From: a virus
Length of the DNA stretch: 64,000 bases
Virus record (IMG/VR): IMGVR_UViG_3300037010_001275
Location: 30,985-94,984 of that record
Direction: 5' to 3' (one strand)
The position numbers and the translations under genes were made by a program. The notes below the pieces were generated by a model that had not been told where the DNA came from, ran no database searches, and saw only the letters and a list, made by a program, of their open reading frames with translations. Within the stretch, counting starts at the first letter, position 1, and each line of letters opens with the position of its first letter. This document shows, in pieces, positions 1-64,000 of the stretch.

Positions 1-64
1 TGAGCATGACCCTTTTGAAAATCCGAGAGCATCGTCTTGACCGTTGGAGTAGACAAGTTTTCAC
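1..64. other. Left window edge, no confident gene
   Basis: A plus-strand frame beginning at base 2 gives a 12-residue tail (ending PRASS) and a TGA at 38-40. With the terminator that follows at once, this may be the 3' end of a plus-strand gene lying outside the window. It is too short to judge. Confidence 0.2.
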
Positions 65-113
65 AAAAAAAAAAGAGATAACCCCATAACTAGCTAGTTA
101 TGGGGCCTCTTTT
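65..113. terminator. Bidirectional hairpin terminator
   Basis: A run of ten A (65-74) precedes a 24-base perfect palindrome at 82-105 (CCCCATAACTAG and its complement), followed by CCTCTTTT. It can end a plus-strand transcript entering from the left and the minus-strand helicase transcript. Bases 114-263 show no convincing gene. Confidence 0.85.
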
Positions 114-263
114 CAGTCATGATTTTTCCAGAGCCATCAATATTTTCACTTAGAAATTTGCATTAAGCTTTACGAGTTAACTCTCTCCTTCTATTTGATG
201 TAACTGAGCAAAAGTATGATTTTCATTTCTGGAGAGGTTTCCAAGTTCCCATGTTACCTTCTT

Positions 264-1469
264 CTATATATTACGCACGAGAATGAGCTTCTCCTCAGCA
301 CGAGTTACAGCTGTATAGAGCCAACGTTTGTGAAACTCGCGATCACCGAACTTTTCTTCGATCACGATCGGTTTTCGGTATGATGACCCCTGACTTTTGT
401 GGCAGGTGACAGCGTATGCGAAATCCATTTTGATAAGAGTCTGGCGTTTCATGAAGTACCGCTCTTCATTGATAGTCTCAAACTGTCTCGACCCGTCAAA
501 GTATGGCTTCAAGGCTACCAGACGCCAGTTCTCCACCGAGGTCGATATCGTCTTCTCGAGGTCGAGCTGTCGACCTCCGAAGTCGATTTCGCGACGGAAG
601 CTGTGCGTCACACCGACACAGTCAGTGAGGCTCATATGGTTATTGTCCTCGGCGCTTTCGATCACCAGCCCGTTGAATAAGCCAAGGTCTCGATAGTTCT
701 CTAGGATCATTACGGGCTCGTCGACAGCTGGCATATTACCCGGCTTGAAGCCCTTCAACTTCCGGATGAGACGATTGTAGTATTTTCGTGTCTCGTTCTT
801 ACCCACGATCATTTGATCAGTCTTGAGTAGTAGGTCGTCATCGAGGTCATCCTCTTCAATAATCCAGACACCCTTACCGTACTTCCCGAATGGGATCCTC
901 TTACCCTGACGGATGTCCATCGAAAGTCGGATGATTGGGGAGTCTGCTGCCTGTCGATGGACCTCAGTCAGCTCTGACTCAGCTTCCATCATGAATTTAC
1001 CGTTCTTGTCAGACGGGTCATTTGAAATGGGAGGCAGCTGGCCAGAGTCGCCAACGAAGAGGATCGGCACGCCGAAGCTCAGAAGATCGTCGCGCATAGT
1101 CTTGGAGACCATGGACGCCTCATCAATGATGATGAGGGAGTAGAGGGAGCGGATCTCCTCGGGGGGCCGCTTGATGAAGATGTAGTCGCCATTCGGCAAC
1201 TCTTCGGCCTTATAGGCGAGGGAGTGGATTGTCTTAGCTTCGGGGATACCCTTCTTTCGAAGGACGGACGCAGCCTTGTGTGTGAATGCGACCACAGCAA
1301 TCTGCTTATTGCTTTGGAATTCTTCACAGGTCATCAGGAACTTCATAATCGACGTTTTACCGGTTCCAGCAAAGCCCTTCAGTCTCCAGAACGGCTGCAT
1401 GCGGTCGATGTACCATGTCTTAATCTCGAAGATTGCCCTTGTTTGTTCGTCTGTCAGGGTGAAGCTCAT
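264..1469 (-). CDS. Dda-like SF1 DNA helicase
   Basis: 401-residue superfamily 1 helicase of the RecD/Dda type. By family it unwinds DNA 5'-3' during phage replication and recombination. Walker A GFAGTGKTS lies near residues 33-41 and Walker B LIIIDEAS near 112-119. The late motif TCHKSQGSSY is followed by LYTAVTRAEEKLILV, the usual UvrD/RecD C-terminal motifs V and VI. The length fits T4 Dda (about 440). It reads away from the spike gene on the other strand. A minus-strand AT-rich element (around 1563-1576) about 100 bases upstream could be its promoter. The stop is TAG; the in-frame codons beyond it look coding-like for about 28 codons, but TAG ends other genes here. Confidence 0.9.
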   Translation of the reverse strand: MSFTLTDEQTRAIFEIKTWYIDRMQPFWRLKGFAGTGKTSIMKFLMTCEEFQSNKQIAVVAFTHKAASVLRKKGIPEAKTIHSLAYKAEELPNGDYIFIKRPPEEIRSLYSLIIIDEASMVSKTMRDDLLSFGVPILFVGDSGQLPPISNDPSDKNGKFMMEAESELTEVHRQAADSPIIRLSMDIRQGKRIPFGKYGKGVWIIEEDDLDDDLLLKTDQMIVGKNETRKYYNRLIRKLKGFKPGNMPAVDEPVMILENYRDLGLFNGLVIESAEDNNHMSLTDCVGVTHSFRREIDFGGRQLDLEKTISTSVENWRLVALKPYFDGSRQFETINEERYFMKRQTLIKMDFAYAVTCHKSQGSSYRKPIVIEEKFGDREFHKRWLYTAVTRAEEKLILVRNI

Positions 1470-1562
1470 AGCTCTCCTTAAATGGGGTATCGAATTGTTC
1501 GATGGTGAACTCAGTAGCCTTCAGATGGAAATAGAAGCTGCGGAGTTGTAGTAGACATCTGA

Positions 1563-1576
1563 CATATTATATATGC
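1563..1576 (-). promoter_or_regulatory. Putative AT-rich promoter for the helicase gene
   Basis: On the minus strand the sequence reads GGGCATATATAATATG, resembling a -10 element and the TATATTA-like elements elsewhere in the window. It directly follows one arm of a 12-base inverted repeat. Inferred from composition and position only. Confidence 0.4.
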
Positions 1577-1944
1577 CCAACTTCCAAATCTCGCTGAGAC
1601 AATGCTCTTGAATCCTTGTGATTGCCTTTTGGGAAAGCGGTTTATAGATGTTCTTGGAGAGTTTACATCAAAACTCGACGCGGTAGGTCACGGAGTCCGT
1701 CCGGGTCACAGAAACAGACTCGAAGAGCCTACTAGGGATTTTGAGCTCTGCATCACATTGTACAACGAAGTCCTTTATGAGTTTTTCGGTGTGGCTCAAA
1801 GTGAGCCTCCCTGCGCTTGCAATATGACTTTAGTGTATAAGGTCTGCAATCACATCCGACTTCGCGGACAAGAGTGACAACCCGTTTGATCCCATGTCTA
1901 CGCAAATGCTGGTGATATTTTGTATAGGCTAACTGGAAGTTGGG
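1574..1944. repeat. 12-base inverted repeat flanking the divergent region
   Basis: GCCCAACTTCCA at 1574-1585 and its exact complement TGGAAGTTGGGC at 1933-1944 point outward, one toward the helicase gene and one toward the spike gene. Each arm lies just before an AT-rich stretch, so they may be paired promoter or operator elements. The 347 bases between them hold one possible small minus-strand gene. Confidence 0.6.
1668..1799 (-). CDS. Possible 43-residue protein with TTG start
   Basis: A minus-strand frame starts at TTG with an excellent ribosome binding site (GGGAGG, 6-base spacing). It encodes 43 residues beginning (M)SHTEKLIKDF and ending SVTYRVEF. The composition looks more protein-like than the cysteine-rich 91-codon frame on the opposite strand (1602-1877). 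No family is recognised. It lies between the helicase and the spike gene, inside the inverted repeat. Confidence 0.4.
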   Translation of the reverse strand: MSHTEKLIKDFVVQCDAELKIPSRLFESVSVTRTDSVTYRVEF

Positions 1945-1998
1945 CTGTTTAAGATCGATTAACTATAGGATAACTGAGACAACTAATAAGGAAACGTG

Positions 1999-2799
1999 AT
2001 GGCCTTGAAATCAATTAACGAGATCTCGCGCGACGGCCTGATGCGCGGGATCGTTGTCAACAATGAAGATCCTCAGCTTGAGGGAAGAGTGGCCCTCAAT
2101 GTGCCAAAGTTCATCACTAAGCACGACCCCAATAAGGTCATGCCAGTTAAATTGGAGGAGCAGATCAATGTTGACAATTTGCGCAACGAGGAAATCAAGG
2201 ACTTTGTTCCTTCATCTGTGAAGACTGCGAATTACATTTGGTTTCGTCCAGTCTTCAACAATAACTTTCTCGTACCATACATCGGTCAGGTAGTCTACTG
2301 CTTCTTCGAGGACGGAGATCCTAACAAGCCGTACTACTATCCCCATGCCGCCACGCTAAACGGTGAGGTGACTCCAATGGACAAACTTAAGGCGACCGCC
2401 GACAAGTTTGACGCTGATAAAAAACCGAAAATTCATGTCCTCGCTGAGTTTAAGGATGGCACAATCATCTACCACAACGAGAACGCGAAGACAAAACGGT
2501 TCGCGATCACGTTCAAGAACAACCATTCAATCAGCATCAATGAAAATCCCGAAGAGAACTCGATCGAGTTTATCACGCAATCCAAACACCGTATAGTTCT
2601 GGATCAGCTGAACAAACACATCACTATCAAGACATCTGAGGGCCATGTCGGTACATTCGATGATCTTAATAAGAAGATTCAGATTATGACGACTGGGGGT
2701 CACAACGTCTTATTGGATGATAAGGCAGGCCAGATCACCGTACAGGCATCCAGCGGTGGAGTGATCAAAATAGGAGGCGGAATCACCAGTATCAACTAA
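1999..2799 (+). CDS. Baseplate central spike / hub protein, gp5- or VgrG-like
   Basis: About 266 residues. The N-terminal part (DGLMRGIVVNNEDPQLEGRV, then a region ending PYIGQVVYCFFEDGD) matches the OB-fold spike domain of contractile-tail hub proteins. The C-terminal half (from about 150) is strand-rich with repeating I-x-I patterns and a glycine-rich end (SGGVIKIGGG), typical of a trimeric beta-helix spike. It would sit at the centre of the baseplate and carry the PAAR tip encoded at 14063. The start is ATG 1999 with AAGGAAA upstream; a GTG three bases earlier is less well placed. No lysozyme domain is visible. Confidence 0.75.
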   Translation: MALKSINEISRDGLMRGIVVNNEDPQLEGRVALNVPKFITKHDPNKVMPVKLEEQINVDNLRNEEIKDFVPSSVKTANYIWFRPVFNNNFLVPYIGQVVYCFFEDGDPNKPYYYPHAATLNGEVTPMDKLKATADKFDADKKPKIHVLAEFKDGTIIYHNENAKTKRFAITFKNNHSISINENPEENSIEFITQSKHRIVLDQLNKHITIKTSEGHVGTFDDLNKKIQIMTTGGHNVLLDDKAGQITVQASSGGVIKIGGGITSIN

Positions 2800-2801
2800 G
2801 C

Positions 2802-2845
2802 AAAAAAAAAAGTCCGATAGGAGCACGAGGCTCCTATCGGACAAA
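2802..2845. terminator. Bidirectional hairpin terminator
   Basis: Ten A at 2802-2811, then a 12-base-pair stem (GTCCGATAGGAG at 2812-2823, complement at 2831-2842). It lies three bases after the spike gene stop and separates it from the convergent minus-strand gene. Confidence 0.85.
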
Positions 2846-2883
2846 TGCCCCTTTTGAGCGAGGCGGGGGTATAACAAACCTTG

Positions 2884-3693
2884 TCAGGCTGCGAATTTTT
2901 CCTTCAGTGCCGTAAGCTTTTCGAGACTTACTGCAGGCTGAGCAGCAGCTTTGGCGGATGTGAAGTAATCCTCCGGAAAACCGATGTACTCGGTCTTCTT
3001 AAAGGAAGTCGTCAAAGCCTTGACCAATTTCGGGTCAAGACTTACACAGCCTTGCACGAGAGAAGCTTTTGCACCGAGGTTCTGTAGCTCATTTAGGAAC
3101 GTCCAGAAACGGAACATAACCAGCGTGCGGCGGCGCTCGTCGAAGGTCAGTTCCGTCTTCGGGTCAATAGCGTCAATGACGAACTGCGGCAGGTTGATGC
3201 GAGACTTCTCGGCGAATACCGGCATGGTAACGCGCTTCTCTTCGGTTGCATCAGCCTGTTTGTGGAACACGGTGATGACAATGCCATTTTCACCCTCGAC
3301 ATCCTTCAACAGCGGCCAGTCCTCTTTGTCGAAGCCGACGAAACGGACAGTGCTGTTCGGGATCATTCGCTCGATCTGACCGAGCAGATAGCTACCAATG
3401 AGGTAGCCGTTCTCGATGGCGAAGTTGGTTGCGTCAGTAGCAGCGATCAGGGACTCGATGCGGCACAGTGCCTCGAACCACTTCACTGCGCGTCGAATCT
3501 GTGCGTCACTTAAGGGTTTGGGACCCTTTTGATCATCCTTTTTGTGGCGAGAGTTCTGCTGCTGAATACAGCTCTGGACGAAGCGGGGGAGCTGAGGAAA
3601 TTCCGCGCCTTTCTTAGACGGGACCGTCACAATTGCGACGGCTTCGGCCTGGATCTTCTGGGGAGCGTTTTTGTAGTGGAAGGTGACTTTCAT
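2884..3693 (-). CDS. Hypothetical protein, 269 residues
   Basis: No family recognised. A soluble, mixed alpha/beta protein with no signal peptide or membrane segment. The N-terminus MKVTFHYKNAPQ suggests a beta-strand start; the middle (SDAQIRRAVKWFEALCRIES) is helical. The start at 3693 is preferred over an upstream in-frame ATG (3753) because GAGGA sits eight bases before it. It reads divergently from 3855 across a region with a long inverted repeat. Confidence 0.7.
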   Translation of the reverse strand: MKVTFHYKNAPQKIQAEAVAIVTVPSKKGAEFPQLPRFVQSCIQQQNSRHKKDDQKGPKPLSDAQIRRAVKWFEALCRIESLIAATDATNFAIENGYLIGSYLLGQIERMIPNSTVRFVGFDKEDWPLLKDVEGENGIVITVFHKQADATEEKRVTMPVFAEKSRINLPQFVIDAIDPKTELTFDERRRTLVMFRFWTFLNELQNLGAKASLVQGCVSLDPKLVKALTTSFKKTEYIGFPEDYFTSAKAAAQPAVSLEKLTALKEKFAA

Positions 3694-3779
3694 GAACGTG
3701 TCCTCGTTGTTTGGTTGTTGGATGGTGACTTGTAAGCAAACCGACGCTATCATTGGTCGTCAGCATTAAAAGAATATAT

Positions 3780-3833
3780 CGGTGATTTATGAATAGATAC
3801 CTCTCGCTCGTTATAACTCATAAATAATCACCG
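3780..3833. repeat. Inverted repeat in a divergent promoter region
   Basis: CGGTGATTTATGA (3780-3792) pairs with TCATAAATAATCACCG (3818-3833) with one bulge, around a 25-base loop. The element lies between the divergent genes starting at 3693 (-) and 3855 (+). It could be an operator or a leader hairpin; the sequence cannot distinguish these. Confidence 0.55.
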
Positions 3834-3854
3834 AGCAATGTACTGTTGATCATT

Positions 3855-4589
3855 ATGGTAAAGAAAAAGAAAGACCAGACAAAAGTTATTGATCAAGAAG
3901 TGGAGGAAGCCCAGTCGGAGCAACAAGGTACACCGCCATGGGAAGACCCACCGGCATCTATTGCCGTCGAGATTGACCAGATCGAGGCTCCCGACGACAA
4001 CGTTGAGATTCTTGGGAAGAATCAGGAGTACTCGCTGACAATGTATCTCGACCCTGACGTTGAAGCGAAATTCTTCGTTCGCTTTATTAAGAAGGTCGAG
4101 CAACTGGTGCGATCTAACCCCGATTACAAAGATTATATCACGCTCCTTCGCGATGAGATGGGCCTTGACACCTGTGCTTACCTCGGCAAGGTAGATGTCA
4201 ACAAGGCTGAGATCCAGCTCCATCATTGCATCAGCAATCTTTACACGATCTGTGTCACAGTGTGCAACCGTCTGATGAAGACTGGCAAACAGGTGACAAG
4301 TTTCATCCTCGCCGACGAGGTCGTCAGGCTCCACATGAACGACAAGATCGCCCTTGTCCCGCTCACCACGACGATGCATGAGTTGGTCCACGCTGGAAAG
4401 ATCAAGATCCCGAAGAACGTCATTTTTGGGAACTACCATGAATACTTTGAGGAACATAAAGAGTACATGGATGAGTACGAGCTGAAGCTCTATGAGGATA
4501 TCGAGGGCTTTGAAGTGCTCAATTCCAAGGAGATTTTAATGCTTACTACTCCGATCAAGGAAACCGAAACTAAGGAAGAAGAGTTATGA
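3855..4589 (+). CDS. Hypothetical protein, first of two tandem paralogues
   Basis: 244 residues, function unknown. Lysine-rich start (MVKKKKD), acidic linker, then a helical domain. From about residue 70 it aligns with the protein at 4881: LVRSNPDYKDY / MVRSSHEYRNF, AEIQLHHCISNLYTI / ISLEIHHYPYTLYDI, ALVPLTTTMHELVHAGKI / GLVPLTLTMHQMAHTGNI, VIFGNYHEYF / HVFGDYKKFS. The His-rich IHH..TLY and MH..(V/A)H(A/T)G segments are conserved in both copies and could bind metal, but that is inference. An in-frame TTG (3846) precedes the chosen ATG. The stop overlaps the next gene (ATGA), implying translational coupling. Confidence 0.75.
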   Translation: MVKKKKDQTKVIDQEVEEAQSEQQGTPPWEDPPASIAVEIDQIEAPDDNVEILGKNQEYSLTMYLDPDVEAKFFVRFIKKVEQLVRSNPDYKDYITLLRDEMGLDTCAYLGKVDVNKAEIQLHHCISNLYTICVTVCNRLMKTGKQVTSFILADEVVRLHMNDKIALVPLTTTMHELVHAGKIKIPKNVIFGNYHEYFEEHKEYMDEYELKLYEDIEGFEVLNSKEILMLTTPIKETETKEEEL

Positions 4590-4870
4590 AATCCGTTCAA
4601 GCACTCGTAGAGGAGCTTCTCTATGAGAAAAAGATATCTAAGTTCGAGAAGCTTAAGCAGAACAAAGTAAAGCTAACTGACGAGGAGCGGTCGAAGGTCG
4701 CTGCTGCCAAGGCTGAGTGGAGTGATGGCCGTAGTGCTGTCTGGAAGTCCGTCTGCCCGAAAACTGGCAAAACCACTTACGTCACGCATACGCACCGCGC
4801 CTACCAGACTGCTGATAGCGTCGAGGGAGCATGCAGCAAATTCCACAAGTTCATCAAGAGTACCGCATAG
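4586..4870 (+). CDS. Hypothetical protein, 94 residues
   Basis: Small basic protein starting inside the stop of the previous gene (ATGA overlap). The N-terminal half is a charged helix (VEELLYEKKISKFEKLKQNK). The second half holds EWSDGRSAVWKSVCPKTGKT and THTHRAYQTAD, a compact pattern with conserved-looking Trp, Cys and His residues. No family named. It sits between the two paralogues, so the three genes form one unit with 5548. Confidence 0.7.
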   Translation: MKSVQALVEELLYEKKISKFEKLKQNKVKLTDEERSKVAAAKAEWSDGRSAVWKSVCPKTGKTTYVTHTHRAYQTADSVEGACSKFHKFIKSTA

Positions 4871-4880
4871 GGAGACACCG

Positions 4881-5564
4881 ATGACCGGGAGAAAAGAGAA
4901 GCAGCCGCCGAAGGAGCGTGATCCCGGAGTACGCTCACTCTATGGGAAACCTGCGTTTTACGCGCTATATAATCTTGAGAACAACGAGAAAAATAAGAAG
5001 AAGTTTATCAAGAACGTAGAGAGCATGGTACGCTCCTCTCATGAGTACAGGAACTTTCTCACTTACCTCAAGCAGGAAGCCGAGCTAACGTATTGCGCCA
5101 TCATGAACGGACTCGATGCCGACGTTATGAAGGACATCTCGCTCGAGATTCACCACTACCCGTATACGCTGTATGACATCACGGAGGCCGTTCTCGATCG
5201 ACATCTGATGAACAACCTCGATTTCACCCGGCTCAGTATCGCCCACGAAGTCATGGGCCTGCACTTCTCGTTACAGGTCGGCCTCGTGCCGCTAACACTC
5301 ACGATGCACCAGATGGCCCACACCGGAAATATTCTCATCGACATGGACCACGTTTTCGGCGATTACAAAAAGTTCTCGAAGGATTACGGGCTGTACTTGT
5401 CCGACGAGGCAAAGGGCCGATACATGCACTACTACCAGCGTACAAAGAACAAAGAGCTGATCAGACAGTTCAATACTGACAAGCTCACGATCAATCAAAA
5501 GCTCTTCCTGCTCCCGGAGCCGAAGGGCGAAAACAAGGATGAAGACGATGAAGAATCTTTTTAA
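4881..5564 (+). CDS. Hypothetical protein, second of two tandem paralogues
   Basis: 227 residues, paralogous to the protein at 3855 over most of its length (shared LEIHHYPYTLYDI-type, VGLVPLTLTMHQMAHTG-type and FGDYKK-type segments). It ends in an acidic tail (NKDEDDEESF). The start is ATG 4881 with GGGAG upstream; a longer reading starting at 4722 would be in frame but lacks a binding site and overlaps the small gene. Gene order paralogue / small gene / paralogue suggests an old duplication. Confidence 0.8.
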   Translation: MTGRKEKQPPKERDPGVRSLYGKPAFYALYNLENNEKNKKKFIKNVESMVRSSHEYRNFLTYLKQEAELTYCAIMNGLDADVMKDISLEIHHYPYTLYDITEAVLDRHLMNNLDFTRLSIAHEVMGLHFSLQVGLVPLTLTMHQMAHTGNILIDMDHVFGDYKKFSKDYGLYLSDEAKGRYMHYYQRTKNKELIRQFNTDKLTINQKLFLLPEPKGENKDEDDEESF

Positions 5565-5913
5565 GTGGCTTTTCTCTATGTACCGAAGAAAGTCCGTAGA
5601 CAAGCGCCCCGCGACCACATTTGCCCCAGCCAACTTCAAGCAGGACACGGAATGCCTGCTTAGCGTGATCAGCACGTTCATCGAGAATGAGCGATTCAAG
5701 ATTACGATCGCACAGAAGAAGATCCTGTCCGACAGCGATCTAGTAGAGATCGCGAACGTCGTGACGCTTCGCACCATCGCCACCCTTTCTGAAGACTATA
5801 AGACCCTACTACAGAGGTACTTCTCTAAGGAGGAGCTCACCACGTTTATCTCTGAAATCGTCGTACGCAACGTCGTCCAGCTCGGTCTCGACGTGAACCG
5901 CAAGGTTGTGTAA
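5548..5913 (+). CDS. Hypothetical protein, 121 residues
   Basis: Starts inside the end of the previous gene. ATG 5548 is chosen because AAGGA lies eight bases upstream; ATG 5539 in the same frame would be too close to it. A short hydrophobic/basic start (MKNLFKWLFSMYRRKS) is followed by an all-helical domain (EDYKTLLQRYFSKEELTTFI). Last gene of the plus-strand unit, followed at once by a terminator. Function unknown. Confidence 0.7.
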   Translation: MKNLFKWLFSMYRRKSVDKRPATTFAPANFKQDTECLLSVISTFIENERFKITIAQKKILSDSDLVEIANVVTLRTIATLSEDYKTLLQRYFSKEELTTFISEIVVRNVVQLGLDVNRKVV

Positions 5914-5956
5914 AAAAAAAAGACCCATCCGCCCAAAGGCTGGATGGGTCTTTTGC
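5914..5956. terminator. Bidirectional hairpin terminator between convergent genes
   Basis: A-run from the stop codon, then GACCCATCC (5922-5930) pairing with GGATGGGTC (5942-5950), then TTTT. It serves the plus unit from the left and the minus unit (6278-5958) from the right. Confidence 0.9.
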
Positions 5957-5957
5957 T

Positions 5958-6278
5958 TTATTTGGCTTCCGTCTCCTCTGAGTCCTCGTGATCGTAAGGG
6001 CCGTCGAACTCATCATCATTGTCATCTTCTATTTCCAGCTCAGTCAGCGGTTCGCTCTCATGAAGGCCGTCGAACACAGAGCAGATATAGATACCGACCG
6101 TGTCATATAGCTGCTCGATGTCCTTGGCAGACATGGACTCAACGTCATCGTTTTCATCGAACTCGATGAGTTCAACGTACACCGCCTTGCGGATCTCGTC
6201 CGAGGTCGGGTTCCCGTCGAGGTGAAGAATGATGGTCTCGTTGGATGCAGTGTCAAAAGCGGTGATAGTCTTAGGCAT
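5958..6278 (-). CDS. Acidic hypothetical protein, 106 residues
   Basis: Very acidic small protein, especially in the last third (EIEDDNDDEFDGPYDHEDSE). Binding site AAGGAG well placed before ATG 6278. No family recognised. Acidic phage proteins of this size are sometimes DNA mimics or inhibitors, but nothing here shows that. It follows 6294-7064 by 15 bases and is probably co-transcribed with it. Confidence 0.7.
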   Translation of the reverse strand: MPKTITAFDTASNETIILHLDGNPTSDEIRKAVYVELIEFDENDDVESMSAKDIEQLYDTVGIYICSVFDGLHESEPLTELEIEDDNDDEFDGPYDHEDSEETEAK

Positions 6279-6293
6279 GTTGCTTCTCCTTGG

Positions 6294-7064
6294 TTAAATT
6301 ATGATACGGATGAGAGGTAACAGAATGTTCTCATAGTTATATGAGATGTCTAGGTCGTCCACGGACTCGTCGTCAGCGTGTTCGATGAAGACCGTGTAGC
6401 CCTTCATAGAGCTGGTCAGGCGGTAGGCGGCGTTTGGTCCGAGCTCCTTGTAGTAACTGTGACAGAGCTCTCGACCGACGTAAGCCTGTCGAATCTCCTT
6501 GATATATTCAAACAGGAATCTTCGATCCTTGTATTCGGCAAACTCGAGGACCTTGCGGACTTCCTCAAGCAGCGTCTCCACCGGGTCTAGCTCGGAGTCG
6601 AACCCCTTGTACCAGAATTTCCCGGTCTTAGAGTTCAGGAAGAACTCCTTTTTGCCGAGGAGAAGGTATGAGGTTGCGGTTTCCCGGAGCGTGAACTCGA
6701 CGTACTCGCCGAACCTCGTTGTTTCGATATTGGTGTCGTAGAGCGTGATCGAGTCCTTTTTAATGCTAAGAACTTTTTCGTTCTCAACTCCGTTCTCTTC
6801 GCGAAAGAGCTTCACATATTTCCGGAAGCCAGCAAAGAGGGATTTGGTGAATTCCTTGTGTTCGCCAGAGTAGATGCCGATCTCGATGTGTCGGCGCTTC
6901 TTATCGAGCCTTGCCAGTCGCCGGAGGAAGTCTCTCGATAGTAGCTTCTCGTTTCTAGCGACCGAGTAGCCACCCTCGACGATGTCGTATTCGATGATCC
7001 TCTTATTCCTCAAGTACACGACATCGTCGTTGAGGTAGACCAGTCGGTCAAGATTCACTTGCAT
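6294..7064 (-). CDS. Hypothetical protein, 256 residues
   Basis: Function unknown. The N-terminal part is beta-rich (YDIVEGGYSVARNEKLLSRD). A central stretch LDKKRRHIEIGIYSGEHKEF and the segment ENEKVLSIKKDSITLYDTNI look conserved in style and resemble, as I recall, a family of unassigned large-phage proteins; I cannot name it. No signal peptide or membrane segment. An AT-rich minus-strand element (GTATTATATATG, about 7075-7090) directly before the gene may be its promoter. Confidence 0.7.
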   Translation of the reverse strand: MQVNLDRLVYLNDDVVYLRNKRIIEYDIVEGGYSVARNEKLLSRDFLRRLARLDKKRRHIEIGIYSGEHKEFTKSLFAGFRKYVKLFREENGVENEKVLSIKKDSITLYDTNIETTRFGEYVEFTLRETATSYLLLGKKEFFLNSKTGKFWYKGFDSELDPVETLLEEVRKVLEFAEYKDRRFLFEYIKEIRQAYVGRELCHSYYKELGPNAAYRLTSSMKGYTVFIEHADDESVDDLDISYNYENILLPLIRIII

Positions 7065-7235
7065 TTTCCCTTTTCCTCATATATAATACATACGAACACC
7101 GAGTCAATCATGGAAATTATATATACGTCTTGGTATTTTAGAAGAGTTGAAAGGAGAAGTCCACTGAACACATTACTAATTTAGGGTCCGATCCGGCCCT
7201 ACAAATTTCGAGCGAATATGAAAGGAAGAGCATAA

Positions 7236-8588
7236 ATGCTAAATGTAAAACCGAGAGACATCCAGAGCGAGTTCAATGAGCTGGCGCTTGTGACCAACTA
7301 CGAGGCACTCGACAACGATTTCCGCTTCACGGCGGACGGCGTCTTCTCCGAGCGGATCTTCGGGTTCATGACGAACGGCGTCGATCATTCCTGTGAGTGT
7401 GGAAAGTTTCAGGGTTCGTTCAACCTTGGACACACCTGTGATGCGTGCGGTACGAAGGTGACGTTCAGGGGGTTACAGTTAGCGCGGGAAGGCTGGGTCG
7501 ACTTGCGCTATCCAGCCCTACACCCAGTCTTCTTCCGCTATTTACGGAAGATCATCGGAGCGACGGCGCTGAATGACATCCTAAACTACAAGATGAAGAT
7601 CAATGTCAATGGAACTCCGGTGGAAGTCCCAATGGAGGCACCTTTCAAGGGGATCGGGATGTTCCGTTTCATTGAAAACCTCGACGACATCGCCCAACAT
7701 TTCCTCGACAAAAAGAAGGACCCAGCCAAGTGGCGTGACTGGCAGTTCTTTAAGGAAAACGAGGAGATAGCATACATCGACAAGTTCCCAATTATCAATA
7801 GCCGCCTTCGCCCCGGCAACGTCATTAACGGCGAGTTTCAGTTCGACGAGATCAACAACCTGTACAATGCGATCATCAGGAACTCGGAGACACTCGGCAG
7901 CTTCACGGATATCGAGGCGACCGAGTCGAACATTCTGACGTTGGTCTATAAAAACCAAATGCTCATCAACGAGATCTTCGACACGATCCTCGAAACCCTC
8001 TCGAACAAAGAAGGTTTCATTCGGAACAGTCTGATCGGTTCCCGACTGAACCTCTCAGCCAGGAATGTGATTACGCCACTGTCTGGCGAGTACAAGATGA
8101 ACGACTGCGTCGTGCCCTATAAGACAGCGATGGAGCTCATGAAGCCACTAATCCTTCGCAAGTTGCAAAAGATCAAACGCGTCCCGATCCAGCAGGCGCA
8201 GAAGATTTGGTTCGAGGCTACCCTTACGTACAATAAGCTCGTCCATGCAGTGATGCGTGATATCGCCAAGAACGAGAACGTCAAGATTCTTCTGAACCGT
8301 AACCCGACCATCAACGTCGGATCGATCCTGTTGCTCAACATCGCTGACGTAAAAGGCGACATGAGCGATGTCACACTGAGTATCAGTAATCTTGTGTTGC
8401 CGTTGCTTGGTGCCGACTACGATGGTGACGTGCTCAACATCGTTCTTGTTGTCTCGAAGCGGTTCGTCGAGATGTTTGCGCCCTTCCAGCCGTCGAATTT
8501 CGTAATCAACTGTGACAGTGGCGACTTCAATGGCAGCTTTAAGCCCTTCAAGGATATCGAGGTCGGGCTGCAGTCACTCTTGAACTAA
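7236..8588 (+). CDS. Phage RNA polymerase beta' subunit, N-terminal part
   Basis: 450 residues. Carries the catalytic part of a split beta' subunit of a phage multisubunit RNA polymerase. Zinc-binding cysteines at 53, 55, 68 and 71 (CEC...CDAC) match the beta' zinc ribbon. SRLNLSARNVI resembles the switch/rudder region, and LLNRNPTIN is the conserved LLNRAPTLH equivalent. GADYDGD at 392-398 is the NADFDGD metal-binding loop with all three aspartates. The protein ends about 50 residues after the active site, as in phages whose beta' is split in two. Its partners here are beta-C (18830-16176) and beta'-C (45722-44343). ATG 7236 has AAAGGAAGAG upstream. Confidence 0.92.
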   Translation: MLNVKPRDIQSEFNELALVTNYEALDNDFRFTADGVFSERIFGFMTNGVDHSCECGKFQGSFNLGHTCDACGTKVTFRGLQLAREGWVDLRYPALHPVFFRYLRKIIGATALNDILNYKMKINVNGTPVEVPMEAPFKGIGMFRFIENLDDIAQHFLDKKKDPAKWRDWQFFKENEEIAYIDKFPIINSRLRPGNVINGEFQFDEINNLYNAIIRNSETLGSFTDIEATESNILTLVYKNQMLINEIFDTILETLSNKEGFIRNSLIGSRLNLSARNVITPLSGEYKMNDCVVPYKTAMELMKPLILRKLQKIKRVPIQQAQKIWFEATLTYNKLVHAVMRDIAKNENVKILLNRNPTINVGSILLLNIADVKGDMSDVTLSISNLVLPLLGADYDGDVLNIVLVVSKRFVEMFAPFQPSNFVINCDSGDFNGSFKPFKDIEVGLQSLLN

Positions 8589-8606
8589 TTTTGTTTTAGA
8601 AAGTTA

Positions 8607-8645
8607 GACCACTACGAGGAATCCTCGTAGTGGTCTTTTTTTTTT
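8607..8645. terminator. Hairpin terminator
   Basis: GACCACTACGAG and complement at 8607-8635, followed by ten T. Strong for the plus-strand beta' gene. On the minus strand the hairpin is followed by TAACTTTC, so it is weaker for the convergent peptidase gene. Confidence 0.9.
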
Positions 8646-8646
8646 A

Positions 8647-9264
8647 TTATGTAAGCCCTAGCCGCTTGGCGTAGCTGCGAAATGTGCCACGGAATTCATA
8701 CCTCAACGTCCGGTTTCCTTTAAAATCGTGCGGCGCGGGGATCCGATCATCGCGGAAGAGCTTAATATTAGCAATCTGGAGGATCTCTGCAACGAACGTA
8801 CTACAGATGTACTCGTTCCGGAGGTTCTCATCGTGCTCAAAGATCTTAACACCAGTAAGCTGGTTAATGGTCGCCTTCAACAGTGTAAGTCGTGAGTAGA
8901 AGAACGATCGTCTGTTCTTCATCATGTAGTCGATACGTTCTCTAATTCGGCTTAAGGCTTCCATTGTGACGTCAATAGAATACACGATAAACTCTGCGAG
9001 AGGATCAAATTTGTCAATTGTCTCGATCATGATCGAATTCTCGCCGAGATCGAAAGTGAAGAGCTTCTTTAAGTCTCGGTCAAAGGAAAGCGAAATATGG
9101 TTGTAGTTCTGCCGGGTAATCAGAGATGCCACCTTCGAGAAGGCAGTCTTCGTGTTTGTTAGAACGATGTAGATCTTAGCCTTTACGGCATCCACGGCGT
9201 CTTCGATGCTGATTGAGTCCTCCGTGAGATACCTGATAAAGATCTCGTCGGCTGCTCCGTTCAT
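8647..9264 (-). CDS. Putative papain-like (NlpC/P60-fold, permuted) cysteine peptidase
   Basis: 205 residues. The order of motifs fits the permuted papain-like fold seen in phage and Firmicutes proteins: a strand KIYIVLTNTKTAFSK, then YNHISLSFD with the candidate catalytic His, then near the C-terminus NEYICSTFVAEILQIANI with the candidate Cys, followed by IPAPHDF. Such enzymes cut peptidoglycan amides, acyl or peptide bonds; the substrate here is unknown. The start is ATG 9264 with AAGGAACC. Longer readings lack a binding site. It lies between the RNA polymerase gene and virion genes. Confidence 0.65.
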   Translation of the reverse strand: MNGAADEIFIRYLTEDSISIEDAVDAVKAKIYIVLTNTKTAFSKVASLITRQNYNHISLSFDRDLKKLFTFDLGENSIMIETIDKFDPLAEFIVYSIDVTMEALSRIRERIDYMMKNRRSFFYSRLTLLKATINQLTGVKIFEHDENLRNEYICSTFVAEILQIANIKLFRDDRIPAPHDFKGNRTLRYEFRGTFRSYAKRLGLT

Positions 9265-9343
9265 ATTGGTTCCTTTGAATATACCATCTATTATTAAGTT
9301 ACATCGCCAACAACTAGTTAACGTAATTTGACGAGGAAAAACG

Positions 9344-10639
9344 ATGGCAAATCTGAAGGCCACCGTGTTCCCCACCGTCGGCTCGGGGGTGATGCTCGGA
9401 AGCATCACCGGGATTGTAAAGAACCACATCCTCTCTAAGCTGCCAAAGGGGTTCATCAAGTACACATACATCAAGAACTCCATCCCCTCCGTCACGGAGC
9501 AGATGAACAACGAGGAAGCAAACCTTGTGAAGGAGCGGCCCACTCTCTCAATAGGTCTCAACTACTCCTTTAATAATGACGCTGCGTCACAGGGCGACCA
9601 GTTCCAGTGGGGCATGAGCAAGATCCCAGTCGGCGTGTACATGTATGACTCGATCTACACGAAAATTTTCTACAACGAGCAGGACTGCATCTACCTCTCG
9701 ACGATCGATGAGCGCACAAAGCTTGTCTACGACGTGGCGATCCGCCTCGATTCTGAAACGCAAGCGTACAACCTGATGAACTACATGCGGGCGTACATTG
9801 GCGTAGGTCGCCCATATTACCTGAGTCGGGTAAACATTGAGACCCCGATCCCTTTCGAGTGCCTCATTATGATCTCCGCCGGTAAGGGCTTTGATCTGAA
9901 GAGCCCGGTGGGCCGTCAGGCGTTCCATGAATACCTATCGAAGTGGTCCGGTGGGCGAGTCACCTACAAGAGGAACCTCTCTAGTGGGAACTACAACTAC
10001 TTCCTGCTCTACAACGCCAACATCCTCTGCAAGATCCCCGACGCTCCGACGATTGAGAAGAATATGGAGGGTAAATCTGTTATAAATACAGACATGCGTC
10101 TCCAGCTTGAGGTCGAGTTCCCGACATTTACTAACTTCATTACCGAGCGTGAAGAGCTATCGCCGGTAGACGACGGAATGAAAGATATGGTCGACGACTC
10201 CAGCACTGCGGTTATCTACAATTTTACTTCTCAGATGCCGGTGATGCGGATGTTGGGGGAAAAGACGCTAGTCTCACACTTCGAGGTCGTGACGGGCCTT
10301 AATGAGACAGTTGATGAGACTTCCTTTGAGGAGGCGCTACAGCCACGCATCATGTTCTTCATCCAGCATCAAAAGCAGTACCTCGGCGCTGACCCGGATG
10401 CAATCAAGCGTCATATAAAGATTAGCGTGATCCGCGACACGGAGCTGCTCGTGGAGGACCTGGATTACGAGGTCGATTGGGGAGGTTATACTGTGCGGAT
10501 CCTCAACCCAATGCTGAATTACGTTTATCGCTTTGCATTCTACATAGATCTCGTGAAGTATAACCAGATCATGGAGGTTCACGACTCGCTCGGCCTGCGA
10601 CAGTACGAGCAAGTCAATAAGGTCAAAGAAATCCTTTGA
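9344..10639 (+). CDS. Probable virion structural protein, 431 residues
   Basis: Large beta-rich protein with no signal peptide. Segments such as RPTLSIGLNYSFNN, VYMYDSIYTKIFYNEQD and RLQLEVEFPTFTNF alternate strands, and the C-terminal part (KISVIRDTELLVEDLDYEVD) looks like an immunoglobulin-like domain. Followed by two more structural-looking genes, which together probably form a head, neck or tail module. Exact role not recognised. Start ATG 9344 has GAGGAAAAACG upstream. Confidence 0.6.
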   Translation: MANLKATVFPTVGSGVMLGSITGIVKNHILSKLPKGFIKYTYIKNSIPSVTEQMNNEEANLVKERPTLSIGLNYSFNNDAASQGDQFQWGMSKIPVGVYMYDSIYTKIFYNEQDCIYLSTIDERTKLVYDVAIRLDSETQAYNLMNYMRAYIGVGRPYYLSRVNIETPIPFECLIMISAGKGFDLKSPVGRQAFHEYLSKWSGGRVTYKRNLSSGNYNYFLLYNANILCKIPDAPTIEKNMEGKSVINTDMRLQLEVEFPTFTNFITEREELSPVDDGMKDMVDDSSTAVIYNFTSQMPVMRMLGEKTLVSHFEVVTGLNETVDETSFEEALQPRIMFFIQHQKQYLGADPDAIKRHIKISVIRDTELLVEDLDYEVDWGGYTVRILNPMLNYVYRFAFYIDLVKYNQIMEVHDSLGLRQYEQVNKVKEIL

Positions 10640-10695
10640 TTATATACCTAACAAATCTTTAGTTAATCTTTCCTGACCCTATAAAGGAAAAAGTC

Positions 10696-12375
10696 ATGCC
10701 CAATGCAACCAATTTCCGCCATGATTTGGCGGGGAAGGTATACCAGCTCAGCCAGTACTCTGCCTTGCAGCCGGTAGCCGACAAGAACTTCGACGTGACA
10801 AAGATGAATGAACGGTTCATCAAACTGCACAATGCTGTCCGCGTCTGCTTTGACGCCATCGCCGACCTCGCTTCCCGCGACACTACATTCCTGCCGTCTT
10901 TCTTTCAAGGATTTGTTAATCCGGTGTACGTTAAGTCTGTCACGTACGCAGACAAATCGCTCTATACACTGGTGAATGGTTTCAACAGCAACGGAACACC
11001 GGTTTCTTTCCCGGAGGAGCGCATTGTTTACTCTTTTCCAGATATTGGTGATATCACTACCGAAGACTACGAATACATGATGTTCCAAAACGGCGCTTCC
11101 GTCGAGCCGAGCAGCTACACTGTTGACAACAGCGCTTTCGGTGTCAAGGCGTATATCAAGTCTGCGTACGTGGCGAACAATGACACTTGGACGCTTGCGG
11201 TGCATCGCGTTTTCAATCGTAACTACCAAATGTACAAGAAGGTCTTCTCTGGAGTCTCTAGCGGCTTGACGGAGATCATCGATGTGCCAGCGAACTTCCC
11301 GAACTTCTACGACTCACGCTACCTGCGCGTTGCCGTCCGTTCCGGCTCTGGTCAGTTCTACGACATCATCGACCCATCTAAGTACAGCATTGTCTACGAC
11401 TCTGCCAACCAAAAGGTCCGTGTTGTTATTGACAGCTCGATCAAGTTTGCTCAATTCGACACGATGATTGTGTTCGACTGCACCTCCTTCTGGAAGAACA
11501 CGGTATATGGTACTAGCTCCTCGTCCGAGGTGGCTCCACCAAGTTCCATTGCCTTGACCCAAACGCTCACTAGTGGTGAGAAAGTGCCGGTTGGCATTAT
11601 GTTCTATCGTGATCTGGACATCTGGTTTAACGGTCGGCATCTCGTCCCCGGAAAGCATTTCGTGGTCTCGCCCGGCTTCTCCAACGGTGCCGGTAACAAC
11701 AGTCAATGGTATATTGACTTCTTGTTTACTCTACCAGAGAATACGGCTTACCGTGTGGACATTATGAAAAACGTGCCATATATTCCAGGCGAGTCAACTT
11801 ACGTTTACAAGGAAGAGATCGATCCGAAGGGTGTCGAGTATATTGACTCCAACAAGTTCCCAGTCTTCTCCGGCATGGGCGAGATGTACATCAACGGCTA
11901 CTTCATTGATCCGAAGAATATCGCGGCAGCTCATAAGAACGTGATGCTAGTCAATAATGTGACGGACACGAAGGAATTCTTCTTCAAGATGATGCCTCCG
12001 GTCACGAATGTCACGAGCTCCATGTTGGATGAGCACATGCGTCGTCCTACCGAGTTCGATCAGACCGTCGAGGCACTTGGCGGCGTTAGTGAGCTGATTG
12101 CCCGACTGAAGGTCAACCGTGCCGACATTTCCAGCTCCGATCGTGATGACCTGATCTCCGCTCTTGGTGGTGCAGTCATGCCGATTGAAGCTGTGGTTTC
12201 CGGTGATGCTGCTAATTATGTCAGCACATCTTTCGCCTCTGCGACTGCCGACTTCGATATGGATGCTAACGTCGCGTTGCCTGATGCGGCCTGGGATATC
12301 TCCATTCTCACGACGGATGCTATCATCGATTCCAATGTCTACGTCCAGAATAGTGTGATGCTCGACTGCAACTAA
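10696..12375 (+). CDS. Probable virion structural protein, 559 residues
   Basis: Strand-rich, Ser/Thr/Asp-rich protein with a short helical start (NERFIKLHNAVRVCFDAI). Repeated surface-protein-like blocks occur: EYMMFQNGASVEPSSYTVD, DSRYLRVAVRSGSGQFYDII, LDIWFNGRHLVPGKHF. The end is Asp/Ala-rich (VYVQNSVMLDCN). This composition fits a tail, fibre or neck adaptor protein. Binding site AAAGGAAA; 56 bases from the upstream gene and 12 bases before the next, so co-transcribed. Confidence 0.6.
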   Translation: MPNATNFRHDLAGKVYQLSQYSALQPVADKNFDVTKMNERFIKLHNAVRVCFDAIADLASRDTTFLPSFFQGFVNPVYVKSVTYADKSLYTLVNGFNSNGTPVSFPEERIVYSFPDIGDITTEDYEYMMFQNGASVEPSSYTVDNSAFGVKAYIKSAYVANNDTWTLAVHRVFNRNYQMYKKVFSGVSSGLTEIIDVPANFPNFYDSRYLRVAVRSGSGQFYDIIDPSKYSIVYDSANQKVRVVIDSSIKFAQFDTMIVFDCTSFWKNTVYGTSSSSEVAPPSSIALTQTLTSGEKVPVGIMFYRDLDIWFNGRHLVPGKHFVVSPGFSNGAGNNSQWYIDFLFTLPENTAYRVDIMKNVPYIPGESTYVYKEEIDPKGVEYIDSNKFPVFSGMGEMYINGYFIDPKNIAAAHKNVMLVNNVTDTKEFFFKMMPPVTNVTSSMLDEHMRRPTEFDQTVEALGGVSELIARLKVNRADISSSDRDDLISALGGAVMPIEAVVSGDAANYVSTSFASATADFDMDANVALPDAAWDISILTTDAIIDSNVYVQNSVMLDCN

Positions 12376-12387
12376 TTGAGATGAACG

Positions 12388-13356
12388 ATGAAGAAATCCA
12401 TTCGGGACACCTACGTCTACAAGGTCCTCGATCTGGAAGCGACTGTCAAGAACTGTGGGGTGGTCAACTCCAGCCTCGACAAGTATGTCCTGAGCAAGGA
12501 CGTCGTCGAGGCCATCTTGAGCGAGATGAAGTTTAAGATTAGCTTCCCATCTAAGCAACTCGTCATCGATGAGATTAAGGCGGGACATATCACGTTGGTT
12601 GACACTTCGCTGGTGTCGTCTCTGCCGACGTGGATGATCACCGCCGATGGTGTGTCTATCAAGACCGCCGTCGTGAACCTCTTCGGGAAGATCAAGATCC
12701 GCGAGGATGGCACTGCGCAGTTCAATATCCGGGAGGTCTTCGCCCTTGCGGTGATCGCCCTAACGGTGCGCGAGTTCTACCTCAAAGAGGCCAAGATTGT
12801 CAACAACCTGAACATTACGAAACTCGCTGTCGCGATCTATGAGCGCATGATATACCGCGTACTCGACGTGCTGTTCTCGCTCGATGTCGGACCCGAGTGG
12901 CTCCGCAATTCCATTAAGGTCGATATTCGAATCTTCGCTGCGTACTATCTGATGGAGAAGCGGTTCAACTCCGTCTCCGACTACGATAACGTGTATAACT
13001 ACATTCTCAAGGACGTTCTCCGTAACGTCGATCCTGCGCAGTATCTCGCCAAGGTCGCCGCCGGGGGCGGTCAGGTCTTCGACGCTGAGAAGTACTCCTC
13101 ACTACCGACGTTCATTGAGTGTCTGTCGAAAGTCCATCCGATCCTCAAGGACTTGGACGTCACGATGTTCCTCCGTAAATTCATTATGATGTACGGTGAG
13201 AAAGCCTTACTCATGATTGAGAACTACCAGTACTTCCTCGCATATGTCTTCTCGGTGACCCTCTCAGGTAACATTGTGAAGGACTTTGCTCTGGAGGCTC
13301 CTGTAGGCAAGGAGGGTATCCAGCTATACAACTCGTATTTTGAGCTTGTGAAGTAA
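12388..13356 (+). CDS. Hypothetical protein in structural block, 322 residues
   Basis: Mostly helical, soluble protein beginning MKKSIRDTYVYKVLDLEA. No recognisable motif. A hydrophobic helix (FALAVIALTVREFYL) is too short and interrupted to be called a membrane segment. It follows the structural gene at 10696 by 12 bases and ends before a hairpin, so it closes this operon. It may be a chaperone or virion component; function unknown. Confidence 0.65.
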   Translation: MKKSIRDTYVYKVLDLEATVKNCGVVNSSLDKYVLSKDVVEAILSEMKFKISFPSKQLVIDEIKAGHITLVDTSLVSSLPTWMITADGVSIKTAVVNLFGKIKIREDGTAQFNIREVFALAVIALTVREFYLKEAKIVNNLNITKLAVAIYERMIYRVLDVLFSLDVGPEWLRNSIKVDIRIFAAYYLMEKRFNSVSDYDNVYNYILKDVLRNVDPAQYLAKVAAGGGQVFDAEKYSSLPTFIECLSKVHPILKDLDVTMFLRKFIMMYGEKALLMIENYQYFLAYVFSVTLSGNIVKDFALEAPVGKEGIQLYNSYFELVK

Positions 13357-13360
13357 GATA

Positions 13361-13405
13361 ATATGAACCGATGGGCCGATCAATGGTCTATCGGTTCATA
13401 TTTAT
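13361..13405 (+). terminator. Hairpin after the structural operon
   Basis: ATATGAACCGAT (13361-13372) pairs perfectly with 13390-13401 around a partly paired loop, followed by a short T-rich stretch. The T-run is weak, so it may be an RNA stability hairpin rather than a full terminator. Confidence 0.55.
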
Positions 13406-13468
13406 GCGGTACTAAGTGTTATTTTTAATGAGTAAACACCCAGTTAGATTAACAATTGCGAGGTTTCT

Positions 13469-13915
13469 ATGATCCGAACCCTAGTTGAGCGAATCAGCAA
13501 TTTCTGGTTGCGCCGGAAAATCCATCAGCGACGAAAGCTGACACCACTCGAGGTCCTTCGTGTCGCTAGCTCGCCAAGGCTGATGCAAGAAGCTACAGAT
13601 TATGGTATTCGGCTTGTCTTATTTCTACCGCCGTCCGTTGTCGTCACAGGTCTGGAAAACCTAAGACTAGAAGGCGACGTTCGCATTCACTGTACACGGT
13701 CAATGATGGTTAGTACCACCAAGCGGCTTCACATCAACCCAAAAGACTATAAGAATACGAGATTTGTTAGCGCGAGGGAAATTGAAGAGTATGATCATTA
13801 TGCCGTCACTCATGCAGAAGAACTGTTACCATCCGTAGCTGGAGAAGTGATTCCGCATGATTTGAAGTCTCGTTTAGATAGTACACTCGGCTGTGGGTGT
13901 CATTCGGTTAAATAA
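13469..13915 (+). CDS. Hypothetical protein, 148 residues
   Basis: Basic N-terminus (MIRTLVERISNFWLRRKIHQ), a short hydrophobic stretch YGIRLVLFLPPSVVV, and a Cys-containing tail ending GCGCHSVK. The C-terminal CGCH could bind metal or be lipid-modified, but this is speculation. Binding site GAGG. It begins the small cluster that leads to the PAAR tip gene. Confidence 0.6.
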   Translation: MIRTLVERISNFWLRRKIHQRRKLTPLEVLRVASSPRLMQEATDYGIRLVLFLPPSVVVTGLENLRLEGDVRIHCTRSMMVSTTKRLHINPKDYKNTRFVSAREIEEYDHYAVTHAEELLPSVAGEVIPHDLKSRLDSTLGCGCHSVK

Positions 13916-13926
13916 AGGAAATCGAT

Positions 13927-14061
13927 ATGTCAACAGATAGTTTACTGAGTTGCAGTTTGACGGTTTCACTGTTTAGTACGAATAGCAACATCTTCGAAGT
14001 GATTGGCATTACAGCTGGTATGTCTGGTATGTTAAATTTGATGACGGAGCAAGAGGGATAA
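13927..14061 (+). CDS. Small 44-residue protein before the PAAR gene
   Basis: ATG 13927 has AAAGGAAA upstream. The protein begins MSTDSLLSCS and ends LNLMTEQEG. It has a Gly/Met-rich middle (ITAGMSGMLNLM) but no clear membrane helix. The stop is one base before the PAAR start, so the two are translated together. Function unknown; perhaps a partner of the spike tip. Confidence 0.6.
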   Translation: MSTDSLLSCSLTVSLFSTNSNIFEVIGITAGMSGMLNLMTEQEG

Positions 14062-14062
14062 C

Positions 14063-14347
14063 ATGCCAGCTGTTGTTAGATTAGGAGATGTATGTACTGG
14101 TCACGGCTGCTTTGGATCTAGACCTAACGTACAAGGTAGCAACGACACCTTTGTTAACGGTATACCAGTTCATAGACAGACTGATGCCTGGGCGTCTCAT
14201 TGTTGTGGTCCTCCATGTCATTCCTCAGTTCTGGCCGCTGGATCTGCTGTTACATATGTCAACGGTCTTCAACTCGGAAGAATCGGAGATCCAGTAGCAT
14301 GCGGGAGCGCATGTGCTACCGGATCTCCCGATACGTTTTCTGGATGA
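14063..14347 (+). CDS. PAAR-domain spike tip protein
   Basis: 94 residues, entirely a PAAR repeat domain. It starts MPAVVRLGDVCTGHGC and continues through VNGIPVHRQTDAWASHCC, AAGSAVTYVNGLQLGRIGD and ACATGSPDTFSG. The regular Gly, His and Cys positions are those that bind a metal at the cone tip. PAAR proteins sharpen the trimeric spike of contractile tails. The expected partner is the spike at 1999-2799. Length and glycine-rich end are normal for a stand-alone PAAR protein. Confidence 0.93.
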   Translation: MPAVVRLGDVCTGHGCFGSRPNVQGSNDTFVNGIPVHRQTDAWASHCCGPPCHSSVLAAGSAVTYVNGLQLGRIGDPVACGSACATGSPDTFSG

Positions 14348-14546
14348 AGAAATAAAGTTCCACAGCGAAATATAGCAGGTTGGCCTCAAAGATCAAAGAT
14401 TGGTTACAATGCAACGAGTTCCATTCGAGGCTGAACTGTATTAATTACCCGTAAGGGAAACAGGGCTCGATCCGGTATATCAGCTGCGACCGAGCCCACT
14501 GCATCAACGAAGCACTCTCATAAGTCCATAAATGAAAGGAGATACA

Positions 14547-14966
14547 ATGTCTGGCATTAATCAGCAATTCCTCGAACGCATCGCCAAAGTTTGTCACGAG
14601 GCCAACCGCGCCTATTGCATTGCCATGGGCGATCTATCTCAGTTGCCTTGGGCTAAGGCCCCGGATTGTCAAAGGTCTAGCGTCATCGACGGTGTCCGCT
14701 TCAACATCGATAATCCAGACGCCACACCGGAGAATAGCCACGAGAATTGGCTCAAGCAGAAGCAAGAAGAAGGTTGGACGTACGGCCCAATTAAGGACGA
14801 TGAAAAGAAACAGCATCCCTGCTGCGTCCCGTACTCCGACCTTCCAGTTGAGCAGAAGGCCAAGGATTACATCTTCCAGGCTATCGTCCGCGCAATGTAC
14901 GTCCCGACCGTCCTTATCACTGTGGCTGAAAGTCCGAAAAGCGATGGACCAGCTCGTTCTCATTAA
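14547..14966 (+). CDS. RyR-domain protein
   Basis: 139 residues. The block from about 55 to 120 (PENSHENWLKQKQEEGWTYG, DDEKKQHPCCVPYSDLP, EQKAKDYIFQAIV) is a clear RyR domain, named after ryanodine receptors and common as a single-domain protein in large phages. The N-terminal part (IAKVCHEANRAYCIAMGD) matches the phage subfamily. Its role in phages is not established; a ligand-binding function is only inferred from the receptor. ATG 14547 has AAGGAG. The reading frame stops at 14966 while a second frame with coding character runs on to 15175. Confidence 0.88.
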   Translation: MSGINQQFLERIAKVCHEANRAYCIAMGDLSQLPWAKAPDCQRSSVIDGVRFNIDNPDATPENSHENWLKQKQEEGWTYGPIKDDEKKQHPCCVPYSDLPVEQKAKDYIFQAIVRAMYVPTVLITVAESPKSDGPARSH

Positions 14967-15175
14967 GCGAGATTCTCGCCAAGACCGACAAGATCTCCGA
15001 TGGCTGCACGCCAACTGCAATCTTCGTGACAAGCAACAACCGACTGATCAGTGCTCAGCTCACGACATTTGCCGTTCTGCAGCGTATGTTTTACGAAGCC
15101 CTCGACAAGCTCAGTCCAAATCAGGGTCCGGCTGGCAAGCCTCGCATCGGTCCGGGAGCCAAACATGAAGAGTAA
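14930..15175 (+). CDS. Coding-like frame overlapping the RyR gene, no standard start
   Basis: The -1 frame relative to the RyR gene is open from a TGA at 14927 to TAA 15173-15175. It reads as a convincing helical protein (SEILAKTDKISDGCTPTAIF, TTFAVLQRMFYEALDKLSP, ending GPGAKHEE). It has no ATG, GTG or TTG before a GTG well inside. The next gene starts inside its end, as translated neighbours do. It could be reached by -1 frameshifting from the RyR gene, by a rare start (ATT), or be a broken gene. No canonical slippery heptamer is present; only AAAAG at 14937-14941. Confidence 0.4.
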   Translation, partial: KSEKRWTSSFSLSEILAKTDKISDGCTPTAIFVTSNNRLISAQLTTFAVLQRMFYEALDKLSPNQGPAGKPRIGPGAKHEE

Positions 15176-15947
15176 AAACCGTTTTTTCAAGCTCGATCGT
15201 TATGATGAAAAAGATATGTTCGAGGTATGTCTATACTCCGGCCATGCAAACGAGGATTCGAAGTGCCGCCTTGTGCTCTCAGCGTTCGGTTGGTACCTCA
15301 CCTTCTTCCTTCCTCGCTTCATCCGGCCCTACAAGTACTGGGTCGATCTGTCAAAAGCAGATTGGCTCGATTTGGACGGCTACTGGAAAGAAGATGAGCG
15401 GGCATTTGGTCTCTACCTCTTCAAGAACCACTTCAACATCCTCTATGGTCGTCAGTCTACCGAGGGGAATCCTTCGAAGTCGTGGGGCTTCTTTCTCCCT
15501 TGGAATGAATGGCGACACGTCCGGCTCAGCCTGTACGACAAGGATGGTCAGCATTTCTGGACACAGAGCCGAGACGATGACAAGCAGGGCAGCTATTTTC
15601 AGGATGGATCCTATGATCAGCAAACGGAGGCCAAGAAACAGTGTTCGAAGCGCCTTTTCGAGTTTCAAGACTACGATGGCGAAAGGATCACCGTCACGAC
15701 TATGATCCAAGAACGAGAGTGGCTGCGGGGCGTCAAAGCGTTCCGCTGGCTCTCGCGATTCTTTTGTCCGAAGATCCGTCGGCGTCTTGATCTCGAATTC
15801 CACAAGGAGGTCGGACCCCGTAAAGGATCTTGGAAGGGAGGCACTATCGGGCACTCGATTGAGATGCTTCCCGGAGAGCTTCACGAAGCGGCTTTCCGGC
15901 GCTACTGTGAGAAGAACGACATGACCTTTATCCGGGAGATTGTATAA
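15165..15947 (+). CDS. Hypothetical protein, 260 residues
   Basis: Soluble protein rich in Trp, Phe, Arg and Asp. Segments YGRQSTEGNPSKSWGFFLPW and NEWRHVRLSLYDKDGQHFW recall a family of unassigned proteins in other phages, which I cannot name with certainty. The end (LHEAAFRRYCEKNDMTF) is helical. ATG 15165 has GGGAG and overlaps the preceding frame by 11 bases. Function unknown. Confidence 0.65.
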   Translation: MKSKNRFFKLDRYDEKDMFEVCLYSGHANEDSKCRLVLSAFGWYLTFFLPRFIRPYKYWVDLSKADWLDLDGYWKEDERAFGLYLFKNHFNILYGRQSTEGNPSKSWGFFLPWNEWRHVRLSLYDKDGQHFWTQSRDDDKQGSYFQDGSYDQQTEAKKQCSKRLFEFQDYDGERITVTTMIQEREWLRGVKAFRWLSRFFCPKIRRRLDLEFHKEVGPRKGSWKGGTIGHSIEMLPGELHEAAFRRYCEKNDMTFIREIV

Positions 15948-15948
15948 A

Positions 15949-16101
15949 ATGCTGACGGCGGCTTTTTCGACCCTCTTCGGTATCATTATCACCTGTCTAT
16001 AGGTGGTGCCTATAGAGTTTATCTTTGGGATGCTTCTGGAGTTCTGCCTCCAACTCAATCTCGCCGGCACCTACCGATCCCGTCGGCGCAGTAACAGGTG
16101 A
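15949..16101 (+). pseudogene. Possible small membrane peptide split by an amber codon
   Basis: ATG 15949 opens a hydrophobic frame (MLTAAFSTLFGIIITCL) that ends at TAG 16000-16002. The same frame continues with GTG GTG and a second hydrophobic stretch (PIEFIFGMLLEFCLQLNL), ending TYRSRRRSNR at TGA 16099. Together this would be a two-helix membrane protein with a basic tail. It may be a nonsense mutation, or a second gene starting at GTG 16003. TAG is an ordinary stop elsewhere in the window. Confidence 0.35.
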
Positions 16102-16127
16102 ATTCCCCCCCCCCGCAAGAGAAAGCG

Positions 16128-16175
16128 AAAAAAAAAACACCCCCTACGGCCTTGCGGGTCGTAGGGGTGTTTTCA
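16128..16175. terminator. Bidirectional hairpin terminator
   Basis: Ten A at 16128-16137, then ACACCCCCTACG pairing with CGTAGGGGTGT (16160-16170, one bulged C), then TTTTC. It separates the plus-strand block from the convergent RNA polymerase beta gene. Confidence 0.9.
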
Positions 16176-18830
16176 TTAAATAATTAGATCTTCGATCATC
16201 TCAACCTGATCTGACTCGAGCGTAATACCAATCCCAGCGAAGAACGAACGAATCACCTGTGCAGCGTTGGTGATTGTGCGTTCTTCATCGTCGACCGGGT
16301 TGACGCTCTCGATGCGATCCGGGTCCATACGCAGAAGCTTCTGCAGCAGAACGCGGCGCTCCTTATTGTGCGATGAATAGTGACGGAGGAAGTTGATGAT
16401 ACCCTTCGCGCCGTCCTCCTTATTTGCCAGCAGTAGCATGTTGAAGAGCTCTTGCTCCATATGTGTTCAGAAGTGTTCGCTACACACTCCCCGGATAATA
16501 AATCCAGCTGCATGTCACCATGCAGATCAGACTATATCTTCTCTCCTTTATCGGAGAGCTCCCTATTTCCATCGCCAATGGCTTGCGATGTACTCTACTT
16601 GATTCCGCTATTACTAGCGTTCTTTCGATAGTCGTTGAACGTTCCACTGACACTTACCACGAATAATTAATTGATATATGTTTCCAAGTTTTTCTTTGCT
16701 GGATATTCCGCACTGTTTACTCTGATAATTCCATCAGATTCATATCCTGTTGGGTATTATTCACAGTCTTCCAGCAACCAGCTTATTACAGATCTCGTGA
16801 ACCTGCTTTTCTGTTGGAAGTACATTTTTGCATGCCGCGCCTCTTGGTCTTAAATTTATATCAACTACGTGCTATAAAAATTCTTAGTAGGCATAACCCA
16901 CTCCAAGTTGGATACTTCATTGCATCGTTTGATGTCATTGATGTGATTCACTTGGTAAGAATCGTCAAATATAATTCGTGATTTGTTTAGCTAAAGGCTA
17001 TCTCCATTTCTGTGGTGAGCCAGTGGCTTCGCTGCTGATTGTCTCAAAGAGAGTTTCCAGCAGTTAAAGGAGTTTTACTTCGGCAGGCAATGAACTTTTA
17101 CCGAATCGGATTGGACTGTTGTTGTACGGTGCGGTGCCCTTCTTGTACATCTCATTTGACTTAAATGGGGCGTTCAGCAGACTTACCTGACCGGCGGATC
17201 GAGCAGAGAACTTGCCGATAGCCTCATGACGAAGCTTGATGAAGTACATGGATCCAAGAACGAGCGGCTGCTCGATCCCGATGAACTTCAACTTTTTCAC
17301 GCCGAACCTGTCGTACAGCTTTAGCATCTTGACTGGGTCAGCGTTCTCGAAGAAGGGCGGCTGATGGATTAACAAGCCGTCTTCACGCACACTCCGCACG
17401 AACTCAGAGATGGCCTTGACGTCGCCATCAAGGGTTGCCTTCAAGTAGTCCGCTTGTCCGCTACCGAGGATATTGAAAAAGTCCAAGATATCATCATACA
17501 GCGCGATGTTACCTTCCTTGTCATCTGGATGCCTCTTGACAATCTGGTCGGCGATAAACGTCAGCTCATGTTCATACAGCTGCGCCACGTTCATGCGCCC
17601 GACAACGCCTAGCGGGTTCAGTACGACATCCGGGATGTCACCATCCTCGGTTCGGGGCATTTGGTCATCGGGCAGGATCTTCGAAATCACCCCCTTGTTG
17701 CCGTAACGTCCAGTGATCTTTGATCCCACTTTCAGCGGGACGGTCTCGCGGATCTTAAAGCGCAGGATTGTTCCCTCAAACTCGCTCTTATCGTAGCTGA
17801 ACTTCTTACCACAGAGGTAATCCGTCGCCTTTTGCAGCAGGAAGCCACAGTTGTCGCGGAGTGTCATCCCCTCATCTCGGAAGTATTCGATAATCTCCTT
17901 GATCTCTGTGAATAACTCCTTTCGGGTTTTCAGCAGGGCTGCGATCGGCGCGTTGTGGGGCTGCGCCAGCTCGTCATCCGACAGGTTGGAGAAGACCTCG
18001 ATCGACTCGACCACACCATTAAAGAAGAAGAGCGTATCATTAACGTAATCGATCTGGCGGTCATTCTCCTTAAAGTCTGTCAGGACTGTCGAGTAGCTGA
18101 TCCGGCGACGGGCGCACAGAATGCCATCCTTGACGTACTCACCGATTTCCGGAAAAGGTTTGTATTCGTTCCGAGTGCCATACATGTTGACCAGAACATC
18201 GTTATTGTTGAGGGATACCACGGCCTCGTGGACGGCGGTATGTGAGAGCTTCTTTGCCCCGCTCTCACTTATGATGATACCATCCTCAAACGTCAGGCCG
18301 TCCTTTGCGATGAAGGCTGCCTTCAGGTTGACGCCATAGCGCAGATTCAGGTTGTCATCGTACATCGGGTTACGAGCAAGGAGCGTTCCCTCGGGAAGGT
18401 CCGTACCAGGTTCGACATCCGGGAGCTTGTACTCGTTTAAGAAACCATACGACTCAGTAAGCCGTACACACGAATTGTACGTCACAACGTCAACCGACCC
18501 GTCCTCATAACTGAAAAACAAGTATCGCTCGTTATCACCGTACTTGACTTCACCAAGGAGCTGCGCAGGTGCTTTCAGAGAGGTATAACCCATCCCCTGT
18601 GAGAACTTTCCAACCTGATTCTCGAAGCGAGTAAACACCCTCGGGATTTCAGCGTTGTTCAGCGTGAGGAACTGCGCGACGTGTGAGATGAACATGTTAA
18701 GACGACCACCGTCGCACTTGTTCACATTCGGGGTGAGTAGGTCCTCCCCAAGGAAATAGTGTTTCGGACGGCCATCCTCACGGATAAACTTACTCGCCAC
18801 CACGGTTTTCTTAGCCTTCTTTTCCTTCAT
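16176..18830 (-). CDS. Phage RNA polymerase beta subunit, C-terminal part (two exons)
   Basis: Exon 1 is 18830-17100 (577 codons) and exon 2 is 16457-16176 (93 codons), giving a 670-residue protein. It corresponds to the C-terminal half of beta. VGSKITGRYGNKGVISKILP is the conserved beta motif near the active centre, followed by NPLGVVGRMNVAQLYE. The end of exon 1, SPIRFG, joins EQELFNMLL from exon 2 to restore the conserved RFGEMEVWAL-type motif. Exon 2 alone would look like a 94-residue orphan. Start ATG 18830 has AAGGAG. The beta N-terminal part is not in this window. Partners: beta'N at 7236 and beta'C at 45722-44343. Confidence 0.9.
16458..17099 (-). ncRNA. Group I intron in the RNA polymerase beta gene
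   Basis: 642 bases. The 5' exon ends TTCGGT; the guide GCCGAA a few bases into the intron pairs with it, with U.G at the splice site (P1). The core follows: TGCTGGAAA, then GACAATCAGCAGCGAAGC (P4-P6 region), R element GTTCAACGACTA (16641-16630) and S element AAGATATAGTCT (16540-16529) forming P7. The intron ends in G at 16458. All these features are diagnostic of a self-splicing group I intron, close to subgroup IA. It contains no intact endonuclease, only an HNH remnant. Confidence 0.93.
16865..16990 (-). pseudogene. Remnant of an HNH homing endonuclease inside the intron
   Basis: A 41-codon open stretch without a start codon reads FDDSYQVNHINDIKRCNEVS then NLEWVMPTKNFYST. This is the HNH core of intron endonucleases (VNHIDGNKSNNxVxNLEWVT). 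The usual N-terminal part and the C-terminal DNA-binding part are missing, and stops flank it. It shows that the intron once carried its own mobility gene and lost it. Confidence 0.8.
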
Positions 18831-19134
18831 CAGGGCTCCTTTCAAAATAATACACACTCTGCGTATGCAGTACTGGCATTTTCTCGTGCGTTTTTATAAA
18901 TGTGAATGTTGGCGTATAAAAGCATGGCTCGTCACCAACACGTAAGCCAGTGCTCTTTCGCCAAGCCACAATCTTACGTTTGCGGATGGATGATGTACAG
19001 GCAATGATGTTATGGACCGGATATTGGGCAGTGTAGAAAAGCGTCTTCGTCTGCCTGATGACCGGGAGTACATAGGTAGTTATGTTCTCGGACGCCCTTC
19101 TGTTGGGATACAGTTCTCTGACTTCTAGATACAT
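18811..19134 (-). CDS. Hypothetical protein, 107 residues
   Basis: Basic protein starting MYLEVRELYPNRRASEN, with ATG 19134 preceded by GGGAG at seven bases. It overlaps the start of the beta gene by 20 bases, so the two are probably coupled. No motif recognised. A hairpin at about 19144-19171 (GGTGCG/CGCACC core) separates it from the recA-like gene upstream. An in-frame ATG at 19179 lies within that hairpin and is less likely. Confidence 0.6.
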   Translation of the reverse strand: MYLEVRELYPNRRASENITTYVLPVIRQTKTLFYTAQYPVHNIIACTSSIRKRKIVAWRKSTGLRVGDEPCFYTPTFTFIKTHEKMPVLHTQSVYYFERSPDEGKEG

Positions 19135-19187
19135 GATTGGACTCCCACGGGTAATGGTGCGCGAACGCACCATACCCATTATATATC

Positions 19188-20411
19188 TCAGTCTTCGAAC
19201 TCTTCGTCCATCGACTCCTTACCACCGGAAGCTGAGACGTGCTCCTCGTCAGCGTTCTTGGCGTCGATCACTTTGCTGTACTGCTCTGCAACGAACTCCT
19301 CAAACTTCTGCGCAAACTCCTCATTGGTGCGGTACAATTTAAGGAACTCACGCTGCGTAAAACGAAATTCTTCAGCATTTGGCAGGTAGAAACCTTTCGA
19401 ACCGCCGCCCTTCAGAAATCCCTGCTCCTTCAAGAAGTAGACGTTAGTCATCTCGTCGTGGAAGCCACGCTTGAAATGATATACCAACGGCAAGGTCGTG
19501 ACGTTATAGCCAGAGCGTGTCTTCAGCAAGCGGCAATTCACAATGCGACCGTAGAAGCCAAAGTCCTTGTCAGCCTTGAACTCCTTACCGGCGGTTAATC
19601 TGAACAGGTAGCTTGACATGAATACGAACTTGTTGCCACCACTGATATTCTCATCGTCTTCCAGACCCGGCAGCTGCACCTTACGGGGAGCATACGGGTT
19701 GATTCGGATCTTGGCACCTAAATGACCGACAGCAAGGATCGTGATGTTATATGCCTCGAGGAAGTGCTCAATGGAGGTCAGGAATGCGCCGTTAGACTTA
19801 GCAATCTGTGCGGCGACCATATTGTTATCGAGGTCCTTGTTCTCTAACAGTTCTTTGGAGCGCATGGTAGACACGGAATCAATGACGATCACGGTCGGCG
19901 GGAAGATCTTGATCGGGTTGCCCTCAAGATCCATCCAATCAACAAGGTCGTTCTTTGACAGAGCACGCTTAGTCTCGACGATGTCGAAAATCATCTTCTT
20001 AAGGAACTCGGCTGTCATATCTTCGTGGTTGAAAATTGTGAACCGCTCATCGTATTCCTCGTCGGTGATGCCACAAATGTTCTTGATGCGGCTGCGCGGA
20101 TCGGTGGAGCTGCGCTCGAAGTCGGCAAGGATGACGTCACCGTTTAAGTCCTTGGTCATCGCGTCAGCAAACTGCAGCATCAGGGTCGTCTTACCGGACT
20201 GCGAATGACCAATTGCCATGTGGATCTTACCCATCGGCAGGCCGATGTTGTAGAAGTTCTCACCGTCCTCGGCGTTGGTAGCCATCGTACCGCCGTTGTA
20301 GTCAAGAATCTTAATGTTGGTCGGCACGAAGACGGTCTCGGAGACGCTACCGACACTCTTCTTGGCGACGGTCTTCTTAGTTTCTTTAATCTTGGCAGAG
20401 AGAATACCCAT
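19188..20411 (-). CDS. RecA/UvsX-like recombinase
   Basis: 407 residues. It would form filaments on single-stranded DNA and drive strand exchange during phage recombination and repair. Walker A GHSQSGKTT lies at 68-76 and Walker B with TVIVIDSVSTM near 175-185. GHLGAKIRINPYAPRKVQLP resembles the L2/core region of UvsX-type proteins. The C-terminus is acidic (ESMDEEFED), like RecA and UvsX tails. Start ATG 20411 has AGGGA. It is the centre of a replication/recombination block with DHH phosphoesterase, RNase H and primase upstream on the same strand. Confidence 0.88.
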   Translation of the reverse strand: MGILSAKIKETKKTVAKKSVGSVSETVFVPTNIKILDYNGGTMATNAEDGENFYNIGLPMGKIHMAIGHSQSGKTTLMLQFADAMTKDLNGDVILADFERSSTDPRSRIKNICGITDEEYDERFTIFNHEDMTAEFLKKMIFDIVETKRALSKNDLVDWMDLEGNPIKIFPPTVIVIDSVSTMRSKELLENKDLDNNMVAAQIAKSNGAFLTSIEHFLEAYNITILAVGHLGAKIRINPYAPRKVQLPGLEDDENISGGNKFVFMSSYLFRLTAGKEFKADKDFGFYGRIVNCRLLKTRSGYNVTTLPLVYHFKRGFHDEMTNVYFLKEQGFLKGGGSKGFYLPNAEEFRFTQREFLKLYRTNEEFAQKFEEFVAEQYSKVIDAKNADEEHVSASGGKESMDEEFED

Positions 20412-20421
20412 TGCAATTTCC

Positions 20422-20862
20422 CTAGATGAAGTCTTTGACGGATATGATGGCAGAATGTGCGCCAATCTCGATGAGCGGGCGTGACCAATTCGGGTCGTTC
20501 TTGGTGTCGAACACCTCAATGAAGATCATGAAATTCTCTGAGCTGGCGATATAGTTGGAGTCAAGAATACCGCTCAAGAATGCTCTGGTGAACTCGAGTG
20601 GATCAGACACGAGGTCAAGTGTTACTTCATGATAGCTAGAGAATGCTTGCATTTTGCCGTCGATGATGCCCTTGAATCGATAGCTGAAGCCGAGGTCAAC
20701 GCCGTCGCGAAGCATTGCGACAAAATCATTAGCGTTGGCCTCGACCACTTCAATGATAAGGGCAAAGTTGCGCTTTTTCTGTTGATCACGGATACTTGTC
20801 GCATCTACGATAGGGGTAAGAAGAGCATTGAGATCGTTAGCTTCGGTCTTTGAGTCGGACAT
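20422..20862 (-). CDS. Hypothetical protein, 146 residues
   Basis: Small acidic alpha/beta protein between the DHH phosphoesterase and the recombinase. It starts MSDSKTEANDLNALL with AAGGA upstream and overlaps the DHH gene by 26 bases. The end (IEIGAHSAIISVKDFI) is strand-rich. No family recognised. The position suggests a role in replication or recombination. Confidence 0.7.
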   Translation of the reverse strand: MSDSKTEANDLNALLTPIVDATSIRDQQKKRNFALIIEVVEANANDFVAMLRDGVDLGFSYRFKGIIDGKMQAFSSYHEVTLDLVSDPLEFTRAFLSGILDSNYIASSENFMIFIEVFDTKNDPNWSRPLIEIGAHSAIISVKDFI

Positions 20863-21874
20863 TTTCAGATCCTTTCAGAATGGTTTCGAACTTCTCTAGC
20901 GTGATTCTCCCGCCAGACGCGGCGTAGTGACCACCACCGTTGAAGTGACATTTTGCGATTTCAGAGACATCGCAGACTCCGTCAGCCCGAGAACGCAGGC
21001 CAACTACAATATCGTTGTTTTTATTGTCGAATGCCCAAATTAACGCAAAATCGAATTTCTCTACAAGGCGATTCCCCAGCTCAGAGGTAAACATCGCATT
21101 CGCGTTAAAGACTACCCCCTTGAACTGCTCAAAGCCGGGAAGCTGTAGCCGTTTAAGTGGCATCGACGAGAGTTGATCGATGTACTGATTGAAAAGCCGG
21201 AGTTGGGCGCGACCTTCCGCGAGGAAGTCGCAGTATCCGGGAAGGCTCCTGGTTTTCCTAAAAAGTTCGTCATAAACATCCAACTTCATCGGGTATGACA
21301 TCAGGTTCATCATGAAGGCCCGAGTGTTCTCGTCGTGGAACTTCCAAAGATCACGATCCTCAACATGCTTCACTAGCTTCGGAGGCCGAGTCTTGTAGAA
21401 GTAATCCCAAGCGAGGCCGGCACCGGACATGTCATTGTTCAAGCGGATATCGAGTTTGTCAAGCAGCATCTCGAACTCGAGAGTCTCATCTATGCTCATG
21501 CTGTACTCGCTTTGGCAGCGGGCGATGAACTCGTCGTATCTAATGCGGTTTGCGCAGAAAGCGTCGACCGCCTCAAGCTTCTCCATCGCCGACTTGTGAT
21601 GATCGAGCATCACAGCGGAGTTGGCAGCGGCAAGAACGCTCATCAGACCCTTCTTAGGCTCCAGTGAGAAGTCTACGATGTAAACTGCTCGCTCACGCAA
21701 ACCGTCGAGGAACTCAGCTTCCTGCGAGTAATCGACGTTGTAGCGCATCGGGGTGATCGTCGTATTGTCATACCCGAGAAAGCGGGATGCAATCCAAGCA
21801 GCCGTGAAACCATCGTGGCAGGGCGAATGGTACAGCACAACATTGTCTTTGTTTTCAGCCTTTTTCTCAGCCAT
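20837..21874 (-). CDS. DHH-family phosphoesterase
   Basis: 345 residues. DHH/DHHA1 enzymes hydrolyse phosphoester bonds of short oligonucleotides, nanoRNA or cyclic dinucleotides with two metal ions. Seen here: LYHSPCHDGFTAAW (15-27) as motif I, YIVDFSL as motif II, MLDHHKSA as the DHH motif, and GGGHYAASGGRI near the C-terminus as the DHHA1 substrate-binding motif. All key residues are present. Which substrate it uses (nanoRNA versus signalling dinucleotide) cannot be read from the sequence. GGAG precedes ATG 21874. Confidence 0.88.
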   Translation of the reverse strand: MAEKKAENKDNVVLYHSPCHDGFTAAWIASRFLGYDNTTITPMRYNVDYSQEAEFLDGLRERAVYIVDFSLEPKKGLMSVLAAANSAVMLDHHKSAMEKLEAVDAFCANRIRYDEFIARCQSEYSMSIDETLEFEMLLDKLDIRLNNDMSGAGLAWDYFYKTRPPKLVKHVEDRDLWKFHDENTRAFMMNLMSYPMKLDVYDELFRKTRSLPGYCDFLAEGRAQLRLFNQYIDQLSSMPLKRLQLPGFEQFKGVVFNANAMFTSELGNRLVEKFDFALIWAFDNKNNDIVVGLRSRADGVCDVSEIAKCHFNGGGHYAASGGRITLEKFETILKGSENVRLKDRS

Positions 21875-21944
21875 TTACATCTCCGTATTTGTTAGAAGAT
21901 CATAGGAGCCTTCGCCGCGAAAATTGGCGAAGGCTCCTTCAGAA

Positions 21945-22439
21945 TTACGCCGTAAAGGCGAGGTCGTGTACGGCCTTGTCAATCCGGTTATTGTACTCGG
22001 ACTCAGCGTGGGCCTTGACGTGGATGTATCGGACTTCCGTCAGGTCATCTTCGACGGAGAGGATCTCCTTAAAGAGGTCTTGGTTGACAACAGGTTGCCC
22101 GTTTGTGGCAATCCATATATCACTACCGAAAGCTTTACGCCTCCACTTCGGGATATAAATATTCATCGAATCGACAACCATCTTGCTGTCGGAGTAAACG
22201 TCAACGATAACAATCTCGTTGCTGTCGGCATGGGCGGTTGCCGAACGCAGACCATCGAGGACCGCCTTGATTTCAAGGACGGAGATCGTGGAGCTATCTT
22301 CACGGATCGTCTTCTCTTCGATGATAACATCCTCATCACCATTCTTACAGATCAAAATCCAGCCGTAAGCGCCACGGCCCGTCTTGGTGTCGATGCTACC
22401 GTCGGTATATAGCTTGAAACGGGCCTTACTCTTTTTCAT
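21945..22439 (-). CDS. Ribonuclease HI-like protein
   Basis: 164 residues. RNase H1 cleaves RNA in RNA/DNA hybrids, for example replication primers. The acidic catalytic set is visible: D13 (LYTDGS), E56 (VLEIKAVLDGL), D84 (VYSDSKMVVDS) and D154 (NNRIDKAVHDLA), with the usual His-containing strand HVKAHAESE before the last one. Length is normal for the family. The gene is in the replication block next to the primase. Its binding site is weak. Confidence 0.9.
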   Translation of the reverse strand: MKKSKARFKLYTDGSIDTKTGRGAYGWILICKNGDEDVIIEEKTIREDSSTISVLEIKAVLDGLRSATAHADSNEIVIVDVYSDSKMVVDSMNIYIPKWRRKAFGSDIWIATNGQPVVNQDLFKEILSVEDDLTEVRYIHVKAHAESEYNNRIDKAVHDLAFTA

Positions 22440-22468
22440 TTAACGATTTTTCCAATTTGGTTAATCAG

Positions 22469-22906
22469 TCAAGTGGAGGCTTCGTTGGCAGCTTCCGGAG
22501 CGATAATAACCTCAGCTTGCTGCTGACCGGCGAAGGGGTTAGTGGACATACGGTCAAGGCATTGCGGGATCGTCATGACTTGAGTGTCCCACTGCTTATC
22601 AAGGGTTTCGCGCATCTTGGCATACCAGTCTTCGAGGCGTATCATAGCAAATGGGTAATGGCCCTGTTCAATCACAGTGGAGGGGTGGACGAACGCTTCA
22701 AGTTGAGATCCCTTGATCCAATCGGCCTTGCCGGTTTTGGCGTCGACCAGCGACTCGTTCTCGACAATGGCAATGAGGGCTTCCTCGGTGTCGGCGCGGA
22801 GCACCGGAACGACGCACTCAACGTCCGTCTTGAGCTGAAGGGCGAGAACGTACTGCTCGCTCTTGCGGGTGATTTCGGTACCGTTATTGTCGGTGAATTG
22901 GGGCAT
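22469..22906 (-). CDS. Hypothetical protein, 145 residues
   Basis: Soluble protein starting MPQFTDNNGTEITRKSEQY with AAAGGAAA upstream. It has a central KADWIKGSQLEAFVHPS segment and a Gln/Ala-rich end. No family recognised. It lies between RNase H and primase. Confidence 0.7.
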   Translation of the reverse strand: MPQFTDNNGTEITRKSEQYVLALQLKTDVECVVPVLRADTEEALIAIVENESLVDAKTGKADWIKGSQLEAFVHPSTVIEQGHYPFAMIRLEDWYAKMRETLDKQWDTQVMTIPQCLDRMSTNPFAGQQQAEVIIAPEAANEAST

Positions 22907-22922
22907 GTGCTTTCCTTTCGAT

Positions 22923-23945
22923 TTACTTGAGTTTGAATGTCTTCGGAAGGATCAGTTCTTTCCTGACTCCGAAATCCTTCTGACCCTCGTATCGGTTGTA
23001 GACCACTCGGATCCTATTATACCGCCACTCGGGGAGAATGAACTTATAATCATCGAGGTTGATATCATTGTCGCTATATAGCGACAAGTTGATGTTGAGG
23101 AAGCCCATCTTCATGAGCATGAGCGGGAACAGGTTGAAGCCCTTCCCATTGATCGCGCAAAATACCCGGTTTCGCAATCTCTCTCCATTGAAGAAGTTGC
23201 GGTGGATGGAGAGCACGTCGAAGAAGCCCTCCGTCATCACAACCTCGATCTCTGGGGCCATCAGGTCCAGCTCTGACCTAATCGTGAAGACCTTACTCCC
23301 CTCTCCGTAGGGGTTGAGGTTTATGGTCTTGAATCGCTTCTTGAAATCGCCAGCGATGAAGCGAAAGCTGGCATGGGAGCTGTCCCGCGATAGCCAACCG
23401 AGACCGAACTTATCGACCAGCCAGCAGTCCTTTGAGAACTTGTCGTCGTCCAGCATATGGTCAAGCTTATTCAGAATTAGAAAGTCCTCCAGCGAACCAA
23501 TGACGCGGTACCGCAGTAGGTCCTCCTTACGGAGGGTGAACCCGAGCCGGTCCTCCATATACTCGAGTTTCTCCTTGAAGCGGCCCTTCAAGTCGTACTT
23601 TGGGAACTTCGGATTCCGGACCTTCAGATAAGCAAGGCTAGAGCTGTGTATCGTCGTGTTGCGCTTGAACTTCTTGATCTCCCGGTGGAACTCCATCGAA
23701 AGCTCGTCGTCGTGGACGCCGATGTCCTCAAGCACGTTGTCGCCCACAATCCCCGATGCCTCGCACCGCTGACAGAAGAACTTGAAGGGTGGGTCACATG
23801 AAATATAGAGGTGCGCGTGCGATCTGTCTTTCGATGAATCGCCGCAGTAAGGACAACGACAACTCATCTCTGTATTGTTGCTGTTCAAGTACGCTACACG
23901 GCCCTCCGCTCGGAGGGCCTTGTAGAGGTCGTCTACAAGAGACAT
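22923..23945 (-). CDS. DnaG-type DNA primase
   Basis: 340 residues. The N-terminal zinc ribbon has CPYCG at 31-35 and CQRC at 58-61. The TOPRIM-type segment VVMTEGFFDVLSIHR supplies the conserved acidic EG motif, followed by LSLYSDNDIN as the D-x-D equivalent. It is shorter than bacterial DnaG (about 580) because the helicase-binding C-terminal domain is absent, as in many phage primases. AAGGAGGG precedes ATG 23945. It would make RNA primers for lagging-strand synthesis; the replicative helicase is not in the window. Confidence 0.85.
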   Translation of the reverse strand: MSLVDDLYKALRAEGRVAYLNSNNTEMSCRCPYCGDSSKDRSHAHLYISCDPPFKFFCQRCEASGIVGDNVLEDIGVHDDELSMEFHREIKKFKRNTTIHSSSLAYLKVRNPKFPKYDLKGRFKEKLEYMEDRLGFTLRKEDLLRYRVIGSLEDFLILNKLDHMLDDDKFSKDCWLVDKFGLGWLSRDSSHASFRFIAGDFKKRFKTINLNPYGEGSKVFTIRSELDLMAPEIEVVMTEGFFDVLSIHRNFFNGERLRNRVFCAINGKGFNLFPLMLMKMGFLNINLSLYSDNDINLDDYKFILPEWRYNRIRVVYNRYEGQKDFGVRKELILPKTFKLK

Positions 23946-23965
23946 TGGCCCTCCTTTCTCTCAGA

Positions 23966-25456
23966 TTAGTAACGCTCCAAGAAAGATAATATATCCTGGA
24001 TAATCGTTCTCTGGTTGGCCTCAGTATCAACGTGCGGCTGTAAGTCCTCCTCGTTCTCGTCAAACGGATTGACACAGGTGAAGTCGGTATTCATGATGTC
24101 ACCGATAAAGCTGACGAGCATCTTGTTTTCCGCGAGCTTAGCCTTCACGAGTGGGAAACGGCTCAGCAGGTTGCGGTATGACCGCGACTGTATGACTTCG
24201 CCGACCAGCTTGCCCCGTTTGAAGTTCTTCTGGTTCTCCTTCGGGGCGACATCAGCTGAGATCATGCCTGCGAGGCACTTAAACCCTTTGTCCAGCAGGA
24301 ACCTCCGTGTGATCATCAGGAGCCAGATATACTCCTCCCGGTTGCACAGCTGAATGTTCAACTTGTCCTTACTGTTGACATAGTAGTTGATGATCTTCAT
24401 CTGCACCATGTTGGGAGAGATGACCTCCATAAAGTGATCGTGCTCCTCTTCGGAAAAGTAGATCTTGTAACGGTCGATGAAGCTCCGGATTGCTTCCTTC
24501 TCGATGATGTAATTCATCTCATTAGCGCTGACCAGCCGCATCTCCATCCGCGTGAACGGGTTCACGCTGTTCTCGGTTCCCTCGGTACGAATCTGCGAGA
24601 TCGGCTTAAAGGTGATCTTGATGTTCTGGATAAAAGTGTAGTTGATTTGGCCTTTGATCACGACATGTAGAAAGGACACCACCGACCTGTTGACATCGAG
24701 CTTCGGGATCGTGTCACGAACGATCTTGCGGAACAGGTCGAGTGCGAGGATCGGTGCGGAGACCGTGATGTTTTTAAGGTACTCCCAAATCACCTTGTCG
24801 CTGTATAGTGTGTTCTCGACGTTGCTGGTAATGAACCGCTGAATCTTACCTGGCAGGTCGACATCATCGCCGTTCTCATCGATGCTGAAGACCTTGAAGA
24901 TCTCGGTGAAGACCCTGATTGTGAGGTCCTGCTCCTTTTTCATATCCATCCGCTCCATGTAGAGACAGATGAGCGGAACGACGAGACGACACATGTACGA
25001 TACACAGATCAGCAACTTGGCGTAAGAGTCCTTGAATTGGAGTTCCTCTTCACCACGCTGTGTCTCGATTGAGATCGTGTACTGGCTGTCTACGTAGTCC
25101 CGAATGAAGTGCTGTAGGGTTTCATTGGTAATGATCTCATTCGTGATAATACCAATGAGTTTCTGCTCACTCGCATCACGGTTGTCGATGTTACCTTCTT
25201 CACCCTCCTGATCGCAGATATGCTCAATGCCCTCGATCAGAAGGCGGGAGTGGAGGTAGCTCTCGATGAAGTCCGGGTACTCTCGAAAGACGTGCTTGAG
25301 GTCCTCGACGATGCGCTCCATAATGCTCTGGTAGACGCGTTTCTTATACAGCGGGAAGAAGTTGTGGGTCATGTCATCGTCCATGTCGAAGAGATCATGG
25401 AACCGAATATTGAACCCCTTCTGTTCAATTTCAAAAAGTTTGTTGACGTGTGCCAT
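23966..25456 (-). CDS. Hypothetical protein in replication block, 496 residues
   Basis: Large, mostly helical soluble protein beginning MAHVNKLFEIEQKGF and ending IIQDILSFLERY. It is rich in Ile, Glu and Asp, with charged helices such as CNREEYIWLLMITRRFLLDK. No catalytic motif recognised. It lies directly upstream of the primase gene (20 bases), so a replication or virion role are both possible. GGGGAG precedes ATG 25456. Confidence 0.7.
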   Translation of the reverse strand: MAHVNKLFEIEQKGFNIRFHDLFDMDDDMTHNFFPLYKKRVYQSIMERIVEDLKHVFREYPDFIESYLHSRLLIEGIEHICDQEGEEGNIDNRDASEQKLIGIITNEIITNETLQHFIRDYVDSQYTISIETQRGEEELQFKDSYAKLLICVSYMCRLVVPLICLYMERMDMKKEQDLTIRVFTEIFKVFSIDENGDDVDLPGKIQRFITSNVENTLYSDKVIWEYLKNITVSAPILALDLFRKIVRDTIPKLDVNRSVVSFLHVVIKGQINYTFIQNIKITFKPISQIRTEGTENSVNPFTRMEMRLVSANEMNYIIEKEAIRSFIDRYKIYFSEEEHDHFMEVISPNMVQMKIINYYVNSKDKLNIQLCNREEYIWLLMITRRFLLDKGFKCLAGMISADVAPKENQKNFKRGKLVGEVIQSRSYRNLLSRFPLVKAKLAENKMLVSFIGDIMNTDFTCVNPFDENEEDLQPHVDTEANQRTIIQDILSFLERY

Positions 25457-25470
25457 TTACTCCCCTTCTG

Positions 25471-26202
25471 TCAATGTTTCTTGGAAGACGATGGCTTCGC
25501 CATCGTCGCCGCTCTGCGGGTTTGCTTTTGCTTGGCTAACTCTCCAGCCCTGGCTGCTTTCGCCGCTTTCTTTTCCTGCTCTTTCTTCTTGGACTGCAGG
25601 GACTTCTTGATGGCATAGTCGCGTTCAATGTCTTCGAATTCGTGGATCTCTTTTTTGATTGAGACCTTATTCGAGACGTGCAGAATCGGGCCATAGTTCT
25701 CGCGCAGGAATAGACGGTGTTCTTGAATGTAGTAGATCGCGTAAACGATTGACTTCTCGTAGTTTACTGTCTCGTCCGGGTTACGCCGTTTCGGAGGTTC
25801 TGACAAGACCTCTTTTGGGAGCAACGACCTCAAATAGTCGATCAGGAGGCCGCGCTGGTTCATCACGTAGGCATACGTGTACACAAAAGCGAAGTTGTTG
25901 CTAAAGACCTTGATGTTTTTAGTGAGCATGGATGTTTCCATGCCCCCGACGTCCATAAATTCAATGCAGACGTCATAGCGTACTCCCTCCACACTCTCAG
26001 AGGGAATGCGGATGTGCAGCACCACCGAGTCGGAAACGCGGTATGCCGAAGTTTTGAAGTGGTGGTTCGCCTTCAGCAGCGCCCTGTACTTCGCGAACAG
26101 GGTGTCGAGGATGGCCTTCCTTTGTGGGGTAGAAGCCGCGCCGGCCCCAACCGGGTTCTTGAGATACGACTGAATGGTATACTGATAGCTAGTCTCGTTC
26201 AT
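25471..26202 (-). CDS. Hypothetical protein with basic coiled tail, 243 residues
   Basis: N-terminal domain of mixed strands and helices (VVLHIRIPSESVEG, YDVCIEFMDVGGMET). The C-terminal 50 residues are very lysine/alanine-rich (SKKKEQEKKAAKAARAGELA) and end KPSSSKKH, a probable nucleic-acid-binding or disordered tail. Function unknown. Transcribed just before 23966-25456, 14 bases away. The upstream hairpin at 26266-26308 separates it from the chaperonin gene. Confidence 0.7.
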   Translation of the reverse strand: MNETSYQYTIQSYLKNPVGAGAASTPQRKAILDTLFAKYRALLKANHHFKTSAYRVSDSVVLHIRIPSESVEGVRYDVCIEFMDVGGMETSMLTKNIKVFSNNFAFVYTYAYVMNQRGLLIDYLRSLLPKEVLSEPPKRRNPDETVNYEKSIVYAIYYIQEHRLFLRENYGPILHVSNKVSIKKEIHEFEDIERDYAIKKSLQSKKKEQEKKAAKAARAGELAKQKQTRRAATMAKPSSSKKH

Positions 26203-26265
26203 ATTGCGTGTCTCTCGATGCGTGAGCTCGCCATTTTATCACGTCCCTCTCCTTTTTGCAAATGA

Positions 26266-26308
26266 AAAAGAGTAGACGACTCCTGTGATTGGAGAAGTCT
26301 ACTCTTTT
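26266..26308. terminator. Hairpin terminator
   Basis: AAAAGAGTAGAC and GTCTACTCTTTT pair as an outer stem, and CTCC/GGAG as an inner stem, with an A/T run on both sides. It ends the chaperonin transcript, whose gene lies immediately to the right on the minus strand. Confidence 0.85.
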
Positions 26309-26316
26309 ATCATATA

Positions 26317-28014
26317 TCAACAGCTTACGAATTGGTTGATGCTGATCAGCATACCCATGATGGACACTGACGCCTTGAGGATCTGGATATCGGTGTCGAT
26401 TGGAGCGAGCACGGTAGTCTCATCAAGGTTTTCGAATGCTCCGGTTATCACGTTGAAGATCCGATCAGTCTCCTCGATGATTTCGTCACGCATCTTCTCT
26501 CCGCGCCAGTCGTATTCAGGCGACTTAGTCATGATGCAGAAGTAGGTGTCGAAGTAGACGCGACGAAGCTGGAGGAAGATTGTTTTCACGAACTCCTTGC
26601 TGAACTGATTGAAGACGTAGTCTCCTTCCCAAATGGTATCGAAGCGGTTGCAGAGACGAGTCATCGCGAAGTACAGGTTGACATTACCGCCAAATCCGTA
26701 GCCCTTTGCAAGGGCTGACTTACAGGCCAGCACAGCGTCTTCGACGAGGAAGCGGCGTGCCTTCTTCTCTTCCTCGGTAATGCCACCGACAAGGATCTTC
26801 ACGGAGACGCCAGATAGCTTCGAGAGGCGCAGGCGGATTGCGCCGCGCTTCGAAGGCAGGTTGTTCGGCGTCTCATCATACTCCTTCTCAAGCTGCTGAA
26901 CACGCTCATTGTAGAAGTCAGTGCCGCGAACCATGCCATCGCCGGACATAAACACGGTCTTTGTACCAAAAAACTCGACCGACTTGCAGGCTCCGAGCTG
27001 CTCTGGCTTGAAGGTATTCGGGTCACGGATGATGTCAGAGTCAAGGTAGATCGCCGCGTCAAGAAACTCGTCGTGGTAAGCTTCAAGTGACATATCACCG
27101 GCGCGGATTAGAAGGATCTTGTTGTTACCCTTTAGGAAATCAGACAAACACTCATTGACGGTGTCCTCGTGGGTCTGCTCCACGATTGCCACAATAGCGC
27201 GGTCCGGGTTGGCCTTCTGGATCTCCTTCAGGTTTTCATAGTGCGGCGGGAAGAACTCGTAGCTCATGTATACAAGCGGCTCCTTCACTGCCAGCGTCGA
27301 ACGACCGACCTGATTGAAGTACAGGTTGTGGATCGGACCGCGATCGAAGGTGAATCCGTAGCGGATGCTGTGGGTCAGCGGGACGCTGGAGTCGCGGGGA
27401 TCCTCCTCGATCCTGACGTCGGAGAGGAAGTTGAGCTTCTGAAAGATGCCAGCAATGTAATCGCCGATCTTCAAGTCGTTGTTGTTGGAGATGCTGGCGA
27501 TCGACGTCAGCACACGCTGCTTGTTGTTGCCGTCGATTTTACGGGCATTGCTCTCAAGATCATCGACAAGATAACCAACGATCCGCTCAAGGATATCAAC
27601 CAGCTGCTTACGGCTGCACATGCCTGAGTTACGGAGCGGAGCAAGGTACTCGTACATGAACGATGCTGAAAGCACGGCGCTCGTGGAGCCATCGCCGACG
27701 GTTTTGACGAGATTATACGAAACCCGCTTGATCAAGTCATGCAGCGCTTTGTCCTGCGAGTTAGTGAAGCGCAGGTTCTCGAGAATGGTGTAACCGTCCT
27801 TTGTGACGGTCGGGGTTGAGCCGAGTCGCTCGATTAGCGTGTTGGATCCGAGCGGACCATAGCTCTTGGCGAGGACGCCGCAAAGCGCTGCAAGGAACTT
27901 GACGGTGTCATTGTAGAATTGCTGGTCGTCCTTGACAATCCCCTCGAAACGGCTAAGCTCCTCCGTCATTACGATCTCATCGGCTTTTTTCTTTTTGAAA
28001 AGATTCTTCAACAT
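26317..28014 (-). CDS. Phage GroEL-like chaperonin
   Basis: 565 residues, full chaperonin length. SYGPLGSNTLIE (51-62) matches the GroEL YGPKGRNV region, TVTKDGYTIL (69-78) the conserved TKDG turn, and VGDGSTSAVLSASFMYE (106-122) the GDGTTTAT nucleotide-binding motif. The apical and second equatorial halves are divergent, and no GGM tail is visible. The expected product is a folding machine for phage proteins, as known for phages EL and OBP. No GroES partner is seen in this window. AGGAT precedes ATG 28014. Confidence 0.85.
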   Translation of the reverse strand: MLKNLFKKKKADEIVMTEELSRFEGIVKDDQQFYNDTVKFLAALCGVLAKSYGPLGSNTLIERLGSTPTVTKDGYTILENLRFTNSQDKALHDLIKRVSYNLVKTVGDGSTSAVLSASFMYEYLAPLRNSGMCSRKQLVDILERIVGYLVDDLESNARKIDGNNKQRVLTSIASISNNNDLKIGDYIAGIFQKLNFLSDVRIEEDPRDSSVPLTHSIRYGFTFDRGPIHNLYFNQVGRSTLAVKEPLVYMSYEFFPPHYENLKEIQKANPDRAIVAIVEQTHEDTVNECLSDFLKGNNKILLIRAGDMSLEAYHDEFLDAAIYLDSDIIRDPNTFKPEQLGACKSVEFFGTKTVFMSGDGMVRGTDFYNERVQQLEKEYDETPNNLPSKRGAIRLRLSKLSGVSVKILVGGITEEEKKARRFLVEDAVLACKSALAKGYGFGGNVNLYFAMTRLCNRFDTIWEGDYVFNQFSKEFVKTIFLQLRRVYFDTYFCIMTKSPEYDWRGEKMRDEIIEETDRIFNVITGAFENLDETTVLAPIDTDIQILKASVSIMGMLISINQFVSC

Positions 28015-28038
28015 TGTGCGGATCCTATATCCTTTTCC

Positions 28039-28233
28039 CTATTTCTTTTTCTGAGCGGTAGCGGCCTGCGACTTGATTCGCTCCATCTCCCGCTCCTCGA
28101 TTTTCCTCTTGTCTTCGAGAAACTTCGCCCGACCATTGTACAGGTCAGTTAGCAAGGGAAGCTCGATCGTCATAACGTCTTCAAGGGTTAGCTGGCCTTT
28201 GAAGATGTCCAGTGTCGCTGCGATCTGGTACAT
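28039..28233 (-). CDS. Small coiled-coil protein, possibly the frameshifted extension of the gp26-like gene
   Basis: 64 residues from ATG 28233, ending in a charged helix (RKIEEREMERIKSQAATAQKKK with the stop at 28039). The ATG has no good binding site. The same frame is open back to 28320 and reads coding-like (SKYGKGLIKLIEIRPGNVVQ), overlapping the end of the upstream gene. A -1 shift at the T-run 28311-28315 would fuse it to the upstream protein, adding 90 residues. That arrangement recalls G/GT tail chaperones, but this is inference. Confidence 0.6.
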   Translation of the reverse strand: MYQIAATLDIFKGQLTLEDVMTIELPLLTDLYNGRAKFLEDKRKIEEREMERIKSQAATAQKKK

Positions 28234-28289
28234 AACCTGATCGAGCGACCGTTGGACTACGTTACCGGGGCGAATCTCGATGAGCTTAA

Positions 28290-29471
28290 TCAGGCCCTTA
28301 CCATACTTAGAAAAAGGGTTTCAGTCATGTCGACCACGATGTTCTTAATCTCAGCACCGCAGTGACGGCAGATGGCGTCGGGCAACTTGTATTCGACCTT
28401 GTATTTGTCCATCTTCTCTTTGATTGCCTTGTCGAGGAACTTGCGATCCTCTGATGGGATATCGACGATGGCGCGTAGCTTGTCCTCGATAGTCTCAAGC
28501 TGGATGTACTCGACATCACCCTGCGCGAAAGCGTGGATGTGCGGGATGTATAGCTCTTCGACGTACTTCAAGTACGTAAAGATCTCTGGCTCGTAGCCCT
28601 TGAAGGACTCAGCACGCTGCAGGGACTTCAGGTAGTCGTGCAGAGTCGGAGTGCCAATATCGGCGATGATCTTAGTCTGCGGTAGGATCACGCGATCCTT
28701 CATATTGACCACGGAGTGCTTAACCAGTTCCTCGGGTGTGTAGTTCTTGGACAGGATGTCCTGAATGTACGCACCAGTGGCGGCCTCGTCCTTGGCCTGA
28801 ATCAGCAGTTCCTTGGAAATGCGGGCCTTGTTCTCCTTACCGCACTTTGGACAGGAAACATCATAGTCAGTCTCGTTCGGAAAGGTAGCGCAGTAGATGC
28901 CATAGATTAGGGTCTCGAAGTCGTTTTCAGCAGTAACCTTCAGCCAGTCATCGAAGCGGATCTTGCCGAGTGAGCCATTGACCATGTGTGTATAGACGAA
29001 GTTGAAGAGCTTCATGTTCTGCTCTTTTTCCGTCCCGGTGAACTTACGCACCTTAATCATGTCGTCGTTGTTCAGCGACCGGAACGCGGCACGATAACCG
29101 GACTGCAGTGCGATAACGTCGTAGGAAGGCTTCAGAAACAGGGTCTCGAGCTCTTGGAAGACGCCGAGTGGGTTGGGGCTTTTGACGATTTTGATCTTAC
29201 TCAGATCGACCTGAACGTTGCTCAGGACCTTGTCACGCAGTGCCTCGCGAGAGACAGTATCGGCTTGCGGAGCCTCGGTGGCGGGCTGAACAACAGTTTC
29301 GTTCTGCTGGAGCTCGCCAGCTTCGTCGCGGGTAACTTGGGACGATGCCGTGGTTGAAGTGGTCTGTTCAACAGCGGCATTGGCGACCTCGGCGGGGCTT
29401 TGCTCAGGTTGCTGAGTCTGCCCGTTGATCATCTTGCTGAGATCTTCCATAGAGTTGATTTCCATTGCCAT
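28290..29471 (-). CDS. gp26-like baseplate/tail assembly protein
   Basis: 393 residues. A low-complexity Gln/Thr/Ala N-terminal tail (about 1-85) is followed by a helical domain with two CxxC pairs: CPKCGKENKARIS mid-protein and CRHCG near the end. The hydrophobic finish (VVDMTETLFLSMVRA) has the layout of the T4 gp26-type baseplate hub assembly family. It lies downstream of the gp25-like wedge gene, separated by a terminator hairpin. Its last codons contain a TTTTT run where -1 slippage would continue into the frame at 28039. Assignment rests on domain layout, not on close identity. Confidence 0.55.
   Translation of the reverse strand: MAMEINSMEDLSKMINGQTQQPEQSPAEVANAAVEQTTSTTASSQVTRDEAGELQQNETVVQPATEAPQADTVSREALRDKVLSNVQVDLSKIKIVKSPNPLGVFQELETLFLKPSYDVIALQSGYRAAFRSLNNDDMIKVRKFTGTEKEQNMKLFNFVYTHMVNGSLGKIRFDDWLKVTAENDFETLIYGIYCATFPNETDYDVSCPKCGKENKARISKELLIQAKDEAATGAYIQDILSKNYTPEELVKHSVVNMKDRVILPQTKIIADIGTPTLHDYLKSLQRAESFKGYEPEIFTYLKYVEELYIPHIHAFAQGDVEYIQLETIEDKLRAIVDIPSEDRKFLDKAIKEKMDKYKVEYKLPDAICRHCGAEIKNIVVDMTETLFLSMVRA
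28311..28315 (-). promoter_or_regulatory. Candidate -1 ribosomal frameshift site
   Basis: Near the end of the gp26-like gene the codons ACC CTT TTT CTA contain five T. A Phe-tRNA on TTT can slip one base back onto TTT and continue in the frame that is open to 28039. The fused product would be about 477 residues. It is not a perfect X-XXY-YYZ heptamer. Confidence 0.4.
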
Positions 29472-29590
29472 GTGCTTATCCTTTCGTGATTGGAAACGGT
29501 AATGTGACGGATGAATGTCAGGGACTAAAGCGCTGTTTCACCTTTGAGCACTAGCAAAACTTCGGGCTGTAACTGGAACCTTGAACGCGA

Positions 29591-29626
29591 AGAAAACACC
29601 CTAAGCCCGAAAGGAGCTTAGGGTGT
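29591..29626 (-). terminator. Hairpin terminator after the gp25-like gene
   Basis: ACACCCTAAGC (29596-29606) pairs with GCTTAGGGTGT (29616-29626). On the minus strand it is followed by TTTTCT. It lies three bases after the gp25-like stop and splits the baseplate operon. Confidence 0.85.
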
Positions 29627-29629
29627 CTC

Positions 29630-30055
29630 TTAGAAGTAGAAGTCCGACTTTACGGAACTCCCCTTGTTGTTGGAACTAAACGTCAACGCAAAGGTGTCTT
29701 TCCCATCCACAGGTTTACCAATGCGGAAAAAGATTACGAGGTACTCTTCTTTGGCAGTTCCAAGGTTCGACATTTTCACGTCGATGGCATCCACGGAGTC
29801 ATTTGGAAGATAGGTCTCAACCTGACGATTAATCCGAGAACGGATCGACTCGAGAGTGTTCTCATCAGCGATCTCGTGTAGATAGGTTCCTATACCGACT
29901 CCAGCGTCAACGAGGTTAGGAATCGTCCCCGGCTCCATGAGAATGAGTGTCTGTAACCTGCGGGCTAAAGCGAGCATTCCCTTAATATTATGCGACGAGC
30001 GAAAAGCGTCCGGGACAAACGTCGGCTCGTCCAATAGATCAGGGTTGGTGACCAT
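29630..30055 (-). CDS. gp25-like baseplate wedge protein
   Basis: 141 residues. The centre TIPNLVDAGVGIGTYLHEIA then RINRQVETYLPND matches the GPW/gp25 family, whose members join baseplate wedges and nucleate the sheath in contractile tails. Length is normal. It follows two unassigned genes of the same operon and precedes a terminator. Binding site GAG at eight bases. Confidence 0.75.
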   Translation of the reverse strand: MVTNPDLLDEPTFVPDAFRSSHNIKGMLALARRLQTLILMEPGTIPNLVDAGVGIGTYLHEIADENTLESIRSRINRQVETYLPNDSVDAIDVKMSNLGTAKEEYLVIFFRIGKPVDGKDTFALTFSSNNKGSSVKSDFYF

Positions 30056-30064
30056 GATTTACAC

Positions 30065-30529
30065 TCAGGTGTTATCGCCAATGCGGTAGACGTTGTCGCC
30101 ATTCTCGCCACCAGAAGAGCCACCGTTCTTTTGGCTCTCGAGGTGGTCGACGATGTTAAAGGACTGGGCTTTGGAGAGCAGGACCTTGAGGATACCGATG
30201 TGCTCCTGCATGTACTTCAGCTGGTCGCGCTTAGCAGTATCTTCCTTGCAACTTATACACTTGGTCTTAGTGAACTGCTTCTTCTCGAGCTCCTCCTCGG
30301 CGGCGCGAAGCGCGTCGCGGATACGCTCGATGACTTCAGTCTTCTCCTCATGTGTGTCGATGTTGACGACACGCTTGGCGAGGTAGTCGATCTCCTTAAT
30401 GGAATAGCCCTTCAGCTTGCGGGCTGCCCACGACACGAAGCTCTCGTAGGAGAACTCCTCATTCATGATCTGCTGCTCCTGACGGGTGAGGAGAGCCTCT
30501 CTGTCCAGAATGATGTGTTTATCGAACAT
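30065..30529 (-). CDS. Hypothetical helical protein in baseplate operon
   Basis: 154 residues, largely helical with a coiled-coil-like middle (RIRDALRAAEEELEKKQF) and one CxxC (CISCKED). It ends with a flexible Gly/Asn/Ser tail. No family recognised. Nine bases upstream of the gp25-like gene; probably a baseplate component or assembly factor. Confidence 0.65.
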   Translation of the reverse strand: MFDKHIILDREALLTRQEQQIMNEEFSYESFVSWAARKLKGYSIKEIDYLAKRVVNIDTHEEKTEVIERIRDALRAAEEELEKKQFTKTKCISCKEDTAKRDQLKYMQEHIGILKVLLSKAQSFNIVDHLESQKNGGSSGGENGDNVYRIGDNT

Positions 30530-30538
30530 GGTTGGTTC

Positions 30539-31030
30539 CTATGTGGTTGTGAGACGCAGGGTCGTCAAGCAACTGTCGTTGCGGACGAAGCCCATGCCTC
30601 GGATGTTGGTCAGAAGAATCTCGGAGAGCGGCCTTTTGTGGATGTCTACGAGACCGGAGGTCCCGAGGCGGTAGCCAGCATCGTATGCCTCGTCCGTGAG
30701 TTCCAGAAGCCCAAAAATACTTGGATCCTTCGACTGGAACCTCTCGAGCAGCGGGATCGCCACGAACTCGCCCTTCGGGATGACGTGCCTGTTGAGGATG
30801 GTCCGCATCAGACTCTTCGAGAACGAGACGTGCAAATCCATCTCACGCTGAGTGTGGACCTCAGTCTTCCATTCGAGGAAGTTGCCACGGAAGAGACGAT
30901 CCTTCATCTGATAATCAAGATCTACGACAAGTGCAATATCGTTTGTCGTGAAGATGCGTTCATCCAGGTCAAGCGTCAGGGTCTCCCGCTGAAAGAGGTC
31001 AAACACCTCCGGGTAACTGAAAATTCTCAT
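30539..31030 (-). CDS. Hypothetical protein in baseplate operon, 163 residues
   Basis: Alpha/beta protein starting MRIFSYPEVFDLFQRETLTL with AAAGGAAA upstream. The region HVIPKGEFVAIPLLERF looks like a structured beta domain. No family recognised. Operon position suggests a virion role. Confidence 0.65.
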   Translation of the reverse strand: MRIFSYPEVFDLFQRETLTLDLDERIFTTNDIALVVDLDYQMKDRLFRGNFLEWKTEVHTQREMDLHVSFSKSLMRTILNRHVIPKGEFVAIPLLERFQSKDPSIFGLLELTDEAYDAGYRLGTSGLVDIHKRPLSEILLTNIRGMGFVRNDSCLTTLRLTTT

Positions 31031-31060
31031 TGTGCTTTCCTTTTTCTTTTATTCTTTATG

Positions 31061-31774
31061 TCACGCCTCCAGCACCTTCTCTCTAAAATAGGCATTGAAT
31101 GGCGTATAAACCTTATCATTCACCTGAACGAAATCGAACCCCTCTCGGCGAGTGGCTTCAGCCTTCAGCTTCTCGAGTCTCTCGTCGCGTTTCTGGTAGT
31201 GCTCATTACCGCCCTTGATCTCGATGATCAGGTTCAGCGACGGGATGAAGAAGTCTGGAAGGTAAAACCTTGTCTTATCGCCGTCTTTATAGTAGATTGT
31301 TGGCGGCTCGGCAATGTATTCTCTCTTGAAGTGGTACACAGTCTCGAGGAAGTGGAGAAAGTGCGCCTCGTAGTTTCCCGTGACCGGAGTCTCAGACCCG
31401 TCCAGCCACTTGTAGGTCTGCGTGATGGAGCGCGAAGCCAGCATTTTCTTCTGATGCTCCGGCTCGTCTGTGATGTATACCTTACCGTACTTTTTCAACA
31501 TCCGCGCCTTGAACTCCTCGCGGTACTGTTGTTTCTCGGTCTCCCCTGTGAACCGTTCGTAACGCTCAGTGACGGGGTTCCAGGCGGTCGGCTTACCGGA
31601 GATGACAGATCGTCCTTGCGTCTTGCCGTACTTGACGAAGAACCAGAACCGGGCCGGATCATCCCAACCGAGGTTCTCCATCTCACCCTTCTTGGTCTCA
31701 GCGATGTAGGCGTAGAGGGCTTGTTTCGACAGGAAAGTTTTCCCCTCATACTTGAATATCTTTTTCGCTGCCAT
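31061..31774 (-). CDS. PD-(D/E)XK nuclease-like protein
   Basis: 237 residues. The C-terminal third holds TRFYLPDFFIPSLNLIIEIKGG, with the catalytic Asp in PDF and Glu-x-Lys in EIKG, the standard PD-(D/E)XK core, preceded by an acidic helix (YEAHFLHFLETVYHF). Proteins of this layout include Vsr-like and phage DNA-processing nucleases. The N-terminal 130 residues (NPVTERYERFTGETEKQQYR and others) are unassigned and may bind DNA. First gene of the minus-strand operon leading to gp25. AGGA precedes ATG 31774. Confidence 0.75.
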   Translation of the reverse strand: MAAKKIFKYEGKTFLSKQALYAYIAETKKGEMENLGWDDPARFWFFVKYGKTQGRSVISGKPTAWNPVTERYERFTGETEKQQYREEFKARMLKKYGKVYITDEPEHQKKMLASRSITQTYKWLDGSETPVTGNYEAHFLHFLETVYHFKREYIAEPPTIYYKDGDKTRFYLPDFFIPSLNLIIEIKGGNEHYQKRDERLEKLKAEATRREGFDFVQVNDKVYTPFNAYFREKVLEA

Positions 31775-31835
31775 AACTTTTCCTATGATTAACGATCATG
31801 ACGTTAGCACCGAGATCTTCCATACTACTATTTTG

Positions 31836-31913
31836 TTACATAATGTAATTGGAAAACATAAGAATAATTCTAAGGATTTTGATGATAGATCCTTCCAACA
31901 GTTTCCAATCGAG
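31836..31913 (+). promoter_or_regulatory. Structured leader of the spanin operon
   Basis: Contains the palindrome TTACATAATGTAA (31836-31848). It also has an outer inverted repeat ATTGGAAAAC...GTTTCCAAT enclosing AAGGAT...ATCCTT. The nested pairs end just before the spanin start. It could be an operator or a translational control hairpin for lysis timing. Confidence 0.4.
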
Positions 31914-31921
31914 GTTTCATC

Positions 31922-32371
31922 ATGATTACAGTATTGCTCAAGAACTGGAAGCTTGGCTTCTTCACGGTGCTCATACTTCTCGTGGCATTCTTTGCTTACC
32001 AATGGAAGTCTGCCAAGGCTGAGATTGCCGAACAAGCAGTCGTTCTCAACCGAAAGATATCGACCCTAGAAGAGACGCTGGCCCACAACCAAGACCAACT
32101 CAAGAAGGCTGAAGAAATCAATGAAGAATATGAGCGGAACGCCGAAGCTCAGAAAGTAATCGAAAAAGCTAACACTGAGGCCAAAGACCGACTCAGTGTG
32201 AAGACTGGAAAGGTCGACCGTACCAAGGCAGAGCTCACACAGGAGTCCTATTCTCAGATCCCCGAGAATCGGGTACTCTCCGCCGAGAGCGTGAACATTA
32301 TGATCAAGCTCATAGAGACAGTCGATCCTCTGCTGCCCGTCGAATCTAATTCTAACGTCTCACAGGGATAA
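31922..32371 (+). CDS. Inner-membrane spanin (Rz-like)
   Basis: 149 residues. A short N-terminus is followed by one membrane helix (LGFFTVLILLVAFFAYQW), then a long periplasmic coiled coil (about residues 28-100, rich in Glu, Lys, Gln). This is the layout of i-spanins, which link the inner membrane to an outer-membrane lipoprotein and fuse the membranes at lysis. The o-spanin gene follows four bases later. No endolysin or clear holin is adjacent in this window. Confidence 0.85.
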   Translation: MITVLLKNWKLGFFTVLILLVAFFAYQWKSAKAEIAEQAVVLNRKISTLEETLAHNQDQLKKAEEINEEYERNAEAQKVIEKANTEAKDRLSVKTGKVDRTKAELTQESYSQIPENRVLSAESVNIMIKLIETVDPLLPVESNSNVSQG

Positions 32372-32375
32372 GACC

Positions 32376-32717
32376 ATGAAAAAACTTATTATCATCATTA
32401 CGGTGGCCCTTTCCCTCGTCGGCTGCGCCACAAACGGTGGAACCACTGTCGAGCGTGTTGACGTTAACATGACATCACGCAAGTTGCAGTTTGTCGAGTT
32501 GGATGAGGATATTCTCGCTGCCTGCAAGCAACCGCGCCCAATGGCCGAGCGTTTGCCTAGCCGCACTACCGGAAAGATCAAGGAGTCTGAGGTCGTGGCC
32601 GCTCTCGTGGAATCCTACACGAACGAAGTAAACTGCTTCCTCGCGACAAGGGAGCTGTTCCGTCTGCAACGCGATGTTAAGTCCAAGCTTGAGAGTTCCT
32701 CCAATGACAACAAGTAA
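32376..32717 (+). CDS. Outer-membrane spanin lipoprotein (Rz1-like)
   Basis: 113 residues. A lipoprotein signal peptide is clear: MKK, a hydrophobic core, then the lipobox LVGC with the acylated Cys at 17, followed by ATNGG (no Asp at +2, so outer-membrane targeting is expected). It pairs with the i-spanin just upstream. Its 3' end overlaps the start of the 1104-residue gene by 14 bases. Confidence 0.87.
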   Translation: MKKLIIIITVALSLVGCATNGGTTVERVDVNMTSRKLQFVELDEDILAACKQPRPMAERLPSRTTGKIKESEVVAALVESYTNEVNCFLATRELFRLQRDVKSKLESSSNDNK

Positions 32718-35700
32718 CGATCTGGTCGTACTGGCTCGGCGGGATGTCGCCGAGCTAATCGAGCACTGCCGGAAGATTGTCGTAAAGGACCAAGATTTAG
32801 CGGATTCGCTCGAAACATCTGAGAGTATGATCGAAGCGTCAAGATACCTCGAGGTTTACTATAAGATCGATAAGTACCCATACCACGAAATCATCAAGAT
32901 GGCGATCCTCGAGAAAGTCATCGGACTAGACCGTGCCGAGGATACCGTACTAGCTGCAGATGTTCGTACGTCCATCGAGGCGATGACGGACATCACAAAC
33001 CAGCAAAGGGCTGAGGCCCTTATGATCCTCGATCGGCTGACTATGCCGTCTGGCGGAATCACGGCGAGCATTGTGGATAACGACATCGATGCAATCCGCG
33101 AGTATTACATGAATCAATACACGGACAAGAACCCGTATTACTACGACCTCCAGGTAAACAACGCGATACCGCCTTGGAAGAGCCGCTTGGCTGAAGACTT
33201 CGAGATTCTCAAAGAGCCGAACACCAGTGGCAGCTCGCTACTCAGCTCGTTTTCCTCAACGTACTCGAAGATCCGCCGTTACTTCATGACTGTCATGTAC
33301 ACCAAGGCATACTCAAAGGACATGGTTGGCAAGACGGCGTCAGGTGAACCAATTAACTATTATAAGGCTTACTGCCGCCTCATGGTATGCACGATGACGA
33401 TCGTTGAGCTGATGAATAACAAACTTGAGTTCCCGCTTGACATTGGCTACATCGACGAGTACTCTGTTGATCAGCTGCTCTTCTCCTTTGGATTCACGGA
33501 ATTTAAAAAGTTTCCGATGTATTACAAGAAAAGCATCGCCTTGAAGATTAACACGCTTATCAGACATCGTGGAACCGATAACGTGTTCGTCGACATCCTT
33601 AAGATATTTGACTTTGATGGTATCAACATCATTAAATTCTATCTGACGAAGTACAGGTCCGGTAATGAAACCAAGCAGCTTGATGACATTGAGATCGAGC
33701 CTCGCTTCCTCGGCCATAGTGTTAAGACTGAAGGTCTGCAGCAGGCCATGAAGAACGGTACATACCGTGAGTATTCATTTGATGCCATGACTCAAGATGA
33801 CCAGTACTGGATCGCCACAAAAGATGAGGTGTCTGCGGAGGAGTTCGATTTCCTTCCGTCGAAGTATTTCTCGATCGAGGGAGACTTCCGCATGTGGCGT
33901 GATGTGATGAACCTTGCATACTTCGTCAGTCTGATCCGGAAGCTCAAGAAGGACCATGCTTTCCGTACGCATTTGTCGCTACACGCGTCGGAGATCTCTC
34001 AGAACGAGTTGTTCATCGATGAGTTGATCCTTGCAGCGCAGATCTTGCTGATCGACTTCTACAATGTCGAGGACCTGATTCAGTTCGAGCATGAGTCCAT
34101 CCAGAAGATCTACTCGTTCGACGATAAGGATGACTCGAGTCTGAACATTGACGTCTTTGGCACTGATGCGCTGATACCGAACTCCTATGTGAATGAAAAC
34201 TATGTCCTCGAACGTGTTGACTCGTATGACTCCATTCAGGACAAGGAGCTTGAGAAGATCTTCATCAAGGATTTGAAAGTTCTCGACAACTTTCTTGCAT
34301 ATCAGGATAAGACCTCCTCTGATGGCGACCAGCTCATGACTTATGCGCAGTACAAAAAGTATAAGACATTGTATCAGACGAAGTTCCTCGCCGATTATAA
34401 CCTATCGGAATATCATGGCTTCTCAACCTACACGGAGTATCTGCAATTCAATGGAAATCCTGATCTCTACAAGTATGTCGCTGAGGCAAAGGAATCCACT
34501 GATCAAGACTTGAAGCACGCCAAGATTACGTACTTACTCTCGGCGCTGAAGGAGTACTCATACTTCCTTGACATCTCGTTTAACCGGATGGTGTCAGATC
34601 TGATCGTTGAATACATCACGACGACGATCAACGTCTTTAAATCGTACACTGTCTCGATGAAGGATTTCAAAATCCTCTACAAGTGGAACGAGAAGAATTT
34701 CTTTGAGATGTACGATAGTGACAATAAGCACGGCTATTTCGTGTGGGACTGGAAGGTTCGATTCAAGGACTTCAAAAACAAGATTCACCCCGGTCTCGGG
34801 ACTGTGACCAACAACTCCTACACCCAGTCACCGCCGAGGGATATGAACCTTGCAGATAGCCAGCGGTTTCATGACTGGTTCTATCTGAGCGACCGAATGA
34901 CTGTGTTTCGCGACAGAGAGACATTTCATGGTTGGTTCTTCAAGAAGGATAAAGTCAAGTACTTCGATGAGAGCGTGTTTCACGGTTTCTTCAAGAGCTC
35001 TGGGGTGATGGCCTTCGGTGACAGCCTGACCAACAAGCACGTGTATGGATATACACTCCGCAATCGCCGGATGCACTATGCAGATCGGATCGACTACGAC
35101 ACAGCGCCGGGAGTAGATTACTGGTACTTAGATAAGAACATGCGGTTCTACCGCGAGTTTGTGATAACTTGGTCCAAGTATCGCCTTACCGATTTACTTG
35201 CCTTCGGCGACAGCCTAGGAAATCGTACGTCCATTCATCTTAGTGATTCTATGATAAGATTCATGGAAACACAAAGGAAATCTGCTGGATTCTTCAAGAT
35301 TGACTCGAGAAAGTATCGCGAGTTTGTGCTTACAGAAGCACAGTGGACAAAGGCCGACGTCTCTACGCTGAATGATCTTACCGGATTCTCAGTCGTGATT
35401 CCCAGTGGCATCTCTGACTCAGCAATGCTCTTAGATCGTTTTGGCGACGAGCAAGTCCGGTGGAAAGATAAAGATGCCAATCTGTATCTTGTCGATAAGT
35501 ACTACTTGTACATGAAAAGAGTTGAGCTCCCAATGATTGATCGTCACATGATAAACGATTGGGCGTATCTGTCAACAAATAAGTACACTCTTCATGATCA
35601 GCGTAAGTTCCTTACCGACCGAATCTTTCCGGGTAAAGCTTCAGCAGTACTCTTCAACAGGGCGGCTTTCGCACCAGACCGTCTTGGGCTGTATGAGTCC

Positions 35701-35988
35701 AACTGGTTTAAAGACCAGTATACACTAGTCGATCAAACTAGCTGGAAGGTCTCTCAGACCTCGAAGCTGGACCGACGCAATTTTGCTGACCGTGGTGTCA
35801 TCAGCAGTCAGCGTATCTTGGCGATCAGGAACGACAAATTCAAGTTCATGGATGGAGAGAAAGTCTTCGTAGATGCATTGATCATCGATATCGTAAGCGC
35901 TCAGGATCTTTCTGATTTCAAAGCTTCTGCCACTGACTCTGATCATTTTGTCATCATGGACCGCTTCGAGATTGTAGTGCACGAGTAA
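32704..35988 (+). CDS. Very large tail/baseplate structural protein, 1094 residues
   Basis: Starts at ATG 32704 inside the o-spanin gene. The N-terminal 650 residues are helical and acidic (for example IVDNDIDAIREYYMNQYTDK). The C-terminal 400 residues form a run of short Asp/Arg/Trp/Phe motifs (FHDWFYLSDRMTVFRDRETF, FHGWFFKKDKVKYF, FHGFFKSSGVMAFGDSL, SRKYREFVLTEAQWTK), suggesting a repeated strand-turn unit. This looks like a large baseplate or fibre-connecting protein. No close family recognised. Followed by another structural gene. Confidence 0.65.
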   Translation: MTTSNDLVVLARRDVAELIEHCRKIVVKDQDLADSLETSESMIEASRYLEVYYKIDKYPYHEIIKMAILEKVIGLDRAEDTVLAADVRTSIEAMTDITNQQRAEALMILDRLTMPSGGITASIVDNDIDAIREYYMNQYTDKNPYYYDLQVNNAIPPWKSRLAEDFEILKEPNTSGSSLLSSFSSTYSKIRRYFMTVMYTKAYSKDMVGKTASGEPINYYKAYCRLMVCTMTIVELMNNKLEFPLDIGYIDEYSVDQLLFSFGFTEFKKFPMYYKKSIALKINTLIRHRGTDNVFVDILKIFDFDGINIIKFYLTKYRSGNETKQLDDIEIEPRFLGHSVKTEGLQQAMKNGTYREYSFDAMTQDDQYWIATKDEVSAEEFDFLPSKYFSIEGDFRMWRDVMNLAYFVSLIRKLKKDHAFRTHLSLHASEISQNELFIDELILAAQILLIDFYNVEDLIQFEHESIQKIYSFDDKDDSSLNIDVFGTDALIPNSYVNENYVLERVDSYDSIQDKELEKIFIKDLKVLDNFLAYQDKTSSDGDQLMTYAQYKKYKTLYQTKFLADYNLSEYHGFSTYTEYLQFNGNPDLYKYVAEAKESTDQDLKHAKITYLLSALKEYSYFLDISFNRMVSDLIVEYITTTINVFKSYTVSMKDFKILYKWNEKNFFEMYDSDNKHGYFVWDWKVRFKDFKNKIHPGLGTVTNNSYTQSPPRDMNLADSQRFHDWFYLSDRMTVFRDRETFHGWFFKKDKVKYFDESVFHGFFKSSGVMAFGDSLTNKHVYGYTLRNRRMHYADRIDYDTAPGVDYWYLDKNMRFYREFVITWSKYRLTDLLAFGDSLGNRTSIHLSDSMIRFMETQRKSAGFFKIDSRKYREFVLTEAQWTKADVSTLNDLTGFSVVIPSGISDSAMLLDRFGDEQVRWKDKDANLYLVDKYYLYMKRVELPMIDRHMINDWAYLSTNKYTLHDQRKFLTDRIFPGKASAVLFNRAAFAPDRLGLYESNWFKDQYTLVDQTSWKVSQTSKLDRRNFADRGVISSQRILAIRNDKFKFMDGEKVFVDALIIDIVSAQDLSDFKASATDSDHFVIMDRFEIVVHE

Positions 35989-36031
35989 CACAAGTTTAGT
36001 CATTTCCTAATCAGTTTCAGGAACCAGAACC

Positions 36032-36748
36032 ATGAATGATATCAAAGAATTGAGCTTCGAAGAACAGCTTCTCTTCAAGGACAATAAGGTCGACGGTCGC
36101 AAGCAATCTCAATTGGGAGGCTTTGTCGTCGTTAAGGATGCCGACTCTGGCAAGATCCTGCTGGCCAAAAAGAACCTTGTGGTCCGTCGTGGCCGCGAGA
36201 TGACCCTCCGTCAGATCTTTCGTATCCCCGGCTCCATCACCGACGAGACCGAGTCCACACTGAAGGATAAGAGCATCCTGCTGTTTGGTATTGGTTCCGG
36301 TGGTGCCCCCAACAACGATCCGTTTAATCCATTCGCACCGACCCCCTCCGATACCGATCTAAACGCTGCAATGCCATTCCGTATTACGACCTCCGCTGCT
36401 CCGATGCCGCCCAGCGACGTTCCCCTGTACACCGATGGCCGTACTTCTACTGGTGGTGCTACCGAGTGGTTCAAGAAGACTTTCAGCAACGGCCACGGCG
36501 AGATCACGATCGACCCGGCTACTGACGAGACTTTCGTCAAGCTACAGCTGCAGATCACCAAGGACGATGCTCGTGATCGTTTCGTGAATGAGCTAGCTCT
36601 GTATTGGGCTAGGTTTAACAGTTCAGCGACGGACATGAATGTCAAATACACCGAGTACACGATGTTCTCCCGCATCACATTCTTGACGGAGCCGCTGCCG
36701 AGCAATACCAATAAAGCGTTAGACATAGATTATTATGTTTACTTATAA
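36032..36748 (+). CDS. Probable baseplate/tail structural protein, 238 residues
   Basis: Begins with helical MNDIKELSFEEQLLF, then strands (LGGFVVVKDADSGKILLAKK) and a Pro/Asn-rich loop (GGAPNNDPFNPFAPTP). The end (SRITFLTEPLPSNT and DIDYYVYL) resembles the oligomerising domain of tail proteins whose N-terminus docks to the baseplate. AGGA precedes ATG 36032. Role inferred from style and position after the 1094-residue protein. Confidence 0.6.
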   Translation: MNDIKELSFEEQLLFKDNKVDGRKQSQLGGFVVVKDADSGKILLAKKNLVVRRGREMTLRQIFRIPGSITDETESTLKDKSILLFGIGSGGAPNNDPFNPFAPTPSDTDLNAAMPFRITTSAAPMPPSDVPLYTDGRTSTGGATEWFKKTFSNGHGEITIDPATDETFVKLQLQITKDDARDRFVNELALYWARFNSSATDMNVKYTEYTMFSRITFLTEPLPSNTNKALDIDYYVYL

Positions 36749-36817
36749 CTGCATTGCATCGGTAAAAGAGGATCCTTCTGCCTTCGGGTAGAGGAGTTTT
36801 CAAGCCACGGAGGAAAT

Positions 36818-37003
36818 ATGATTACCGTTAATGAAATCGTCGCCAGTCTTCTTTCGGAAGATCCCACTGATCCGAAGCGCCGGGAATTGGAAAAGGGCCT
36901 GACCTATAAGGAGGCCATGAAGCAATTCCCTTACAGTCCGAAGATGGGGGATTGCCGTGGTTTTAGCTATGATCCTGACACCGGGATCGCTACCTGGATG
37001 TAA
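36818..37003 (+). CDS. Hypothetical protein, 61 residues
   Basis: Small protein MITVNEIVASLLSEDPT...ATWM with a strong binding site (GGAGGAAAT). Contains LTYKEAMKQFPYSPKMGDC. No family recognised. Followed directly by a long-stem terminator, so it closes the late plus-strand unit. Confidence 0.65.
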   Translation: MITVNEIVASLLSEDPTDPKRRELEKGLTYKEAMKQFPYSPKMGDCRGFSYDPDTGIATWM

Positions 37004-37004
37004 C

Positions 37005-37050
37005 AAAAAAAAAATTAGGAGAATGCTGCGCAGCATTCTCCTAATTTTAC
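37005..37050. terminator. Bidirectional long-stem terminator
   Basis: Ten A (37005-37014), then a 16-base perfect inverted repeat ATTAGGAGAATGCTGC / complement (37014-37045) and a T-run. It ends the plus-strand unit and the convergent minus-strand gene 37435-37082. Confidence 0.9.
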
Positions 37051-37081
37051 ATCCCTTGGAGATACGACTCATGGTAGCATC

Positions 37082-37435
37082 TCAAAAATAGTAACTAAAA
37101 ATTTTTGTACATTTTATGCGATCCCACTCCCCTAGGAGAAAGGACTTTTCAAAGCCGTTGCCGTTAATGCAGGCGCTGGTGACGTATAGATCACTATCAG
37201 TGATCCTGCTCTCGTACAATTCCTGGTTGTATTTAGCAATTGCTAGGGAGTCGGGATTACCCACCGGCTTCACGAGAAATGCTGTGAAGGACTCGTTTTC
37301 ACGCATCCTCAGCACGTTGCACAGTACGAGCTTACTCCTGTATTGACCAAAGTCGGCCCTGTTGCCGAACTGGACAAGAGCTAGTCCGCCATCTCTTATA
37401 TGATCAGCGGTTTGAGTTTTGACTTGGTTGGTCAT
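37082..37435 (-). CDS. Hypothetical protein, 117 residues
   Basis: Starts MTNQVKTQTADHIRDGGLAL at ATG 37435 with AGGAG six bases before. A longer frame from 37507 lacks a binding site and would place a signal-like stretch in front. Middle and end: YRSKLVLCNVLRMRENE, SDLYVTSACINGNGFEKSF. No family recognised. A TATATTATTTT element 107-117 bases upstream is the likely promoter, making this a one-gene unit. Confidence 0.65.
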   Translation of the reverse strand: MTNQVKTQTADHIRDGGLALVQFGNRADFGQYRSKLVLCNVLRMRENESFTAFLVKPVGNPDSLAIAKYNQELYESRITDSDLYVTSACINGNGFEKSFLLGEWDRIKCTKIFSYYF

Positions 37436-37541
37436 TTCATTCTCCTTAAGAAAGGTTGATTGTCCAGTAACGCCGACCAAGGCGATCACTGGAAGAAGTT
37501 TATGCAAATAGGGTTCCGGTATTAACGCCTATTCATCTACA

Positions 37542-37552
37542 AAAATAATATA
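37542..37552 (-). promoter_or_regulatory. TATATTA-type promoter
   Basis: Minus strand GTATATTATTTTTG. The same 11-base core TATATTATTTT occurs at 37918-37928 and 57010-57020. The core TATATTA resembles the AT-rich early promoter element described for phiKZ. It directs the 37435-37082 unit. Confidence 0.65.
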
Positions 37553-37616
37553 CTTCCGAAGCCCTCTTAGATACAGTAAGCTTAAGCTCATTTTCTTCCT
37601 ACAATCATTGGAACAT

Positions 37617-37651
37617 AAAAAAAAAGAAGAGTTACCGAAAGGCAACTCTTC
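37617..37651 (-). terminator. Hairpin terminator
   Basis: GAAGAGTTGCC / GGTAACTCTTC stem with a four-base loop on the minus strand (one mismatch), followed by nine T. It ends the transcript expected from the promoter at 37918-37928. Confidence 0.8.
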
Positions 37652-37915
37652 ACTGTTTTGCTGCGACCTCACCCCCACCAATCATTTCAGATGGGTTCCT
37701 TCTCTGCCCCAGGCCAGTGGGGTTTGTAGATCTCTCTATCCGCTGGTTCGGAATACCTCTTCTGTTACCTTCTTACTACGTGTTCAGGGGATCTACTCTG
37801 AAGGCATAGCCTAGAGTACCAGTTATATTAGCACTGAGTTACTATACTATAGGCTAGACTTGCGCCTAGTTATAGAAGAGAACCTAGACGACGTCACTGC
37901 TATCGCTTCGGTTCA
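37652..37915 (-). ncRNA. Candidate noncoding RNA between a promoter and a terminator
   Basis: About 260-300 bases lie between a TATATTATTTT promoter and a strong terminator, with no frame above a few codons on the minus strand. Foldable parts include CTATA-A-CTAG...CTAG-CC-TATAG near 37840-37868 and CCCCACTGGCCTGGGG near 37715-37730. I know no named RNA family that matches. It could be a regulatory RNA or a degraded gene. Confidence 0.45.
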
Positions 37916-37917
37916 TG

Positions 37918-37928
37918 AAAATAATATA
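37918..37928 (-). promoter_or_regulatory. TATATTA-type promoter
   Basis: Minus strand GGGTATATTATTTTCATG. The extended match GGGTATATTATTTT is identical to that at 57010. Drives the candidate RNA at 37915-37617. Confidence 0.65.
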
Positions 37929-38198
37929 CCCATAAAGAGTGGGCAGATACGGTTTTCGCTCGAGCATAGGAAAAGAAAGAAGCCCCCATCTAGTAGCAGT
38001 GGGATCTTTCGATCATTGCTCTACCTATGAGTAGTCAATACTTGTGTTATCTGATACAGAGATACGTTCGTCACAGCCAAGGTGAGGAAGTTTTAGCGCG
38101 TAAAAGAAAAGAAAGGCACACCAAAGATGCTTTCTCCAATAAGGTAACGCAGATTGAACATTTTTCTAGTTAATTTCACACAAGAAAGAGATTGTGCC
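37929..38198. other. Region without a recognised gene
   Basis: 270 bases between the divergent promoter at 37918 and the AAA+ ATPase gene. Nothing coding is visible on either strand. It presumably holds the plus-strand promoter and leader of the ATPase gene, but I cannot point to a clear element. Confidence 0.5.
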
Positions 38199-39479
38199 AT
38201 GCTTTTTTCAGAGAATCAATGGACAACTGACAACCTACTTAGAGGTCTGCTCAACGAGGGCACGGGCAGCTCTGATCACCCGATGGCCAAAGCTATCATC
38301 GCAAGCCCTCTAAAGCAAGCCTTCCAAACGATCAGTCTCGTCGAGGCTGGTAAGCGTGCGACCGGGACACAGGGCAACATGAACTTCGCCCGCTTCATTC
38401 TTGGCAACGGGAAGGAGTTCGAGTTCGTCGAGTTTCTTTCTAAGGACCCATCCTTCAAGACGGTTGATGGCGTCGTCATGTACAAGGACCACGTTCCGGA
38501 ACGCACTGCGTACCTGAAGTCTCCAGCTCCGACCGACAAGTTCCTCGCTAGTTTATACGAGCAGAGCCACCCGGAGATTTCACTTCGGGAGAGCGGCATG
38601 AACACGCTGATGATGGTGACATCGATCCTGACGTCGCTGTTTGGCCTGATGTTCATGGGTAAGTGGATTTGGCAGAACTTCGTCTCTAGTCGCGACGAGG
38701 ACCACGCCAAGGTCACGGCGGAGCAACGCCTCAACGAGTTCCTCTTCCAGGGCCAAAAGAAGGACGAGGCGGTTTTCGACATCTATAAGACGACGGTCGG
38801 CTACATCCGCAACCTCATCGACGGCAAAGGCCGGGGTGTTGTACTATATGGCATGCCCGGAACTTCTAAGACGTATATCGTGCGTCGCACGTTGTATTTC
38901 GCGAACCTCACCCCTGACAAGGATTATGTCATCGTCAAGGGCTCGAGCGCTAGTGCCGAGCAGAACATCAAGATCATCTACTCAACGCTCTACAAGTACA
39001 ATGACAAAATCATCGTCTTTGACGACTTCGACAGTGCCCTTGAAGACCAAAATGTCATCAATCTGTTGAAGGCAGCACTCGATTCCTACCCGGTTCGCAT
39101 CGTCTCAATGCCCGACTTGTCGCAGTTTAGCATGAAAGACGAGCCCCTTCCTTCTCGCTTTGAGTTCACCGGGAAGATCATCATCATCACTAACAAAATG
39201 AACATCGACACAGCGATTCTGTCCCGCGTCCAGAGCGTGAAGGTCACGTTCACGCCGGAGCAGTTCAAGGACAGCATTGGCAAGATGTTGAAGTTCATCA
39301 ACCCAGAGGTCCCCCAAGAAATTAAGAAGGAAGTCTTTGACTACTTCACAGACTGCCTCGCAAAAGACCCGAATCTTACAATCGACTTCCGTCGATTCTC
39401 CGCTATGGTTGATATCCGCATGGCCTACCCTGACACTTGGAAGGATCAATGCCTTGGCATCCTCTACCCAAAAAATTAA
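38199..39479 (+). CDS. Membrane-anchored AAA+ ATPase
   Basis: 426 residues. The N-terminal 130 residues are of unknown fold. A membrane helix lies at about 135-157 (MMVTSILTSLFGLMFMGKWI), then the AAA+ module: Walker A YGMPGTSKT (217-225), Walker B KIIVFDDFD (270-278), sensor-1-like KIIIITNKMN, and an arginine-finger-like LSRVQSVKVTF. The order membrane helix then AAA+ recalls Bcs1- or FtsH-type membrane ATPases; no protease domain follows. ATG 38199 is chosen; an in-frame TTG at 38154 is possible. Next comes a small membrane protein gene, so a membrane complex is plausible. Confidence 0.8.
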   Translation: MLFSENQWTTDNLLRGLLNEGTGSSDHPMAKAIIASPLKQAFQTISLVEAGKRATGTQGNMNFARFILGNGKEFEFVEFLSKDPSFKTVDGVVMYKDHVPERTAYLKSPAPTDKFLASLYEQSHPEISLRESGMNTLMMVTSILTSLFGLMFMGKWIWQNFVSSRDEDHAKVTAEQRLNEFLFQGQKKDEAVFDIYKTTVGYIRNLIDGKGRGVVLYGMPGTSKTYIVRRTLYFANLTPDKDYVIVKGSSASAEQNIKIIYSTLYKYNDKIIVFDDFDSALEDQNVINLLKAALDSYPVRIVSMPDLSQFSMKDEPLPSRFEFTGKIIIITNKMNIDTAILSRVQSVKVTFTPEQFKDSIGKMLKFINPEVPQEIKKEVFDYFTDCLAKDPNLTIDFRRFSAMVDIRMAYPDTWKDQCLGILYPKN

Positions 39480-39495
39480 CCCTGAAGGAAATATC

Positions 39496-39840
39496 ATGAA
39501 AAAAATCAGCGATATCGTTAACTCGACAAACTTCGAACACGTAGGGTATTCTTTACTCTTCGCATCTGTCCTCGCCGCAGTGCTATGGCTCATCACTGGA
39601 GATCTAAAGACCTCGATTGCCGTAGGTTGTGGTTTCGGCGCAGGATTCTTCGTTGGACGTGAGCACGATCAAGCGGAGGACCGCTGGGTCAAGAAGTTTG
39701 GAGAGGGGAAGAGCTCCAATATGCCTTGGTGGGGCGGCCTCGATCTCCGTGTCTGGGATGAGATTGACCCCTGGATGGACTGGGTTCTGCCTGCCATCGT
39801 CATGTCCGTTGTGTTCTGGCTCAGCCAAACTTACCTGTAA
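39496..39840 (+). CDS. Small membrane protein, possibly holin-like
   Basis: 114 residues with three hydrophobic segments (YSLLFASVLAAVLWLIT, SIAVGCGFGAGFFVG, WVLPAIVMSVVFWLS) separated by a charged loop with REHDQAEDRWVKKFG and NMPWWGG. It resembles small phage membrane proteins of unproved holin-like role, from memory. ATG 39496 follows AAGGAAATATC, 16 bases after the ATPase gene. Confidence 0.7.
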   Translation: MKKISDIVNSTNFEHVGYSLLFASVLAAVLWLITGDLKTSIAVGCGFGAGFFVGREHDQAEDRWVKKFGEGKSSNMPWWGGLDLRVWDEIDPWMDWVLPAIVMSVVFWLSQTYL

Positions 39841-39879
39841 AAAGTCTATGTTCCACTCATAGCGAGCATGGATTTTCAG

Positions 39880-39924
39880 AAAAAAAAAAGATCCATGTCC
39901 CCTTACGGACATGGATCTTTTAGC
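39880..39924. terminator. Bidirectional hairpin terminator
   Basis: Ten A, then AAAGATCCATGTCC and its complement (39887-39920) and TTTT. The sequence just before it (about 39848-39878) is nearly repeated before the terminator at 42222. Confidence 0.9.
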
Positions 39925-39929
39925 ACGCT

Positions 39930-40520
39930 TCATTCACCACTGGAGATCATCCGCTCGAGAGCAATGATTCGTGGAGCGTGAAGCGTGTTGAAGTTCTCTT
40001 TAAGAAACGCCTCAATCTCCTCTCTGGAGCGATAGATTCCTTCGCGTATTACAAAGTCAGCCATGGCAGTAGGGATCTTTAGCATTGCGGACAACACATG
40101 TGCCGCTCCGATTTTGCGAGCAGCATATTTGTCGGCTTCTAGTTCTTGTGCCATATCAAGATGAACCTTTGGTTTATCCAAAGTATCCATGTCTTTTTCG
40201 TTGAGGGCGAAAGCTGCATCGACGTGCCCTAGGACAATGTGACCCTCTTCGTGGGCTATAACCGAAGCAATCTCTTCTTCAGAGAAGATATCTCTGGAAA
40301 AGATGTCGGTGTAAATACCGATCACATACCCATTAGGGATGGAATCGAGATTTACACTGGAGCAGATTCGGGCGCTGGCTGCCCGAATCTTATCGTTCAT
40401 GATGGAGACATATGCGCCCCCACTCTGAAGAGAGATGTGCACGGCATCGCTTCTTTCAATTTTGTATTTGTCGACCAACATGTCGACCGATATAAAATTG
40501 ATAGTAATCATGGGAATCAT
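39930..40520 (-). CDS. Zinc metallopeptidase, M48-like
   Basis: 196 residues. HEEGH at 90-94 is the zinc-binding HExxH motif and ELEAD at 126-130 supplies the third ligand in the E-x-x-x-D form of M48-type peptidases. No membrane helix is visible, unlike HtpX or Ste24. The start ATG 40520 has AAGGAG. Its own promoter (40558-40570) and terminator (39880-39924) make it a separate unit. Target unknown; host or phage regulatory protein cleavage is a guess. Confidence 0.8.
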   Translation of the reverse strand: MIPMITINFISVDMLVDKYKIERSDAVHISLQSGGAYVSIMNDKIRAASARICSSVNLDSIPNGYVIGIYTDIFSRDIFSEEEIASVIAHEEGHIVLGHVDAAFALNEKDMDTLDKPKVHLDMAQELEADKYAARKIGAAHVLSAMLKIPTAMADFVIREGIYRSREEIEAFLKENFNTLHAPRIIALERMISSGE

Positions 40521-40557
40521 TTAAACTCCTTTAAAGTTGGTTGAAAGATTCTATCAA

Positions 40558-40570
40558 GATAATGATATAC
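40558..40570 (-). promoter_or_regulatory. TATATTA-like promoter of the peptidase gene
   Basis: Minus strand GCGTATATCATTATCTTG, a one-base variant of the TATATTATT element, 38 bases before the peptidase start. Confidence 0.55.
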
Positions 40571-40596
40571 GCCTAATGCCCCCTCAGATACATTAC

Positions 40597-40636
40597 AAAA
40601 AAAAAAGACTGTACCCATAACTGGGTACAGTCCTTC
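40597..40636. terminator. Bidirectional hairpin terminator (copy A)
   Basis: A-run, then GACTGTACCCA / TGGGTACAGTC (40607-40632). Nearly the same hairpin recurs at 42222-42262, together with the bases that follow (AAATCATGCG), as part of a larger duplication. Confidence 0.9.
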
Positions 40637-40704
40637 CTAAGTCAAATCATGCGCCTTATACGCCTTTTTGACGAGGTATCATGATATATGATAAGATCAT
40701 TTAT

Positions 40705-41589
40705 TTAATCACACGCCCGATGCATCAATGGCGTCCGCTGTAGGGTGAATCCGTTCGACTCCATGATACTTTTATGGATAACAAGCCTAGCCCGCGCTTG
40801 GTCGGGGAAGCGAGGGTGAGCGTGCTTTACAATGTACGCCCGGTCGTGGCTAATATTGCTGGTCATGACCACCCCATCTCCAGGCGTTGCTTCGACAACG
40901 AAGACGACGCCGTCGCTCCGTTGAACGCGCTGCTGTGCAAAGTACTTGTCCCTGCTCCAGTCAGTACCTTCATACATCGCGTACCAGCCGTTCTCGTCTT
41001 CGCGGGCGACGATGTTGACGCCTCCAGCAATCTCAGCCAGGAGATCGTCGAGAAAGTTCTTCTCATCGAAGTCCGACCAAGAGAAGATCCCGCAGAGCTT
41101 GTCCTCGAGATCTCTGGCTAAGCCCTGCTGGATTGCAATGTCGTAGATGAGAGCGAGGGGATTCTTGCTCGGTCCTTCCCAAGCCTCAGCGTCATAAATG
41201 ATATCTCCGAACAGACAATTTTGTAGGAAAGTATCTGCTGTCTCTGCATCGAAGGACCCGTCGAGGATCTCAGCGATGCACTGCGGATACTTCTCGTAAA
41301 GTAGATTGAAGCCCTTCTGGATGGACTCGTGTTTAAAGACAGCTGGTTCTTTGTTCTTCAAGCTTACGCGGAATTCCAGCTCCGGGTCTTCGTAGACGTT
41401 CGCGTAGGCATACCAAGGATAGTTCTTGGTGTCGCCCTTCGGCTTTAGCGCGACCTTGACAATCGAGAGGGATTCGATCCAGTAATTGCTGCCGCCTTCA
41501 AATGCGGTGATCATCAGGTTTGCCACATGCTGCGCGCTGATAGTCGTCTCGGCCTTGGCAGAAAATTTGGTTTCAGATTTTTCGCTCAT
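40705..41589 (-). CDS. Hypothetical protein, duplicated family copy A
   Basis: 294 residues. Paralogue of 42294-43190: shared blocks include NYPWYAYANVYEDPELEF / NFPWYAYAKIYEDPELEF, ESIQKGFNLLYEKYPQ / ESIQKGLNLLHEKYSQ, DKYFAQQRVQRSDG / DKYFAQQYVERRDG and VFVVEATPGDGVV / VFIVEATPEDGVV. Soluble, acidic, no recognised catalytic motif. AAAGGAAA before ATG 41589. The conserved WYAY and FAQQ..(Q/E)R blocks suggest a real fold under selection. Function unknown. Confidence 0.75.
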   Translation of the reverse strand: MSEKSETKFSAKAETTISAQHVANLMITAFEGGSNYWIESLSIVKVALKPKGDTKNYPWYAYANVYEDPELEFRVSLKNKEPAVFKHESIQKGFNLLYEKYPQCIAEILDGSFDAETADTFLQNCLFGDIIYDAEAWEGPSKNPLALIYDIAIQQGLARDLEDKLCGIFSWSDFDEKNFLDDLLAEIAGGVNIVAREDENGWYAMYEGTDWSRDKYFAQQRVQRSDGVVFVVEATPGDGVVMTSNISHDRAYIVKHAHPRFPDQARARLVIHKSIMESNGFTLQRTPLMHRACD

Positions 41590-41646
41590 ATTGTTTCCTT
41601 TCTTAATTTAAATTAAGGAAGACCATTTGACCTTCTCCGCCGATGA

Positions 41647-41988
41647 TTACTTCTCAGAGATTATGACGTCGGTATATTCGAGACCGTTGTAGTTCCACAA
41701 ACCATTCTGCTTGATGACTGCAAGGTCCTCGATGACCTCCCCATCTGGAGATGCGGCGCGTAAACTCGAGTAGGTGAGCTGGACGTAGGCAAAAGGTCCG
41801 ATCTCGTCGCTCCAATTGTCATTCACAACATTTTCAAAGTGAATCCATATTGAGTGATTGCGAATCTGCTTGATCTTGATTTTTTGGATTCGGTAAATAT
41901 ACAAGATGAATTCTGCCGCGCTATAACCAAAGAACGCACCAATGAAAGCTGCTATAGCGCTGATGATGGTGATGATGATGTTATTCAT
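41647..41988 (-). CDS. Small membrane-anchored protein, 113 residues
   Basis: One or two N-terminal membrane helices (IIITIISAIAAFIGAFFGYS, AAEFILYIYRI), a basic stop (KIKIKQIRNH), then a soluble strand-rich domain ending NGLWNYNGLEYTDVIISEK. GGAGG precedes ATG 41988. It is the first gene of duplication unit A, transcribed before the 294-residue gene. A shortened relic lies in the same place in unit B (43244-43381). Confidence 0.7.
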   Translation of the reverse strand: MNNIIITIISAIAAFIGAFFGYSAAEFILYIYRIQKIKIKQIRNHSIWIHFENVVNDNWSDEIGPFAYVQLTYSSLRAASPDGEVIEDLAVIKQNGLWNYNGLEYTDVIISEK

Positions 41989-42221
41989 ACTTAACCTCCA
42001 ATATGTGATTATGCTGTGGACCGTACCAATTAGTAGTCATCGGCTACAAGACATCCGATAGAACTACAGTCTGATTATATATGTATCTATAGTTCATTGC
42101 TTGTGTCAGTTGAATGACCGATTTGCATCTATATTGTATATATTGTACACGAGGAGCTGCACTGGGTCATACAAAATGTCAATGGATTAATGATGGTTCC
42201 GCTCATAACAGGCATGGATTT

Positions 42222-42262
42222 CAAAAAAAAAAGACCGTACCCGAAATTGGGTACGGTCTTTC
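42222..42262. terminator. Bidirectional hairpin terminator (copy B)
   Basis: A-run, then GACCGTACCC / GGGTACGGTC (42233-42258). Copy of the terminator at 40597. Confidence 0.9.
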
Positions 42263-42293
42263 TTAGGCCAAATCATGCGTGTTACATGATCTT

Positions 42294-43190
42294 TCATGAT
42301 AAAAATATTTGACTAGCCGTTTTATACATCAGCGTGTATGTATACAACATGTCATATTCATCAGACTCCATGATGTTTTTTGGAATGATGAACCTGGCTC
42401 GCACTTGTTCAGGTAAACTAGGGTAAGCGTACTTTACGATATACGCTGAGGCTTGGCCTTTTTCGTCGTTAATAACAACCCCATCTTCAGGCGTTGCTTC
42501 AACAATGAATACAGTGCCATCCCTTCGCTCAACATATTGCTGCGCGAAGTATTTGTCGCCCATCCAGTCTCCATTATTATACTTAACAGCGAACCATTTA
42601 CTCTTATTTTTATCATAGAGGTTCTTGTATTTGTAAACAACGATATTGATATTTCTGGCCAAAATATCGTTGAAGGAGCCTCTCCCATTAAAACTACGCG
42701 AAAAGAAGGTCTCGAGAAGTTTGTCTTGTATGCCGTGTTTAACTGCAACGTTGCAGATAAGTTCAAGCGGGTTATCACTTGGTCCTTCTAGACGCTCGGC
42801 CATAATGGCATCTTCAAAAAGGCAGGCTTGTAGAAAGAAGTCTGCCGTATCTGAGAAATAACCATCATTAACGATTTCATTAAAATACTGTGAGTATTTC
42901 TCATGAAGTAAATTAAGGCCCTTTTGAATGGACTCGCGCCTGAAGACGACTTTCTCGCCATCCCTTGTCGTGATGATGAACTCCAATTCCGGATCTTCAT
43001 AAATCTTCGCGTAGGCATACCAAGGAAAATTGGTGCCATCATTTGGTCTTGGGGCGACCTTAATGGTCGAGAGGGATTTAACCCAATAGACACTACCGAC
43101 CTCTAATGCGGTGACCATTAGGTCAGTCACGCGCTGCGTGCTGATTTCGAAATTCTTGATAGAAAACGTGACATTGGATGTTTTGTCCAT
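42294..43190 (-). CDS. Hypothetical protein, duplicated family copy B
   Basis: 298 residues, paralogue of 40705-41589 over its whole length. Copy B has an insertion around YKYKNLYDKNKSKWFAVKYN and a different, hydrophobic end (TASQIFLS). AAGGAG precedes ATG 43190, so it is still well set up for translation. Its former upstream partner gene has decayed. Function unknown. Confidence 0.75.
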   Translation of the reverse strand: MDKTSNVTFSIKNFEISTQRVTDLMVTALEVGSVYWVKSLSTIKVAPRPNDGTNFPWYAYAKIYEDPELEFIITTRDGEKVVFRRESIQKGLNLLHEKYSQYFNEIVNDGYFSDTADFFLQACLFEDAIMAERLEGPSDNPLELICNVAVKHGIQDKLLETFFSRSFNGRGSFNDILARNINIVVYKYKNLYDKNKSKWFAVKYNNGDWMGDKYFAQQYVERRDGTVFIVEATPEDGVVINDEKGQASAYIVKYAYPSLPEQVRARFIIPKNIMESDEYDMLYTYTLMYKTASQIFLS

Positions 43191-43243
43191 AATATTCTCC
43201 TTCCTTTCTTGGTTGAAATTAGGAAAGGCTAAATGGCCTTACC

Positions 43244-43381
43244 TATTGGTAATTACGACTTCGGTATACCGAAGTCGTAAGTAATAGTTCCACAAGCCAT
43301 TTCGCTTGATGACTTCTTCATTCGGATTCAAGGTACATAAATTCGAGTAGACGAGATTGTCATACCCGAATATCTGATTGG
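43244..43381 (-). pseudogene. Relic of the 113-residue membrane gene in duplication unit B
   Basis: Read on the minus strand this gives FGYDNLVYSNLCTLNPN, EEVIKRNGLWNYYLRLRYTE and VVIT, matching FAYVQLTYSSLRAASPD, VIKQNGLWNYNGLEYTDVII of the intact copy. The N-terminal membrane part and an internal piece are deleted and no start codon remains. Confidence 0.8.
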
Positions 43382-43869
43382 GCTTCATGAACACACCAGT
43401 TAATAGTCATTAGTTATAAGACTTCTGAGGGCTACAGTTTAATTATATATGTATACGTAGTTCGCTATCTCATTTTTGTTAGTTGGACGACCAGTTCGCA
43501 TCTACATAGTACGCTGAAAAGCTACGTTGGATCATAGAAAAATGTTGATCCAAGAAACCATTATATAGCTTCTCGGTAAGAGAGCTCCGTTATTCCGAGC
43601 CAGTAGTTCGATGACGTAATAAAATACAGTTATGCTATGAACACCAAGCTGAGGGTACTAATATGAAATGACCCCAAGGCGATCACTCTGTCAATAAAGT
43701 ACTCAATAAACACGAGTAATAGCCTAAAGGCCGAGTCGGTTCTAGCTAGTCGGATGCGTCTACGTTGAACTTTTATATTAATAAGGATGGTAAGAATCTC
43801 CATTCAGAGTACCTTAAGGTACTTGAGACCACCAAATGAGCTACGTAACATGTATAGGAGGTAATCGAA
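43382..43869. other. Region without a gene before the SET-domain gene
   Basis: The left part (to about 43545) is the diverged copy of the promoter region of duplication unit A. The rest shows no coding frame. A small inverted repeat AGTACCTTAAGGTACT lies near 43808. The plus-strand promoter of the SET gene must be here but I cannot identify it with certainty. Confidence 0.5.
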
Positions 43870-44214
43870 ATGAATGTCAATGAGCAGATCGAGTGGTTGC
43901 TAAGTGAATCTTTCTATAGAGTAGGTGTATCTAATATAGCCGGTAAAGGAACCTTTGCGACTTCTTTTCTGAAGGCAGGTACGGACATCGGTGTTGCCTT
44001 CCGCAAGAAGTCTTCGACCGGGAACGCTGACAAGGACTATTCGAGGACTGAGCTAGGTGCCATGACGAACCACTCCTCCGAACCTAACATGAATGTGGTG
44101 AGAAAGGGCGACTCGTACCACTTCGTGACCAAGGTGGATATCGTTAAGGGTACCGAGCTTACCGTGAATTACAACCAATTCGATTTTGAAGGTAAAAGGG
44201 ATTTCGCTAAATGA
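43870..44214 (+). CDS. SET-domain protein
   Basis: 114 residues. GVSNIAGKGTFATSFLKAGTD matches the SET-N start (G-x-G-x-F/A), GAMTNHSSEPNMNV the NHS..N substrate/cofactor motif, and VDIVKGTELTVNYNQFDFEG the G-E-L-x-x-x-Y motif. SET domains transfer methyl groups from S-adenosylmethionine to lysines. The first motif and the NHS motif are intact, so activity is plausible; the target is unknown. Compact phage and bacterial SET proteins of this size exist. TAGGAGG precedes ATG 43870. Confidence 0.85.
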   Translation: MNVNEQIEWLLSESFYRVGVSNIAGKGTFATSFLKAGTDIGVAFRKKSSTGNADKDYSRTELGAMTNHSSEPNMNVVRKGDSYHFVTKVDIVKGTELTVNYNQFDFEGKRDFAK

Positions 44215-44300
44215 GCAAAGAAGAGATGAAGTGTAGGATCCTTGAGCTACTTGACAGGAGGGTTCTTGTCAGCTTCAACCCCACTTCTCTTGAGCAATAG
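44211..44300 (+). CDS. Small 29-residue protein coupled to the SET gene
   Basis: ATG overlaps the SET stop (ATGA). Product MSKEEMKCRILELLDRR then VLVSFNPTSLEQ. A terminator follows eight bases later. The overlap and clean end before a terminator support translation, but the length allows chance. Confidence 0.4.
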   Translation: MSKEEMKCRILELLDRRVLVSFNPTSLEQ

Positions 44301-44307
44301 ATTGGGT

Positions 44308-44345
44308 AAACCTCCTACAACCGAGAGGCTGTAGGAGGTTTCTTA
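44308..44345. terminator. Hairpin terminator between convergent genes
   Basis: AAACCTCCTACA (44308-44319) pairs with TGTAGGAGGTTT (44330-44341), followed by TCTTATATTT. Serves the SET unit and the convergent beta' gene. Confidence 0.85.
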
Positions 44346-45722
44346 TATTTCTGTCATGAACTCTTCGATGTCGAAGGTTCCAGTCTTCACAGAGAGGCTG
44401 TGGAATGCTTTAAGGGATGCGTTCAGCAATGCTGAACCAATGCTCGAGGAGGTCAGGCCAATGTTCTTGATACCGAGCTTGCCGATCATTTCGCCGGAGC
44501 ACTTGGAGCAGATCTTCGGGGTCTGGCAGAAGAACGGCGTACGCATGTCAACGGTCTTACCAACGTAACGACTCTTCGCGTCACGATCTAACAGAACAAG
44601 CTGCCCGCGTTCGACGATGTATCTGTATAAGTAGTCGTTGTAGTTCTTGTCATCCAACGTGACCTTGATCGTGTATGGAGTACCGCAGTCGGTGCCGGGA
44701 GCGTCGGCCACGACCGACTGGAAGCCAGCGTTGAACTGTTTGACCTTGTAGCCGCCTAGACGAGTGTCGATGGCGCGACCAAGAGAGCCTTGCACGGCAA
44801 TGTCGCCAGCTATCACAATCTCCTTCTTGGAAACTCCCTCGACAAGCGAGCTCGTGGCGATCGTGTACTGCGAGGCATCGTCCGATTTAGCTACGACTCC
44901 ACGGGCAATGGCGGTGGTCTTGTAGTTGCTGTTAAAACTCCCGTTCACGCCAGAGTCGAAGATCATCTTCCCGGTTGAACCCTTCTCGTCGAGAATCTGG
45001 GCAGCCTGCTTTAGGATCTTCGGCTCGACCACGTTATTGTATGCGATCACGTCATTGTTATCGATGATGTCCTTGTTCTCCTTGAAGACGTCCTCGCGGA
45101 TCTTCTTGATTTCTTTGGTCGGGCTCATCGACAACATGTCCATCGATGGGGTCATATACGGCACGAGCGTGAAGCTGAGCCAGTTAAAATTATCAATGAA
45201 TTGCTGCATAGCGTACGCCGTGATCTTACCGTCCACGAAGAGATCAGCCATCTCCTTGTAGATCTTCTCCATGTCCCCTGCGGTGAGCGTAAAGTTCTTG
45301 TAGGTTACGAACTGTTTGATGTCCACATCAAAGGCATAGTTGGCTTGAAACTTCTTCTTCGCCAGCTCGGCGTTAATCTCTTGAGCCGTCTTCTCATCCT
45401 TCGCCATCATCTTGGTGGCTTGATCACGGGCAGCGATGTCCTCCTTGCTGAAATTATCACTCGACATGTCCATGATATTGTATGTGACGAGGTTAAAGAT
45501 CAGACGACCGAAGGTTGTCTCTTGACCGTAGAGATCTTTGGCATTCTTAAAGGCGTTGAATTCGGATTCAGCCTCTTTGAGGATCTGTTCGTCAAGCACG
45601 ATCTTCGTGTTGGGTTCGAGGTGCCCGCGATCGCTCCCGGTGTTGAACACCTTATGGAGGAAGGCGCGGTCAATCATCGACGCCTTCAGTGCTAGGATCT
45701 GCCTCAGACTTTCTTTATCCAT
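44343..45722 (-). CDS. Phage RNA polymerase beta' subunit, C-terminal part
   Basis: 459 residues. GSLGRAIDTRLGGYKVKQFN corresponds to the trigger loop/helix region of beta' (G-x-x-D-T-A...GY-x-x-R). ADAPGTDCGT matches the conserved DCGT that follows it. FCQTPKICSKCSGEMIGKLG is the second zinc-binding segment, and IGLTSSSIGSALLNASLKAF replaces [22 protein letters not shown]. It completes beta' with the N-terminal part at 7236. The start is ATG 45722 with GGAG; upstream in-frame ATGs cross a terminator. Genes for the polymerase parts are spread over 38 kb. Confidence 0.85.
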   Translation of the reverse strand: MDKESLRQILALKASMIDRAFLHKVFNTGSDRGHLEPNTKIVLDEQILKEAESEFNAFKNAKDLYGQETTFGRLIFNLVTYNIMDMSSDNFSKEDIAARDQATKMMAKDEKTAQEINAELAKKKFQANYAFDVDIKQFVTYKNFTLTAGDMEKIYKEMADLFVDGKITAYAMQQFIDNFNWLSFTLVPYMTPSMDMLSMSPTKEIKKIREDVFKENKDIIDNNDVIAYNNVVEPKILKQAAQILDEKGSTGKMIFDSGVNGSFNSNYKTTAIARGVVAKSDDASQYTIATSSLVEGVSKKEIVIAGDIAVQGSLGRAIDTRLGGYKVKQFNAGFQSVVADAPGTDCGTPYTIKVTLDDKNYNDYLYRYIVERGQLVLLDRDAKSRYVGKTVDMRTPFFCQTPKICSKCSGEMIGKLGIKNIGLTSSSIGSALLNASLKAFHSLSVKTGTFDIEEFMTEI

Positions 45723-45760
45723 TTCGATTCTCCATATACAACTAATAGGCTGTTCCATAT

Positions 45761-45804
45761 AAAAAAAAGGGGAGTTCGCCCGAAGTATTCTACCTCGAGC
45801 AAAC
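45761..45804 (-). terminator. Hairpin terminator upstream of the beta'-C gene
   Basis: On the minus strand GTTTGCTCGA pairs with TCGGGCGAAC (two G.U pairs) and is followed by TCCCC and eight T. It ends the small gene unit 46060-45854, leaving only about 40 bases for the promoter of beta'-C, where TTGTATATGG is the only AT-rich candidate. Confidence 0.75.
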
Positions 45805-45853
45805 TTTATCATTCTTAATGATATTCCCCTAAACCTCTCGCCATCTGATTCTC

Positions 45854-46060
45854 TCAGTCGTTGCTGAAAGATTTTTTTCGCTTTAGACGAATCTGACTCG
45901 CACGGGATAGATTCGATGCGGTCTTTAACATATTACCTCTTCGACGCACTACGGTGCCGGAGCACGGCATGACACCATGTTTTCCTGATGGTTGTTGGTT
46001 TATTGCTATTTTCAGTGGGTCATTACCCACTGAGAGCTGACCTGCCAAATACGCTAACAT
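45854..46060 (-). CDS. Small basic protein, 68 residues
   Basis: Very basic product ending SRASQIRLKRKKSFSND; starts MLAYLAGQLSVGNDPLKIAI. GAGG precedes ATG 46060 and a promoter-like element lies 35 bases upstream. With the terminator at 45761 this is a complete small transcription unit. Function unknown; could bind nucleic acid. Confidence 0.55.
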   Translation of the reverse strand: MLAYLAGQLSVGNDPLKIAINQQPSGKHGVMPCSGTVVRRRGNMLKTASNLSRASQIRLKRKKSFSND

Positions 46061-46094
46061 GTCGTTGCACCTCTTTCTTTAGTGATTGTAGGCA

Positions 46095-46107
46095 AGATAA
46101 TAATATC
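46095..46107 (-). promoter_or_regulatory. TATATTA-like promoter
   Basis: Minus strand CAGATATTATTATCTTG, matching the ATATTATT core of the other elements and its TCTTG flank seen also at 40558. Confidence 0.5.
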
Positions 46108-46164
46108 TGAACAACTGAGGTGCAATTACGTTTCCTCATGGCAACGTTGCCATGAGGAGATCCG

Positions 46165-46989
46165 TCAGCGGTTCTTAATTCGATCGGCCTCCGTTGCAAG
46201 GCCCTGACGTATTGTCAGGTCCCCGGTGATAAGGTTGGACTTGAGACCAGCACCGATAAGGAACACATCGAGCGTATTGAGGGCTTGACCCGAGTGAAGT
46301 ACCTTGTTCTCATAGCTGGAAACGGATGCCGTCCCGAGAGCCGAGATCTCAGATTGCATCTGGAGCTTATGGTGCAGGTTGTCTGCCCGTGCCCCTAGTA
46401 GCTCCTTGATGATGTAATTGTCTGCTTCGATACCCAGAGCACTGTTGACGATCTCCTGCTCCTGTGAGAACTCGTCGGTCGCGTTGTTCGTCGCGGCCAG
46501 CAGGGCGAGGGTGTCGGAGTCAGTAAGACGACCCGTCTTCTCGCGATCATTCAGGGAGCCAGTCAGCTTCGAGCGGGCACCGGCCTTCATGATGTCGATG
46601 TTGGAGCGGTTCTTCTTGGAGAGAATCTGCTGCATCCGCTTGATGTGGACGTACATGACTGGGACACGGAATTTCGATCGAATCGGAGTGCCATCTGGCG
46701 ACATGTGGCGGATGTAGACGTACTCCTCCAGCGGCACTTTGAGGTAATTTGCCGCGTTTTGGATGGAGTCCATTGTCACAGGCTTCTTGTCGTAAAGGTC
46801 CATCTCGACATAGAAGTTGGCATTCAAGTCGGACTTCATGCGCCGGAAATATGCCTCGAATTGCGTGTCCGACATCTCCTTGAACATCGTTTTGTACTTG
46901 TCTGCGTTCTTTCCGCTCGGATCGAGGAGGCGGAGGGTCTTGTCGACCTTCTCCTCCACGGCCTTGCGTTTCTGCTTACTTATCGCCAT
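46165..46989 (-). CDS. RNA polymerase beta C-terminal-like protein (paralogue)
   Basis: 274 residues. [20 protein letters not shown] resembles the beta segment [40 protein letters not shown] parallels the RFGEMEVWALEAYG motif and the phage's own RFGEQELFNMLLLANKED. Farther on, [20 protein letters not shown] parallels NAAQVIRSFFAGIGITLESD in exon 2 of the beta gene. So this looks like a separate copy of the beta C-terminal region. It may belong to a second phage polymerase or be an accessory factor. AAGGAG precedes ATG 46989. Confidence 0.55.
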   Translation of the reverse strand: [274 protein letters not shown]

Positions 46990-47461
46990 CTTTGTGCTCC
47001 TTTTTTCGAAGAGACATCATGTCCCTCAGTCGACTTTCGACCCTACGCAAAGAATGCCGCATCCCCTCAGCAATACCGAGCTGAAAGACGACATCAGTGT
47101 ACAGGTTGCGGAGCGGAAGGTCCGTGACAAACTCCAGCTGGTTGGCGGCTGGAGAAGTTTCACTTTTTACAGTCTTTAGCAACGATTCAAGTTCATCTTC
47201 GGTGATCGGTGTATCAGACCTATCGAAATCATCGCCAATCTTCTGGTCTACCCTCGAGTTGTCATCGTCCCCGACCGGCAGAATCTCTTCGAATCGTATA
47301 GGAGGAAGCTTGTTGATAGCCTTAACATTAGAGCGAATAAGCCCCTCAAGATCCATTGAGGGAAGCGCGGCCAGCTGTGTCTTGATGCGTTCTTTATGAG
47401 CAAAGCCCCTCATGCTGCCGCAACATTCGTTATCCAGACGTTTTAATTTTTTCATATTCAT
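46976..47461 (-). CDS. Hypothetical protein, 161 residues
   Basis: Basic N-terminus (MNMKKLKRLDNECCGSMRGF), acidic middle (PVGDDDNSRVDQKIGDDFDR) and a helical basic end (RHSLRRVESRLRDMMSLRKK). Overlaps the beta-C-like gene by 14 bases, suggesting coupled translation and perhaps a complex with it. No family recognised. Confidence 0.65.
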   Translation of the reverse strand: MNMKKLKRLDNECCGSMRGFAHKERIKTQLAALPSMDLEGLIRSNVKAINKLPPIRFEEILPVGDDDNSRVDQKIGDDFDRSDTPITEDELESLLKTVKSETSPAANQLEFVTDLPLRNLYTDVVFQLGIAEGMRHSLRRVESRLRDMMSLRKKEHKDGDK

Positions 47462-47465
47462 CTAT

Positions 47466-48623
47466 TTACCTGCATTTGTGAAGAACTATGAGGTATACGA
47501 AGTACGAATATAGAGCATTGCGGTATTGCATTTTGGTAGCGATGCGGTTGGTTTGGACGTACCTCGAGCAGTGAGTAGTAAGGAGCTTATCGAGGATATC
47601 CTTCAAAGCGAGCAGGTCCTCGTTCGTGGTATTCGACACTGAGATCTGGCGGAGCGCAATAACTGCAAAGTCCTTGGAGCAAACTCGTTCAAAGATTGTC
47701 GGATTGCCCTCGCCGATCACATTGAATAGATTCAACATCATCGAGGATATCGTGGTAGGGTCCTCTTTCGTACGAATCTCATTGATCGTCTGATAGACCG
47801 TCGTAAACGACAGGTTGTTCTTTTCCGAAACGATACGTACGAGGCCCATATTGACTTTGTATGCCACGAAGTCATGCGTCACGCCGTTGGCCAGCGATTG
47901 GATAGTCTCGGACAGGTTACCCTTATCCACCATGTCACCTTCATCATCGAAGCTTCGCTCGGTGTTGAGGTAGTTCTTCTGGTCGCGGTTGCGGTAGAAC
48001 TCTTCGGCGATAGAGTTCATAATCTTGCCGATCCGGTTCTCCATCTGTGGAACGTACACAAGAAAGACCTCGTCATCGCCCTTGGCGAGTTGCTGCTTAT
48101 ACGTATCGTGGGACGTCATAACAGTGTCTTTGATGACGTTGTAGTTGTTTTGCAGCTTCTTGTACTTGAACTTGTCGCTCAAGTTGTTGATCGTGTACGC
48201 CATGATGTTCGGGTTCGGCTCGAACGGGAAGCTGCGCCGCTGCCGGGACGAAAAGAACTTCATAGCGAGGTACATGATCAGGAGCTCGCATTCGCGGTCC
48301 TTCTTCTGCAGCATAGCCTCGCGGATGCACAGAACGGACAGAATGACGAACGGCGTATTGAGAAGCTTCCAGCTTTTCTCAATCACGGTGACCTTGGAGA
48401 GTTCATGTTCGACCTCTTCTGGCTGGATGCCTGTGAAGGTAAAGATGATCTCTTGGTCCTGATTACCGAAGATTAGTCGCTTGCCGGGGTTCGAGTCAAA
48501 GATAATCTCATGGTTACGGTCGAAGTATTTCTGGATCCCGGCGATGACGTTCCTCATCCGGGTCGGGTCGGAAACCGCGCTCTTGACGCGCTGTCCGAAC
48601 GCATTCAGTAGGATGGTTGACAT
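47466..48623 (-). CDS. Hypothetical protein, 385 residues
   Basis: Soluble, mainly helical, starting MSTILLNAFGQRVKSAV. It has a beta insert (EIIFTFTGIQPEEVEHELSK). No catalytic motif recognised. Transcribed just before 47461-46976 and the beta-C-like gene, so it could belong to a transcription-related complex; that is inference from position only. Confidence 0.7.
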   Translation of the reverse strand: MSTILLNAFGQRVKSAVSDPTRMRNVIAGIQKYFDRNHEIIFDSNPGKRLIFGNQDQEIIFTFTGIQPEEVEHELSKVTVIEKSWKLLNTPFVILSVLCIREAMLQKKDRECELLIMYLAMKFFSSRQRRSFPFEPNPNIMAYTINNLSDKFKYKKLQNNYNVIKDTVMTSHDTYKQQLAKGDDEVFLVYVPQMENRIGKIMNSIAEEFYRNRDQKNYLNTERSFDDEGDMVDKGNLSETIQSLANGVTHDFVAYKVNMGLVRIVSEKNNLSFTTVYQTINEIRTKEDPTTISSMMLNLFNVIGEGNPTIFERVCSKDFAVIALRQISVSNTTNEDLLALKDILDKLLTTHCSRYVQTNRIATKMQYRNALYSYFVYLIVLHKCR

Positions 48624-48919
48624 CGTTGTTTCCCATTGGGTAGGTGACTAATTGACTGTTGCCGTGGATGAAATCCTTTGCCCAGATCTCGTCATTGACT
48701 GCATATACAGAACTAGCAAATGCTAGTTCCGTCTTTTTTGCTTTACTAATACCGCAGTTTTCTAGCCTTTCATCCTCTTCCTATAATATAGCATACAGTA
48801 GTTTATCAACTAGTAACGTTCCTGATGCTTATACCAGATTTCACGAATCTCATTTGGATTTTCTTTGTGGTTTATAACTACATAGCAGTCATTATGTGAG
48901 CATTCGAACAAAATAAATA
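48624..48919. other. Intergenic region upstream of 48623, with promoter-like element
   Basis: On the minus strand TGCTATATTATAGG (about 48780-48792) is a TATATTA-type element, 160 bases before the gene. Between them a minus frame without start codon reads coding-like (KTELAFASSVYAVNDEIWAK) and may be a gene relic. A short hairpin AACTAGCAAATGCTAGTT followed by CCGTCTTTTTT (plus strand, about 48711-48740) is also present. Confidence 0.4.
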
Positions 48920-48956
48920 AAAACCCCTTGGTCAAAGCCAAGGGGTGTCATTTTTT
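48920..48956 (-). terminator. Terminator downstream of the tRNA genes
   Basis: CCCCTTGG (48924-48931) pairs with CCAAGGGG (48938-48945). On the minus strand it is followed by TTTTTATTTATTT and on the plus strand by TGTCATTTTTT. Confidence 0.85.
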
Positions 48957-48958
48957 AG

Positions 48959-49029
48959 AGGTCCTACTCGGAATCGAACCAAGATTTACGCATTATAAGT
49001 GCGATGCTCGACCTTCGAGCTATAAGAGC
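48959..49029 (-). tRNA. tRNA-Ile (anticodon UAU)
   Basis: Cloverleaf with D stem GCTC/GAGC, anticodon loop CTTATAA (anticodon TAT, reading AUA) on a CGCA/TGCG stem, and T arm CTTGG-TTCGATT-CCGAG. The acceptor GCTCTTA/TAGGACC has one C.C mismatch. CCA is not encoded. The rare AUA-reading tRNA is a common phage-carried species. Confidence 0.8.
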
Positions 49030-49044
49030 AGCTGCTAGTATTTC

Positions 49045-49120
49045 TGGTACAGCATACGAGATTCGAACTCGTGTGACCTGCGTGAAAGACAGGTATCCTA
49101 GACCACTAGATGAACGCTGC
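49045..49120 (-). tRNA. tRNA-Glu (anticodon UUC)
   Basis: Acceptor GCAGCGT/ATGCTGT with two G.U pairs, D stem ATC/GAT, anticodon loop CTTTCAC on CCTGT/GCAGG, T arm ACGAG-TTCGAAT-CTCGT, and encoded ACCA end. Confidence 0.9.
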
Positions 49121-49127
49121 AAGAAAA

Positions 49128-49217
49128 TGGCGGAGAAGGCGAGATTCGAACTCGCGACAAGGTTGCCCCTGTGCCACCTTTCCAGGGTGGTGACTTAAAC
49201 CGCTCATCCACCTCTCC
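49128..49217 (-). tRNA. tRNA-Ser (anticodon GGA)
   Basis: Acceptor GGAGAGG/CTTCTCC, anticodon loop CTGGAAA on a CACC/GGTG stem, long variable arm, T arm with GTTCGAATC, and encoded GCCA end. The long variable arm fits serine. Confidence 0.9.
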
Positions 49218-49309
49218 GGATGACCAGTACCGTATACTCTTTCAGTTGTATGGTAACTTTTAAGATCCATCTTAAAGACATTAGTTGAGCTAACTTCAAA
49301 AAAAAAAGA

Positions 49310-49382
49310 TGGAGAGAGTTAGATTTAAACTAGCGAAGCTAAGATGGTAAATTTACGGTTTTAGTCAATCACTCATTTTTCC
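49310..49382 (-). pseudogene. Decayed tRNA-Tyr-like sequence
   Basis: Ends with T arm GCTAG-TTTAAAT-CTAAC and acceptor strand TCTCTCC. The 5' strand GGAAAAA differs from the expected GGAGAGA by two G-to-A changes. CCGTAAA resembles a GUA anticodon loop with T33 changed to C and a broken stem, and the D loop is shortened. TTAGCTTCGCTAG looks like a variable arm. Followed by a ten-T run on the minus strand. Confidence 0.45.
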
Positions 49383-49392
49383 AAGTACTCTG

Positions 49393-49472
49393 ACTCCGCC
49401 TCTTGGTCGAACCAAGCTTCAAGGATTAATAATCCTTTGCCCACACCATGTTTGCTTAGGCAGAATTGCGGC
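49393..49472 (-). pseudogene. Degenerate tRNA-like sequence
   Basis: D arm TGCC/GGCA, a perfect anticodon arm AAGGA-TTATTAA-TCCTT (anticodon would be AUU) and T arm CTTG-GTTCGAC-CAAG are present. The acceptor pairs only over CCGC/GCGG. Either a strongly diverged tRNA-Asn or a relic. Confidence 0.4.
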
Positions 49473-49506
49473 AAAATTGTCTACATCTAAAAAGAAAAAT
49501 GAGTAT

Positions 49507-49652
49507 GGGAGGGGGCCTTTGACAGCCCCATCCCACTAGTAAGGGAGGACATTGGGTCCCCGATGTAATATGTGAGAGGAACTAAAGCTCCTTCCCACTA
49601 AGAGGATATTGGGTCCTCGATATAATTGGGAGGAGCTCTAATAGCCCCTCCC
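49507..49652. repeat. Three imperfect hairpin repeats
   Basis: Three units of about 55-65 bases share a GGGAGG...CC(A/T)TCCC-type stem with a CTAATAGCCCC or equivalent loop, followed by CACTA-AAG-GA.ATTGGGTCC.CGAT.TAAT. Units at about 49507-49570, 49573-49627 and 49628-49660. The stems at 49507-49534 and 49628-49652 are the best formed. No coding frame. Role unknown. Confidence 0.6.
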
Positions 49653-49676
49653 GATAGTAAGGAACGCTCAGACATC

Positions 49677-49724
49677 CCTGGCGTCCCAGCAGGGTACAGT
49701 CCTGGCGTCCCAGCAGGGTACAGT
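49677..49724. repeat. Perfect tandem 24-base direct repeat (two copies)
   Basis: CCTGGCGTCCCAGCAGGGTA plus CAGT occurs at 49677-49700 and again without any gap at 49701-49724. Each copy contains the short inverted repeat CCTGGCG..CAGCAGG. Two adjacent copies point to recent slippage or a binding-site pair; it is not a CRISPR. Confidence 0.85.
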
Positions 49725-50024
49725 ACAAGTGTTGGGTGACACACCTTGTATCCGGTAGTGATATCCAAAAAACGAACGTCTAGCTAGTCCAACCTCTACC
49801 TGCCCTGTCGGAAACATGCTAAGGGACGAATGTGGCATGCCCTAAACAAGTTCCACATTATTCTGTTAGGTGGATCGTCTACATTCTATTTGTTAGTAAG
49901 AATTGATAATCAATTAGCCAGCTTCAAGAGATACTGAAAATCTTCTTGAAAGTCATGATAAGTGCAGAATGCTTTCAGTTGTAGAAGAACGGTGTAATTG
50001 TCACATTTCTTCTTTTATCGTGAG
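49725..50024. other. Region without a recognised gene
   Basis: A hairpin ACAAGTGT...ACACACCTTGT follows the direct repeat at about 49726-49752. Beyond that I see no coding frame, tRNA or clear terminator. The stretch from the tRNAs to 50024 is the longest noncoding part of the window. Confidence 0.5.
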
Positions 50025-50219
50025 TCATGGCGCTGGAATCCCAAATAGAATCCCACTGCCATGACTCACAAAAACTTCCGTCCTACGGCGATCACGGCTT
50101 AGTTTGCGCTCGGAGCGGATGTGGACCTGATGCCCCTTGCAGACAAGCATCTGGTTCAACTTGGAGGCGCGAGGCTTGGCGGCGATCTTCACAATCAGGG
50201 TTTGCTTTTTCTTTTTCAT
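50025..50219 (-). CDS. Small basic protein, 64 residues
   Basis: Starts MKKKKQTLIVKIAAKPRASK at ATG 50219, six bases after GGAG; an ATG 12 bases farther upstream lacks a binding site. Highly basic (RSERKLSRDRRRTEV). No family recognised; nucleic-acid binding is possible from charge alone. Confidence 0.55.
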   Translation of the reverse strand: MKKKKQTLIVKIAAKPRASKLNQMLVCKGHQVHIRSERKLSRDRRRTEVFVSHGSGILFGIPAP

Positions 50220-50329
50220 AATGAGCTCCATGGTTACTTAGCGATGATAAAAAAAAAATATTTCTGATGCTAATAAAGAAGAAGAGGGGACCGACTTATA
50301 TCGGTCCCTTCGTTCAACACGCTATTTCG

Positions 50330-51010
50330 TTAAGAACATTTCGAATCACCACAGCTGAGACAGGTCATACAGTTGTCCATCGGGATCATTGCCTTAGTCT
50401 GGCAGGACGGGCAGACGACGGCGTTCTTCGGGTAGCCGGTGTGGTTGTCGTTCGTGTCGCCGGTCTTGGCGATGTACTCTTCCCTCTTATTCTTTAGATA
50501 CTCGACAACGAACTCGTCATGCTGCACGGTCTCAATGATGCCAAGGCTCTTAAAGTGCTCGCGAATCGCGAATAGACTGATTTCAGCAACCAATGACGGG
50601 ACGTGACGACCGCCTTTGGCGATGTAGCCGCTGCCGCCGGGGGTCATGATGCACTCGAGCTCCTCGAGGATGAACTTAAGGTCACCGCCGCGACGGAAAC
50701 AGGCTGAGATCATCCGGGTCAGCGCGGTAATCCACTCGTAGTGTGTGGAGTCTTTGCTGTAGACGAAGATTTCAAAGGGCTGGCGGGAGCCGTCATCATT
50801 GATGATGTCATTGATTGTCACGTACATCGCTGCCTTTGCCAGCGGGCTCTTCAGCTTATATGTGACACCGGCAAGGCGCTCAGGGCGCTTGATCTCGCCG
50901 ACGGTTGGCTTGACGACTTCGACCTTCGCCTCAATCTGCTCCGCCTTCTTATCGATGACCTTGTAACCGACGATCTTGCCGGTGATTTGCACGGTTTGAT
51001 TTTCGTTCAT
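50330..51010 (-). CDS. TSCPD-domain protein, detached C-terminal part of class II ribonucleotide reductase
   Basis: 226 residues. KRPERLAGVTYKLKSPLAKA, then AAMYVTINDI, PFEIFVYSKDSTHYEWITAL, TRMISACFRRGGDLKFILEE is the TSCPD domain usually fused to the C-terminus of NrdJ. The end VCPSCQTKAMIPMDNCMTCL-SCG has the CxxC pairs that relay electrons or bind zinc. Here it is a separate gene in the nrdJ operon, so it probably works in trans with the 707-residue catalytic protein. GAGGA precedes ATG 51010. Confidence 0.85.
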   Translation of the reverse strand: MNENQTVQITGKIVGYKVIDKKAEQIEAKVEVVKPTVGEIKRPERLAGVTYKLKSPLAKAAMYVTINDIINDDGSRQPFEIFVYSKDSTHYEWITALTRMISACFRRGGDLKFILEELECIMTPGGSGYIAKGGRHVPSLVAEISLFAIREHFKSLGIIETVQHDEFVVEYLKNKREEYIAKTGDTNDNHTGYPKNAVVCPSCQTKAMIPMDNCMTCLSCGDSKCS

Positions 51011-51020
51011 GAATTCCTCG

Positions 51021-51377
51021 TTAAAGAATGTTGTTGACGAAGCGGCAAAACAGATCCTCGACATCGAGGATCTCTCCCATGTATTCCACCTTGCGCTTCG
51101 GGTATAGAATGTACTGGTCGTAGCGAGACCGAACAATGATCTTGTACGGGATCTCTCTATCCTCGTTGTGGTTCAACGAGTCATGCTCGCTGATGCGGAC
51201 AAGCTCGACGGCCTCCAGCTCGTTGTTGATTTTCTTTGGAGCATCGATGTCGAGCCGATGATAGTACCCACTACCACGCTGAGCATGTTTCTTAGTTGCT
51301 TCTTGGTCAGTTGATTCCAAACTTTTCTCCTGAGATGAAGGGAGGCGGGTGAACCCGCCTCTCTGACACTTGAGCAT
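51021..51377 (-). CDS. Hypothetical protein between nrdJ and its TSCPD gene
   Basis: 118 residues if started at the ATG that overlaps the nrdJ stop (TGATG). A TTG at 51320 is preceded by an ideal AGGAG and would give 99 residues starting ESTDQEATKK. The stretch it would drop contains a strong hairpin (GAGGCGGGT / ACCCGCCTC, 51342-51361), which favours the later start. The body (IPYKIIVRSRYDQYILYPKR) is strand-rich. No family recognised. Confidence 0.6.
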   Translation of the reverse strand: MLKCQRGGFTRLPSSQEKSLESTDQEATKKHAQRGSGYYHRLDIDAPKKINNELEAVELVRISEHDSLNHNEDREIPYKIIVRSRYDQYILYPKRKVEYMGEILDVEDLFCRFVNNIL

Positions 51378-54300
51378 CAGAACTTGCCGTAATATCCTTC
51401 CTTGAGGGCCTCAAATAAATTCGCGGCAGTAGCGACGTTGCCGTCGTACTCCACATTGTCGCTGCCCCGTAGACGGAAGGTCTGGCCGTCCTCAGTCGTG
51501 AATTCGTACTCGGTGGCGTCAAGATCTTCCTTCTTGACCAAAACGCCCTGGAACGCTTCAGGGTTAAATCTGAACGTTGTGCAGCCCTTTAGGCCGCTGT
51601 CGTATGCTGCCATGTAGATGTCTTGAAATTGCTCGAACGAGTAGTCTGTCGGGACATTGATCGTCTTACTGATAGAGGAATCGATCCACTTTTGAGCGGC
51701 GGCCTGTACCTTGACATGATCGAATGGATCAATATCGTCGGCGGCACCCCACTCTGGGCGCTCACGCAGTTCTGCGAGCAGCTTGTCGTCATCGATTGGA
51801 TCTATGATGATCTTCCCGTCAGTAAGGGCACCGGAGGCGTACAGCTCGCGGTACAACATGTACTCGTAGGAGTACACGGACTTCTGGACCTTCGTCTTTT
51901 CACCCGTAACGATGACATTGCGCAGGTAGAAGTGCGAGAAAGACGGCTCGATACCGTTGGAGGCGTTGTTACCGAACGACAAAGCAAGTGTGCCAGTCGG
52001 GGCGATCGATGTGGCATGCGAGAAACGGGAACCATGAACGGAGATTTCACGCAGCAGATCAGCCAGCTCCTCATCATTCCACCAGTCTTTGAAATAGCTA
52101 GACATCACGAAGAGCTTGGAACCCTTTATGGTTTCTCCAAGTTGCACTTTGCCATGCTCGACAGCGAGACGCAGCGACTCGTTCCTAGCGGTCAGTTCCT
52201 CGGTCACGACAAAGTCCTCGGAGAATACTGGGGCAGCGCCACGCTTCTTGGCTAAATCAAGGCCGGTGCGGAAATTGTTGATGGCAAGAGCGCGGGTGAT
52301 CTTATCCGTCAGGTTAACGGAAGCGTCGGAGCCGTAGCGGACGCCGAGCATGATCATCGCGGAGCCAAGGCCGAGGTAGCCCATACCGTGACGGCGCTTG
52401 CGATGAATCTCATCACGCTGTTCCTCGAGCGGCAGGCCATTGATTTCAACGACGTTATCCAGCATCCGAGCGAACAATTGAACATTCTTCTCGAACGCCT
52501 CAAAGTCGAAGTAAGCGTCAGGCGTGAACGGATTGCGAACGTAATATGTCAGGTTCACGGATCCGAGCAGACAGGATCCATTAGGCGGTAACACTAAATC
52601 CAGACAGTTTCCCGTCCAGGTGGATTATATCTTAGCGGGGTCGCCGCTGCTTCCGTTTGCTAGTACTTCATTGCGTTTGATGGGTATACCGAGCGGGCAA
52701 GGGGAAGAACACTCCTTGCCACACAGATTAAAGGTTGCCAAAGCGGCACTCCAGTAAACCTGTAGACAGCACTTGTAATGCATTGACTTTGGAATTAGGT
52801 CCTTGAAGGGAACTACGAATTTGGAGAGGAAAAGCGTCACCTGTTCCATGCTCTGTAATGCCAAGCGGTAACTCACATTCCCCAGAAACTTATCGTACCC
52901 AAAGCCGTGAGACATTATTTTCTTTATGATGAAGGAGATTCCCCACCTTTCTCGAAACAGTTCTACCAACAGTTCGTTCTCATCTAAAGTAAAATTATCT
53001 GTGCAAAGTTCGATTGTGTTATTACGAAATCTATCTTTTTTATTTATAGGTAACGTCCCGTCGTCGAGAAACCAAAGGAAGACAGACTCCTCCGACATCT
53101 TATCAAACCATTCTTTTTTCACAATCTTTCTGCCATTTGAGTCGAGCATCAGTTCCTTCAACCGGTCAAAATACTTAGAAGAGAGAAACGATGACGAATA
53201 GACATTAGTGAAGAATGTCTTCCCTGATGTATGATTGATCCTTCTCGGCTTTATAGCTTCCGGGCCGGGGCTTTGTGGAAAGATAGCATTCAAAAGACGC
53301 ACCTTCAATGTCAGATAGTCTAGATTGTCGTTTTTATGTTCGAGCTTTATGCGTGGCGATCGACCATCGATATGACCGTTACCGAGTACCATCCCAATCA
53401 GGATTGCAATGTTTGCGTCTCGGTCGTTAGTCTTTTCAACACCGCAGTGCTTTGCCATTACTACCACTCTCATTTCGTGATACGTTCTGACCCCATACTT
53501 AGCGTAAATCAGCTCTCGACGACTTTGACCAATGCGAAACGCCCGGTAGAACGATTCTTGTGTTGGGTGGTTGATCACCGCCGATTCTATCTTTTCCATC
53601 GAAAGAAAAGTTTCATCTAAATAGTCATGAAATCTCATGCCATATAAACGTTTGAAGAGATTACTGAACGAGGCAGAGTCAATACTCTTAAATTCTAAAC
53701 AAAATTCTCGACATAACGACGCTTCAAGATCCTGAATATTTGTGGTAGACGCTAAACGTTCATCTATGAATTTCCGGTACAAAGAGTCTTTTAGATCGTT
53801 CAGACCAAACCCAAATAGGCTTTTAAGCTCTCTTTTCCTTAGATGTTCGAAATCCATCTGCAGCTTTTCAGCTATTTCCTTCAGACCGTCTCCTTCTTTA
53901 ATGAAAGAGATGATTTTTTCTTTGGTATCCATCATTATCCTCTCGCACACGCGATACTGAAAAAGTACTATTTAATCTCTGAACGTTCCTCTATTTGAGG
54001 CTTCGCTGCTGATTGCCCAATCCAACCCGTTCTCTAGCATTCGCGCTTAGGCTTATTTCATCCTTACGCTGTAGCCGGGGAGGCTCTAAGGGGTTTCCAG
54101 CAATTAGAAAGCTTTATACAGCCCTTACTTCACCAAACTATGAAGAATTTTTAAGGCTGTTCACCGCAGGGGTTCGTCGCACGGATGTTCTCGCAGAACC
54201 AGAGATTGTTCATGTGGTTGATTGCGTCAATCAGCAGAAAACCCGGCTCGGCAAAGTCGTAGGTTGACTTCATGATAATGGACCACAGCTCGCGAGCTGG

Positions 54301-55062
54301 CATCTTCTTGTCTTCGAACGGCAAGCCGTTCCACATGAAATGCCACATCTCGTCGTTCTTGACCGCCTCCATGAAGGCATTCGTGATCAAAATCGAGATG
54401 TTAAATTGACGCAGGCGGCCATCCTCACGCTTCGCCTTGATGACGTCCACGACGTCCGGGTGAGAGATATCAAAGGTAAACATCTGCGCACCACGACGGC
54501 CTCCAGCAGAGGACACTGTAAAACAAGCCTTATCGAAGACATCGGCAAAGGCCAACGGACCGTTCGTGTACGCACCAACACCGTTGACGTGAGCACCCTT
54601 CGGACGGATCGACGAGAACTCGTATCCAATACCACAGCCGTACTTCAGCGTGATCGCAGCCTTATACAACGACCCAAAGATGCCCTCCATTGAGTCTTGG
54701 ATTGTCTCGGACACAGTGCAGTTGATGGTTGACGTCTTCGGTTTGTGAGCACTGGCCCCGGCGTTCGACATGATTCGACCGGCGGGCCAGCATCCGCCGT
54801 CATGCATGGCATTATAGTACTCGGAAGCGATACGGTCGATCGTTGCATCTTGCTCATGCGCCGCATACTCGCCGCTCTTCACGCCAGTCTCGAACTCGGC
54901 CTCAGCGAGGGCTCGAGAGACGCGCTTGTAAGTGTCCGACACAGAGCCATCGATTGGCTCCTTCGTTTTGCTGTGTTTCAGGCAGTATTTGCTCTCCCAG
55001 ATTTCTTGGGAGGTCTCCTGTAGGGGCAGGATTACGACTTTCTGTTCAGTTTGTTGGATCAT
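51377..55062 (-). CDS. Class II (B12-dependent) ribonucleotide reductase, catalytic part, two exons
   Basis: Exon 1 is 55062-54154 (303 codons), exon 2 is 52591-51377 (404 codons plus stop): 707 residues. Reduces ribonucleotides for phage DNA synthesis. STINCTVSETIQDSMEGIF, KYGCGIGYEFSSIRPKGAHV, SSAGGRRGAQMFTFDISHPD and ATNPCGEQP-LPPNGSCLLG are NrdJ signatures, the last restored only by joining the exons. GTLALSFGNNASNGIEP is the later conserved block. The C-terminal TSCPD region is a separate gene at 51010. No nrdB-like small subunit is present, which agrees with class II. GGAG precedes ATG 55062. Confidence 0.93.
52592..54153 (-). ncRNA. Group I intron in the nrdJ gene
   Basis: 1562 bases, inserted after CAGCCT of the NPCGEQP codons. 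The guide GGGCTG pairs with CAGCCT, with U.G at the splice site. Core: AATTGCTGGAAA, GGGCAATCAGCAGCGAAGC (shared with the intron in the beta gene), R element GTTCAGAGATTA (53984-53973), S element AAGATATAATCC (52633-52622). It ends in G at 52592. An endonuclease gene lies between R and S, in the P8 region. Confidence 0.93.
52625..53932 (-). CDS. LAGLIDADG homing endonuclease of the nrdJ intron
   Basis: About 435 residues. The N-terminal 170 residues are helical and carry repeated helix-turn-helix-like segments (GLKEIAEKLQMDFEHLRKRE). The C-terminal half has IAILIGMVLGNGHIDGRSP and FLWFLDDGTLPINKKDRFRN with ELCTDNFTLDENELLVELF, the two-motif layout of LAGLIDADG type 2 enzymes. It would cut intron-less nrdJ and spread the intron. 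The last codons (AKI and stop) are part of the S element of the intron core. AGAGG lies six bases before ATG 53932. Confidence 0.85.
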   Translation of the reverse strand: MDTKEKIISFIKEGDGLKEIAEKLQMDFEHLRKRELKSLFGFGLNDLKDSLYRKFIDERLASTTNIQDLEASLCREFCLEFKSIDSASFSNLFKRLYGMRFHDYLDETFLSMEKIESAVINHPTQESFYRAFRIGQSRRELIYAKYGVRTYHEMRVVVMAKHCGVEKTNDRDANIAILIGMVLGNGHIDGRSPRIKLEHKNDNLDYLTLKVRLLNAIFPQSPGPEAIKPRRINHTSGKTFFTNVYSSSFLSSKYFDRLKELMLDSNGRKIVKKEWFDKMSEESVFLWFLDDGTLPINKKDRFRNNTIELCTDNFTLDENELLVELFRERWGISFIIKKIMSHGFGYDKFLGNVSYRLALQSMEQVTLFLSKFVVPFKDLIPKSMHYKCCLQVYWSAALATFNLCGKECSSPCPLGIPIKRNEVLANGSSGDPAKI

Positions 55063-55083
55063 GGAATCTCCATATAATTAATA

Positions 55084-55110
55084 CCCGATGAGCTTTCGCT
55101 CCATCGGGCG
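55084..55110 (-). terminator. Hairpin between 55143 and nrdJ
   Basis: Minus strand CCCGATGGAGC-GAAA-GCTCATCGGG with one bulged G, then TATTAATTATATGG. It may end the upstream gene or attenuate nrdJ; TATTAATTATAT also resembles a promoter element right before the nrdJ binding site. Confidence 0.55.
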
Positions 55111-55142
55111 GTTTCAAATTCCCCTTGGGAGGGGCAAACAGG

Positions 55143-55496
55143 CTACCCTACTGTTGGCTCATATAAATCATGCATAAATTTGTAAACGTCCAAAGTGCTT
55201 CCCGGTCCAGTGTTCACCTTAGCGAATCCTCCGCTTGCTTCAGGCTCGAGTTCGTTGAGGTACCACTCAGGACCAAAGAAGTTGCTTATCAGCTCAATGC
55301 CGACGGCAGCAGCCTCAACATCATCGTCGTTGATAATGCCTTGATGGGACATAACAATCGATTTGGAGTTCTCTCTAAGAGTTCCAGCGATATCTTTAGT
55401 CGATTCTCCGGAGCCAGATACGAAGACTCGAAATGTCCGCGAAAAGTTTCCAGAGCTGCTCACGCAGAAGATTAATTCTACAACTTTCTTTGACAT
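55143..55496 (-). CDS. Hypothetical protein, 117 residues
   Basis: Begins MSKKVVELIFCVSSSGNFSR with AAAGGAAC upstream; the middle (IVMSHQGIINDDDVEAAAVG) and end (STLDVYKFMHDLYEPTVG) suggest a small alpha/beta fold. No family recognised. Upstream of nrdJ on the same strand. Confidence 0.65.
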   Translation of the reverse strand: MSKKVVELIFCVSSSGNFSRTFRVFVSGSGESTKDIAGTLRENSKSIVMSHQGIINDDDVEAAAVGIELISNFFGPEWYLNELEPEASGGFAKVNTGPGSTLDVYKFMHDLYEPTVG

Positions 55497-55625
55497 TCTA
55501 GTTCCTTTTCTTATCCTGTCTTTCTGGTGGATGTTTCTTAAATTTTTTTGAAGCTTTCACATTATTCTTACTTATAAACTCCTTTGTTGACGGTTTCGCG
55601 CTTTAATATTATATATATTTCTAAA

Positions 55626-55680
55626 ATAAATATAAGGGGGTTACGATTCGTATAGATTAGAATCGTAACCCTTATTATAT
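55626..55680. terminator. Long-stem terminator
   Basis: ATAAGGG-GTTACGATTC pairs with GAATCGTAACCCTTAT (55632-55675, one bulge) inside a very AT-rich stretch. It ends the 56706-55723 transcript and separates it from the 55496 gene. Confidence 0.8.
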
Positions 55681-55722
55681 AAAATATTTAAAAATCGCGC
55701 GCGAGGCGATGAGAGTGGACGA

Positions 55723-56706
55723 TCACTTTACCAGCTTGCGACGCTTGGCGATGCACTCGTCGATGATCTGTTCTTTGGTCTTCCCAAGAAGCTCGAGGGA
55801 GTTCAGTGTCTCCAGTAGAGTATATTGGGCGATGGATTCCTCGAGGATCATGTCTTGTGTATAACCATCCATCCCGGCCTCCATAGCGACAGTCTTGTAG
55901 ACTTCACGAAAGACGGAAGGGGCCTTGGCGACGCGTGCCAGATTGCGATTGCTTCGCTCGGCATATTTATTTTCGGTGTAGGACTCGCGTAAGAATTCCT
56001 GCAGCTCGGCCTTTTCAGCTTCAATCTTCATTGAAGCGATAACTTTCTGCTCGACATCTTCAGTGAGTCGCTGCACGAAGGTTTCGTAAAGACCCTCAGC
56101 GAGGTTGCCAAACTGGCGCTCCTGCCCGTCGATGTCCGGGCCGAACGTGGTCAGCGTGTCCACGAAGTTCTGCACTACGAGGCTGTTCTCGACAGGTTCT
56201 CGAACCGGGCTCATGGAGCTGGCGATCGCCACGGCTAACTGACTGGCGTCAAGCTTCTCGCGGTCGCCGATGTTGAGCATACTGACGCGGGCATATTTGT
56301 CGCCAACGATCATGGAGGTCACGGGGTCCTTGGACACAAGATCCTCGGCAATTTCCAGAAGATTCATGAAGACCTTCGGCTGTTCGGCGAGCGTTGCATT
56401 CTCTTTCAGCTCCTCCTTATTGTCCATCGGCATGGCGTTGTAGGCAGCAGTGGTGATCATGATGGAGAGGCTTTCGAGGAAAGCCTTACGCTTGGCCTGG
56501 TTGGCCTCACGGCGCATCACGCTCTTCGTCTTCACGCGGTGGAAGGTGGAGCCGACCATGCCCTCGAGAAGGCTTTTGGTCTTTTCTTCTTGTTCCTTAG
56601 TGAAACCCTGAGCTTGCTCATTGAGCTCCTTTGCACAAGCTTGCATTCTGCTGGCAAGGCGAACGTTGTAGAACGGTTTGATGATTTTCTTGCTAGATTT
56701 GTCCAT
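55723..56706 (-). CDS. Helical hypothetical protein, possibly virion or assembly protein
   Basis: 327 residues, almost entirely charged helices (MQACAKELNEQAQGFTKEQE, MKIEAEKAELQEFLRESYTE) and a basic end (ECIAKRRKLVK). No membrane or signal segment. Such composition occurs in scaffold and assembly proteins, but no family is recognised. It is a single-gene unit with terminators on both sides (55626 and 56766). AAGGAAC precedes ATG 56706. Confidence 0.65.
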   Translation of the reverse strand: MDKSSKKIIKPFYNVRLASRMQACAKELNEQAQGFTKEQEEKTKSLLEGMVGSTFHRVKTKSVMRREANQAKRKAFLESLSIMITTAAYNAMPMDNKEELKENATLAEQPKVFMNLLEIAEDLVSKDPVTSMIVGDKYARVSMLNIGDREKLDASQLAVAIASSMSPVREPVENSLVVQNFVDTLTTFGPDIDGQERQFGNLAEGLYETFVQRLTEDVEQKVIASMKIEAEKAELQEFLRESYTENKYAERSNRNLARVAKAPSVFREVYKTVAMEAGMDGYTQDMILEESIAQYTLLETLNSLELLGKTKEQIIDECIAKRRKLVK

Positions 56707-56765
56707 GGTTAGTTCCTTGGCGTTTTAGTGAGGTTGGAAATACTATGAAGCTGTTCCAGGCCCAT

Positions 56766-56794
56766 AAAAAAAAAAGACCCGTGCTGGCGTCTTT
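56766..56794 (-). terminator. Hairpin terminator of a short unit
   Basis: Minus strand AAAGACGCC-AGCAC-GGGTCTTT followed by a run of eight or more T. It ends the transcript expected from the promoter at 57010 and lies only 60 bases before the next gene. Confidence 0.75.
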
Positions 56795-56848
56795 GAAACA
56801 AGATGCGTTCTGTTGTTTAGAGTCCGCTTACGCTGGCGGACGTTTGGT

Positions 56849-56956
56849 TTAGGAGATAAATCTAATAATAACTACTTCACCCGCGTCGCGAGCCGCGAGT
56901 GCTGCGCTTAAAGACATGACTCCTATACTGGTCATGACCATTCTCATGCTTATCAT
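56849..56956 (-). CDS. Candidate 35-residue micropeptide
   Basis: ATG 56956 has GGAG eight bases upstream. Product MISMRMVMTSIGVMSLSAAL then AARDAGEVVIIRFIS: Met-rich, hydrophobic N-terminal half, perhaps a short membrane peptide. It is the only plausible gene in a unit bounded by a TATATTATTTT promoter (57010) and a terminator (56766). A hairpin GTCCGC/GCGGAC follows the stop. Confidence 0.5.
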   Translation of the reverse strand: MISMRMVMTSIGVMSLSAALAARDAGEVVIIRFIS

Positions 56957-57009
56957 TTTCAATCTCCGGAGAAAGTTAAGGGACGATGGAACGATCAACT
57001 TCCATCACT

Positions 57010-57020
57010 AAAATAATATA
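57010..57020 (-). promoter_or_regulatory. TATATTA-type promoter
   Basis: Minus strand GTGGGTATATTATTTTAGTG; GGGTATATTATTTT is identical to the element at 37918. It precedes the micropeptide unit by 54 bases. Confidence 0.65.
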
Positions 57021-57082
57021 CCCACATGATAGGGATAGATACGGGAAAGCCCATAGACCATGACGGTCTATGGGCATCCTCG

Positions 57083-59656
57083 TTACAGGTAATCGATCTT
57101 GATGTCGTACTGGAAGTTATTGCCGTATCCGTCGTCTCCCCCAAGCTTCTTCACGCAGAGGTACTCTGGAACGTAGTCAACGGACTTCGTCATCTGATCC
57201 GTTTCGATCGGGGAGATGGTCTGGATGTTTGAGTTGTTCAACGTGTGAATCTGGATGAACGCGATGTCAGTGAACTTCTTCTCCAGCGCGGTGATCATGT
57301 TCGAGATTGAGAACCGGCGCTCGAGAGTCTGGTTACTGGCTTCGACAAGCTTCGCGATCTCAAGCTGGATCGAATAGTCTAAGTCCCGGCTGTAAAGTGT
57401 CTTCAGCTTGATTTGCAGGTGCAAACGGATGTCCACCGTATCGATGGAGTAGTTTCGGCTGATGCCACAGGTGTTAAAGAATTTTATGTCAAGCTTCGTA
57501 TTATTCTCCAGCGCCTCATCCGAATCGTCAAGAATTCGGAACAGCTGATACAGGGTCGCGTTGATATCGCGGTTGTACTTGTCGTTGAAGAAGAACTTTG
57601 CTTCAATCAGTGGCAGGCGCTTGATCATCACGATACCCGTCGACTTGTTCAGGTAAATCGGGCAGTGGACATACTCGGAGATATCCTCAGCAATTCCGAT
57701 CGTCTCGCTCGAATTGAATTCAATCACAGGGGTCGCCAACGTGAAGTCGGTAATGAATGAACCATCTTGAAGCTTTGCGTCGTAAACTGCGATATCGATG
57801 CGGTAGCGTCCGTTCAGCTCGATACTTGGAATGACAGTCTTGATGTCCTTCGGATCATAGAAGGTGTTCTCCACGATGTACCTGCCATCCGACGTAAAGG
57901 CGTCGCTGGTCAGGATGTCGAGGTAGAACTGGCCGGACGTCTGGATCTGCGTCATCGGTGCTATGCCGATGAGACGTTTCTCATCGTATAGCTTCGCCAT
58001 AACCTTTCGGCCTTCGAGTGCCTTAGTATCACCGAGAATGTTGCAGCTCATAACAAAGCGGTCGAGGTTGATCAAGGTATTGCGCTGCAATGTGAAGTTA
58101 TTCAGAGAGATCGTATCGAGTAAACCGGACTGGATGTTGGTCGGGTTGTAGACGAGTGGAACTTCGATCTGGTAATCTGTCTGGTACACATTTAACTTCG
58201 GAAACTCTTTGAAGTCGAGATTCGCGAGAAATGGGACGACAAACACGTAGGCATCTGAGTTGTACATATAGGGGTCTGGAATCTCTTCGCGTCCCAAAAG
58301 GCGATAGGATGATGTCGATCGATCGTAGATCACGATGGAACCAGCTTTGATCGAGAAGTTACGATCAGATATCTCCTGGAAGGAAATGGCGAGATCAACA
58401 GTATTCGTGGGAACTGTCGTATTGTCAGTCAGCCGGAGAAGCGTGTACACCGAGTATATACGGTGGAAGAAATCGTCACGTACCTTAATAACTCTCGTGT
58501 CAAGGTTCTTTTTGATGCGCGTCGTCTTCATCACATTGAACAGCAGCTCAAGGTCCTTCTCAGTGATGATCGAGTCGCGGGTTCGCAGCTTATTGATCAA
58601 TGCGATCTTGGACGCTTCGAAGTTGCCTTGATCCGTACCGCCAGTTGGGTCAGTCAGATTTATGATCGAGTAACCGATCTGGTCCATCCACGAGTTCACG
58701 GCGGTCACTACACCGGAGTAGGTGAAGTTCCCATCAGCCCCCTCACTCGTTAGCATCTCGACGCGAACGCGGCTATTGAAGGAAGGATTGAAATCACCTA
58801 CCTTTGGAGAGAAGTACACTCGAAGCGTCGTGTCATCCGTAAGTGTGTAGTATCCGTACTGAGTGTTGTCCGGGGTAATGGCCTCGCCAAAGTACATGTC
58901 GACCGTCGTCCACACGTCGCGATTTGCGAAGCGGTCGTCCGGTGTCTGGTAGAGAGTTGTGAACGACACGAGGTTCGAGCCAAAGTCGATGTCGTAAATA
59001 GAGCGCTCAAGGATATCGTTGTTGAGAACGTCATAGGTGACGGACTTCTTCGATAACTGGTAGAGGTTGAAGAAAATCGTAATGAGATCACCGTCCACGT
59101 TCACCTTCAAGTGCTCAGTCGTGATCAGCGGATCACGATAATTTGCATTCTCTGTGCTGGTGAGGTAATGAGCGTAGGCTGACTTCCCGGTGCTGTTGAT
59201 GCCAGTGTACCAGACCTTAAGTTCGATCGTGTACGGGAGCATGAATTTCTTGCCGCCAACGATAAACTCGAGGTCCTTCGGCAGGAGAAATACCTTGGTA
59301 CCCTCTGGAGCGTTGCTGTAACTGGAACTCGATGGGAGTGTCATGAGTCGATTGGCGTTCAGCTTCAGCGCCACCTGCGTCATGGATGGCTTTGCGAGGT
59401 CAATACTGTAGTCAAGTAGACGAGCCCAGTTGAAGATCGTGTTCTTCATGGACGCAGTGTTTAAGAAAAACTCCTTGTACAGCATGTTGCGGTGGAATGC
59501 CGCGTCTTTAGCAATGTGCGACGAGATGCCGGTGACGTACCCAAACATGCCGGTCTTCGCGGTCGAGATGTCATCGATCTTGAAGTAGTCTCTGGCGAGG
59601 TCGAGGAACATCTCGTCGTAGTTATAGCTCACCTCCGAGATGGTGGGTGTTGGCAT
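57083..59656 (-). CDS. Baseplate wedge protein, gp6/baseplate J-like
   Basis: 857 residues. The N-terminus MPTPTISEVSYNYDEMFLDL and early YGYVTGISSHIAKDAAFHRN-type region match wedge proteins of contractile tails. The middle TGGTDQGNFEASKIALINKL then RTRDSIITEKDLELLF is the recognisable gp6/baseplate J signature. The rest is strand-rich domains (for example SVDYVPEYLCVKKLGGDDG). It would form the ring around the hub. AAAGG precedes ATG 59656; the structural gene 59677-60720 lies directly upstream. Confidence 0.7.
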   Translation of the reverse strand: MPTPTISEVSYNYDEMFLDLARDYFKIDDISTAKTGMFGYVTGISSHIAKDAAFHRNMLYKEFFLNTASMKNTIFNWARLLDYSIDLAKPSMTQVALKLNANRLMTLPSSSSYSNAPEGTKVFLLPKDLEFIVGGKKFMLPYTIELKVWYTGINSTGKSAYAHYLTSTENANYRDPLITTEHLKVNVDGDLITIFFNLYQLSKKSVTYDVLNNDILERSIYDIDFGSNLVSFTTLYQTPDDRFANRDVWTTVDMYFGEAITPDNTQYGYYTLTDDTTLRVYFSPKVGDFNPSFNSRVRVEMLTSEGADGNFTYSGVVTAVNSWMDQIGYSIINLTDPTGGTDQGNFEASKIALINKLRTRDSIITEKDLELLFNVMKTTRIKKNLDTRVIKVRDDFFHRIYSVYTLLRLTDNTTVPTNTVDLAISFQEISDRNFSIKAGSIVIYDRSTSSYRLLGREEIPDPYMYNSDAYVFVVPFLANLDFKEFPKLNVYQTDYQIEVPLVYNPTNIQSGLLDTISLNNFTLQRNTLINLDRFVMSCNILGDTKALEGRKVMAKLYDEKRLIGIAPMTQIQTSGQFYLDILTSDAFTSDGRYIVENTFYDPKDIKTVIPSIELNGRYRIDIAVYDAKLQDGSFITDFTLATPVIEFNSSETIGIAEDISEYVHCPIYLNKSTGIVMIKRLPLIEAKFFFNDKYNRDINATLYQLFRILDDSDEALENNTKLDIKFFNTCGISRNYSIDTVDIRLHLQIKLKTLYSRDLDYSIQLEIAKLVEASNQTLERRFSISNMITALEKKFTDIAFIQIHTLNNSNIQTISPIETDQMTKSVDYVPEYLCVKKLGGDDGYGNNFQYDIKIDYL

Positions 59657-59676
59657 GATGTTTACCTTTCAATTCG

Positions 59677-60720
59677 TTAAACTGCGTTATTGGGAAAGAC
59701 CAATTTGTAAGTCGGCATCTGCGTGAACGGATCCTTACCGGTGGCGCGAGTGCTCGGCAGGCGGGCGTTCCCGCCACTACCGATTTTTACTCCAGCACCC
59801 ATGTAGGTATTACCGGTGACGTTATCCAGACTACCGCCACTGGAGAGCAGGTTGAAGTCGCGTAGAACGTGCATACTCATATCTTCTTTGAAGGAGAATT
59901 GGTACTCAATCGGAACAGACTTCTTGATATCAATTGCGCCGTCTTCGCTGGTCATCTCACTCCATGGTGCCTTCGTCGGGAAGCACCCGGTATAGCGACA
60001 CCAGTGAATGAGCGTCTCGCCGTCTGGTTGGACGGCGAACTGGTAGATGCTGCTCATATAGTCAATAGTGCGTCGTGCGTTATCCAGCATGTCAGTCTCG
60101 AGTACGACACCTCCCGGAACACAATCGCCCATGAAGACTTTCTCGATGTACTCGATCCAAAGTCGATGCATCTTCATGATCGTTATGTATGTGTCCTCAA
60201 GGTAGTTAACGGTGAAGGTGCCACTAATGCGAGAATCCTTTGCTGTCGTACCGAGGACAATCTTGTATCTGTTCCAGGTCTCGCTGTAGTCGATAGTCGT
60301 CAGGACTTCATCAGACATCACAGCAGAAAGCGCCCGGTTCGTAAAGAGTGGGATAAATGGCTCAGCTCCGCCGAGTGTTTTGATGATAAACTCGTTGTAG
60401 ATTGAGTCACCGGCGTCTGGGAGGCCGAGCATTGCCGCGTTATGCTGCAAGACATCCATTGCATGGTTCCGATTTCCGAGCGATGGACTCGTAATATGAA
60501 TCGGAAGCTGCGGGGCGGTCACGAAGATATAATTGTACCCGACGACAAGCGGGTCCTCCTTGATCTTCCGGTTAAACCAGAAGTAATCCTGCTCGTTTCT
60601 CGTCTTATCCATGTAGTCTACATCATCCTTGGTGACACCGGGACGGTCGGAGTAGACGGGGATGCTGTTCATGTATTGCTGGAACTCAATTCCGAGATCC
60701 GCACTTCCGTATTCAGCCAT
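59677..60720 (-). CDS. Probable baseplate/tail structural protein, 347 residues
   Basis: Starts MAEYGSADLGIEFQQYMNSI with AAGGAAC. A core of hydrophobic strands and helices (VVGYNYIFVTAPQLPIHITS, YLEDTYITIMKMHRLWIEYI) and a Gly/Ser/Asn-rich end (GVKIGSGGNARLPSTRATGK) suggest a virion protein. Operon partner of the gp6-like wedge. Exact role not recognised. Confidence 0.6.
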   Translation of the reverse strand: MAEYGSADLGIEFQQYMNSIPVYSDRPGVTKDDVDYMDKTRNEQDYFWFNRKIKEDPLVVGYNYIFVTAPQLPIHITSPSLGNRNHAMDVLQHNAAMLGLPDAGDSIYNEFIIKTLGGAEPFIPLFTNRALSAVMSDEVLTTIDYSETWNRYKIVLGTTAKDSRISGTFTVNYLEDTYITIMKMHRLWIEYIEKVFMGDCVPGGVVLETDMLDNARRTIDYMSSIYQFAVQPDGETLIHWCRYTGCFPTKAPWSEMTSEDGAIDIKKSVPIEYQFSFKEDMSMHVLRDFNLLSSGGSLDNVTGNTYMGAGVKIGSGGNARLPSTRATGKDPFTQMPTYKLVFPNNAV

Positions 60721-60861
60721 GATTGTTCCTTGTGGATTTTAGAGCTACAAATTATCATGATGTTTTCCATTACGTACATAAAAGAACCGACGCAAGGATG
60801 AACATTCTCTTAGAACGTCTAGATCACTAGGCTGAATTCTCTTCATTGTAAGGAATCCGAG

Positions 60862-61962
60862 ATGGCAAGTTCAACGTTTTTGGACAAAACCGCCGACAAC
60901 CTTGCGTCCCTCGCCTTATCTCTGGTGCCGGACGAGCTTGTTGACGGTATTAATCCGCACAAAAAGGTCACTGACCTCAACAAGGAAGCCCATAAGCTCA
61001 TGCTGGAGCTGTATGGTGTCTTCTCCACCAACATCCCATCGCCTACCATGCAGGCGATTCAGGGTATCATCTCCGCCAAGTACACCGTTACTGTCGAGGC
61101 TGTGCTAGATCAAGTCTTGACGCGCATCAAGGACAGTAAGGAAGCTGGCGAGAAGGTCGACACTGTCCGTGCCGTCAAGAGCGCACTCAGCGGTGGTGGC
61201 ATGCCTGTCAATGACACGCTACAGAGCGCCTATGATAAGGCCAACTTCTACGAGTCGATCCAGATCGTGTTCAATGAGTCATCGTTGGCGTCCACGACTA
61301 AGGTTGCTCTCGGCGAGGCTTCGAACTACGTTGAGCTCTCTGCCGTGAGTCGTGCCATCAGAGGCGAGACCACAGCGAGCGAAGTCTATCATGGCTCCTA
61401 TAATGGTAAGGACTTCAGTTTAGGCGTCACGTTCACCACAAAGGTCAATATGGTGCCGGTTGAGAGTGACAAACTGCTCGACATTATCGGTAACACGAAG
61501 TCCCGTAGCATGATGTTCAACTACCTCCAGCTTAAGGCTGGCACGATTTCGTTCATGAAGGGTTTCCTTATGAACTTGAAAGAGATCGACAAGGAGGTTC
61601 AGCGCAACGTTTCCGACTCTCTGGAGGACCGTATTCTGTCCTCAATGAGCAGTACTGGGGGTTTTATCACGCCGAAATTCTTCTCAACTCTGGCAGAAGC
61701 TCGCCACTACGTGATCTGCCTTGAGAAGTCTGATGTGGACACGTTGAAGAGTCAGTATAACTTTGATCTTAAGAAGCCGAATGCTCTACACCTCCTTTTT
61801 GATCGCTATAGCATTCTGTCGCTAGTCGTCGTAGATACCGTCGGTAAGAACATCACGTTCTACGACAGCGACAATCCACTGCGCGGCATCGTTTATAATT
61901 ATGAGAAAGATGTGGATCCAACCAACGCGCTATCTGTCTTCTCCAAGATGCTCCGGGGCTAA
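60862..61962 (+). CDS. Probable internal virion protein, 366 residues
   Basis: Helical, Ser/Thr/Lys-rich protein beginning MASSTFLDKTADNLASLALS with AAGGA upstream. It lies in a plus-strand row with two similar-looking genes and is separated from the next by three bases. No catalytic motif or signal peptide. Composition and arrangement suggest abundant capsid-internal or ejected proteins, as in other jumbo phages; this is inference. Confidence 0.5.
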   Translation: MASSTFLDKTADNLASLALSLVPDELVDGINPHKKVTDLNKEAHKLMLELYGVFSTNIPSPTMQAIQGIISAKYTVTVEAVLDQVLTRIKDSKEAGEKVDTVRAVKSALSGGGMPVNDTLQSAYDKANFYESIQIVFNESSLASTTKVALGEASNYVELSAVSRAIRGETTASEVYHGSYNGKDFSLGVTFTTKVNMVPVESDKLLDIIGNTKSRSMMFNYLQLKAGTISFMKGFLMNLKEIDKEVQRNVSDSLEDRILSSMSSTGGFITPKFFSTLAEARHYVICLEKSDVDTLKSQYNFDLKKPNALHLLFDRYSILSLVVVDTVGKNITFYDSDNPLRGIVYNYEKDVDPTNALSVFSKMLRG

Positions 61963-61965
61963 GCC

Positions 61966-63093
61966 ATGCAGAAAACCGAATCCCTCGAGAAATTCCTCGA
62001 GTCCGCCGCCTACAATTACTTTACAAACTCTGATACTGACAAGTTCGCCTTTCACCGACTCTCTGCCGCCGAGAAGCGCGAGGTGTCGACGCAGCTCGTC
62101 ATCCATGAGTTCCTCGATCAGTCTGTCAACCTAAGCACCATTAAAGATGCCGCGAAGACAGATACCAGCAATGACACCGTAAATGGCGAGTCATACCAGC
62201 CAGCTGGTTCCCTAAGCGTGGCTTATTTCAACAAGATCCTTGCTTCTAACGGTGATATCCGTAAGACTCCGAATTATGCCAACAATCGCTCTTTGATCGC
62301 CTACGCCAAGTCCGTGGTGCAAAACACCAAGGAAACCGAAGGCTCTAAGGAGTTCATGCGTAAGTTGACGGAGCTTGAGCTGGCAATCAACAACCTCGAG
62401 AAGTATACGTCCGACTTCGTTAAGGCGATAGCCCAAGAGGCCAAGGAATTCGTTGAGGAGAAGAAACGCGTCATCACGCAGTTTTACCTGAACGTCGTGA
62501 CCGCCATCGACCTTGCCGTCGATGTTCTTTACTCCTCCTCAATCCAGGCCGTCATCGACCTAACCCAGAAGCCCGCGCTGGTCAGCTCCGTTTTCTTCGA
62601 ATGTAAGAAGGACCTTATCTCCGAGCTGCTGACGATGATCCACTACTTCAATTCGATGGCAATCTCCGGTAAGCTTCACAGTGCTTTGAGCTCTTCCAAT
62701 GTGCAGGCGCTTCAAACCGCCAAGGATAAGATCCTGAAGGAGAACAATGTTCTCGATGTGGTCTTCGCAGTCATCACGTCAAACCGCTGGACCGACCTTC
62801 TGCTTCTGCCGCTGTATATGGTGCGTATGATCGTTTATGTAGTCATGTACCTGAAAGCCTCCTACCAGAAGCTCGCCTTTAGCACCGCCAAGAGCGTCGC
62901 TATGATTCGCAGCAAGCAGATCACCGAAGAAGATTTTAAGGCTTACAAGAAGGAGGCCAACATGAAGGCCGTTCAGGTCGATCAAGCCACCAAGAAGGCG
63001 GCTATCGAAATCTCGACAACCGTGAAGAGCGACACGGAGGGCATCTCCAACCTCGCTAAGCAATCCAGTGCCTCTTCCAACACCCTTATCTAA
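61966..63093 (+). CDS. Probable internal virion protein with hydrophobic helix, 375 residues
   Basis: Begins MQKTESLEKFLESAAYNYFT. Long charged helices (IAQEAKEFVEEKKRVITQFY), then a hydrophobic segment near 285-310 (WTDLLLLPLYMVRMIVYVVM) that could insert in a membrane, then a Lys/Ala-rich tail. A soluble protein that can engage the membrane would fit an ejected protein. Followed by a 221-base gap with a promoter. Function unknown. Confidence 0.5.
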   Translation: MQKTESLEKFLESAAYNYFTNSDTDKFAFHRLSAAEKREVSTQLVIHEFLDQSVNLSTIKDAAKTDTSNDTVNGESYQPAGSLSVAYFNKILASNGDIRKTPNYANNRSLIAYAKSVVQNTKETEGSKEFMRKLTELELAINNLEKYTSDFVKAIAQEAKEFVEEKKRVITQFYLNVVTAIDLAVDVLYSSSIQAVIDLTQKPALVSSVFFECKKDLISELLTMIHYFNSMAISGKLHSALSSSNVQALQTAKDKILKENNVLDVVFAVITSNRWTDLLLLPLYMVRMIVYVVMYLKASYQKLAFSTAKSVAMIRSKQITEEDFKAYKKEANMKAVQVDQATKKAAIEISTTVKSDTEGISNLAKQSSASSNTLI

Positions 63094-63255
63094 GGTTCTA
63101 AGAGACGCAAGGAGAGTCGACGAAACCATCAAGCAAAACTATCGTTTGACTGGACGAGTCGGCTTTAATTCTTCATTTTGTCATTGCAAGAGGTTGCAGA
63201 CTGCAATTGTCAAAAAGTATTAAATGATGTTATCTCGACTTCTCTAGTTTAGAAA

Positions 63256-63265
63256 GTATATTATG
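63256..63265 (+). promoter_or_regulatory. TATATTA promoter on the plus strand
   Basis: GTATATTATG, the same core as the minus-strand elements, about 50 bases before the last gene. The 221-base gap (63094-63314) holds nothing else I can recognise. Confidence 0.55.
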
Positions 63266-63314
63266 TTAGAGGCTAGGAAACTCATTATCAATTTATCAAT
63301 TAAAGGAAACGAAA

Positions 63315-64000
63315 ATGGCACTGTTTCTCTCTGAATCCGTCGGCTACACCAAGTCCATCTCCCTCGAGGAGGCTCTGATCGAATTGCACTCTATTGCCAT
63401 GGAAGGCGGAGTCTTGACCGAGAGCCTGCTCCGCGCTGACTTTATTATCCACGAGCAATCCCGCAATCTGTCTGAAACCGATGAAGCTACGACATCCAAA
63501 GAAGTTAAGGTCAATAAAGAGATGGGCTTCTTCGCGAAGGCTTGGGAAGCCATCAAGGCTTTCTGTAAGAAAGTCTGGATGGTGATTAAGCGCATCTGTA
63601 AGGCCATCTGGGAAAAGCTGAAGATGTACTGGAACAAGATCACCGGCAACAATGGCAACATCACTAAGCCCAAGAAGGATATCGAAATCGCTCGTCTGAA
63701 GCTGGCTTTGGCTCAGGAATTGACTATCATTAGCGAGCGTACCTACCCCTCCGTTGAAGATATACGTCACTCCATCGAGAACGTCGCGGTCAAGTACGAG
63801 CACAAGATCGCTAATGCTGAAAAGCTAACCGGCACTATTGAGATCACCAAGGACGAGCTCGCCCAACTGTTCAGCGCTGCCAAACAGACTACTGAGAATG
63901 TTGATAAAGCTAATGAAGCGACCAACAATGAAGTTGATAAGGTTGACGGCGAAATCAAGGCTGGCAAGCCGGAAGCTAAGGCTCAGGCTGAAGTGGCCAA
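63315..64000 (+). CDS. Probable internal virion protein, 3' part outside the window
   Basis: Open from ATG 63315 (AAAGGAA upstream) to the window edge, at least 228 codons. Starts MALFLSESVGYTKSISLEEA. Residues about 75-115 form an unusual cationic, aromatic amphipathic stretch (FFAKAWEAIKAFCKKVWMVI, KRICKAIWEKLKMYWNKI). After that come long helical Ala/Lys/Glu repeats (KANEATNNEVDKVDGEIKAG). The amphipathic part could bind membranes or DNA. Placed with the two preceding genes as a likely capsid-internal protein. Confidence 0.5.
   Translation, partial: MALFLSESVGYTKSISLEEALIELHSIAMEGGVLTESLLRADFIIHEQSRNLSETDEATTSKEVKVNKEMGFFAKAWEAIKAFCKKVWMVIKRICKAIWEKLKMYWNKITGNNGNITKPKKDIEIARLKLALAQELTIISERTYPSVEDIRHSIENVAVKYEHKIANAEKLTGTIEITKDELAQLFSAAKQTTENVDKANEATNNEVDKVDGEIKAGKPEAKAQAEVA

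Follow-up and report, generated by a model that had tools for sequence, protein, structure and literature searches.

How a reading frame comes to end inside the core of a ribozyme, and whether protein and RNA then depend on each other, is the question raised by an intron in nrdJ, the class II ribonucleotide reductase (RNR) gene of a virus. The window analysed here is a 64,000-nt stretch of a 95-kb linear virus record from a metagenomic assembly. We found that the locus is very probably best described as a phage IA2-type nrdJ intron, with an ORF of I-SceI fold in a P7.1-type loop that has undergone core creep up to a stop codon in the S element. The elements of this reading are as follows.

54154-55062, minus strand: nrdJ exon 1, ending ...NPCGEQP (Pfam, NCBIfam; NrdJ_Z profile up to position 286)
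52592-54153, minus strand: group I intron (IA2-like), 1562 nt, first base 54153, terminal G 52592 (P1/P10, spliced NrdJ continuity, Rfam RF00028)
54119-54128, minus strand: internal guide sequence GUAAGGGCUG, with GGGCUG/exon CAGCCU as P1 and GUAA/3' exon UUAC as P10
54107-54112, minus strand: P3 5' strand GCUUUC, placed in register by comparison with ORF-less relatives (29 of 31)
54005-54103, minus strand: P4-P6 domain, from UUGCUGG (54103-54097) to the Q element AAUCAGCAGC (54014-54005)
53973-53984, minus strand: R element GTTCAGAGATTA, with the P7 5' strand GAUUA at 53977-53973
53960-53970, minus strand: P7.1 5' strand UAGUACUU (53970-53963), opening the loop that encloses the ORF
52625-53935, minus strand: LAGLIDADG ORF, 436 aa, from ATG 53935 (or ATG 53932) (Pfam, Foldseek)
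53375-53386, minus strand: first LAGLIDADG motif, L-G-N-G, with the catalytic Asp replaced by Asn at residue 186 (alignment to I-SceI IGLILGDAYI)
52625-52668, minus strand: ORF 3' end within the ribozyme, with the P7.1 3' strand AAGUACUA at 52668-52661
52649-52654, minus strand: P3 3' strand GGAAGC, within the ORF end
52634-52648, minus strand: P8 hairpin AGCGG-CGACC-CCGCU, within the ORF end, followed by J8/7 and the start of the P7 3' strand
52622-52633, minus strand: S element AAGATATAATCC, holding the stop UAA (52627-52625) and the P7 3' strand UAAUC (52627-52623)
51377-52591, minus strand: nrdJ exon 2, beginning LPPNGS... (NrdJ_Z profile from position 286; spliced-protein alignment)

The 5' exon end CAGCCU (54159-54154) and GGGCUG (54124-54119) form P1 with a U-G pair at the splice site, P10 can be read from the sequence between the 3' exon start and the GUAA directly 5' of the guide, and the core carries conserved P3, P4-P6, P7 and P8 with P, Q, R and S elements. 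The insertion point lies directly 3' of the NrdJ active-site motif, and the first intron codon in the exon 1 frame is TAA. When the intron was removed in silico, exact ligation gave NPCGEQP|LPPNGS, as in intronless phage NrdJ; the frame stayed open (NPCGEQPLPPNGSCLLGS here versus NPCGEQPLPPYGSCNLGS in the uninterrupted NrdJ of Thermus phage TMA), and the NrdJ_Z profile, which ends at 286 in exon 1, picked up again at 286 in exon 2. The spliced protein of 707 aa was 39% identical to Thermus phage TMA RNR over its full length (E 3e-175). Judged on its sequence, such group I anatomy is not a product of chance. These results bear out the preliminary description, which had proposed a group I intron at this place in nrdJ, together with its guide pairing and its R and S elements. 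A scan of viral contigs with the nrdJ exon returned one weak relative only and no empty-site allele of this phage. A separate ORF in the window (50330-51136, minus strand) corresponds to the C-terminal portion of vitamin B12-dependent RNR; nrdJ is therefore split 3' of the intron-bearing gene, much as in Thermus phage TMA, where the two genes have 798 and 199 codons.

The Rfam group I model (RF00028) matched the 5' half of the intron only and below its curated cutoff (E 4.8e-7 in 2 kb, 1.5e-5 in the window), as is expected because the ORF interrupts the core. Introns of ICP1, SP-15, Twort and others aligned to 46-65% of this half with 69-78% identity. Subgroup IA2 is distinguished by P7.1 and P7.2 helices between P7(5') and P3(3'). 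Here a single 8-bp P7.1-like helix encloses the ORF and a separate P7.2 was not found in the intron, while the 5' half is nearest to IA2-type phage introns. The intron shares with these (Twort, SP-15, ICP1, Haymo and others) P1, the P3-P9 core, R and S, an in-frame stop at the intron start and the 5'-half similarity. It differs from them in the reduction of P7.1/P7.2 to one helix with the ORF in its loop, and in its LAGLIDADG protein, where HNH and GIY-YIG enzymes predominate in phage introns.

The ORF, which is preceded by an AGAGG Shine-Dalgarno-like sequence, matched Pfam LAGLIDADG_2 (E 4.4e-20). Its predicted structure retrieved I-WcaI/I-SceI in Foldseek (E about 3e-11, TM (target) 0.71-0.72), and two LAGLIDADG motifs were found in a single-chain fold common to these enzymes (TM to target 0.71-0.74), to which the protein adds a long N-terminal helical region and a C-terminal tail. 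The LAGLIDADG type had been recognized in the preliminary description, and the structure-based search it proposed thus recovered a fold; the description had missed an Asp-to-Asn substitution in the first motif. This residue, Asp44 of I-SceI, is Asp in nearly all homologues and Asn here and in one of them (L023), whereas DDG of the second motif is intact. We therefore classed the product as a homologue and not as an active endonuclease. Double-strand cleavage may have been lost and present-day cleavage is doubtful; at the other catalytic Asp of I-SceI, D145A abolishes cleavage (PMC3928301). It is also possible that the Asn codon reflects a single-base error of metagenomic assembly.

The position of the ORF relative to the core was established by comparison with 31 distinct ORF-less phage introns collected by a conserved P4 pattern. 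In 29 of them six bases between R and S could pair with the P3 5' strand, in sequences that differed between introns; they typically lay 18-39 nt 5' of the S core and followed a stretch resembling GAA(A/G)(Y). GGAAGC in the window occupies the same register, 23 nt upstream of the S core, with AAAC before it and the P8 hairpin and S after it. Since P3(3'), P8 and S come after the body of the ORF, these signatures place the ORF between P7(5') and P3(3'), in a P7.1-type peripheral loop. UAGUACUU and AAGUACUA are perfect complements over 8 bp, with a chance probability of about 0.0014 for the placed 13- and 22-nt windows and 0.02 for looser 40-nt windows; P7.1 is a single helix read in one intron, supported by complementarity and not by covariation.

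An ORF in L8, with P3(3') upstream of it (for example AGAGG, 53945-53941), would be the usual arrangement. In sampled introns with a long R-to-S insertion and a placeable P3(3'), this strand lies near R, so that their ORFs, which are most of the R-to-S ORFs in the sample, are in L8, and the Rfam alignment also puts P3 near the start codon. Nearly all relatives nevertheless share the register that GGAAGC fits, and the upstream alternative gives fewer and weaker pairs and leaves P8 without a partner, making an L8 location very unlikely. In the same survey one intron (L078) was ambiguous, two (L052 and L094) had short insertions on the P7.1 side, and an ORF in P7.1 was not seen in the sampled phage introns; to these the window intron adds a LAGLIDADG case. 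A model with P7.1 and P7.2 as two short hairpins 5' of the start codon and P3(3') over the Shine-Dalgarno sequence was dropped on comparison with relatives.

With the ORF in the P7.1-type loop, its 3' end is also ribozyme. The last codons are GCT AAG ATA TAA, with the stop inside S and its UAA paired in P7 with UUA of R, and the last ~15 codons together with the stop encode P7.1(3'), P3(3'), P8, J8/7 and part of P7(3'). P7 itself is GAUUA/UAAUC, compared with the usual phage GACUA/UAGUC: the change is two-sided and falls within the stop codon, and both pairing and stop are preserved. The preliminary description was right that the endonuclease stop forms part of the core and that AAG ATA TAA belongs to S; it counted three codons and a stop where there are two sense codons and a stop, and it understated the overlap, in which P7.1(3'), P3(3') and P8 are coding as well.

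The closest endonucleases were found in nrdJ introns of the crAss-like phages PhiCrAssBcn18 and cr108_1 and of an IMG/VR locus, L018. Two crAss-like phage introns with a LAGLIDADG ORF are located as follows.

L003, 2874-4001: crAss-like phage nrdJ intron with LAGLIDADG ORF
L004, 2793-3896: crAss-like phage nrdJ intron with LAGLIDADG ORF

The introns of the two phages and L018 share with the window a class II RNR host gene, the NPCGE site, homologous N-terminal regions and LAGLIDADG domains, and an ORF end in S or J8/7. They differ in being inserted after NPCG, 9 nt upstream of the window site, in having P3(3') directly after R, no P7.1/P7.2 and the ORF in L8, and in their short C-terminus and intact catalytic Asp. 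The four nrdJ endonucleases clustered in a tree with moderate support, in a cluster that also includes a long-branch sequence, and a common origin is likely. If a single lineage of endonucleases did enter two unlike ribozymes at adjacent positions of the gene, the comparison suggests that the stop in S was reached independently. The pair thus offers a clean test case for core creep, with a long tail in one endonuclease and almost none in the other. The PhiCrAssBcn18 ORF carries the annotation 'DNA polymerase III subunit gamma/tau', which is apparently wrong. Two further homologues (L047 and L048, archaeal MAG) end ..VAYN and ..ATHN and resemble intein C-termini.

An upstream stop in related introns, which the preliminary description regarded as contrary to its reading, was found in part. 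The ORFs of PhiCrAssBcn18 and cr108_1 end K-I-TAG inside S, that of L018 has its stop, TGA, in J8/7 just ahead of P7(3'), and most endonuclease homologues end a few residues past a conserved P-E-C-M-K/H-Y-K, beyond which the window protein runs on for about 45 residues. In the AlphaFold model, based on a shallow alignment of 15 sequences, pLDDT was below 50 (33-40) for the last 40 residues versus 80-98 for most of the core. GC content was 53% in the last 42 codons versus 41% in the rest of the ORF, and the tail region showed no unusual local RNA folding (z -0.76). Because the tail is not present in most homologues and is predicted to be disordered, the RNA probably constrains the protein more than the reverse. 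The protein probably tolerates the overlapping tail without needing it. The earlier proposal that protein and ribozyme constrain each other is thus likely to hold mostly in one direction. Two homologues (L022 and L028) have longer, cysteine-rich C-terminal tails, indicating that tails in this family can be functional domains and are not always inert. Scans of viral contigs seeded with the ORF and with the nrdJ exon found no close relative of the intron, and the protein-seeded scan with the ORF alone found no relative.

An ORF end in core helices, in an extension missing from homologues, is what has been named core creep by Edgell, Chalamcharla and Belfort, who tabulated T4 td and others (PMC3073962). 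The overlap seen here is therefore of an already described kind that is known in other phage introns. In T4 td/I-TevI and other cases in Table 1 of that work, the ORF 3' end likewise contributes core helices including P7; td differs in its GIY-YIG enzyme, its ORF in the P6 loop and its overlap of 20 nt, compared with about 44 nt of named core plus P7.1 in the window. The Synechococcus lividus LSU overlap (81 nt, LAGLIDADG, P8; PMC3073962) is at least as extensive as that of the window. In a sample of 17 phage introns whose S was assigned and whose ORF had 80 aa or more (L118 was excluded, its S being misassigned), the ORF ends at J8/7 beside S in 6, continues beyond S in 6 and ends earlier in the other 5, counts that are not independent, several in a group of six being near-copies. 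ORFs thus reach into or past S in 12 of the 17, a frequency that the preliminary description, correct on the overlap itself, had missed along with its published name. When the DNA pattern ...MKYK with S after it was searched for, most matches were coding sequence hit by chance, and no new set of introns of any use emerged.

According to the core-creep reading, an endonuclease gene akin to those of the crAss-like phage nrdJ introns would have been gained as a homing enzyme against the conserved NPCGE codons. Its reading frame would then have been extended through P3(3'), P8 and J8/7 up to the stop that S happens to contain, and the folded intron RNA would excise itself with guanosine, restoring the NrdJ active-site motif.

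The overlap might instead be under selection, with ribosomes terminating in P7, or the tail acting as a maturase, regulating folding and splicing. The stop does lie in the helix that binds guanosine, related endonucleases that sit in another ribozyme and another loop end at that position too, the two-sided change in P7 kept pairing and stop together, loss of the catalytic Asp would suit a maturase, and deregulated translation of I-TevI disturbs td splicing (PMC3073962). Stops in the sampled introns are, however, spread from -316 to +66 around S, the pattern that drift to the next stop would give. One of the three frames of AAG-ATA-TAG contains a stop at no cost, the tail is predicted to lack structure and a maturase role is hypothetical, and we consider such coupling improbable. 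A narrower form, in which Asp loss and the very deep overlap mean that the protein, with its ORF in P7.1, is now kept for aiding ribozyme folding (maturase-like or through translation-coupled splicing), appears slightly less probable again.

Elsewhere in the window, a further group I intron was found at 16508-17100 (minus strand; Rfam E 7e-4, below cutoff) in an RNA polymerase beta-subunit gene (17064-18857 and 16460-16176), with no ORF of at least 90 aa inside it. The beta subunit (17064-18857, minus strand) most resembles those of Yersinia phage phiR1-37 (44%) and Bacillus PBS1/AR9 (38%), which points to the contig being part of a jumbo phage genome that encodes a multisubunit RNA polymerase. 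Three tRNA genes are clustered at 48959-49217 (minus strand).
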